A stretch of DNA of 35,111 bases from the NCBI GenBank assembly GCA_030535915.1, contig JAUNQZ010000004.1, positions 1 to 35,111 of the forward strand, in the 5' to 3' direction. The notes below the pieces were generated by a model. The model saw only the letters and a list, made by a program, of their open reading frames with translations, was not told the DNA's origin and made no database searches. This document shows positions 1-35,111 of this stretch, piece after piece (positions within the stretch are counted from its first letter, which is position 1; every line of letters begins with the position of its first letter). The position numbers were made by a program, and so were the translations under genes. This DNA is from a bacterium (GTDB lineage: Bacteria; Verrucomicrobiota; Kiritimatiellia; RFP12; DVOR01).

Positions 1-2
1 TG

Positions 3-185
3 AAATTGGGAAAACCTTATAATTTAAATTTTTATTTACTAAGAGAACAAGGGCTCGATGCCTTAACGAAACACCTTCACTTGTTTTGTTTCAGAGATTT
101 ACCCATCTTATTTAAAATATCAACTGAACCACAAGATAAAACGATTACATATAAGTCACATATAGTAAGTAGTTTACTCCTCTAA
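3..185 (+). CDS. Possible 3' end of a gene entering from the left edge (partial, uncertain)
   Basis: Reading frame 3 is open from the first base of the window for 60 codons and stops at a TAA at 183-185. The translation (beginning KLGKPYNLNFYLL and ending SHIVSSLLL) has an ordinary amino-acid mix, with alternating hydrophobic and charged residues. Such a long open run is not very likely by chance in DNA this AT-rich. I do not recognise a family and there is no start codon inside the window. The hairpins at 224-257 and 270-304 lie just downstream and could end its transcript. It could still be a chance open frame. Confidence 0.3.
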   Translation, partial: KLGKPYNLNFYLLREQGLDALTKHLHLFCFRDLPILFKISTEPQDKTITYKSHIVSSLLL

Positions 186-223
186 AAATTATCGTATTTT
201 CAATTAAAAACATACCCTTTATG

Positions 224-257
224 CCAAATCCAACAAACACTTGAGTCTTGGATTTGG
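224..257. repeat. Inverted repeat, 10-bp perfect arms
   Basis: CCAAATCCAA (224-233) and TTGGATTTGG (248-257) are exact reverse complements around a 14-nt loop. Neither side carries a proper T-run, so it is not a convincing intrinsic terminator on its own. It sits directly beside the terminator at 270-304, between the possible left-edge gene end and the end of the lipoprotein gene. Confidence 0.5.
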
Positions 258-267
258 AGGATGAAAT

Positions 268-304
268 AAAAAAACAGCGCATGCCATCAGGATACGCTGT
301 TTTT
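268..304 (-). terminator. Intrinsic terminator of the lipoprotein gene, probably bidirectional
   Basis: A 10-bp perfect stem, AAAAACAGCG (270-279) with CGCTGTTTTT (295-304), encloses a 15-nt loop. Read on the minus strand the stem is followed by a run of T, as expected for a Rho-independent terminator. The lipoprotein stop codon lies about 24 bp upstream at 328. On the plus strand five T residues close the stem, so it may also stop transcription from the left edge. Confidence 0.8.
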
Positions 305-327
305 GAATTAATTTAAAGTCGTTTGAC

Positions 328-762
328 TTACTTGACTTCCTTCACACCCTTAACGGTTGCAGGATAGCCAGTGGCGGTGCACTTAATCTTCTTGAAAACA
401 AAATAGTCTTCGGTATCAATACGATAAGTTGCACCGAGCAAGTAGTCGGCTTTCTTCTCTTCGCAGGCATTATAAACAGCACCTTGCTTAGCAACGGTGT
501 TGGGATCCTTAAGGAGACTGAGACCTGGATTTGCTGTCTTAAAGGCTTCATCTGCATATCCAGAGACACCCCAAGTGATAAAGCCAAAGAGGCAGTTCAC
601 AGTTGCGTCTGCACTCACAGCAGCTTCCTGGACTTCAACATCTGCGGTATAGGCTTTTTCAACGGAGAATTCAACGGCCTTAGCACCATCACTTGTATTT
701 GCCGAAATGCAACCTGTCATAAGAGCAAGAGCAACACCAGCAAGTGTAAGCATTTTTTTCAT
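328..762 (-). CDS. Small lipoprotein, TRL-like family (tentative)
   Basis: The product is a 144-residue secreted lipoprotein. The start is taken at the ATG at 760-762 because AAAGGA lies 8-9 nt upstream; the upstream in-frame ATG at 804 would add 14 residues that spoil the signal peptide. The N-terminus MKKMLTLAGVALALMTGC is a classic signal sequence with a lipobox (MTGC), so the mature protein should begin at the lipidated Cys. The rest is a short globular domain of a kind common in PVC bacteria: an AxV.CLFGFITWG stretch, an AYNAC-like segment and the end KIKCTATGYPATVKGVKEV. It recalls TRL-like ('tRNA-associated locus') proteins, whose role is unknown. That family call is from memory and weak. 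A strong promoter and strong ribosome site suggest high expression. It is monocistronic. Confidence 0.75.
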   Translation of the reverse strand: MKKMLTLAGVALALMTGCISANTSDGAKAVEFSVEKAYTADVEVQEAAVSADATVNCLFGFITWGVSGYADEAFKTANPGLSLLKDPNTVAKQGAVYNACEEKKADYLLGATYRIDTEDYFVFKKIKCTATGYPATVKGVKEVK

Positions 763-792
763 TGTTGTATTCCTTTCGCTTTTGTGTTTCAT

Positions 793-823
793 GTGACGTT
801 CCAAGGTTTACACCTCGCGTCAC
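793..823 (-). other. 5'-UTR hairpin of the lipoprotein mRNA
   Basis: GTGACG (793-798) pairs with CGTCAC (818-823), and inside it AGGT (804-807) pairs with ACCT (812-815) around a four-base loop. From the promoter spacing the transcript should begin at about 822-823, so this hairpin would form at the very 5' end of the mRNA. A hairpin there is known to protect some mRNAs from decay. That role here is inference. Confidence 0.5.
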
Positions 824-829
824 GCGGCT

Positions 830-859
830 ATTATAATTCTTTTTTAAGGTATGTGTCAA
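830..859 (-). promoter_or_regulatory. Sigma70-type promoter of the lipoprotein gene
   Basis: On the minus strand TTGACA (859-854) and TATAAT (835-830) are both full consensus hexamers, separated by 18 bp. Transcription should begin near 823, leaving a leader of about 60 nt before the ATG at 762. This is the best housekeeping promoter visible in the window. Confidence 0.85.
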
Positions 860-998
860 TAAAAAAACATGCTTTTTTATTTTTTAATAACCTTTATGAC
901 CATCATTTCGTCAATAAATCTAGGTTTGATTCCATATCTAAAATTACAATACACTCTAGTTCCAACGAAATATGCAAAGATTAAAAATTAAATATGTG

Positions 999-1060
999 TA
1001 TGACAAATGACATGGCAAATGGCACGATGGCGTGTCATAAGAGTATGCCAAATATGGCAC
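999..1060 (+). promoter_or_regulatory. Candidate upstream activator region of the dnaK promoter (TGGCA repeats)
   Basis: ATGGCA/G words occur at 1012, 1019, 1027 and 1054, and the same TGGCAC word forms the -24 element at 1102. TATGACA (999-1005) is inverted as TGTCATA (1033-1039). TGCCA (1046-1050) is inverted as TGGCA (1055-1059) around 4 bp. Such palindromes about 50-100 bp upstream are where enhancer-binding proteins of sigma54 promoters usually bind. The role assigned here is inference from position and symmetry. Confidence 0.4.
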
Positions 1061-1101
1061 AGTTTATGTAAAAAAAGGTTTTTAAGAACTTTTATTTATT
1101 T

Positions 1102-1117
1102 TGGCACGCCTCTTGCA
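1102..1117 (+). promoter_or_regulatory. Sigma54 (-24/-12) promoter of dnaK-groS-groL
   Basis: TGGCACGCCTCTTGCA matches the sigma54 consensus TGGCAC-N5-TTGCA exactly, with the GG (1103-1104) and GC (1115-1116) dinucleotides 10 bp apart as required. Transcription would start near 1128, giving a leader of about 104 nt. I see no CIRCE operator (TTAGCACTC-N9-GAGTGCTAA) and no convincing -35/-10 pair in this intergenic region. A TTATAG word overlaps the -12 end but lacks a good -35. Confidence 0.65.
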
Positions 1118-1141
1118 TTATAGGGATGTGAAGATTCGATG

Positions 1142-1210
1142 TTGCCGACGGTTGGCAATCATACGATTTTTAATAAAAGGTCTCGCGTAGAGGCCGGGTC
1201 TTAAAAAGAC
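1142..1210 (+). other. dnaK leader with two short hairpins
   Basis: Within the predicted leader, TTGCC (1142-1146) can pair with GGCAA (1154-1158). Further down GTCTT (1198-1202) can pair with AAGAC (1206-1210), just upstream of the ribosome site AAAGGA (1219-1224). Stems of five base pairs are weak. A temperature-sensitive role is only a possibility. Confidence 0.3.
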
Positions 1211-1231
1211 TTTTAAAGAAAGGAAAATACA

Positions 1232-3124
1232 ATGAGTAAAGTTCTTGGTATTGACTTGGGTACGACCAATTCTTGCATGGCAATCATGGAAGGTGGCGAA
1301 GCACGTGTGTTGGAAAATGCAGAAGGTCAGCGCACGACGCCCTCGATCGTGGCCTTTGCTGCAAATGGTGAACGTTTGGTTGGCTTGCCTGCAAAGCGTC
1401 AGGCCGTGATGAATCCAAAAGGTACAATTTATTCTGTGAAGCGTTTCATGGGTCGCAAGTTTGATGAAATGCAGAAGGAAATCGCAATGGTTCCTTATGA
1501 AGTTACCCGTGCGGCAAATGGTGACGCTGCAATTAAGGTCGGCGATAAGACTTATTCTCCGCCCGAAATCTCTGCTATGATTTTGGCAAAGTTGAAGGCT
1601 GACGCTGAAATGCGTTTGGGTGAGCCTATCACGCAGGCCATCATTACGGTTCCGGCATACTTCAATGACTCTCAGCGTCAGGCTACGAAGGACGCAGGTA
1701 AGATTGCAGGTCTCGAAGTGCTCCGTATTATCAATGAACCTACAGCAGCTTCGTTGGCTTATGGTTTGGATAAGAAGAGCGATGAAAAGATTGCTGTTTA
1801 TGACTTCGGCGGTGGTACGTTTGATATCTCCGTGCTCGATATCGGCGACGGTGTTTTCGAAGTGAAGGCGACCAATGGCGATACTCAGCTCGGCGGTGAC
1901 GATGTTGACCAGGCCATCATGCAGTGGCTCTTTGATTCCTTCAAGGCTCAGACTGGCATTGACCTCTCTAAGGACAACCAAGCCATTCAACGTATTAAGG
2001 AAGCTGCAGAAAAGGCGAAGGTTGAACTCTCCAGCGCTCAGACGAGCGATATCAATCTCCCCTTCATCACGATGGATGCTACAGGTCCTAAGCACTTGAC
2101 CGAATCCCTCTCTCGTGCAAAGCTCGAACAGCTCGCTGATAGCTTGGTGGAACGCACCGTTATGCCTTGCCGTAAGTGTATGGAAGATGCGGGCATCTCC
2201 TCGGTTGACGAAGTCGTTCTCGTTGGTGGTCAGACCCGTATGCCTCGCCTCCAGGAAAAGGCAAAGGAAATTTTCGGCAAGGAACCCCACAAGGGCGTGA
2301 ACCCTGACGAAGTCGTTGCAATGGGCGCTGCTATTCAGGGCGGTATCTTGAAGGGTGAAGTGAAGGATGTGCTCTTGCTTGACGTGACCCCGCTTACACT
2401 CTCGATTGAAACCTTGGGTGGCATTGCTACTCCGTTGATTGATCGTAACACCACGATTCCTTGTAAGAAGTCTGAAGTCTTCTCGACGGCGGTTGACAAT
2501 CAGCCCGGCGTGGAAATCAAGATTTGCCAGGGTGAACGTAAGATGGCCGCAGATAACAAGTTGCTCGGTCGTTTCAACCTCGAAGGTATTCCTCCAGCAC
2601 CTCGTGGCGTGCCACAAATCGAAGTGACTTTTGATATCGACCCTAACGGCATCCTCAATGTGACTGCTAAGGATAAGGGCACGGGCAAGGAACAGAAGAT
2701 CACAATCACGGCTTCTTCGGGTCTCTCCAAGGACGAAATCGAAAAGATGCGTGAAGACGCAGAACGTTACGCGAAGGAAGACGAAGAACGCAAGAGCGCT
2801 ATCGAAACCCGCAACCAAGCAGAACAAATGGCGTATCAGGCTGAAAAGATGCTCAAGGAAAATGGCGATAAGATTCCTGCAGAAACCAAGACGCAGATTG
2901 AAACGGCGATCAAGGAACTCAAGGATGCTCTCGCTGGCACCGATAATGTAGCCATCAAGGCGAAGCAGGATGCGCTTGTGCAGATCCTCCAGACCGCTGG
3001 CGCTGCAATGTATCAGCAGGATGGTGCTGGCGCTGGCGCGGCTCCGGGTGCAGAAGGTCCCACGCCTGAAGCAGAAAAGAAGCAAGATGACAATGTCGTT
3101 GATGCTGATTTCAAGATGAACTAA
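1232..3124 (+). CDS. dnaK: Molecular chaperone DnaK (Hsp70)
   Basis: ATP-dependent Hsp70 chaperone of the cytoplasm that binds and releases unfolded segments of proteins. It is full length (630 residues). The nucleotide-binding domain carries GIDLGTTNS (6-14), [12 protein letters not shown] (167-178), [10 protein letters not shown] (191-200) and the threonine of NGDT (218), matching the autophosphorylation site of the family. [10 protein letters not shown], the [14 protein letters not shown] linker/substrate domain and a Gly/Ala-rich tail ending [10 protein letters not shown] follow. The start is fixed by AAAGGA 7 nt upstream. The gene leads a cluster with groS and groL. Its usual partners grpE and dnaJ are not next to it, and neither is hrcA. 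Control appears to come from the sigma54-type promoter at 1102-1117. Confidence 0.98.
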
Positions 3125-3133
3125 TTTTTCGCT

Positions 3134-3156
3134 CCCGTGTGCCTCGTGCACACGGG
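3134..3156 (+). other. Intercistronic hairpin between dnaK and groS
   Basis: CCCGTGTGC (3134-3142) and GCACACGGG (3148-3156) form a 9-bp GC-rich stem with a 5-nt loop, starting 10 nt after the dnaK stop. No T-run follows (AATCCTAACA), so full termination is unlikely. It could protect or mark a processing point between the dnaK and groSL parts of the message, or act as a partial terminator. Confidence 0.6.
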
Positions 3157-3197
3157 AATCCTAACACAACAATTTATTAAAGAAAAAGGAAATGAAT

Positions 3198-3494
3198 ATG
3201 GCTAATACTCCCGCAATTCGTCCTCTTGGCGACCGCGTGCTCGTCCTCCCGAACGAAGAAAAAGAAGTCACCCGTGGTGGCATCATCATCCCTGACACGG
3301 CAAAGGAAAAGCCGATGGAAGGTACCGTTATTGCGCTCGGCATTAAGCGTGATAAAGATGGCAAGGAAATGCCGTTTGACGTCAAGGTCGGCGATGTCGT
3401 TCTCTTGCCGAAATATGGTGGCACTGAAGTGAAGTTGGATGGCACAACCTACCAGCTCGTTCGTTCGGACGACCTTCTCGGCATCCTCGGTTAA
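3198..3494 (+). CDS. groS: Co-chaperonin GroES (Hsp10)
   Basis: GroES forms the heptameric lid of the GroEL folding chamber in the cytoplasm. The product (98 residues from this start) shows the family landmarks: [10 protein letters not shown] near the N-terminus, the mobile loop [17 protein letters not shown] that contacts GroEL, the GTVIALG strand, and the C-terminal [15 protein letters not shown]. The start at 3198 (MANTPAIRP) is preferred over the in-frame ATG at 3192, because AAAGGA ends at 3190, only 1 nt from the first ATG but 7 nt from the second. It lies 73 bp after dnaK and 37 bp before groL and is probably co-transcribed with both. Confidence 0.97.
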
Positions 3495-3531
3495 TCATTT
3501 TTAAATTATTTCTAAATAAAGGATTTCAACA

Positions 3532-5163
3532 ATGTCTGCTAAGCAAATGAAGTATGAAAGCGATGCACGCCAAGCTATTCTTAACGGCGTGAGCAAACTC
3601 GCCAAGGCAGTGGCTACCACCCTCGGTCCCTGCGGTCGTAATGTTATCATCGACAAGAAGTTCGGCTCCCCCCAGATCACCAAGGACGGTGTGACCGTCG
3701 CAAAGGAAGTTGAGCTTCCCGATCCTTTCGAAAATATGGGCGCACAGATGGTGCGTGAAGTAGCTTCCAAGACCAACGATATCGCTGGTGACGGTACCAC
3801 CACAGCAACCATTCTCGGCGAAGCAATCTATCGTGAAGGGTTGAAGAATGTCACCGCTGGTGCTAATCCTCAGGCCGTGAAGCGTGGCATCGACAAGGCC
3901 GCTGCCGCTGCTGTTGAAGCTATCGCGGGCCTCTCCAAGAAGGTTTCCACTTCTGACGAAGTCGCTCAGGTTGCTACCATCTCCGCAAATGGTGACATTG
4001 AAATCGGCACCATCATCGCTGATGCGATGGATAAAGTCGGCAAAGACGGCACCATCACAGTTGAAGATGGCAAGACCACCGAAACCATTTCTGACGTTGT
4101 CGAAGGTATGCAGTTCGACAAGGGCTACCTCTCCCCCTATTTCGTGACCGCAGCTGAAAGCATGGAATGTATCCTCGATAGCCCCTATATCCTCATCTAC
4201 GAAAAGAAGATCTCCAACCTCAACGATATGCTTCCCGTCCTTCAGGGCGTAGCAAAGAGCGGTCACCCCCTCCTCATCATCGCTGAAGATGTTGAAGGTG
4301 AAGCTCTCGCAACCCTCGTTGTGAACCGCCTCCGTGGCAACTTGCAGATTTGCGCAGTGAAGGCTCCTGGCTTCGGCGATCGTCGTAAAGAAATGCTCAA
4401 GGATATCGCCATCCTCACCGGCGGCCAAGTCATCTCTGAAGATCTCGGCATCAAGCTTGACTCTGTTACCCTTGATCAGCTCGGCAAGGCAAAGCGTATC
4501 ACCATTGACAAGGAATCAACCACCATTGTGGAAGGCGCTGGTAAGACCTCTGAAATCCAAGGTCGCGTTGCTGAAATCAAGCATCAGATTGACACCACCA
4601 CTTCTGACTATGATCGTGAAAAGCTTCAGGAACGCCTCGCTAAGCTCGCTGGCGGTGTCGCTGTCATCAAAGTCGGCGCACAGACCGAAGCTGCGATGAA
4701 GGAAAAGAAGGATCGTGTTGACGATGCTCTTCACGCAACCCGTGCAGCTGTGGAAGAAGGCGTTGTCCCTGGTGGTGGTGTTGCTCTCCTCCGTTGCCAG
4801 AAGGCTGTGGAAGATTGTGCAGCAACCCTCGCTGGCGATGAACGCATCGGCGCTGAAATCCTCGGCCGTGCAATGGAAGCTCCTCTCCGTCAGCTCGTTT
4901 CCAATGCAGGTCTCGAAGCTGCTCTCATCGTTGAAAAGGTGAAGTGCGCTGAAGGTAGCAATGGTTACAACGTTGCAACAGGCGAATTCGTCGACCTCAT
5001 CAAGGCTGGTGTCCTTGACCCCGCTAAGGTGACCCGTTCTGCACTTCAGAACGCCGCCTCTATCGCAGGTCTCCTTCTCACCACCGAATGCATGGTCACA
5101 GAAATTCCTGAGCCCAAGACTGCTCCTGCAATGCCTGACCCTGGCATGGGTGGCATGATGTAA
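3532..5163 (+). CDS. groL: Chaperonin GroEL (Hsp60)
   Basis: The subunit of the 14-mer ATP-driven folding chamber; 543 residues, normal length. The equatorial domain contains [10 protein letters not shown] (29-38), the nucleotide-binding [10 protein letters not shown] (86-95) and, late in the protein, [14 protein letters not shown]. The apical domain includes [12 protein letters not shown]. The C-terminus ends in the characteristic Gly/Met tail (PDPGMGGMM), shorter than in many species. AAAGGA stands 8-9 nt before the ATG. Codon choice is markedly C-ending (CTC, ATC, ACC), more so than in dnaK, as expected for a very highly expressed gene. A strong terminator follows 24 bp after the stop. Confidence 0.98.
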
Positions 5164-5186
5164 GTCATTGTCTCTCTCAATGGAAC

Positions 5187-5219
5187 AAAAATCCCCGAGG
5201 CTTCTCGGGGATTTTTTTA
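5187..5219 (+). terminator. Intrinsic terminator of the dnaK-groS-groL cluster
   Basis: ATCCCCGAG (5191-5199) pairs with CTCGGGGAT (5204-5212) around GCTT, and flanking A and T runs extend the stem. Seven T residues follow on the plus strand. This is a textbook Rho-independent terminator. Confidence 0.95.
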
Positions 5220-5294
5220 TTCTAAGCTCTCACTTTAACACACGTTAACAAACTGTTTATAATTCATCTTTTCAAAGCCTATTGAATTCATCTT

Positions 5295-5353
5295 GAAAAC
5301 AACCGATTTGTAAACTGAAAACAGCCGATTTCCAAAGTACAAATCGGCTGTTT
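5295..5353 (-). terminator. Terminator region of dus, with a duplicated arm
   Basis: AAACAGCCGATTT (5319-5331) and AAATCGGCTGTTT (5341-5353) make a 13-bp perfect stem with a 9-nt loop, 28 bp beyond the dus stop. On the minus strand the stem runs into TTTT. A second, near-identical copy of the left arm (GAAAACAACCGATTT, 5295-5309) lies 22 bp away from GAAAACAGCCGATTT (5317-5331), so two alternative hairpins can share the same right arm. Confidence 0.75.
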
Positions 5354-5381
5354 CTAAAAATACCTAAAAACTGCTATAAAT

Positions 5382-6326
5382 TTACTTCCAACGAAGATGT
5401 GCAAGCGAGAGCACACGGGTGAATTCAAGACGGGTACGAGTCAACTTAAGACTATCCCAAAGTCGATCGCCATTTTGAAAGGTCGGAGCAAGATAACTCC
5501 AAAGTTCTTTTAAATGACCAAGTAGAGAATGATCGCCAAAAGATGTTTCTGCGTAACCTTGAAGAATCGTTTCATGCCAAGCAAGAAAACGATTCATGTC
5601 ACGCGTATCTGTACCTTGTTGAATAGATTCCGCGAGAAAAGGATTCGCAACAATCCCACGGCCCAACATCCAGCGTTGGATTTGAGGGAAACGCGTATGA
5701 ATGCGTTGAAAATCTTCAAGTGTACGGATATCACCATTATAAACAAGCGGCAGACGTACACGCTCCGCGACGCGAGCAAAGGCATCCAAATCAACGGCCC
5801 CCTCATACATTTGCTTCGCCGTGCGAGGATGGACACAAATTTCACGAAGCGGAAATGATTGAATCGTATCAAGGCGTTTAAGAAGAAGTTCTTTATCCTC
5901 TAAACCAAGACGAACTTTAATTGAAAAATGCCCCTCCCCTAAGGTTTCACAACCTGCGGCAAGCATTTCTGCAAGAACTTTTTCATCTTTAAGCAAGCCA
6001 GAGCCTCGTCCTTTCTTTGCTACAAAAGGCCAAGGACACCCTGCGTTTAAATCTACATCCGTATAACCCAAGGCTTGCATCGCTCGTAACATCACGCGGA
6101 GTTGATCGGGCGACTTCCCAATCACTTGCGGGACTAGAGGAAGACCTGAGGGTTGAATTGTAGGATCAATACTTTTAAGGACCTCTGGCTTTACCTTCGG
6201 TCCTTGTGTTGTTGCGATAAACGGTGCTACCGCAAGGTTGAGCCCCGTCATGTGTTGAACAAAGGCTTGACGGAAAGTCAAACCTGTAACCCCACGAAGA
6301 GGCGCAAGGTAAAGTGTTGGAGTCAT
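5382..6326 (-). CDS. dus: tRNA-dihydrouridine synthase
   Basis: Flavoenzyme that reduces uridine to dihydrouridine in tRNA, using FMN and NADPH. The 314-residue product opens with MTPTLYLAPLRGVTGLTFR, the Dus TIM-barrel entry. NAGCPWPFVAKKGRGSGLL (94-112) holds the catalytic Cys97, followed by SIKVRLGLEDKE, ICVHPRTAKQMYEGAVD and VYNGDIRTLED, the FMN/phosphate-binding strands. Length and motifs resemble the DusC-like branch, but I would not assign a subtype. The ATG at 6324-6326 follows the tex stop by 3 nt; a GTG directly before it (6327-6329) could also start translation, and AGGA sits in the tex end. It is the last gene of a tex-dus unit and ends at the hairpin at 5319-5353. Confidence 0.93.
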   Translation of the reverse strand: MTPTLYLAPLRGVTGLTFRQAFVQHMTGLNLAVAPFIATTQGPKVKPEVLKSIDPTIQPSGLPLVPQVIGKSPDQLRVMLRAMQALGYTDVDLNAGCPWPFVAKKGRGSGLLKDEKVLAEMLAAGCETLGEGHFSIKVRLGLEDKELLLKRLDTIQSFPLREICVHPRTAKQMYEGAVDLDAFARVAERVRLPLVYNGDIRTLEDFQRIHTRFPQIQRWMLGRGIVANPFLAESIQQGTDTRDMNRFLAWHETILQGYAETSFGDHSLLGHLKELWSYLAPTFQNGDRLWDSLKLTRTRLEFTRVLSLAHLRWK

Positions 6327-6329
6327 CAC

Positions 6330-8591
6330 TTAAAGTCCTGCAAAAGGATTATTTGAGAAGCCTCGCGAAGAGGATTGTGGTCGCGAAGAATAACCTCCGC
6401 GTTGACCACCCGAAGGGCGAGAGCCATGCATACGTTCTGGGCGAGCATTTTTACGCGCAGAGAGCGAGATGCGTTTGCGTGCGACATCCACATCCAAAAC
6501 CGTTACCGAAAGACGATCACCCGCCTTCACAACCTCCGCGGGATCCTTCACATAACGATCTGCTATTTCGGAAACATGAACAAGCCCATCTTGATGAACG
6601 CCAATATCCACAAACGCACCAAAAGCGGTTACATTCGTTACAATACCTTCAAGTTTCATCCCTGGTTGAACATCTTCTATCGTACAAACATCTTCACGAA
6701 ACGCCGGCGGCGTAAAGGTTTCACGCGGGTCACGACCAGGCTTCTTCAATTCATCAAGGATATCCTTTAAAGTTAAAGCGCCAAGCGTTTCACTTTCATA
6801 ATCTGCCGCTTTAATCTTTGCAACCGCCGAACTATTTCCAACGAGGTCACTCACGGAAAGTCCAGCATCCGTAGCCATTTGACGCACGACTTCATACCGC
6901 TCTGGGTGAACCGCCGAACGATCCAAAGGATTTTCACTTTCACGAATACGCAAGAAGCCTGCACATTGTTCAAAGGTCTTTGCTCCAAGGCCTGGGACCT
7001 TTAAGAGGTCGCCTCGCGAATGAAAAGCTCCGTATGTATTACGATGTTCAACAATGCGCTTTGCCAATGCAGGACCGATACCAGAGACACGCGTTAAAAG
7101 TGGAGCGGAGGCGGTGTTTAATTCAACACCCACACGGTTCACACAAGAAATAACCACTTCGTCAAGTTTGGTTGCCAAAAGCGTTTGATTCACATCGTGT
7201 TGATATTGTCCAACACCAATAGCCTTGGGATCAATCTTAACAAGTTCTGCAAGTGGATCTTGCAAACGGCGACCAATTGAAATAGCGCCACGCACGGTAA
7301 GGTCAAGTTCTGGGAACTCATCTCGTGCCACTTCACTTGCCGAATAAACCGAAGCGCCCGATTCACTCACTGAAACAACAATGATATCCGAGTGATGTGC
7401 GGACTTCAGAGTCTTTCTAACGAACGCCTCTGTTTCACGACCTGCAGTACCATTCCCCACTGCAATTGCTGTTGGCTTTAAAGCTGAAACGAGTTTTAAA
7501 ATTTCAACCGCCGCTTCCACTTCTTTCATTTGACCTTGCGAAGGATAAATGGTGACATTCTTCAAGAACTTACCCGTTGCATCAAGCGCAACACATTTAC
7601 ATCCCGTACGAATACCTGGGTCAACACCAATAACAGCTCTTTCACCTAATGGGGCTTGTAAAAGAAGGTGACGAAGATTTTCTGCAAAAACTTCAACCGC
7701 TTCACGATCCGACTTTTGTTTCAGTTCAACCGCAACATCAAGTTCAATACTTGGAGCGATTAAACGACGATAACCGTCTTCAGCGGCTGTCTTTAATTCC
7801 TTTGCCCAAGAGGAACCTTCACGAAGGTTAAAAATCTCCAATGCTTTTGCAATAATCGGCGCAGAATCAACCGACAATGAAGAACGCAAAACGCCTTCTG
7901 TTTCTCCTCGCTTAATCGCCAAGAAGCGATGCGATGGAATTGCAACAACAGGTTCCTCAAAATCATAATACTGTTCAAACTTTGTTGGCGCACTTGGAGG
8001 CGGATCGACAACTTCAGATTTCACAATCCCATGTTGTGCTAAATAGGCACGCGCGAAGCCACGAACTTCCGAATTTTCGGCAATTGTTTCTGCAACAATA
8101 TCACGCGCCCCACGCAATGCCATAAGCGAATCAGCAACTTCTTTTTCTGGATTTACATAAGCAGCAGCTTCAGTTGAGGGGTCTTCATTCCCTTGAGCAA
8201 GAATAAGCTGTGCCAAGGGGTCAAGACCTCGTTCACGAGCCACCATTGCACGCGTGCGACGTTTCGGGCGGTATGGCAAATACAAATCCTCAAGCGCAGT
8301 ACGCGTTTTACACGCAAGGATTTGAGCTTTAAGTTCATCCGTCAACTTACCCTGTTGAATAATTGACGAGAGAATCGTTTCACGGCGCGCTTCAAGTTCA
8401 CGATGGAAAGTGAGGCGCTCTTGAATATTACCGATTTGAACTTCATCAAGATTCCCATGTGCTTCTTTACGATAGCGTGCAATAAATGGAACCGTACACC
8501 CCTCCTCCAAAAGTTTCATCACCGCAGCAACTTGACGAGGAGAAAGTTTTAATTCATCAGCAATATCAGCAACAAAGCGTTCATTATCCAT
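6330..8591 (-). CDS. tex: Tex-family S1 RNA-binding transcription accessory protein
   Basis: Tex is a conserved cytoplasmic nucleic-acid-binding protein, related to eukaryotic Spt6, linked to transcription and RNA handling. The 753-residue product has the expected order: an N-terminal helical Tex domain (CTVPFIARYRKEAHGNLDE, 32-50), a YqgF/RNase H-like domain starting at IGVDPGIRTG (321-330), a helix-hairpin-helix pair around GIGPALAKRIVEHR and KVPGLGAKTFEQ, and an S1 domain from about 645 (GIVTNVTAFGAFVDIGVHQDGLVHVSE). After the S1 domain comes a tail of about 38 residues rich in Arg, Gly and Ser, probably a disordered RNA-binding extension. GGTAGG precedes the ATG. No separate promoter is obvious, so read-through from the prolyl isomerase gene is possible despite the hairpin between them. 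Confidence 0.95.
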   Translation of the reverse strand: MDNERFVADIADELKLSPRQVAAVMKLLEEGCTVPFIARYRKEAHGNLDEVQIGNIQERLTFHRELEARRETILSSIIQQGKLTDELKAQILACKTRTALEDLYLPYRPKRRTRAMVARERGLDPLAQLILAQGNEDPSTEAAAYVNPEKEVADSLMALRGARDIVAETIAENSEVRGFARAYLAQHGIVKSEVVDPPPSAPTKFEQYYDFEEPVVAIPSHRFLAIKRGETEGVLRSSLSVDSAPIIAKALEIFNLREGSSWAKELKTAAEDGYRRLIAPSIELDVAVELKQKSDREAVEVFAENLRHLLLQAPLGERAVIGVDPGIRTGCKCVALDATGKFLKNVTIYPSQGQMKEVEAAVEILKLVSALKPTAIAVGNGTAGRETEAFVRKTLKSAHHSDIIVVSVSESGASVYSASEVARDEFPELDLTVRGAISIGRRLQDPLAELVKIDPKAIGVGQYQHDVNQTLLATKLDEVVISCVNRVGVELNTASAPLLTRVSGIGPALAKRIVEHRNTYGAFHSRGDLLKVPGLGAKTFEQCAGFLRIRESENPLDRSAVHPERYEVVRQMATDAGLSVSDLVGNSSAVAKIKAADYESETLGALTLKDILDELKKPGRDPRETFTPPAFREDVCTIEDVQPGMKLEGIVTNVTAFGAFVDIGVHQDGLVHVSEIADRYVKDPAEVVKAGDRLSVTVLDVDVARKRISLSARKNARPERMHGSRPSGGQRGGYSSRPQSSSRGFSNNPFAGL

Positions 8592-8626
8592 AGCGAAGAC
8601 CTACCAGAAAAGAAAAGCAATAGATT

Positions 8627-8661
8627 AAAAAAGCCGGCGAGAGGAAAAAGCCCCTGCCGGC
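8627..8661 (-). terminator. Intrinsic terminator of the prolyl isomerase gene
   Basis: GCCGGC occurs at 8633-8638 and 8656-8661; the arms pair, and inner AGGGG/CCTCT bases extend the stem around a T-rich loop. On the minus strand the structure ends in six T (8632-8627). It lies 21 bp past the stop at 8683. Confidence 0.85.
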
Positions 8662-8682
8662 GATTGAAAGACAGTTTACCAA

Positions 8683-9585
8683 TTAGTTAATTTTGATGTC
8701 TGCCTTTTCACGCAATTCAGCCACATAATCCGAAAGGGCTTGGCCACGATTTGCGTGATGGAGGAAATGCTTGATTTGATCGTGGAGTTCATCCAACGTT
8801 GGAGTTGAAGCAGCCTTTTCATCCGTCTTGTAGATGATGTGATAACCAAATTGGGTTTCAAGAATTTCAGAAACTTCATTCTTCGGCATGGTGAATGCCG
8901 TATCTTCAAAAGGCTTCACCATCATCCCCTTGCCAAACCAACCCAACGAACCACCATTCGACTTACCGCTCGGACAATCGGAGTGTTCAGCAGCTTCTGC
9001 ATCAAAGGTCGCTTCACCCGAAACAATGCGTGCACGGATTGCTTCAAGCTTTGCCTTTGCAGCAGCCTTTGCTTCATCCGTATCCTTTTCAGGCTTAATC
9101 AAAATGTGCTGCGCGAGGACTTGTTCATCCTGCTTGAATTCATCCTTGTGAAGATTATAATGCTCGGTGATTTGTTCTTCTGTTGCTTCCGGCACATCGG
9201 CACAAACTTTATCCACCAACTTATTGATCATTGCGCCTTGGCGAAGTTCTTCCTTAAAGGATTCAACCGTCATGCCTTGCGCTTCAATCGCCTTAACAAG
9301 TGCATCACGATTACCTCCAAACTGACCGATATAAGTATCAAACTGTGCATCAAGTTCTTCACCCGTCACAGGGATTTCCAATTGCTTTGCATTATCAATG
9401 AGCAACTTGGTGCCAATGGCTTGTTCAAGAGCACGACTCTGCAAGGCATCCAACTGCATTTGGATTTGAGCATCCGGCATACCCTGCTGCTTGTAAAAAT
9501 GAATTAAACGCTGAAGTTCAAAGTCAACGGCCTGTTGAGGAATCGGATCACCATTGACGGTTGCAATAATTTTTTCTTCTGCCAT
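8683..9585 (-). CDS. Parvulin-type peptidyl-prolyl isomerase, apparently cytoplasmic
   Basis: Catalyses cis/trans isomerisation of prolyl bonds. The 300-residue product has a SurA/PrsA-like helical N-terminal part (MAEEKIIATVNGDPIPQQAVD onward) and a parvulin (PpiC) domain at about 153-257. The domain includes LAQHILIK with His160, the segment FDAEAAEHSDCPSGKSNGGSLGWFGKGMM, and FGYHIIYK with His249. A short helical tail follows. The start at 9583-9585 is set by AAAGGA 9 nt upstream and by a promoter located between it and any earlier in-frame start. From this start there is no signal peptide, whereas SurA and PrsA relatives are exported. It is therefore either a cytoplasmic folding factor (trigger-factor-like role) or exported by other means. 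It appears to be monocistronic with its own promoter and terminator. Confidence 0.9.
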   Translation of the reverse strand: MAEEKIIATVNGDPIPQQAVDFELQRLIHFYKQQGMPDAQIQMQLDALQSRALEQAIGTKLLIDNAKQLEIPVTGEELDAQFDTYIGQFGGNRDALVKAIEAQGMTVESFKEELRQGAMINKLVDKVCADVPEATEEQITEHYNLHKDEFKQDEQVLAQHILIKPEKDTDEAKAAAKAKLEAIRARIVSGEATFDAEAAEHSDCPSGKSNGGSLGWFGKGMMVKPFEDTAFTMPKNEVSEILETQFGYHIIYKTDEKAASTPTLDELHDQIKHFLHHANRGQALSDYVAELREKADIKIN

Positions 9586-9622
9586 GTTTATTATCCTTTC
9601 ATCGGCGAAATTAAGAGCAAAT

Positions 9623-9651
9623 AATATATCAAAAATCACCCTTAAAAGCAA
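9623..9651 (-). promoter_or_regulatory. Sigma70-type promoter of the prolyl isomerase gene
   Basis: On the minus strand TTGCTT (9651-9646) and TATATT (9628-9623) are spaced by 17 bp. Transcription would begin near 9616, about 30 nt before the ATG and just ahead of the AAAGGA ribosome site. Confidence 0.65.
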
Positions 9652-9734
9652 GCCATTTAACGACAATCCACAAGTCTAAAAGGCATAACAGCGGACATGC
9701 TATTACACATAAAAAGAAGTACAATGGACAATGA

Positions 9735-10376
9735 TTAACGCTTGGCTTGCAGACTTACAATGCGTTGAATAATAATCTCTGCAACGTCTCGTTTAGACAT
9801 CAACGGAAGTGTTTCGGATGTTCCATTAGGGAAAAGAAGTGTTACTTGATTGGTATCAACCGCAAAACCTGCGCCTGGAGCAGTAACATCATTGGCTACG
9901 ATAAAATCGAGCCCCTTATCTCGCAACTTTCGCGTTGCTTCTTGCGTGGGGTTTCCAGTTTCTGCAGCAAACCCAACAAAGAGTCGATCCCCTTTAAGTG
10001 GTAGAATCGTTTTCAAAACATCTGGATTTCGAACGAGACGAATCACGCCATCCATTTCAGCTTTTTTAAGTTTCGTCTCTGAATATGTTTCAGGTCGCCA
10101 GTCAGCAATTGCAGCGGAGGAGATATAGATATCTGCGATGGGGAGTTCGCGTTCAACCGCGGCGAGGAGGTCTCTTGCTGATTCAATATCAATTCGTTTT
10201 ACACCCGTAGGCGTTGCTAATGTCACAGGTCCTGCGATCAATGTCACTTGATGTCCTGCAGCAGCAGCTGCTTCAGCAAGCGCAAAACCCATTTTTCCCG
10301 TGCTTCGATTGGAAATAAAACGCACTGGATCGAGGGCTTCTCGTGTGGGACCAGCCGTAATAAGAAAATGAGACAT
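9735..10376 (-). CDS. coaB: Phosphopantothenoylcysteine synthetase (CoaB), stand-alone
   Basis: Joins 4'-phosphopantothenate and cysteine in coenzyme A synthesis. The product (213 residues) covers only the CoaB half of the usual CoaBC fusion: [25 protein letters not shown] near the N-terminus (nucleotide site), AAIADWRP in the middle, [23 protein letters not shown] and VGFAAETGN, then [24 protein letters not shown]. The CoaC flavodoxin-like decarboxylase domain is absent from this gene and from the window, so it should be encoded elsewhere. AAAGGTG precedes the ATG, which lies 9 nt after the eboE stop. It is the last gene of the murG-led operon. No terminator is visible after it. Confidence 0.92.
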
Positions 10377-10385
10377 AATACACCT

Positions 10386-11507
10386 TTAAACTTGACGAAG
10401 TTGATTTCTTACCCAACACATATCTTCAAAAAGCATCTCCGAAAGCGTACGACGACAAACCGTATTCGGGAGGATATTATAGGTATAGGTTTCAATTTCA
10501 AGCGGCCACCCTCCCGCTCGAACATATCGCCAAAAAGCAGGCGTAAGCGCATTGCGTGTAGAGCCAATGTGGCTATTCCCTTGCCAAACGAGAGGGACAT
10601 GATAATGAATTCGACCACGCGAACCAATAAGATCTGGCAAAATCGTCGTTGTTAAATCGGGATAACATGTTACCGATGCATCATTTTCACGACGCGTTGT
10701 TTGATGAAGATAAATAGCATCCACAAATGGCATTAAGTCTTCTGCAGTCGCATAAGGAGTGTATTCTAATGCCGCAGAAACTTGTATTCGCGCAATAGGG
10801 ATGCGCGAAGAAACCAAATGACGCAAAGAACAAAGAGGATCTTCATACCCTACCGCAAAATGACATGTATCAAAGCAAATGCCAACCAAATCGCGATAAG
10901 CAGAATTCCAATTTGGATGTAACCAAAGGCGTTCAAAAAAATCGATTACCGATTGACAAGAATCTAGCAAGCAATCAGGCTCTGGTTCTAATGCCAAACA
11001 CAAGCGGCGCCCCGTAAAACCCTCAAGTTTACGAAGAAACAATGCAAAATCACAGATATTCTCAAGGTAATCATCCGTAATGCCTTGCTCTCTGTCATAA
11101 CCCAGTGGCACGGTCGAGACGCTAAAGCGATTCTCTCCCAAATAAGCCATCGGCAAACGCGTTGCCGCATAGAAGAGATCATGGGTATAGGTTTGGCGTT
11201 CGACCGTTGACCAATCAGGAGAATACACCTTTTCCTTTACCGTTTCGCCATGAAATGCTCCATAAGGGAAGCCATTAATTCCCATCACTTTAAGACGATT
11301 GGCTTGTAAAAAGGCATTGAATGAACGAAGCGCTTCGGGTACACGAAGTTCCTGTGCGGCATGTGCACTGAGTCGCAAGCCTAGAGGCATTTCATCGCCA
11401 TGTTCAAAAGCCGTACGAAGAGGAATCGCAATGTCCGAAATCGCACGACGGATTGAGGCGATATCCTCTCCTGGATGGACATTCATACAGTAAGAAATGA
11501 GATTCAT
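10386..11507 (-). CDS. eboE: Metabolite traffic protein EboE (TIM-barrel)
   Basis: EboE is a xylose-isomerase-like TIM-barrel protein of the ebo operon, which in cyanobacteria and other bacteria is needed to move biosynthetic intermediates toward the periplasm; its reaction is unknown. The 373-residue product shows the family pattern throughout: YCMNVHPGED (6-15), LGLRLSAHAAQEL, GINGFPYGAFHGETVKEKVY, PDWSTVERQTYTHDLF, LALEPEPDCLLD, GICFDTCHFAVGYEDP, ARIQVSAALEY, AIYLHQTTRR, IHYHVPLVW and LEIETYTYNILP. The many His, Glu and Asp at strand ends suggest a metal site. Other ebo genes (UbiA-like eboC, TatD-like eboB, eboD, eboF) are not here. Instead the upstream neighbour, overlapping by ATGA, is a flippase-like membrane protein. 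The family call is firm from motifs; the substrate is unknown. Confidence 0.88.
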   Translation of the reverse strand: MNLISYCMNVHPGEDIASIRRAISDIAIPLRTAFEHGDEMPLGLRLSAHAAQELRVPEALRSFNAFLQANRLKVMGINGFPYGAFHGETVKEKVYSPDWSTVERQTYTHDLFYAATRLPMAYLGENRFSVSTVPLGYDREQGITDDYLENICDFALFLRKLEGFTGRRLCLALEPEPDCLLDSCQSVIDFFERLWLHPNWNSAYRDLVGICFDTCHFAVGYEDPLCSLRHLVSSRIPIARIQVSAALEYTPYATAEDLMPFVDAIYLHQTTRRENDASVTCYPDLTTTILPDLIGSRGRIHYHVPLVWQGNSHIGSTRNALTPAFWRYVRAGGWPLEIETYTYNILPNTVCRRTLSEMLFEDMCWVRNQLRQV

Positions 11508-12856
11508 TGCATTGTCCCTCGATGTGGAGTAATCATTGGAGGTGCTTCAATCCATGCCAGCGCAAGACCAAGGCGAATGGTCAAGAATGTCGCAAAAGAG
11601 GCCATAACCAAAGACAAAATCCCCATGACATAACCTGGGCATTTAAAGAAGAAAAGCACAACAAGTGATGCTAGTAAAACACCAAAGAAAACCGCTTGTC
11701 CGGCGAGGACAGCATTCGGTCGTTTACGAAAGGCTGCAAGTCCCTCTGCATGTCCACGAAGAGCTTGTAAAATGGGAAACGCCATCGCGACCCAAAGCAC
11801 TCGTTTCGCAAGTGGCACTTGCCATTCTGCAAGATTTTGAACAGAACAAAAATACCAGTGACTCACCGCAGGAATTTGAATTGGAAGCAATACAAGACCC
11901 AAAACAATCCCACTGCACAAAGCAAAGATAAATGTCCGTTGATCTCGGAAAGACGTCTGCGGGAAGCCAATCGCTACGGCTTGATTCCGCATCGCTCCAT
12001 ACGAGAGCGGATTAACAAGCCCAATTGCAATTAAATGAATCGCAAGCATCGCTTCCCCATTTGCCGTTCGGTTGACGACGGCATTCAACATAAAGACCGC
12101 AAACATCAACAGTAACCCACCTAACGATAACGGGATGTTAAAGAGGAAGACCTTCAACCGCGTAACTTTTTCCATACCTTGTAATTTAAAAGGTAATCGC
12201 TTGACCGAAGGTCGAGCAAAGCCCCACATCAAGGCTGCCTCCATTACAACAGGCACAGATAATGCCACACATCCCCATTGCCATCCCACACACCCTATAG
12301 CGTAAAGTAAGGGAGAAAGCAACGCCGTTAAAATAATGCGAAGAATTGTCGCTGCATTTGCAATTGCAGTACGATGTTCATTATAAAGAACCACCTGCGG
12401 TATATTACGGAAGAAAAATCCCAATTGTGCTGGAAACGACCAAAACATTGACCATCGAGCAATTTCCATCTGCCATCCATCTAACCCAAGGAAAAGCCCA
12501 AAAACAAGCGTCGAGACATACGGCATCGCAAGTAAACACTGAAGCCCAAAAACAAACAGCATAATGAAATGATTCACCGTCGAAAATCGAATATAACCAA
12601 TTCGATCTCGTGCATACATCATCCCTGTGGTAATTAAGCCAAAGCCAACCGTCCCCAAAAGAAACATAATCATCAGCCCTTGTGAAAAGGCTGAAAACTC
12701 CAAAGCGCCCCCTCCCCCATGAGCAACCACAACCCCAACCAATGGATAGGTGAGGCCTTGACTCATTGCCTGAATACAAAGAGGCACAAAGAAACGCGTC
12801 GCATTCCACGGCGTGTAAGGATAAGTTTTCCCGGGTGCGACTTTATGTTGCTTCAT
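11504..12856 (-). CDS. Multidrug/oligosaccharide-lipid flippase-like (MOP/MATE) membrane protein
   Basis: A 450-residue inner-membrane protein with about 12 hydrophobic segments spread along its whole length, in the arrangement of MOP-superfamily exporters (MATE, Wzx, MurJ). After a short cytoplasmic N-terminus (MKQHKVAPGKTYPYTPWN) the first helix contains FVPLCIQAMSQGLTYPLVGV. Helix pairs follow, with the repeated half beginning about residue 225 (KVFLFNIPLSLGGLLLMF) and a conserved-looking AMRNQAVAIG loop. I cannot place it in a named subfamily. It ends in an ATGA overlap with eboE and starts 2 nt after the transglutaminase-like gene, so translation of the three is probably coupled. A role in exporting the molecule handled by EboE is inference from context. 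Confidence 0.75.
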   Translation of the reverse strand: MKQHKVAPGKTYPYTPWNATRFFVPLCIQAMSQGLTYPLVGVVVAHGGGGALEFSAFSQGLMIMFLLGTVGFGLITTGMMYARDRIGYIRFSTVNHFIMLFVFGLQCLLAMPYVSTLVFGLFLGLDGWQMEIARWSMFWSFPAQLGFFFRNIPQVVLYNEHRTAIANAATILRIILTALLSPLLYAIGCVGWQWGCVALSVPVVMEAALMWGFARPSVKRLPFKLQGMEKVTRLKVFLFNIPLSLGGLLLMFAVFMLNAVVNRTANGEAMLAIHLIAIGLVNPLSYGAMRNQAVAIGFPQTSFRDQRTFIFALCSGIVLGLVLLPIQIPAVSHWYFCSVQNLAEWQVPLAKRVLWVAMAFPILQALRGHAEGLAAFRKRPNAVLAGQAVFFGVLLASLVVLFFFKCPGYVMGILSLVMASFATFLTIRLGLALAWIEAPPMITPHRGTMQ

Positions 12857-12858
12857 CG

Positions 12859-13899
12859 TTAAAGTTGCTCCACAAAAATGGCTCCGTCTTTTAACGGACG
12901 CGTAAAGGTTTTACCATCCAATGTAAACGTAATCGTTTCGCCCGCGGGAACCGTTACCGTTGCGTAGTCGTTGAGGTCGCGCAGAGGTCCTGGCGTTTGA
13001 AGCGTTTCTCCATTCACCATTAAAGGAACCTCAACACGCGCTCCATTCCGCTCTGCAGCAATGTGAATGGTCACGCCTTCTGTTTTTTCCTTCACTTTAA
13101 GGTAACGAGCGGTTACATTCTCTGCGGGGACACCCCATCCATAAAAAAGGAGAGGTTCTTTTTCTAAAGGAACAAGACGCGTGGCATAAATTGAATATTC
13201 CAAAGCGTTAGGATCCGCTTGTGCAGCATCATTTGCGAACCACACATCATTCGGAGGGGTATCTTCAAAAGCGCCTAATGTATACCATTCCCCCTCTGAG
13301 TAAACCTCTACCCACGAATGATTGCCGGGTTTCTTTCTCCAAAGGCATCCCACGACACGCGCGGGAATTCCAACGCTACGGCACGCATCAACAAGAATAA
13401 TCGAAAGCCCTGAACACGAGGCTTTATTAATTCGCATTGAATGCAACGGATCTTGATTGGGGAAATCGCGCCCTGTTGAATAGACAACATTAATTCGTTT
13501 CCAAAGATGCCGATTGAGCAAGAGGGCTCCTTCAAGAGGTGTCTTTGCATCTTTTGTAATTTCCTCTGCAAGCGGTTGAAGGACCGGACGCCAATCGACC
13601 CACTTTTCTCGAAGCGAAACGGGAGGTAAAACCGCATTTAAAAATAAATCGTTAGAAATGTTTCCCCACCGTGCGTTCGTTCGAATCTCAACCATCGCTC
13701 GAACATGTGCATCACCATATGTTTCGTATGCATCGGTGTAAAATGGATATGCTCGTACATATCCTCGCAACGCCTCATGCGCTTGACCATAACAAGCATC
13801 AAGCGACTTATCATCAAGCGTGGACGCTGCCTCTACAAGATTTGAACACCCCAAAAGTGGTAGCATCAATGCAATACATAACACTGTTTGTTTAACCAT
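12859..13899 (-). CDS. Transglutaminase-like lipoprotein
   Basis: A 346-residue predicted lipoprotein: MVKQTVLCIALMLPLLGC is a signal peptide with lipobox and lipidated Cys18. The central domain is a transglutaminase/protease-like fold. Cys162 lies in NKASCSGLS before the helix ILVDACRSVGIPARVVG, His194 in GNHSWVEVY and an Asp in FEDTPPND (213 or 218), consistent with the Cys-His-Asp triad. The last 100 residues look like a beta-sandwich with an LPLMVNG-like strand pattern. Such proteins can be proteases, amidases or cross-linking enzymes acting in the periplasm; the substrate is unknown. AAAGG precedes the ATG. It sits between the thioredoxin-like gene and the flippase in the murG operon, so a cell-envelope target is plausible but unproven. 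Confidence 0.83.
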   Translation of the reverse strand: MVKQTVLCIALMLPLLGCSNLVEAASTLDDKSLDACYGQAHEALRGYVRAYPFYTDAYETYGDAHVRAMVEIRTNARWGNISNDLFLNAVLPPVSLREKWVDWRPVLQPLAEEITKDAKTPLEGALLLNRHLWKRINVVYSTGRDFPNQDPLHSMRINKASCSGLSIILVDACRSVGIPARVVGCLWRKKPGNHSWVEVYSEGEWYTLGAFEDTPPNDVWFANDAAQADPNALEYSIYATRLVPLEKEPLLFYGWGVPAENVTARYLKVKEKTEGVTIHIAAERNGARVEVPLMVNGETLQTPGPLRDLNDYATVTVPAGETITFTLDGKTFTRPLKDGAIFVEQL

Positions 13900-13917
13900 A
13901 AATATTAAGCCTTTCTT

Positions 13918-15639
13918 TTAAGGTGCTGGTATCGGTTTGCTCCGACGACGAATTTCACGATAACGTTTCCCTGTCGTCGAGAATTCAAGCGCTTTTATCC
14001 ACATCGCTTGCGCTCGAACTGGATCATTGTTTTCTTCAGCAAGCACGCCTGCGAGTTCATAATAAGCCGATGTATAGCTTTCGTCTCCTTGCGTTTGAAT
14101 TTCCGCAAGACGTTCTGCAATCAAGCTATGCGTTCCAAGGACGCATTCTTTCAATGGCGGCCAACTATTTATCAACTTATTCAACATCTCAAGCGCATGT
14201 TCTGAATGATAATACCGATGATAAAGACGCTCGACCAACTTCGCAGCGCCATCAACGTCATTCATTTGATAATATGAACCCAAACGATACGGCATTAGGA
14301 TGATCTCCCATGTCCCCAACCGAGAATCCGCACAAATCGAATGAATCATCGCCTCAGCTTTCGTTGCATCCTTTTCATTTCGGAAAGCGAGAAAGCGTTG
14401 ACGAAGATCTTCCTCGTGTGCGCGTTCATCTGCGATGCGTTGCAACCAAACATCTGCCGTTGGCATTGGACCAGGTTGTTTGCCATTTAAGAGAAGCGTT
14501 TCTGGGAGGAGCTCAAGCGCGCCTTTATAAATCAATTTCCCAGAGAGAAAAATCGCAACAAAAGGAGGATTATTTTGATCAGAATACCCAAAAAGTTCAA
14601 CTTTGTCGAAACCTTCAAGGAATCTAATCGCCGGCTTTACCATTGGAACAGATGCAAATTGGCGCTCTGCGAATTCCTTATGGGCGGCATCTCCGATGAC
14701 TTCAAGACGATAGGGATAGAGGATGCGTTGCGCCTCTTTCATGCGCGGTAAACGTAATGCATTTTTTGATGTATATCGTGGGAGTCTAAAATTCGGCTGC
14801 CAATAAGAGACAATTGTAAATTCCCCATCCAATTTAGGCAAAGGTTTCCCAAGCAACTTTGCATAGGGAGCAAGATCTCCCTCGTCTGAGAGATGTTCAA
14901 GATCAACGCCTTGAAAACTAAGGGTCGCTTCAGGTCCTTCCTCTTTCAAAATCCATTGACTTGGCGTATAAGGTTTCTTTAAACGTGCTTGCAAAGGATG
15001 CGCACGCATTGCTTCTAATTGAAGGGTTTCAGCTTCTTCCCAACGCCCCAACGCAAGCGCCTCGTCGGCTTTACGCTCTAGTGCTACATACGGAGGAATG
15101 GATTCATAAGTTTTTTTTAGAACAGGTTTTGGCGGAGGCGTGTCGACCTTTTTCCCCTCGCTTAATTCGCGTAAAATCGCAACATCCAAACGCATTGGAT
15201 GACCTTGCCATACCACAATCCCATTACGAACAACAAAGGTAAAAGGAATCCCTTGAATATTCAACAACTTTGTCAATGCTTCATCACGCACTAAAAGATT
15301 CGTATAGGTAACTTTCGTTGGTTGTTTTTCAAGAAACGTCTTGATTTCTTCTATGCTCAAACGATCCATCACATTAAGACCAATGACAACATGACCATCC
15401 GCCTTTACCGTTTGCCAAAGGCCCTCAACATGTTTCATTGCCGAACGGCACGGTCCACACCATGTCGCCCAACATTCAAAGATGTAAAGTTTATCCTTTT
15501 CCCATGTTGTGACGGCCTCTCCTTGAATCACTGTCTTTGAAATCATATCAATAGGAATAGGAGTATCAATCGTTGCAAAAAGACGCGTAGGCAATAACCA
15601 TGCGACAACAAGCAAAAGGGGAAATATCATCTGCTTCAT
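13918..15639 (-). CDS. Exported TlpA-like thioredoxin protein with a degenerate second thioredoxin domain and TPR-like tail
   Basis: A 573-residue secreted protein with signal peptide MKQMIFPLLLVVAWLLPTRLFA. Residues about 30-165 form a TlpA/ResA-type thioredoxin domain with the redox motif WCGPC (CGPC at 61-64) and the cis-proline strand IQGIPFTFVVRNG. Around 250-400 a second domain seems to repeat the fold: TIVSYWQPNFRLPRY takes the place of the active site without cysteines, and NNPPFVAIFLSGKLIYKG matches the cis-Pro strand. The last 170 residues are helical and repeat-like, ending KPIPAP. The ATG overlaps the murG stop (ATGA). The first domain probably reduces or oxidises periplasmic disulfides or delivers thiols. 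The second would be structural or binding. Confidence 0.82.
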   Translation of the reverse strand: MKQMIFPLLLVVAWLLPTRLFATIDTPIPIDMISKTVIQGEAVTTWEKDKLYIFECWATWCGPCRSAMKHVEGLWQTVKADGHVVIGLNVMDRLSIEEIKTFLEKQPTKVTYTNLLVRDEALTKLLNIQGIPFTFVVRNGIVVWQGHPMRLDVAILRELSEGKKVDTPPPKPVLKKTYESIPPYVALERKADEALALGRWEEAETLQLEAMRAHPLQARLKKPYTPSQWILKEEGPEATLSFQGVDLEHLSDEGDLAPYAKLLGKPLPKLDGEFTIVSYWQPNFRLPRYTSKNALRLPRMKEAQRILYPYRLEVIGDAAHKEFAERQFASVPMVKPAIRFLEGFDKVELFGYSDQNNPPFVAIFLSGKLIYKGALELLPETLLLNGKQPGPMPTADVWLQRIADERAHEEDLRQRFLAFRNEKDATKAEAMIHSICADSRLGTWEIILMPYRLGSYYQMNDVDGAAKLVERLYHRYYHSEHALEMLNKLINSWPPLKECVLGTHSLIAERLAEIQTQGDESYTSAYYELAGVLAEENNDPVRAQAMWIKALEFSTTGKRYREIRRRSKPIPAP

Positions 15640-16715
15640 TTTTCACCTCGCCGAACGACCTCAAGTAAAATTTGCGCCACATCTGTTGCGGCATCAGGTA
15701 ATGTCATTTGCGACAAAGCCGCTTGCATTGAGGTTAATAAAGAACGATCTTGGTAAATGGGTCGCAATACATCTGCAAAACTTTGTGAGGTTGCAGTCAA
15801 TTGATTTACACAAAGAGCGCCGCCGCGTTGCACAATCGACTCTGCATTTTTGCGTTGATGATCATCCATCGCTGTTGGCAAGGGTATAAAAATGGTTGGC
15901 GTTGCACACGCGACAACTTCAAAACAGGTCGCCGCTCCTGCACGAGCAATGACTAAATCCGCCTCTCCATACGCCGTCCCCATATCTTGAACAAAGGCTT
16001 GCACGCGAACTTGATTTTTGACCTTTGCATAGGTCGCTTCCATCGCTTCAAGATCATTTGGACCACATTGGTGTAAGATTGAAACGTTTGAATCACTTGC
16101 TGCAAGCGAAGCCAACACAGGCGCAATCAATAAATTCATTCCCCGTGCGCCTTGACTCCCACCCGTCACAAAAATACGTAACGCTTGCTCAGAGGCTTTC
16201 TTTTGTTGACGTGCTCGCGCGAGTGCATCCAAGACCGATTGTCGCAACGGCAACCCTGTATAAACGGTGTGCGCTTTTGGGAGTTGCGTTTCAGACCCCT
16301 CAAATGACAACGCTACCGTTTCAATTTTAAAATGTTTCGTAAGGAAACGCACAGCCTTTCCCACGAGACTATTCGCCTCATGCAAAACCACAGGGATACG
16401 CAAGAGTCGTGCAGCAACAACAGGCGCAAAACTCGTATATCCGCCAGTTGCAAAAAGCACCCGTGGACGCACTTTACGTAAAAAACGAAGACAACGCAAA
16501 ATCGCGAATAAATTACGAGGATCTTTTATGGGGCGAGCCCCAGACTTTAATAAAGGCCCTTCCCAAGATTGAATAACCGAAGCCTCTGCAGACCTTGTCC
16601 CAGAGACAATCATAGCAGGCGAATAGCCTTTATTTTTTAGGACTTCCGCAACCGCAAGGGCAGGATTAATATGTCCCCCCGTGCCACCACACGCAATGAC
16701 AATTTCAGACTTCAT
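15636..16715 (-). CDS. murG: UDP-N-acetylglucosamine--MurNAc-pentapeptide-lipid GlcNAc transferase (MurG)
   Basis: MurG adds GlcNAc to lipid I to make lipid II at the inner face of the cytoplasmic membrane. The 359-residue product carries GGTGGHINPALA (10-21), FATGGYTSFAPV, VLHEANSLVGK, VTGGSQGARGMN, LHQCGP, ARAGAATCFEVVAC (sugar-nucleotide site) and PLPTAMDDHQRKNAE. No ribosome site is visible. TATACT at 16727-16722 on the minus strand places the transcription start at or next to the ATG at 16713-16715, so I take that start. An ATG two codons earlier (16719-16721) would then be outside the message. It leads the operon running to coaB and is divergent from dapF. The lone murG, away from other mur genes, is unusual. 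Confidence 0.95.
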   Translation of the reverse strand: MKSEIVIACGGTGGHINPALAVAEVLKNKGYSPAMIVSGTRSAEASVIQSWEGPLLKSGARPIKDPRNLFAILRCLRFLRKVRPRVLFATGGYTSFAPVVAARLLRIPVVLHEANSLVGKAVRFLTKHFKIETVALSFEGSETQLPKAHTVYTGLPLRQSVLDALARARQQKKASEQALRIFVTGGSQGARGMNLLIAPVLASLAASDSNVSILHQCGPNDLEAMEATYAKVKNQVRVQAFVQDMGTAYGEADLVIARAGAATCFEVVACATPTIFIPLPTAMDDHQRKNAESIVQRGGALCVNQLTATSQSFADVLRPIYQDRSLLTSMQAALSQMTLPDAATDVAQILLEVVRRGEK

Positions 16716-16721
16716 ACACAT

Positions 16722-16727
16722 AGTATA
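16722..16727 (-). promoter_or_regulatory. -10 element of murG, probable leaderless start
   Basis: TATACT on the minus strand ends 7 nt before the A of the murG ATG at 16715. No Shine-Dalgarno sequence lies upstream of either possible start. A -35 element is weak (TCGAAT at 17-bp spacing). This geometry is what a leaderless mRNA promoter looks like. Confidence 0.4.
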
Positions 16728-16734
16728 TCAAAAA

Positions 16735-16765
16735 TTTACACGCGATTCGAGAAATATGATATAAT
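16735..16765 (+). promoter_or_regulatory. Promoter of dapF-rsmE-ELM1-like
   Basis: TATAAT at 16760-16765 is a full -10 consensus. TTTACA at 16735-16740 is a reasonable -35 with a rather long 19-bp spacer. Transcription from about 16772 would place AAAGGA (16775-16780) just inside the message. It overlaps the divergent murG promoter region. Confidence 0.6.
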
Positions 16766-16790
16766 ATTGTGCGTAAAGGAGCATTTTATT

Positions 16791-17636
16791 ATGACAACAC
16801 TACACTTCACCAAAATGCACGGTGCGGCCAACGATTTTATCATGATTGACGACCGCGAAGGTTTAGTCCCTTGGGAAGACTATGTGTTAATGAGTCTACT
16901 TGCAACCCGTCGTACAGGCGTAGGAAGCGAAGGAATTATCTTAATTCAACAATCCAAACGCGCTGATTTCCGCATGCGTTTTCTCAATCCTGATGGCACA
17001 GAGGTTGATATGTGTGGTAATGGAGCTCGTTGTGCAGCTTGGTTTGCACACCACATTGGCGCTGCCCCCAAATCAATGACGATGGAAACCTCTTGCGGTT
17101 TGCTCGATGCAGAAATTGTCGATGAATGTAATGTCAAAGTTTGGATGCCCGAACCCTCCGCTCGCTCCTACGGGATGGTTATTCATGTGGGCGACGAACG
17201 TTATGAAGGTGACTATGTTAATACAGGTGTTCCTCATTTTGTCATTCGTACGACAAGTCCTGAAACGATTGATATTGATGAAGTCGGACGTGCCATTCGT
17301 CTTCACCCCGCCTTTGCTCCCGAAGGTGTCAACGTCAACTTCATTGCTCAACGCGCCCCTAACCGCATCAGCATGCGCACGTATGAACGTGGCGTAGAAG
17401 CGGAATCAGGCGCTTGTGGCACAGGTGCTGTCGCGGCAGCCATCACAGCGGTTGAAGCCCACGCTGCGACATTGCCAATGACGATTCGTACAAGTGGTGG
17501 GTTTGTGCTCAACATCGATTCGGATTGGCGCGCCAATCATTGCACGGGAATCACACTTACAGGTCCCGTACGTAAAGTCTATGAAGGAACCATCGACCTC
17601 TCAATCCTTGCCAACGATCTTGCGGCGATTGAATAA
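16791..17636 (+). CDS. dapF: Diaminopimelate epimerase
   Basis: Converts LL- to meso-diaminopimelate for lysine and peptidoglycan, in the cytoplasm and without cofactor. The start at 16791 (MTTLHFTKMHGAANDF) follows AAAGGA by 10 nt; earlier in-frame starts extend into the promoter. The 281-residue product has both catalytic cysteines: Cys75 in DMCGNGARC and Cys209 in ESGACGTGA. It also has the N-terminal KMHGAANDFIMID and the NTGVPHFVI and PEGVNVNFI segments of the mirrored two-domain fold. It supplies the meso-DAP of the peptide that MurG's lipid substrate carries, so the divergent pair dapF/murG belongs to one pathway. Its stop overlaps the rsmE start (TAATG). Confidence 0.97.
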   Translation: MTTLHFTKMHGAANDFIMIDDREGLVPWEDYVLMSLLATRRTGVGSEGIILIQQSKRADFRMRFLNPDGTEVDMCGNGARCAAWFAHHIGAAPKSMTMETSCGLLDAEIVDECNVKVWMPEPSARSYGMVIHVGDERYEGDYVNTGVPHFVIRTTSPETIDIDEVGRAIRLHPAFAPEGVNVNFIAQRAPNRISMRTYERGVEAESGACGTGAVAAAITAVEAHAATLPMTIRTSGGFVLNIDSDWRANHCTGITLTGPVRKVYEGTIDLSILANDLAAIE

Positions 17637-18346
17637 TGAATATCATTCTTGCAGAAGCTGACGAACTTCACAATGGACACGGTATTTTTACCGGTCCGCG
17701 TGCAGCGCATCTGAGAACGTTTCTTCATGCAACACCAGGGTCAACCTTTCGCATTGGCATTCTCAATGGCCCCTGTGGACTTGCCACAGTTACAGCGATT
17801 GCGGCAAATGGCGATGTTTCCTTTACTGCTACTTGCAATGAAACGGCTCTCGCCCCATGGTACGACATGATTCTTGCATTGCCAAGACCTCGCTCCTTTA
17901 AACGAATCCTTTTTCAAAGTGCTGCAATGGGAGTTCGCAACATTTACGTTGTGGGAGCAAAAAAAGTTGAGAAAAGCTACTTCTCCATGCACCTTTTACG
18001 AGAAGAAGAATATCGCCCCGTTCTCATTGAAGGGCTCATGCAAGCCAAAACCACAGCACTCCCAACGCTTCACATCATTCCAAAATTACGCGACTTATGG
18101 GAAAAACTCCCCGCTGACAATGGTCTTCGATTCATTGCCAATCCAGCACCTCGCGAAGCATCCCTCCCTACAGGGCAGGGTCTCCCCCTTATTGCCATCG
18201 GTCCTGATGGAGGATGGACGGATCAAGAAAATGAAGCCTTTGCTCAACATGGCTTCCATCCCATCACGCTCGGTCCTCGTCCGTTAAGGACTGATACTGC
18301 GGCTATCGCATTACCCGCTATTTTACAAGCAACATACGAAAAATAA
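17636..18346 (+). CDS. rsmE: 16S rRNA (uracil-1498-N3)-methyltransferase RsmE
   Basis: SPOUT-class enzyme that methylates U1498 of 16S rRNA with S-adenosylmethionine. The 236-residue product shows ALPRPRSFKRILFQSAAMGV (81-100), KVEKSYFS, RPVLIEGLMQA, then the knot motifs IAIGPDGGWTDQE (187-199) and LGPRPLRTDTAAIAL (212-226). In the last two, Asp replaces the more usual Glu (GPEGG, LRTETA), a mild change. The N-terminal PUA-like part is short, with RAAHLRTFLHATPG. Translation starts within the dapF stop (TAATG), so the two are translationally coupled. Confidence 0.94.
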   Translation: MNIILAEADELHNGHGIFTGPRAAHLRTFLHATPGSTFRIGILNGPCGLATVTAIAANGDVSFTATCNETALAPWYDMILALPRPRSFKRILFQSAAMGVRNIYVVGAKKVEKSYFSMHLLREEEYRPVLIEGLMQAKTTALPTLHIIPKLRDLWEKLPADNGLRFIANPAPREASLPTGQGLPLIAIGPDGGWTDQENEAFAQHGFHPITLGPRPLRTDTAAIALPAILQATYEK

Positions 18347-18366
18347 GGTATTATAAACTAGAATTT

Positions 18367-18394
18367 TGACATTTTTAATTCGTTTTAAATGTCA
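18367..18394. repeat. Inverted repeat upstream of the ELM1-like gene
   Basis: TGACATTT (18367-18374) and AAATGTCA (18387-18394) are perfect 8-bp arms around 12 AT-rich bases, 24 bp before the ATG of the next gene. It could be an operator or a weak attenuator; four T residues follow at 18398-18401. The left arm overlaps a TTGACA hexamer, but I find no matching -10. Confidence 0.4.
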
Positions 18395-18417
18395 CCGTTT
18401 TCTTGGAGCAAAGTCTT

Positions 18418-19359
18418 ATGCATGCCTTTATCTTTTCAGATCAAAAACCCGGCCACGAAAACCAATCCAAAGCCCTTGCCGATGGTCTTGGCTTAACATA
18501 CGATATCGTGCCTTGCGCCTACCCTGCAAAATGGCGGAAGACACTTTCCTATCTCTTTGATCGCTGGGGAAGTAATCGCGACCTCGCAAACGTCGCCCCC
18601 CACCTTCCCAAACGCAAGCCCGATGTCCTCATTGGTGCTGGCTCCAATACATTCTATTCCCTAAAGGTTTTTGCCAAACGCCTTGGCGTACCCTGTGTTG
18701 CGATTCTTACACCCAAAGGTTATCGATTAGATAATTTTGATGTTATTCTTGCGCCGACCTTTGACAATCCGCCAAAAGCAGACAATATTTTTCCTATCCC
18801 CACCAATCTTACCCCCGCCCGTCCAGATTTCTACGAAGAACAAACCGAGGCGTTCTTAGCACGCTATCAACCTCAAAAGAAACGTGCGGTAGGTGTCATT
18901 ATCGGAGGTAAAAATCCAATTGCAGATGTTGCTGCCCCATGGTTAAAAGCCCAACTCGAGCAACTCTTTGCAGCCACCCCTGACTGTGAACACTGGGTCA
19001 CAACCTCTCGCCGCACATCCCCTGAAGCCGATGCCGTCATTGACACCTTCCCCTTTGACTACAAACTCATCTTCTCACGCGAACGCTTCAATCCCATCCC
19101 AGCCTTTGTAACGCAATGTGAACGCCTCTTTGTTACCGCCGAATCCACCGGCATGCTCAGTGAAGCCGTAGCGATTGGTAAAAGTAATGTTGAAGTCCTC
19201 GACAACCTTGAGGTTAAAACGAACAAATTCGCACGTTTTGTTGATCAACTTTGTACTGAAGACTACGCCCATATCTTTGATGGCACCCTTGGCAACACAT
19301 GCCGAAAGGTTGACCTCTCCAGCACCTTTACAGCCATTCGCAAAAAACTCAACCTTTAA
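18418..19359 (+). CDS. ELM1/GtrOC1-family putative nucleoside-diphosphate-sugar epimerase-like protein
   Basis: Member of the family named after plant mitochondrial-fission protein ELM1 (PF06258), widespread in Gram-negative bacteria beside envelope genes; the bacterial function is not established. The 313-residue product starts at ATG 18418 with GGAG 9 nt upstream; a TTG at 18403 is a weaker option. Signature segments are SDQKPGHENQSKALADGLG (7-25), PDVLIGAGSNTFYSLKVFAKRLG, FDVILAPTFDNP, VGVIIGGKNP, WVTTSRRTSPEAD and VTAESTGMLSEAVAIGK. The last is a GT-B-like nucleotide-sugar-binding pattern. A glycosyltransferase-like fold is therefore plausible. It follows rsmE by 71 bp and may be co-transcribed or have its own control site (see the inverted repeat at 18367-18394). 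Confidence 0.83.
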   Translation: MHAFIFSDQKPGHENQSKALADGLGLTYDIVPCAYPAKWRKTLSYLFDRWGSNRDLANVAPHLPKRKPDVLIGAGSNTFYSLKVFAKRLGVPCVAILTPKGYRLDNFDVILAPTFDNPPKADNIFPIPTNLTPARPDFYEEQTEAFLARYQPQKKRAVGVIIGGKNPIADVAAPWLKAQLEQLFAATPDCEHWVTTSRRTSPEADAVIDTFPFDYKLIFSRERFNPIPAFVTQCERLFVTAESTGMLSEAVAIGKSNVEVLDNLEVKTNKFARFVDQLCTEDYAHIFDGTLGNTCRKVDLSSTFTAIRKKLNL

Positions 19360-19373
19360 AATAAAGGTAAATG

Positions 19374-19423
19374 ATACTAAGAATAAAAGGGCCTCGATAT
19401 CGAGGCCCTTTTATTCTTAGTAT
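19374..19423. terminator. Bidirectional terminator: 50-bp perfect palindrome
   Basis: Bases 19374-19398 and 19399-19423 are exact reverse complements with no spacer. The core is GGGCCTCGAT/ATCGAGGCCC, flanked by A-rich and T-rich arms, so each strand reads a GC stem followed by TTTTATT. It lies between the convergent ELM1-like gene (stop 19359) and the TPR gene (stop 19460) and can end both transcripts. Confidence 0.9.
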
Positions 19424-19459
19424 TCATATACTTATTTATTTAATCGCATGCTCTATCAA

Positions 19460-22400
19460 TTAAAAGTCAAGTTGGTCTAATTTCGTAGCCTTTGAACCAA
19501 TCGCCATACGAACATCCGAAAGAATATTTCGAGCATCGTTTTTGCGACCTTCCTTAATTGCAATCCAAGCATCTACAAATTTCAACTGTGGCAAATTAGG
19601 TACACCTGGAAGTGCACGCGTATGTGCCATCATTCGTTTTGCATCTTCTGTTTTCCCCATGTGTGCAAGAACGAGTGCCGATGTTGCTGTTGCAAAATAT
19701 TCACTTGGCGTTCCTGCAACTCGACGCGTAGCCTCAGAGATAAGAACCTCCGCCTCTGTTAATTTTATCATATCATCCGTTCGAGCAAGAACATCTGCAG
19801 CATTTACAAGAAGTTCTAAAGGTATTTGCATGCGACGATTTTTACTACTTTCGATGGCACGACGGAAATATCCTTCTGCACCAACCTCCCCAAAGAGAAT
19901 TGCATCCTCCAAACGTTTCATACCAATTGCGTAAAGAGCCATCGGATTTTGCGGGTCACACTGTAATAATGTCTCAGCATCACGAATTGCGTCAACACCA
20001 TCATGAAGAATAAAGTCTATCTGCAAAATGAGTTGAACAACATTAGCAACATTAGGACGACTTGCGTAAGCACTACGATAATGAGCACGCGCTTCTTGAT
20101 ATTTCTTTCGAATCAATTGATTCTCATGAGGCAAAACATTCGGTGTTTGTTTTACCAATTGCTCTGCATCTGCTTGAGCCAAACGACCATCAAGAATATG
20201 CGTATAATACGGAGAAGTATTCTTTGCGCGACGAATATTTGCAGAAATATAACTCCTCACTTCACTCAGTCGCCCCTCATCAATACTTAACATGGCAAGC
20301 ATTGACCAACCGACGACATCATCTGGGAAATCCTTGGTATAACGAGCAAGCAAATTTCGCGCTTTTTCATTATCACCAATCCCAATATAGTATGCTGCTT
20401 GATCCAACACAAGTATTGCATTCAGTTGGTCGTCTTGGGACCCAACTCCTCCAACAATATCCTCAACACGACGAAGATAACCGCTCGCCTCATCTAAATT
20501 ACCTCGCTGTAAAGCAAGATTCATCAATTGACGCAAAACATTAATATCATTTGGATTAACTTGTACCGCTGTAAGATACTTTTGTTCTGCAAGATCTAAA
20601 AGACCTTGCTCTTCATAAATTGCCCCCATCACCGCACCTATACGAGCGGCACCATGTTCATCTCCCATCTCAGAAAGATTAAGTTCCGCATTGCGATATG
20701 TAGCGAGAGCCGCATCAGGAGCAGCTTGAATTGCCCATGAAAGGCCTGCAGAAACAAACAAACGTGCATCTCGAATATACCCATGATAACGTATCGTTTC
20801 TTGCAAGCGATAAAGGCGTTTCTTTTCTGTTGTCTCCTTAATAAAATCTTTAAACTTTGTCTCAGAGAGAGTCGCATCTACAGGCGATAGTAGTTTTTCT
20901 GCAGCAGGACGTGTATTACAAATAGCATAATAGTTCAAAATTGCAGCAGCATTTTCAGGATGCATTTCATTGGCATAGCGATAACAATCAATCGCACGCG
21001 TCAAATAGGTTTCAGCCTTCTTTATTTCCTCTGGAGTAACATCCTTCGCATCACCAATTCGGCATGCAATATCATCATAATACGTACCTAAGTTATTTGC
21101 GACAAAAGCAAGATGTTCCGCAATTTGCTTTGCAGTATCAATATTTACATCTGTCCATGAAGAAGCCGTTTTACCATAATCTTTCACAAGCCCCCATTGT
21201 TCGCGGAGTTGCAAATGCTCAAGCCATAACTGTTCGGCATACTGTTCACAATTCTCATCCTCCACGCCAATAAACAATGCGCCTGCTGGCACAGGACGCA
21301 ATCGTGCACGATACCAATAGTCACACAAATCATAAACAGCAACGCGTTGCTCAACAGTTGGATGCGAAACAAAAAACGTCAAAATAAAACGATTAAAATT
21401 GTAATCTAAAATGTCATTAAAATGTCGTACATCTGCGCCTGCATCAACAAGCCGAGAGTCATTATTGATTTTTTCTTTAATCCAATTTATATAACGCGAG
21501 TCAGCTTCTCGCATTGTATTAAATTGTACTACATTGAGATTATGACGACGCGCAGCTGCAGAAACTGGATCTATCATCCACCGCTTGTAGGCAGACCCCG
21601 CAACATAAGTATGTCCCGCAGCTAAGGATGGTGAATTAGGGAGCATTTGTTGTACAATATACTCACCAAATTGATCCGCCATTGAGGAATAAGGTGCTTG
21701 TGTTAGGTTTAAATCTTCACGAGCATAACGATTCAAATCAGAAAAAGCCATGATATGCGTTACAATTGTCAACGTAATTGTAATTAATAAAATAGGACAA
21801 AGAATAAAAGCTCCTGTACGCATTGCTAAAACGCCGCGTGGAATTTTTCCTATATCACGTTCTTCAAAATTATTTGGATTTTTAAAGACAATCTGGACAC
21901 CCCAACCAACGGATAACATACCTAAAACTGCGGCATTGATCCACATTGTTGCCACGGGAAGCATCGGATACAGAGAACCTGCGCCATGTTGCGTTAACCA
22001 AAAGCGAAGAGGTAGCTTCATTAACAAGACTTGAGGAATAAATGAATTCTTATCAAAGACAAAAGCAAACGACAATACTAACATCAAAATCGTCATCACG
22101 GAGCCAACAATCAAAAGACCTAACGAGCGATCATTGTTGAGCAAGCGACGAGCTGTCACCCATGCAACGATGGGAAGAACAACCGAAGCGCCAAAAATAA
22201 TAATAATTCCTGGCATCATAAACGATTTATAAATTGACAAGAACATTCGCGCCACTCCCATCTGCGTTTCCCAAATAGAGTGGAATGTAAATATTGGAGC
22301 GATACGAAATGCATTTAATACAATAAGTGTTACAGAACCGATAACAAAAGCAATAAACCAAACCGGGAGATTACGAACATTATGATCCCAAAGTCGCCAT

Positions 22401-23053
22401 TCTATTGCAACCACACGCAAAAAGAAAAGTGGCAACAATAAAAAGACCCATGCAGATTCAATTGCACAAACACCTAATACCGATGCAAAAATCATCATGT
22501 CAAGGCTATGCCCACCACGCAACGCATAGCGATTTTGTAAAAGGACACAAACAAGTAGAAGGAAAAAACTCCATACATTTGCATTAAACGAGGAAGCACT
22601 CAAAAAACCAGGGAATGAAAAAATCAACAATGCACACGCAACATCTGCTGCAATTGGCGAAATCCAACGATGAGAGCCCGGCACGGATTCTTCATTAGCC
22701 GCATCCAAAGCCCAAAAACGTACAACGCCCCATGTACATGATACGAACGCGCCAAAAATTACTGCGCCCAAAACATTTAAGGCAAGAATAGAAGGTGTTG
22801 AACCAAGAAAAACATTTACAATCGTCCACAAGATTGGATAAGCCTCTTGAGATGTAATGCTCATCCCCGTAAAAGTTGAAATCCAAGATGAATGCTCACC
22901 GACAAAGGCCGCATCCTCTGCAAGGGCAATGCCAACAATCATTGCAACAAAGCCCCAAAAGAGTGCTCGAATCGTTGAACTTAATGTACTCCGAAACGAT
23001 GATTTATCTGGGAATGGACGCGAACAAAAAAAGTCCAACATTGCACTAAACAT
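19460..23053 (-). CDS. Very large inner-membrane protein with C-terminal TPR repeats
   Basis: A 1197-residue protein of two halves. Residues 1 to about 460 hold some 10-11 membrane segments (for example ALFWGFVAMIVGIALA, NVLGAVIFGAFVSC, VWSFFLLLVCVLL, PGIIIIFGASVVLPIVAW). The first loop, with AYPILWTIVNVFLGSTPSILALNVLGA, faintly recalls the DUF2723/TMEM260 group of GT-C-like mannosyltransferase relatives, but I would not claim that. From about 560 to the end the protein is alpha-helical with TPR-type repeats, such as ARIGAVMGAIYEEQGLLDLA then EQKYLTAVQVNPNDINVLRQ. The function is unknown: assembly scaffold or glycosyl-transfer enzyme are options. The ribosome site is weak (AGAGAAAG). It has its own promoter (23126-23155) and the palindrome at 19374-19423 as terminator. 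Confidence 0.8.
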   Translation of the reverse strand: MFSAMLDFFCSRPFPDKSSFRSTLSSTIRALFWGFVAMIVGIALAEDAAFVGEHSSWISTFTGMSITSQEAYPILWTIVNVFLGSTPSILALNVLGAVIFGAFVSCTWGVVRFWALDAANEESVPGSHRWISPIAADVACALLIFSFPGFLSASSFNANVWSFFLLLVCVLLQNRYALRGGHSLDMMIFASVLGVCAIESAWVFLLLPLFFLRVVAIEWRLWDHNVRNLPVWFIAFVIGSVTLIVLNAFRIAPIFTFHSIWETQMGVARMFLSIYKSFMMPGIIIIFGASVVLPIVAWVTARRLLNNDRSLGLLIVGSVMTILMLVLSFAFVFDKNSFIPQVLLMKLPLRFWLTQHGAGSLYPMLPVATMWINAAVLGMLSVGWGVQIVFKNPNNFEERDIGKIPRGVLAMRTGAFILCPILLITITLTIVTHIMAFSDLNRYAREDLNLTQAPYSSMADQFGEYIVQQMLPNSPSLAAGHTYVAGSAYKRWMIDPVSAAARRHNLNVVQFNTMREADSRYINWIKEKINNDSRLVDAGADVRHFNDILDYNFNRFILTFFVSHPTVEQRVAVYDLCDYWYRARLRPVPAGALFIGVEDENCEQYAEQLWLEHLQLREQWGLVKDYGKTASSWTDVNIDTAKQIAEHLAFVANNLGTYYDDIACRIGDAKDVTPEEIKKAETYLTRAIDCYRYANEMHPENAAAILNYYAICNTRPAAEKLLSPVDATLSETKFKDFIKETTEKKRLYRLQETIRYHGYIRDARLFVSAGLSWAIQAAPDAALATYRNAELNLSEMGDEHGAARIGAVMGAIYEEQGLLDLAEQKYLTAVQVNPNDINVLRQLMNLALQRGNLDEASGYLRRVEDIVGGVGSQDDQLNAILVLDQAAYYIGIGDNEKARNLLARYTKDFPDDVVGWSMLAMLSIDEGRLSEVRSYISANIRRAKNTSPYYTHILDGRLAQADAEQLVKQTPNVLPHENQLIRKKYQEARAHYRSAYASRPNVANVVQLILQIDFILHDGVDAIRDAETLLQCDPQNPMALYAIGMKRLEDAILFGEVGAEGYFRRAIESSKNRRMQIPLELLVNAADVLARTDDMIKLTEAEVLISEATRRVAGTPSEYFATATSALVLAHMGKTEDAKRMMAHTRALPGVPNLPQLKFVDAWIAIKEGRKNDARNILSDVRMAIGSKATKLDQLDF

Positions 23054-23125
23054 ATTTCAATCTTTCTCTTGATAAAACATAAATGGTAACAAAAATTACA
23101 CAAGTGAAATTTACTCACATATCAT

Positions 23126-23155
23126 AGTATAACATAGAATGTACAAGTACTTCAA
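23126..23155 (-). promoter_or_regulatory. Sigma70-type promoter of the membrane-TPR gene
   Basis: On the minus strand TTGAAG (23155-23150) and TATACT (23131-23126) are separated by 18 bp. The start would be near 23119, about 65 nt before the ATG at 23053. Confidence 0.6.
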
Positions 23156-23168
23156 TCTTTTTGAGATT

Positions 23169-23193
23169 TTGTTTTAAAATAACATTAAAACAA
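23169..23193. repeat. AT-rich inverted repeat after the pseudopilin operon
   Basis: TTGTTTTAA (23169-23177) and TTAAAACAA (23185-23193) pair over 9 bp with a 7-nt loop, starting 7 bp beyond the GspJ-like stop. No T-run follows on the minus strand, so termination would be weak. Some read-through into the membrane-TPR gene is possible. Confidence 0.4.
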
Positions 23194-23199
23194 GGATTC

Positions 23200-24141
23200 C
23201 TATTTAAAAATTCCTTGAGCAGGATTCGGTGGACCACCAGCGGGACGCCCTCCACCTCCCATGACAGGCGGACCATTTGTATTTCCCGAATGATTCCCTG
23301 GTCGACGATTATTATTTGATCCCTCCGTAGCAGAAGTTCCACCTCTTGAAGTTTGATTCGCGCCGGAAGCAAGACTGCTATTTTGAGAAACTTGAGCCAT
23401 AGGAATTTGAATTATACGCTTATATTCAATAGGATCTTCACCTTCTTCTGGCGGTTCTAACCAAAGTGTTATTTCAAGCGCAGTCGGCAAAATATTTTCC
23501 TTTGTCCATTCTTCCGTTTCTTCAATCCATTTAAGTTCTTCATCTTCATCAAGTTCTTCATCCGGATCTAAAAGACGAATATTCATTCCTTGTACCTTGG
23601 GAGAAAGAATAAGAAATGCTTCTTCTTCTTCAGGACGAAACTCCTCTTCAGCCTTTGTCTCATCCTCATCTATTGCGGCTCCGCTTTCTTCATCAATACG
23701 CATACTTTGTCGCCATGCGCAAACTGCAAACCCACCTGGGCGACCATTTTCTTCATCTGCGATATAAATATGAACACGATGAGGGACATCTGCAAAAGCA
23801 ACGTCATCACCAATAAGCGCTGGACCAATTTTCGACCATTCGATTCGATCTCTCGCACTTTCATCATCGCCATCGCTCTCAAATTTTAAGACATAGGCAT
23901 CACCTTCTCCAGGTGTATAAGCAGAACGTAACGCACTTTCAATTTGATCCATAATAAAATCAGAATGTCCAGAACTATCTGCAAGCTTACGCCCTGCATT
24001 CCAAGAACGCGTAACAGTTGTAAATGATGAAAAAAGCATCACAGAAAGGATGCCTGTCAAAAGAAGCGCAACAAGCATCTCAACGAGAGTAAATCCTCTT
24101 CGTTTTTTATCGCTTAAATTAACCTTACATAAAGTAGACAT
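23200..24141 (-). CDS. Pseudopilin, GspJ/PulJ-like, with acidic body and Gly/Asn/Pro-rich tail
   Basis: A 313-residue prepilin-like protein. KKRRGFTLVEMLVALLLTGILSVMLFS (12-38) is the type III signal: prepilin peptidase would cut after Gly16 and methylate Phe17, and the helix assembles into a pilus or pseudopilus. The following FTTVTRSWNAGRKL and the length resemble the minor pseudopilin GspJ. Unusual are a strongly acidic middle (many Glu/Asp runs) and a C-terminal tail of about 55 residues rich in Gly, Asn, Ser and Pro that looks disordered. It is the last gene of the operon from kdsA and lies 5 nt after the GspI-like gene. No secretin, ATPase or platform protein is present here. Confidence 0.82.
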   Translation of the reverse strand: MSTLCKVNLSDKKRRGFTLVEMLVALLLTGILSVMLFSSFTTVTRSWNAGRKLADSSGHSDFIMDQIESALRSAYTPGEGDAYVLKFESDGDDESARDRIEWSKIGPALIGDDVAFADVPHRVHIYIADEENGRPGGFAVCAWRQSMRIDEESGAAIDEDETKAEEEFRPEEEEAFLILSPKVQGMNIRLLDPDEELDEDEELKWIEETEEWTKENILPTALEITLWLEPPEEGEDPIEYKRIIQIPMAQVSQNSSLASGANQTSRGGTSATEGSNNNRRPGNHSGNTNGPPVMGGGGRPAGGPPNPAQGIFK

Positions 24142-24146
24142 AAATA

Positions 24147-24587
24147 TTATTTGGATGAAGAAGATGTTGTTTGAGAGCCTTTTCCTGTTGTCGTTGTACT
24201 TTCTGTATGACGATAATAACTAACTATTTCTTCCCGATTAGCCCCATTTTCCCATGAAACAATCGTTCGAATGGTATAAAGGCGGTCATCAACAACTCCA
24301 TCTTCAGGTTCTTCTTTTTCATCAACAGTACGCTCGTATATATACCCTTCTTTAAGCGTACCATCTGGATCAACAGGAATGTCTTCCTCTGGATCTTCAA
24401 TATCGCGCAAAGGATATGCAATTTCTCCTAAAGAAAAAACATACGCAACATCTTGACGACTACGAGAAGTTCCAATTACACGCATGTTCATCATAATTGA
24501 TTGATAAATCACCGCCAAGCCTCCACCAAGAATGATGATGGCAAGCACAAGTTCTATCAAAGAAAAACCAGAACGCGTTGAAGACAT
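24147..24587 (-). CDS. Pseudopilin, GspI-like
   Basis: A 146-residue protein with the prepilin signal SGFSLIELVLAIIILGGGLAVIYQS at the N-terminus (cleavage after Gly7, Glu at position +5 of the mature chain). The short globular part contains DVAYVFSLGEIAYPLRDIE and YTIRTIVSW, and the end is a Ser/Thr-rich stretch. Size and hydrophobic helix resemble the minor pseudopilin GspI, the usual partner of GspJ, which follows here. The start lies 7 nt after the YihY-like stop, so it belongs to the same message. The pair could form the tip of a pseudopilus whose main parts are encoded elsewhere. Confidence 0.8.
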   Translation of the reverse strand: MSSTRSGFSLIELVLAIIILGGGLAVIYQSIMMNMRVIGTSRSRQDVAYVFSLGEIAYPLRDIEDPEEDIPVDPDGTLKEGYIYERTVDEKEEPEDGVVDDRLYTIRTIVSWENGANREEIVSYYRHTESTTTTGKGSQTTSSSSK

Positions 24588-24594
24588 AACAAAC

Positions 24595-26142
24595 TTAAGC
24601 TTTTATCGCCCCCTCAACATCATCCTTTGCGGTCTTTGAATTAGACTCACAAGACGCTTGATTGGTTCCCTCTTGGTCAATAGGAGGCTCTTGTTTTGCA
24701 CGTGAACGTTGATAAACAAGTGCGTCCATGATAGTCATTGAGAAACGATTATTAAGCATTTCCGAAAATTCATCGCGCAAGCGTTCAATTGAAGCATAGG
24801 GCCCAATCGTTGTACTAGAGGTATTAATTGCAAGTTTCTCTCCCTTTGTATTATCAAGACACGCATTAATAACATCAGCCACCGTCAATCGTGTTGCACA
24901 TCGACTCAAAACAAAACCTGTAGGAATGGAACTTTGACCATCTGTTACAGGCAATAAAATCTTCGCTCTTCCTAAAAGTGCGGCGACACGATGAACTTCG
25001 CGAGAAGGAAGCATAAAAAGATTAGAAAATTTTTCAACTTCAACAGGATGGCTATCGCGATCAATTGAATCTGCAGCGCAAAGAGTTAAAGCAATGGCAA
25101 GCGTAATAGTATCGCGTTCTGAAGGATGCGAGAATGCAGACTCCCTAACCAACTCATGGCGATACTGAAAAACATAACAAATTTCTGCACCAAAAAGAAT
25201 AATTTGCCAACTCCAATTTATCCAAAAGAGGAGAATTGGCAATGCAACAAGAGATCCATAAATACTACTATTACTTGAAATTCCGATTTGGAACCACAAA
25301 CAAAGTTTAAAAAATGCTTGCAATAAAATTACTGTAATAAACCCACCCACAAATGCACTTGTAAACCGCACACGAGCATTAGGCATAAAACAAAAAATAA
25401 AGGCAAACAAACATGAAAATATTGCAAGCGGAATGACGAATCGAAGAAAACCTAATGCCTCCATTAACCATCCAGCATGACTAAAATAATTTTGAAAAGT
25501 GCCAAGAATAGGCAAGGATGATGCTGAAAGTGCTAGCACTGGAACAATAATAATTACACATAAATAATCTGTGATCTTACGCCAAATGCTACGAGGTTTT
25601 GGGATTCCCCAAATCGCATTAAAACTCTCTTCTATTTTACCCAAGACATTGATAACCATGAAAAGTAAACACACCGCACCAATTGTACCAAGTGCCTTAA
25701 AGTTAATCTTATTGATTTGTTCAACAACACTTCCCAAAAGACGTCGCACAGATTGGGAGACATTTTTAGCATGCTCCGAAGATTCTTGTACAAGAGGCTC
25801 TAAATGCGCATTTGATTCATCAACTGCGGTCGCTTGCGATTCAACAATGTATTCTTGTTCAGCCGCAACTTCAATACGATTTAAGATGTGGCTCTCTAAA
25901 AACTCGCCACCACCAAATGCTCTCAAAGAGGTCATTGCCAATGCCAACACTGGCACAATCGCTAACAATGTAATGTATGTTAAAGCGGATGCATGTAATG
26001 AACAAACATCCGATAAGAAAGCTCTACAAACAAGGAAAATAAATCGTAAAGGATGAAAAAAGAAACGACGCATTGGCGTCATTTTTGTCAAATCTAATCG
26101 CCAAAGCGTCTCTTCAAAAAAAAGTCGAAGCCTATCAATCAT
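24595..26142 (-). CDS. YihY/BrkB-family inner-membrane protein
   Basis: A 515-residue integral membrane protein of the YihY/BrkB family, sometimes misnamed ribonuclease BN; its biochemical role is unknown. The first membrane segment has the family pattern ASALTYITLLAIVPVLALAMT (51-71). An extracytoplasmic insert follows, then about five more segments (for example AIFSCLFAFIFCFMPNARVRF and ILLFWINWSWQIILFGAEI with the WxxWxxxxxGAE pattern). The C-terminal 170 residues are cytoplasmic and resemble the winged-helix-like extension of longer YihY proteins (SREVHRVAALLGRAKILLPV). GGAG precedes the ATG, which lies 10 nt after ptsI. Its place behind PTS and LPS-export genes fits an envelope role. Confidence 0.86.
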   Translation of the reverse strand: MIDRLRLFFEETLWRLDLTKMTPMRRFFFHPLRFIFLVCRAFLSDVCSLHASALTYITLLAIVPVLALAMTSLRAFGGGEFLESHILNRIEVAAEQEYIVESQATAVDESNAHLEPLVQESSEHAKNVSQSVRRLLGSVVEQINKINFKALGTIGAVCLLFMVINVLGKIEESFNAIWGIPKPRSIWRKITDYLCVIIIVPVLALSASSLPILGTFQNYFSHAGWLMEALGFLRFVIPLAIFSCLFAFIFCFMPNARVRFTSAFVGGFITVILLQAFFKLCLWFQIGISSNSSIYGSLVALPILLFWINWSWQIILFGAEICYVFQYRHELVRESAFSHPSERDTITLAIALTLCAADSIDRDSHPVEVEKFSNLFMLPSREVHRVAALLGRAKILLPVTDGQSSIPTGFVLSRCATRLTVADVINACLDNTKGEKLAINTSSTTIGPYASIERLRDEFSEMLNNRFSMTIMDALVYQRSRAKQEPPIDQEGTNQASCESNSKTAKDDVEGAIKA

Positions 26143-26152
26143 AACAACTCCT

Positions 26153-27934
26153 TTACGAACTTAAAACATCATGTGCATAGGTTGCAACCAGTTCACGACA
26201 ACGCGTCTCAATCTCTTTCGCTGTCGCAAGATCTTCACGCACAAGCGAATCTATTAAGCGTTGCATATCAAAATATGCCGTACGACAAACCAACTCTTTA
26301 ACACGAGGAATTAAATTCGCAGACATGCTTAAACGTCGAATTCCCATACCAATCAATAAAACCGCAGCCATAGGATCCGATGCCATTTCACCACATACGC
26401 ATACAGGAATATCATGCTTACGAGCCGCTCGCACCACCATTCTTAACATTTCAAGAATAACTGGATGAAATGGCTGATACAAGTGTGCGACCGACTCATT
26501 ACCTCTATCCACAGCCAATGTATATTGGACAAGGTCATTCGTCCCAACAGAGAAGAAATCACACGCTTGCGCAAGTTTGTCCGCCATCAACGCAGCGGAA
26601 GGCACCTCAATCATCACCCCTTCCGGAACATTTTCCGCGAAGGGAATACCTTCCATCGCAAGTTCATGCTTACATTGACGGACGAAATCTCGACATGCGT
26701 GAAGTTCTTCCAATGTCGTCACCATTGGATACATTAATTCACAACGGCCCATCACGGAAGCTCTCAAAATCGCACGAACTTGAGCTCTAAATGTCGATTG
26801 ATTATTCAACAAATAACGGACGGAACGATTTCCTAAAAACGGATTAGCTTCTCGAGCATGACTACGTCCGACCATTTTATCTCCGCCAATATCAAGTACC
26901 CGTATCGTCACGGGTTTTCCTCGACAAGCAGAAATAACCTCCGAATAAGCTCGAAATTGCTCTTCCTCTGACGGCTCTCGACCAAGCCCAATCCAAAGAT
27001 ATTCGGTACGATAAAGGCCAATACCTTCAGCGCCATGCTCACCTATACCTTCAAATCCAACGGAGTGATCCGCATTAGCGAAGAGTGTCACACGCACTCC
27101 ATCTGGTGTGATAGCAGGTCGATCAGCAAGTAAATGACGATGTTCTAATGCCGCACGTTGCTGTGCTGTTTGTGATAAAATCTCCGCTTTAATTTCATCT
27201 GTCGGCAAATGCCAAACAGCGCCATTAAAACCATCAAGAGCGACTTCATCCCCCGTGACAATACTGTCAAGAGAAGCTCCAATCCCGACAACAGCTGGCA
27301 CACCAAGGGCTCGAGCCAAAATGGTCACATGTGCAGTTAAAGACCCTTGTTCGGTAACAAGTCCTCGAATAAAACGCCGAGGTAATGCGACCGCATCAGA
27401 GGGAGAAATATTATCTGCAACAACAATAGAAGGACGACTAATTTCAGGAATTGAGCGTTGAGCATCATCGCCTAAAAGATTTCCTACAAGACGATTACGG
27501 ACATCATCAATATCTGCAATACGCTCTCGTAAATAATCATCCCCCATACGACGCATTGTCTCTGCCATTTGCCCAAAAGCTTGCGAGACGGCCCATTCTA
27601 CATTTTCATGCTGATTGCGTACAACATTAACAACAGAATCAATGAAAAAGGTATCTTCAAGCATCATAAGATGCGAATCAAAAATACCCGCCTCGTTAGA
27701 AGAAGCATGCGAAGCCGTTGTTTTTGCGAGTTCACAAAGTTGTCGTCGAGAAAGATCTATTGCCGTATAAAAACGAGCAATTTCTGCATTGACAGAGGTG
27801 TCTGGCACTTCATAACGCGGTGCCTCACGATCTTTTTGAGCTTCAAAACGAACGACTGGTGCAAAAACCACACCCCCCGAAGCCGCGAGACCTCGGAAAC
27901 AAATAGGTGTTCGTGCGTTTTGAGATTCACTCAT
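26153..27934 (-). CDS. ptsI: PTS enzyme I (phosphoenolpyruvate--protein phosphotransferase)
   Basis: Takes phosphate from phosphoenolpyruvate and passes it to His of HPr. The 593-residue product has the three EI parts: the N-terminal HPr-binding region, the swivelling domain with phospho-accepting His202 in GSLTAHVTILARALGVPAVVG, and the PEP-binding barrel with VLDIGGDKM, NPFLGNRSVRYLL, MIEVPSAALMADKLA, DFFSVGTNDLVQYTLAVDRGN and VCGEMASDP. The start is taken at ATG 27932-27934; a TTG three codons earlier is possible. No ribosome site is visible, and the gene begins 20 nt after ptsH, so coupling is likely. No sugar EII genes are in the window. With hprK present, a regulatory PTS is more likely than bulk sugar uptake. 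Confidence 0.95.
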   Translation of the reverse strand: MSESQNARTPICFRGLAASGGVVFAPVVRFEAQKDREAPRYEVPDTSVNAEIARFYTAIDLSRRQLCELAKTTASHASSNEAGIFDSHLMMLEDTFFIDSVVNVVRNQHENVEWAVSQAFGQMAETMRRMGDDYLRERIADIDDVRNRLVGNLLGDDAQRSIPEISRPSIVVADNISPSDAVALPRRFIRGLVTEQGSLTAHVTILARALGVPAVVGIGASLDSIVTGDEVALDGFNGAVWHLPTDEIKAEILSQTAQQRAALEHRHLLADRPAITPDGVRVTLFANADHSVGFEGIGEHGAEGIGLYRTEYLWIGLGREPSEEEQFRAYSEVISACRGKPVTIRVLDIGGDKMVGRSHAREANPFLGNRSVRYLLNNQSTFRAQVRAILRASVMGRCELMYPMVTTLEELHACRDFVRQCKHELAMEGIPFAENVPEGVMIEVPSAALMADKLAQACDFFSVGTNDLVQYTLAVDRGNESVAHLYQPFHPVILEMLRMVVRAARKHDIPVCVCGEMASDPMAAVLLIGMGIRRLSMSANLIPRVKELVCRTAYFDMQRLIDSLVREDLATAKEIETRCRELVATYAHDVLSS

Positions 27935-27954
27935 CGTGTGCAATCAAATCAAAA

Positions 27955-28233
27955 TTATTCGTCAGGCAAATCAAACTTACGATCAACAAGACTCTTAAGC
28001 TCATCAACAGCCATCTGAGCCTCTTCGCCAGTTGCATGAATAGTAAGGGTTGTTCCATGAACTGCTTCAAGCGTCATTAACGCCATGATGCTCTTTCCTG
28101 GGACAACAACGCCATCCTTTTCAACCGTTACATCTGCACGATAACGAGAAGCAGTCTTTGCAAAAAGACCTGCAGGACGGACATGCATGCCGTACTTGTT
28201 ATTAAGGGTAACAGTAATGGTTGCTTCGTTCAT
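27955..28233 (-). CDS. ptsH: Phosphocarrier protein HPr
   Basis: A 92-residue HPr. His17 in GMHVRPAGLF is the site phosphorylated by enzyme I. Ser48 in GKSIMALMTLEA is the regulatory site phosphorylated by HPr kinase, and the residues around it match the HprK-target type seen in Gram-positives and some Gram-negatives. GGAG lies 9-10 nt before the ATG. The start overlaps the hprK stop (ATGA), and ptsI follows, so kinase, target and enzyme I are made together. Confidence 0.96.
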   Translation of the reverse strand: MNEATITVTLNNKYGMHVRPAGLFAKTASRYRADVTVEKDGVVVPGKSIMALMTLEAVHGTTLTIHATGEEAQMAVDELKSLVDRKFDLPDE

Positions 28234-29219
28234 TGTTTTTTCTCCACCGATTGATAATGCGCAAGGAGTTGTGCATCAAGCACCGCCGCCGCATCAACAC
28301 CAGAATTACGCATTTTAAAGGTCGCTGCAGCTGTCTCAACCACATTAACAAAGTCTCGACCTGCTGCAACAGGAATAATAAGATGTTGGATTTGAACACC
28401 CAAAATCTCCGAAGTTCTGACATCTGAACCAACACGATCAATGTCATCTTCATTTGAGCAACGCCGCAACGAAACAATTAAGTCAAGACGACTTTCAGGC
28501 TTCACTGCGGCAATTCCAAAAAGTGTAGGCACATGAAGTAATCCCAAACCGCGGATTTCCATAAATCCACGCATATGAGCAGGAGCCGTGCCCGTCAATG
28601 TTCCATGAGTATTGATTGCAAGCATTGTAATATCATCCGAGATAAGTGCATTTCCGCGACGCAACAAACCAAGGGCGGTTTCACTCTTGCCAATACCAGG
28701 AGGCCCCTCTAACAATACCCCAATTCCTCCAACATCCACTAAAGACCCATGAACACTTGCACGCGGTGCAGAGAGTTCATGAAGAATTAATGGTCCCTGT
28801 GAGAAAACCGAACGCGTCTCACATCGTGTTGCAAGAATTGGCACACCCAAGCGATCTGCTTGTGCAAGAAGATCGCCCCCTATCGTTTCACTATCACGCC
28901 CACAAAGGATTATACCGGGGATATTCCATTGTAACATCGCCAACCATCGTGCGAGACGCTCTTCTGCATCAAGCGTCCGTAGGTAGGCCATTTCTGCATG
29001 TCCTAAAACCTGCAAACGCCGCCACGCAAAGTGTTCATAGAAACCCGTCAAAGCCAATCCTGGCCGATGTAAAACAGGTTCCTCAACGATACGGGTCATC
29101 CCCAAACGCCCTGCCAATACTTCTAACGCAAGCACTTCATGTGCAGCCTCATAGAAGCGTTCCACCGTTAATGGTGAAATACGAATTGTGCTAAGTGTTA
29201 GGGGCTTAAGAGTGTTCAT
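28230..29219 (-). CDS. hprK: HPr kinase/phosphorylase
   Basis: Bifunctional enzyme that phosphorylates and dephosphorylates the regulatory Ser of HPr, linking carbon or energy state to other processes. The product has 329 residues. The N-terminal domain is about 130 residues. Then come HGSLVDVGGIGVLLEG with conserved His157, the P-loop GPPGIGKS (172-179), GNALISDD, and the C-terminal signature LGVQIQHLIIPVAAGRDFVNVVETAAATF followed by RNSGVDAA. The P-loop has Pro where most family members have Ser (GxSGxGKS), a point to check. There is no ribosome site. Instead a long hairpin ends 9 nt before the ATG. It overlaps ptsH by ATGA and follows hpf by 62 bp. Confidence 0.93.
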   Translation of the reverse strand: MNTLKPLTLSTIRISPLTVERFYEAAHEVLALEVLAGRLGMTRIVEEPVLHRPGLALTGFYEHFAWRRLQVLGHAEMAYLRTLDAEERLARWLAMLQWNIPGIILCGRDSETIGGDLLAQADRLGVPILATRCETRSVFSQGPLILHELSAPRASVHGSLVDVGGIGVLLEGPPGIGKSETALGLLRRGNALISDDITMLAINTHGTLTGTAPAHMRGFMEIRGLGLLHVPTLFGIAAVKPESRLDLIVSLRRCSNEDDIDRVGSDVRTSEILGVQIQHLIIPVAAGRDFVNVVETAAATFKMRNSGVDAAAVLDAQLLAHYQSVEKKQ

Positions 29220-29228
29220 ACTTTTATG

Positions 29229-29270
29229 TTTTATGGTCTTATGTCCAAATTAAGACACAAGACCATAAAA
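29229..29270 (-). other. Long hairpin between hpf and hprK
   Basis: TTTTATGGTCTT (29229-29240) and AAGACCATAAAA (29259-29270) form a perfect 12-bp stem. Inside, TGTC (29242-29245) pairs with GACA (29254-29257). On the minus strand there is no T-run after it and the hprK ATG follows after 9 nt. It is therefore more likely an mRNA-processing, stability or translation-control element than a full terminator. Confidence 0.6.
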
Positions 29271-29281
29271 TGATTTAACAA

Positions 29282-29611
29282 TTACTTTGCAGCTTCTGCA
29301 GCTTGCGAAGCCTTACGTGCCGGCTCCACATAAGCTTTAGCGCGCTTTTTACGGATCTGCGTTTCCACTTTTGCAGCGGCCATATCGACAGCTGCACGCA
29401 TGGATGTATCTGTATGAGCGTTACCAACAAAGGTTTCGTTCTTGCGTTGAGCAATAACTTCTGCAGCGCAAAGCTTATTTTGGAAATCCATTACAACGCG
29501 AACTGATTCAACCATCGGAAATGCTTCACCTATTTTTTCCGCGCGTTGCTTTGCATATTCGCGAAAACCTTCAGAAATGTCTTTATGACGTGCGTTTACT
29601 TCTACTGTCAT
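29282..29611 (-). CDS. hpf: Ribosome hibernation-promoting factor, short form (HPF/RaiA family)
   Basis: A 109-residue protein of the HPF/YfiA family, which binds the 30S decoding region and stops translation in resting cells. It shows the family pattern: NARHKDISEGFREYAKQRAEKI near the N-terminus, VRVVMDF, the AAEVIAQRKNETFVGNAHTDTSMRAAVDMAAAKVETQIRKKRAK helix rich in Lys/Arg, and a short Ala-rich tail. The long-form dimerisation domain is absent. AGGTAGGT lies before the ATG. In proteobacteria hpf sits after lptB-rpoN and before ptsN. Here it follows lptB directly by 48 bp and precedes hprK. Confidence 0.92.
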   Translation of the reverse strand: MTVEVNARHKDISEGFREYAKQRAEKIGEAFPMVESVRVVMDFQNKLCAAEVIAQRKNETFVGNAHTDTSMRAAVDMAAAKVETQIRKKRAKAYVEPARKASQAAEAAK

Positions 29612-29659
29612 GTTGTACCTACCTTTCTTTTGGGTGGTTTTAGTTCTTGATGGACGACC

Positions 29660-30409
29660 TCACATCCGGAAGTTCTCACCAAGATAAGATTTGCGTGCAT
29701 CAGGATTATTAATTAATTCTGAACTCGTTCCTTCGCAAAGAATGGAACCTTCAAAAACAATATAGGCGCGATCCACAATGTCCAATGTTTCGCGCACATT
29801 ATGGTCTGTAATAATCACACCAAGACCTTGAGCTTTAAGCCCTCGAATAATATTCTGAATATCATCAACTGCAAGAGGGTCAACACCTGCAAAAGGCTCA
29901 TCGAGCATTAAAATCGAAGGTCGTCGTACAAGCGCTCGTGCGATTTCAAGTTTTCTGCGTTCACCACCCGAGAGAGTATATGCAGGTTGCTTGGCAACTT
30001 TTGTTAACCCAAGAGAAGACAAAAGTTCTTCTAAGCGCTCTGCTTTTTCTTGACGAGAGGGATGCATCGTCTCCATAATGGCCAAAATATTATCTTGCAC
30101 ACTCAATCGACGGAAAATGCTTGCCTCTTGTGCAAGATAACCAAGTCCGATGCGAGCACGTTTATAAACTGGCATATAAGTTACTTCTTGACCATTGAAA
30201 TAAACATGGCCGTCATTTGGACGCACTAAACCTACGACCATGTAAAAAGTTGTCGTCTTACCTGCGCCATTTGGCCCCAAAAGTCCAACACACTCACCGC
30301 AACGGGCCGTAAGTGAGATGTTATTAACAACCGTGCGTGTGCCATAGATTTTCTTCAAACCTGTAGCGACAACACCCGTCTCATCAAGCGTAGAACTGAC
30401 CTCTGCCAT
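29660..30409 (-). CDS. lptB: LPS export ABC transporter ATP-binding protein LptB
   Basis: ATPase that powers extraction of lipopolysaccharide from the inner membrane with LptFG and LptC. The 249-residue product has Walker A GPNGAGKTT (45-53), a Q-loop (LAQEASIFRRLSV), ABC signature LSGGERRK (146-153), Walker B ILMLDEPFAGVDPLA (166-180) and the H-loop His203 in ITDHNVRETL. FRRLSVQDNI and FAGVDP are typical of LptB rather than amino-acid transporters. Its ATG overlaps the lptA stop by one base (TAATG). lptF and lptG are not in the window. Confidence 0.95.
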   Translation of the reverse strand: MAEVSSTLDETGVVATGLKKIYGTRTVVNNISLTARCGECVGLLGPNGAGKTTTFYMVVGLVRPNDGHVYFNGQEVTYMPVYKRARIGLGYLAQEASIFRRLSVQDNILAIMETMHPSRQEKAERLEELLSSLGLTKVAKQPAYTLSGGERRKLEIARALVRRPSILMLDEPFAGVDPLAVDDIQNIIRGLKAQGLGVIITDHNVRETLDIVDRAYIVFEGSILCEGTSSELINNPDARKSYLGENFRM

Positions 30410-31053
30410 TACATAAAGTCCTTCACATTTTTCGAAGAGCCTGGAGCCAAACGTAAGGTCGGATTGGGATACACTTCAATACGTTCTTCTTCTGTCCAAA
30501 TCGTAATCTTATCACCAGAGATGGTATTCAATTTACCCTCTTCGTTCACATCTGTTAAACTCGCATGTCCAACAAGCACAAGGCAAGCATCCGCGCGTGT
30601 ATACACGGCCTTGTCACAAGCAGCTTTTCGATTTTCGCTTTTGACCTTAACATTTCCAAGGCAAACGATTTGAGAGAATGTTTGCTTTGAGCCTTCATCG
30701 CCCACTTTCATTGTTGCATCTTTAGCTGGATCTCCACCCTCTGTCGCGGCAGGTTCCCCTTGGTTCTCCAAAAAAACATAAACACGATTCGCTGTCAAAT
30801 GAAAACGGGCATCATCCACGACAACATCGTCTGTCAAAATCGCCACATTTTCTTTTCGATTATATTCCATATGCTTCGCTGTAATGATTGTATCGCGGAG
30901 CGGAACATCTTCAGCGGCATTATTCGTTTGTCCGCCAGACTTTAACGCTTCGCGAGCGGCAGCCATACCATCATCATCTGCAGTCGCTTCCGTTGTGGCG
31001 AAAACATTTAACGAAAGAGACAAACAAATCGAAAATAAAAGATACTTTTTCAT
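30409..31053 (-). CDS. lptA: LPS transport periplasmic protein LptA (OstA-like)
   Basis: Periplasmic bridge protein that carries LPS toward the outer membrane. The 214-residue product begins with a signal peptide (MKKYLLFSICLSLSLNVFA) and then, after an acidic linker, has OstA/LptA beta-jellyroll strands: DTIITAKHMEYNRKENVAI, LTDDVVVDDARFHLTANRVYV, FSQIVCLGNVKVKSENRKA, ACDKAVYTRADACLVLVG and ISGDKITIWTEEERIEVYPNP. A Glu/Gly/Asp-rich insert (about residues 95-120) interrupts the fold. It lies between an LptC-like gene (12 nt gap) and lptB, the usual order. Confidence 0.87.
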   Translation of the reverse strand: MKKYLLFSICLSLSLNVFATTEATADDDGMAAAREALKSGGQTNNAAEDVPLRDTIITAKHMEYNRKENVAILTDDVVVDDARFHLTANRVYVFLENQGEPAATEGGDPAKDATMKVGDEGSKQTFSQIVCLGNVKVKSENRKAACDKAVYTRADACLVLVGHASLTDVNEEGKLNTISGDKITIWTEEERIEVYPNPTLRLAPGSSKNVKDFM

Positions 31054-31065
31054 AATTGTAATTCC

Positions 31066-31638
31066 TTAAAGCATGGAGTTATTCATCTTAGAATCCGAAA
31101 GACGCGATGTATAAATTTTCGCTTGATGCAAAATACGGATATACTGCGTATTAAGATCCAATAACGCACCATTTCCTTTTAATCTATCTGCGCCCATCTC
31201 AATTGATACCTGCCCACGCAAAACAGCAAGCATCGTGTGACGATCAACAAGAATTTCATTTGCAACAATAGTCGACTCAAGCGTTCCGTTCGGCAAATAC
31301 GAATAAATTTTCACATCTGTTCCACGTAAAAGCATCAAGTCGTCCGACATCCACCCTTCTCCAGCTTGAAGAGCGACTTTCGTTTCCCCATTCTCATGTA
31401 CTTGGAGTGGTGTATAGACATCTTCCGAAGGGGAACCAATTGTTTCTGGCGGGTCTTTCATTGCCCGTAGCAATGTCTCATAACGAGCCGTCTCACCTGG
31501 AGCCGAATAACGAACACAAGCTTCTTCCGAGATACGCGCATCTGCTTCAGCGAGAATAGCCTCAACACGAGGATTGGTGCGTTCCGCAAACACCCCGATT
31601 GAAAGCAACATCGCCATTAATGCAAACTTAAAACGCAT
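31066..31638 (-). CDS. LptC-like periplasmic LPS export protein
   Basis: A 190-residue exported protein with signal peptide MRFKFALMAMLLSIGVFA. The second half has the alternating beta-strand pattern of LptC/LptA domains: GWMSDDLMLLRGTDVKIYSY, TIVANEILVDRHTMLAVLRG, QVSIEMGADRLKGNGALLDL and YIRILHQAKIYTS. LptC normally keeps an N-terminal membrane helix, and here the hydrophobic N-terminus could serve as one. Position (3 nt after kdsA, 12 nt before lptA) supports an LptC role. An extra OstA-like protein is the alternative. Sequence conservation is too low for a gene symbol. Confidence 0.75.
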   Translation of the reverse strand: MRFKFALMAMLLSIGVFAERTNPRVEAILAEADARISEEACVRYSAPGETARYETLLRAMKDPPETIGSPSEDVYTPLQVHENGETKVALQAGEGWMSDDLMLLRGTDVKIYSYLPNGTLESTIVANEILVDRHTMLAVLRGQVSIEMGADRLKGNGALLDLNTQYIRILHQAKIYTSRLSDSKMNNSML

Positions 31639-31641
31639 GCA

Positions 31642-32469
31642 TTACTCCCGAACAATTGCGTGAATCTTTAACAAACGCGTAAAGAGATCTTCTAATGCAC
31701 TAAATGCAATTGCATTCGCAGCATCAGACAATGCTTCAGGCGGATTAAAATGAGTTTCAATGAAGAGGCCATCCACACCTGTTGCAACGGCCGCACGCGC
31801 CAATGCTGGTGCCCAACGACCATCGCCGCCAGAACCAGTGCCAAGACCTCCTGGACGCTGCACGCTATGCGTAGCATCAAAGACAACTGGATAACCTAAT
31901 TCACGCATCACAAGCAACGAACGCATATCTGCGACCAAGTTATGATAGCCGAAGCTCGCCCCACGCTCAACCAAGACAATGTTGTTATTACCTGCAGCTT
32001 CACACTTGCGTACGACATTAATCATATCTTCAGGTGCTAAGAACTGTCCCTTCTTGATATTGATTACACGACCCGTCTCTGCTGCTGCAACAACGAGATC
32101 TGTCTGACGACACAAGAATGCAGGAATCTGCAAAACATCACAAACTTCTGCAACAGGCTTACACTGCCAAGGCTCATGAATATCCGTAATAACAGGGACA
32201 TTGAAACGAGACTTTACTTCAGCAAGCGTCTCTAAACCCTTCTCCAAGCCGGGACCACGATAAGCAGAAACACTTGTGCGATTAGCTTTATCAAACGATG
32301 CCTTGAAAATGTAAGGAATTCCCAATTTCGAGGTTAACCCTACTAAAGCTTCTGCAAGTTCTAAGCACGCATTATGGCTCTCAATAACGCACGGACCCGC
32401 CATAACGGTTAAAGCGCCATCACCAAAAGCGACCTTGTCTGTGACCTTAACAACTTTACAATCTGACAT
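31642..32469 (-). CDS. kdsA: 3-deoxy-D-manno-octulosonate 8-phosphate synthase
   Basis: Condenses arabinose 5-phosphate with phosphoenolpyruvate to Kdo-8-phosphate, the first committed step to the Kdo of lipid A inner core. The 275-residue product has MAGPCVIES (23-31), [69 protein letters not shown] and [16 protein letters not shown]. Residue 27 is Cys in GPCVIES. In the well-studied enzymes Cys here marks the metal-dependent class and Asn the metal-independent E. coli class, so this one is probably metal-dependent. The start is firm: GGAGGAG lies 8 nt upstream. It is the first gene of the LPS/PTS operon. Confidence 0.97.
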
Positions 32470-33168
32470 AGATAAAACTCCTCCGATTTACCCTTATACT
32501 TTACCAAAAAAACCAACAAAATGCCAGCCTTCATCGCATCTCTAACAAAAAAACTTCTACTGTATACACCTCTCTTTCAAGACAGAAGAATGAAAACCTT
32601 GAAAAATCAACCTTTTGAGACAAACGATTTATCTTATTTTATTATCCTTTTGTTTAGTTAATGCATTTTATTTTGTCCAAAAAGGTAATACTGCGTAAAT
32701 CATTTAAAGATAAAAAAACGCCTCTTGCCACTTCTAAAAACATCTTCCTGAGTAAACACACTTTTAAACACAAGAACTCTCCCCCTCCCTACTCTATTTC
32801 ATTATCTCCGAATTGAATTATCTCTAAAGGTTATATTGCGTACAAAATCCAAAGTTTACAAACGATTCTTAAATACACGATAATTTATACTAACGATAAC
32901 TTAACATTACGACCAACTGCGCTTGTAATACTTTAGTTATACACCTATTTCCATATACTTTATAAAAGAGTCTATGCTTCTCCTTCCTCCTATAGACTTC
33001 TCTCCATTATACAAAATGTTACTTTTGTTGTATGCATCGTCTAATTATTTTAACTTTTAATTCAAAAGTTATCATTTAAGTCCTATGTAAAACACATCAC
33101 CAACCAAATTAACAATAACACCAAATCACCTTCAAAATATTGCACGCAAAAAAATTATCATACACTTT
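32470..33168. other. AT-rich gap without a recognisable gene
   Basis: About 700 bp between the rpoC terminator and kdsA contain no credible coding frame on either strand. It should hold the kdsA operon promoter; TATAAG on the minus strand at about 32500-32495 is a possible -10, but its -35 is poor. Small inverted repeats are AGTCTAT/ATAGACT (32969-32998) and TAACTTTT/AAAAGTTA (33051-33071). AAAGGTAATACTGCGTA (32681-32697) and AAAGGTTATATTGCGTA (32826-32842) are near-copies of each other. I see no tRNA or known RNA element. Confidence 0.5.
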
Positions 33169-33209
33169 AAAAAACAAGAAAGCCCGCAATTCTGCGAGCT
33201 TTCTTGTTT
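33169..33209 (-). terminator. Intrinsic terminator of rpoC
   Basis: AAACAAGAAAGC (33172-33183) pairs with GCTTTCTTGTTT (33198-33209). After one mismatch the stem continues CGCA/TGCG with a 4-nt loop. On the minus strand a run of six T follows. It begins 18 bp past the rpoC stop and closes the rpoC transcript. Confidence 0.9.
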
Positions 33210-33227
33210 AATTAAGAATAAACGATT

Positions 33228-35111
33228 TTATTCGTCGTATTCTTCATCGTCAGAGACATCAATCTCAGCGATTGCAGCAAACGGATCAAGGTCTGCATCT
33301 GTAAGTTCAATGCTTTCCTCTTCCATTTCCACAGGGGAGGCCATGCCATCGTCAGCCGACTTAAGGTCTGCGTAATCATCGACGAGTTCTTCTTCAGGAA
33401 TTTCAATAGCATCCGTAGAGATACCATTTTCATCCTTCTTGCCATAGACTTCATCCATTTCATCCTGCGAGATTGGCGAGCCCAACGGAACCATCTTGAT
33501 ATAACGGTGCATGGGGAAGCCTGTACCACCAGGGATAAGGTGACCGAGAATGACATTTTCCTTGAAGCCACGAAGTTCATCGATACGACCGAGCGTAGAA
33601 GCTTCTGTCAAGACGCGCGTTGTATCTTGGAAGGATGCAGCCGAAATGAAGGAGTCCGTTTCGAGCGAAGCCTTCGTAATGCCGAGAAGTGCGGGTTTAC
33701 CTTCTGCAGGACGCTTGCCTTCTTCGGCCATTTGAGCATTGGTTTCTTCGAAGACATGACGAGAGACTTGTTCGCCATAAAGGAAGTCGGTGTCACCCGG
33801 ATTTTCAATGCGGATTTTACGAAGCATCTGACGAATGATGATTTCGATGTGCTTATCGTTAATCTGTACTTCCTGGAGACGATAGACCTGCTGAACTTCG
33901 TTAACGAGATAACGCTGGAGTTCCTGAGGTCCGCAAACGTCAAGGATTTCTTGCGGGGAGACGGAACCTTCCGTGAGGGGCTGACCACGACGGACATGGT
34001 CATCCTTGAAGACCACGATTTGCTTAGAAAGCGGGATGTAGTGCTTTTCAACGAACCCAGAGACTTCGTCCTTAACGATGAGCACACGCTTGCCGCGTTC
34101 ATTTTCACCAAAATCAATGATACCATCAATCTTGGAGATTTCTGCGAGGTCTTTAGGTGTACGAGCTTCAAAGAGTTCAGCAACACGAGGAAGACCACCA
34201 GTAATATCGCGTGTCTTGTTTTCACCACGAGGTGTTCTTGCGAGGGTCGTACCAGACTTAACGATTTGGCCATCTGCAACCATGACATTTGCGCCCGCAG
34301 GGATGGAGTAAGTGTTAAGCGTACGAAGCTTCGAAAGATCAACATCTGCAGGATTGACACCTTCAGGAAGTTCCTTGATAATCAAGCGAGGATGCAAGGT
34401 CGTACGAGAATCCGTGATAGTGCGCTTACGCATACCGGTGGATTCATCCACTTCCGTATTGACCGTAATGCCTTCTTCGAAGTCTTCTTCAACAACAACA
34501 CCCGAAACATCCACAATGATCGGTACAGAGTGCGGATCCCAAACGGCAAGACGATCACCCTTCTTAACCTTTGCACCATCTTCAAAGTAGAGGTTGGTAC
34601 CGGTTTGGATAGGATAAGTCTCGAGTTCTGCACCTTCTTCATTAAGGATAGCAATTGTGCCATTCTTATTGATGACAACATGAGCACCTTCATCATTCAA
34701 AACCGTACGGAGTTCTTGATACTTCACAACACCGTCACGCTTGAGAATGATTTCCGAGGTTTCTGCAACCGTCGAAGCCGTACCACCGACGTGGAACGTA
34801 CGCATCGTCAACTGTGTACCAGGTTCACCAATGGACTGCGCTGCAATGATACCAACAGCCGTGCCGATGTCAACGGTCTTACCCGTAGAAAGGTCGCGAC
34901 CATAGCACTTTGCGCACATACCATGACGGCAATCGCACGTGAGACCCGAGAGAATCCAAACACTTTCAACGCCAGCGTCTTCAACAGCCTTAGCCTTTGC
35001 TTCATCAATTTCATCATTCGCTTCAACGATAACATCGCCGGTAGCAGGGTGACGAATTTCATGGAGCGCGGTGCGACCGATGATACGCTTTGCGAGGGAG
35101 AGCTTGACTTC
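33228..35111 (-). CDS. rpoC: RNA polymerase subunit beta' (C-terminal part, runs off the right edge)
   Basis: The 3' end of the largest catalytic subunit of RNA polymerase. The frame is open from the window edge to the stop at 33228 (627 codons here). At the edge the chain includes LSLAKRIIGRTALHEI, followed by the second zinc-binding site, TCDCRHGMCAKCYGRDLSTG, with the expected C-x6-C-x2-C spacing. Then come the trigger-loop-adjacent segment VGIIAAQSIGEPGTQLTMRTFH, a long jaw/SBHM-like insert, GLPRVAELFEAR, and SFISAASFQDTTRVLTEA and FKENVILGHLIPGGTGF near the end. After the last conserved segment (HRYIKMVPLG) a highly acidic tail of 83 residues follows. Upstream rpoB and the start of rpoC lie beyond the window. 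Confidence 0.97.
   Translation of the reverse strand, partial: EVKLSLAKRIIGRTALHEIRHPATGDVIVEANDEIDEAKAKAVEDAGVESVWILSGLTCDCRHGMCAKCYGRDLSTGKTVDIGTAVGIIAAQSIGEPGTQLTMRTFHVGGTASTVAETSEIILKRDGVVKYQELRTVLNDEGAHVVINKNGTIAILNEEGAELETYPIQTGTNLYFEDGAKVKKGDRLAVWDPHSVPIIVDVSGVVVEEDFEEGITVNTEVDESTGMRKRTITDSRTTLHPRLIIKELPEGVNPADVDLSKLRTLNTYSIPAGANVMVADGQIVKSGTTLARTPRGENKTRDITGGLPRVAELFEARTPKDLAEISKIDGIIDFGENERGKRVLIVKDEVSGFVEKHYIPLSKQIVVFKDDHVRRGQPLTEGSVSPQEILDVCGPQELQRYLVNEVQQVYRLQEVQINDKHIEIIIRQMLRKIRIENPGDTDFLYGEQVSRHVFEETNAQMAEEGKRPAEGKPALLGITKASLETDSFISAASFQDTTRVLTEASTLGRIDELRGFKENVILGHLIPGGTGFPMHRYIKMVPLGSPISQDEMDEVYGKKDENGISTDAIEIPEEELVDDYADLKSADDGMASPVEMEEESIELTDADLDPFAAIAEIDVSDDEEYDE

Follow-up and report, generated by a model that had tools for sequence, protein, structure and literature searches.

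A conserved sigma-54-type promoter and a candidate dedicated activator for the dnaK-groES-groEL cluster of a Kiritimatiellae genome

The stretch of DNA analyzed here (the window, 35,111 nucleotides) is contig C30 of a 1.67-Mb Kiritimatiellae MAG that is 91% complete and divided among 173 contigs. Its named relatives, at approximately 90% DnaK identity, are gut Kiritimatiellae. The window carries the two main chaperone systems in a single cluster, in which dnaK is followed by groES, groEL, and then a strong terminator:

1232 to 3124, plus strand: dnaK (630 amino acids; ATG at 1232)
3192 to 3494, plus strand: groES (match to NF001531 over the cut-off)
3532 to 5163, plus strand: groEL (TIGR02348, 833.9 bits)
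5187 to 5216, plus strand: intrinsic terminator of the dnaK-groES-groEL cluster (13-pair stem, T run)

The position of groES directly 3' of dnaK is shared by 29/30 genomes. The gap between these two genes (3125-3191) contains a strong hairpin, CCCGTGTGC...GCACACGGG, without a T run, and G+C-rich inverted repeats occupy the same position in some relatives. On the minus strand, a perfect TTGACA-18-TATAAT promoter at 830-859 is directed away from dnaK, and a small predicted secreted protein (328-804, minus strand) sits behind it.

The sequence-only reading had claimed an exact TGGCAC-N5-TTGCA match upstream of dnaK. This match is indeed present as TGGCACGCCTCTTGCA at 1102-1117 on the plus strand, between 130 and 115 nt ahead of the dnaK start codon. 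We defined a sigma-54 promoter as TGGCAYR-N4-TTGCW with fixed GG-N10-GC spacing, and the element conforms to this pattern, fitting the extra consensus positions (TTGGCACG) as well. TGGCACGCCTCTTGCA is the sole exact match in the window, compared with 0.02 expected from dinucleotide shuffles of the window, and its score of 11/11 was reached by 0/5000 shuffles of the 401-nt region upstream of dnaK. The known spacing between -24/-12 elements and transcription starts predicts that the dnaK mRNA would begin at 1128. The features from the promoter to the start of translation are as follows:

1102 to 1117, plus strand: predicted sigma-54 -24/-12 promoter, TTGGCACG-N4-TTGCA (exact consensus, conservation, and shuffle tests)
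1128, plus strand: predicted transcription start of dnaK, 12 nt past the C of the -12 GC
1129 to 1213, plus strand: 5' untranslated region (UTR) with three predicted hairpins, the ribosome-binding site lying outside them
1218 to 1224, plus strand: Shine-Dalgarno sequence GAAAGGA of dnaK (GAAAGGAA, invariant in 12 sequences)

In an RNA thermometer, the Shine-Dalgarno sequence would be paired within the 5' UTR at low temperature; when the UTR was folded at 37°C, GAAAGGA remained outside the three hairpins and was weakly paired into the coding region. A short GCGG...CCGC hairpin just 5' of this GAAAGGA is kept in relatives and is possibly an mRNA stabilizer.

The same reading had reported neither a CIRCE element nor a convincing -35/-10 pair, and both absences were borne out. 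The best CIRCE match upstream of dnaK was 10/18, against a shuffle mean of 10.3. Sites for HspR (including the HAIR inverted repeat that marks HspR control), CtsR, and sigma32 were likewise not found above shuffle levels upstream of dnaK. Most bacteria cannot do without DnaK and GroEL, and a sigma-54 promoter is silent without its activator. Essential genes behind an activator-dependent promoter imply either that the activator is always working or that an unseen promoter provides basal mRNA. Control might then be in tandem, with an unrecognized sigma70-type promoter making most of the dnaK mRNA and sigma-54 adding an inducible share. The need of essential genes for basal mRNA favors this arrangement, as do a sigma70-like match of 10/12 far upstream, at 807-834 (approximately 400 nt before dnaK), and the tandem promoters described in Chlamydia (PMC8762339). 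We nevertheless consider it unlikely: the best plus-strand sigma70 match in 831-1231 scored slightly lower, at 9/12, a level routine in shuffles, and by eye no conserved -10 accompanies the conserved -24/-12 element.

We compared the region upstream of dnaK across 30 loci, drawn from the genome itself, from its genus, and from further families within the order. The -24/-12 element, recognized by its GG, precedes dnaK at all 30 loci, 63 to 130 nt from the ATG. The dinucleotides on which the sequence-only reading had staked its claim are thus retained, GG in 30/30 and GC in 28/30, with GT replacing GC in L008 and L009. The strict pattern is present in 27/30 genomes, or 29/30 if TTGT is allowed. 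A second, named set comprised 64 dnaK loci that were labeled Kiritimatiellae, Lentisphaeria, or Verrucomicrobia or were unassigned; it overlaps the first in part, includes some unreliable record labels, and yielded strict matches at 36/64 loci versus a shuffle rate of 0.001. A public record, L066, is labeled Klebsiella pneumoniae and has a Verrucomicrobiota-like dnaK with a sigma-54 element; it is probably a mislabeled bin. No strict match was found at 15 outgroup dnaK loci (Nitrospirota, Desulfobacterales, Chloroflexi, and others). Among 224 upstream regions of control genes from the same loci, the element occurred at none except clpB; the ten control matches were all clpB genes that the filter had left in. 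The comparison across relatives decides for a predicted sigma-54 element upstream of dnaK.

In the genome under study, clpB is directly preceded by a second predicted sigma-54 promoter with similar upstream repeats (L127 / G000:C9:8572-8587). This element, TTGGCATGAGGATTGCA, starts 47 nt from the ATG, and AAATGGCATAAGCGGCGTGCCAATGTGGCACAG upstream of it resembles AAATGGCACGATGGCGTGTCATAAGAGTATGCCAAATATGGCACAG in the dnaK region. A spurious 67-amino-acid antisense frame overlaps the site. The clpB element is found in 15/15 genus members and at most clpB loci of other families; three clpB upstream regions from outside the genus (L243, L246, and L249) had no convincing site. A search of the genome with the relaxed consensus returned 40 matches, 38 of them inside coding frames, and the only promoter-placed ones were those of dnaK-groES-groEL and clpB. 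Exact matches on contigs C14 and C68 were rejected as promoters, as they lie inside or antisense to coding genes, and the 226 matches to a one-mismatch pattern were mostly uninformative. The 16-mer at 1102-1117 could in principle be a chance match, with some other conserved element explaining its position, and as a general caution a match to a consensus does not establish function. Conservation across families and the recurrence of the element at a second chaperone locus, clpB, contradict this explanation, which we regard as very improbable.

Just upstream of the dnaK element, at 1013-1061, is a cluster of TGGCA/TGCCA half-sites that had gone unmentioned in the sequence-only reading:

1013 to 1017, plus strand: TGGCA half-site, the outermost of the cluster (direct repeat D3)
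1020 to 1025, plus strand: TGGCAC half-site of a putative activator site (UAS), from the enrichment of TGGCAC/GTGCCA
1032 to 1037, minus strand: GTGTCA, a degenerate inverted half-site, from reading of the sequence
1045 to 1060, no strand assigned: ATGCCA-AATA-TGGCAC inverted half-site pair, similar to GTGCCA-ATG-TGGCAC upstream of the genome's own clpB

Half-site clusters are found at the same place upstream of dnaK in relatives. We counted TGGCAC/GTGCCA within the 115 nt above the element and obtained 43 in 13 dnaK regions of the genus, versus 2.1 expected, and 45 in 15 clpB regions, versus 2.5 expected. The count was zero at nine further sigma-54 promoters from the genus, which belong to genes for glutamine synthetase III, glutamate synthase, and a PII protein. 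The upstream repeats set the dnaK and clpB promoters apart from the nitrogen sigma-54 promoters. In other families the repeat is GTGNGACA, with 14 occurrences versus 0.2 expected at dnaK and 8 versus 0.3 at clpB. Repeated specific sites upstream of the promoter, a mark of activation by NtrC-family proteins, are therefore present at the level of sequence.

Sigma-54 itself is available: rpoN is present in the genome, in 56/59 genomes overall, and in 33/33 good genomes of the order. Absence of rpoN and loss of GG/GC in relatives were two of the three refuting conditions set by the sequence-only reading; both were checked, and the outcome favored that reading each time. The encoded RpoN has the DNA-binding and core-binding domains, and its activator-interacting domain scored below the threshold. 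The dedicated AAA+ activator that the sequence-only reading expected also has a candidate, P0002 (contig C74), the sole intact one found in the genome. P0002 is a receiver (REC)-AAA+-Fis HTH protein with a Walker A motif and an intact GAFTGA loop, and it has a close match in 59/59 genomes. Its gene lies downstream of a PAS histidine kinase gene and upstream of a gene for a DnaJ-zinc-finger protein, and approximately 3.4 kb separate this kinase-activator operon from the clpB promoter in G005 and G002. The product of the operon's third gene (L037:224-994, minus strand) carries DnaJ-type CxxCxGxG zinc fingers and what looks like a signal peptide; zinc-finger neighbors of the activator are also found in G005 (L223), G023 (L201), and G042 (L210), though not in all genomes.

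The recognition helix of the activator in the genus is LGIPLRTLYRR (LGISVRTLYRR in one member), accompanied by the repeat GTGGCACA. In other families it is LGISRRTLHRK or LGISRRTLIRK, accompanied by GTGNGACA. Because helix and repeat shift together in what amounts to one phylogenetic split, the correspondence is consistent with recognition of the repeats by P0002 rather than proof of it. We infer from these features that P0002 may bind the dnaK and clpB repeats.

A different activator might instead act at dnaK, for example a second AAA+ protein of the sigma-54 activator family, P0003 (L038:9833-11323, minus strand), which has an FHA domain and a PF00158 domain, or one encoded in sequence that the assembly lacks; at 91% completeness in 173 contigs, a further activator could have been missed. 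We rejected P0003 for this role, since its GAFTGA loop is missing or degenerate (ELFGNGTTPSALE). Sister species encode a further intact activator, of the GAF type, and its gene adjoins those for glutamate synthase and glutamine synthetase III. Given these neighbors, the GAF protein suits the nitrogen promoters, which are free of repeats. Sigma-54 promoters at the glutamine synthetase III, glutamate synthase, and PII genes were observed in genus genomes (L153-L181); in the genome under study we found neither an intact GAF-type activator nor a nitrogen-gene sigma-54 site. Control of dnaK by an activator other than P0002 is, in our judgment, improbable.

HrcA and RpoH were sought in the same 59 genomes. 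HrcA was found in none of them, with 7/14 control genomes positive, and with CIRCE also missing from the dnaK region, neither component of class I control was found. RpoH over the curated TIGR02392 cut-off was found in 0/59 genomes, and no sigma32 promoter above shuffle level precedes dnaK. Matches to TIGR02392 below the cut-off were discarded as RpoH candidates, being mostly frames of approximately 650 to 1080 amino acids, as expected of the housekeeping sigma factor.

Taken together, the universal presence of rpoN in good genomes, the retention of the element in relatives, the activator candidate, and the lack of HrcA and of any RpoH that passes the curated cut-off support the sigma-54 promoter reading. 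We propose that the -24/-12 element at 1102-1117 would serve sigma-54 RNA polymerase as the promoter of dnaK-groES-groEL. P0002 would be phosphorylated by its neighbor, the PAS histidine kinase, and, as a single NtrC-family two-component activator, would bind the TGGCAC/GTGCCA repeats at 1013-1061 and hydrolyze ATP, whereupon the dnaK promoter would open. P0002 would also drive clpB, so that dnaK, groES, groEL, and clpB would form one sigma-54 proteostasis regulon standing in place of HrcA/CIRCE or sigma32. We consider this explanation as a whole, with sigma-54, P0002, and the kinase driving the dnaK-groES-groEL and clpB regulon, to be highly probable. The main heat-shock chaperone genes of this gut bacterium, which is uncultured, and of its order as a whole appear to be switched on by sigma-54 and one dedicated activator, with none of the usual heat-shock regulators in that role.

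The signal would presumably be heat or misfolded protein. The promoter could also be real and respond to another cue (redox, energy, or starvation), with chaperone output linked to growth or to the envelope. The PAS kinase offers no hint of a heat sensor, and the DnaJ-type zinc-finger protein of the activator operon, with its apparent signal peptide, could point to the envelope. However, the regulon found in the genome consists of dnaK-groESL and clpB only, which is the classic set of cytosolic heat-shock genes, and searches for HrcA and RpoH found neither; we view a non-heat cue as rather unlikely. A broader version of the proposal holds that Kiritimatiellae, along with part of Verrucomicrobiota and Lentisphaeria, rely for their heat-shock response solely on an ancestral sigma-54/NtrC-type regulon that replaced HrcA/sigma32; that sigma-54 was kept only for proteostasis in the reduced genome; and that activator and operator specificity co-changed between families. 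This we put forward tentatively, as having slightly less than an even chance of being correct.

Under the proposed sigma-54 control, production of Hsp70, Hsp60, and ClpB throughout a bacterial order seems to depend on a two-component activator that consumes ATP. All parts of the system were identified from sequence, which yields a proposed function for a conserved regulator, P0002, and a transcription start predicted to the base. The two promoter-placed matches suggest that sigma-54 has been kept in a small genome for two promoters only.

Heat-shock control is taught as a matter of sigma32 or of HrcA/HspR/CtsR. The sigma32/RpoH and HrcA/CIRCE systems have the same target genes as the proposed regulon, but here neither regulator nor site was found. 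In Myxococcus xanthus, HsfA/HsfB control lonD. This is likewise an NtrC-like activator with a kinase acting on a heat-shock gene, but there the target is a single protease gene, and the organism has many regulators besides. The sequence-only reading had called sigma-54 control of chaperones an uncommon design; such control is supported here, but it is less unprecedented than was claimed (PMC12316311, PMC8762339). In its passages on chaperones, a 2025 survey gives Bacteroidota and Planctomycetota as the groups in which GroEL/GroES/GrpE/DnaJ/DnaK and ATP-dependent proteases are predicted to be under sigma-54 (PMC12316311). Those systems resemble the present cluster in having chaperone genes under -24/-12 promoters. 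The same passages name Bacteroidota and Planctomycetota and not Verrucomicrobiota or Kiritimatiellae, and they give no activator or upstream site for the chaperones, whereas the present proposal specifies one activator, its site, and a regulon of two promoters. A literature search for sigma-54 together with heat shock in Kiritimatiellae, Verrucomicrobia/Verrucomicrobiota, and Lentisphaera, with most subscription journals outside its scope, returned no prior report.

In Chlamydia trachomatis, a sigma66 and a sigma54 promoter stand in tandem before hrcA-grpE-dnaK; upon heat shock AtoS/AtoC rise and rpoN falls (PMC8762339). Chlamydia belongs to the same superphylum and, like the present genome, has a sigma-54 promoter before an Hsp70 operon and a small genome that encodes an AtoC-type activator along with its kinase. 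It differs in keeping HrcA and a sigma66 promoter; the genome described here lacks HrcA, and groESL and clpB come under the proposed control as well. Relative to these systems, what is apparently new is the bacterial group, the inclusion of dnaK-groESL and clpB together under what is seemingly their sole control, and the proposal of both an activator and its site.
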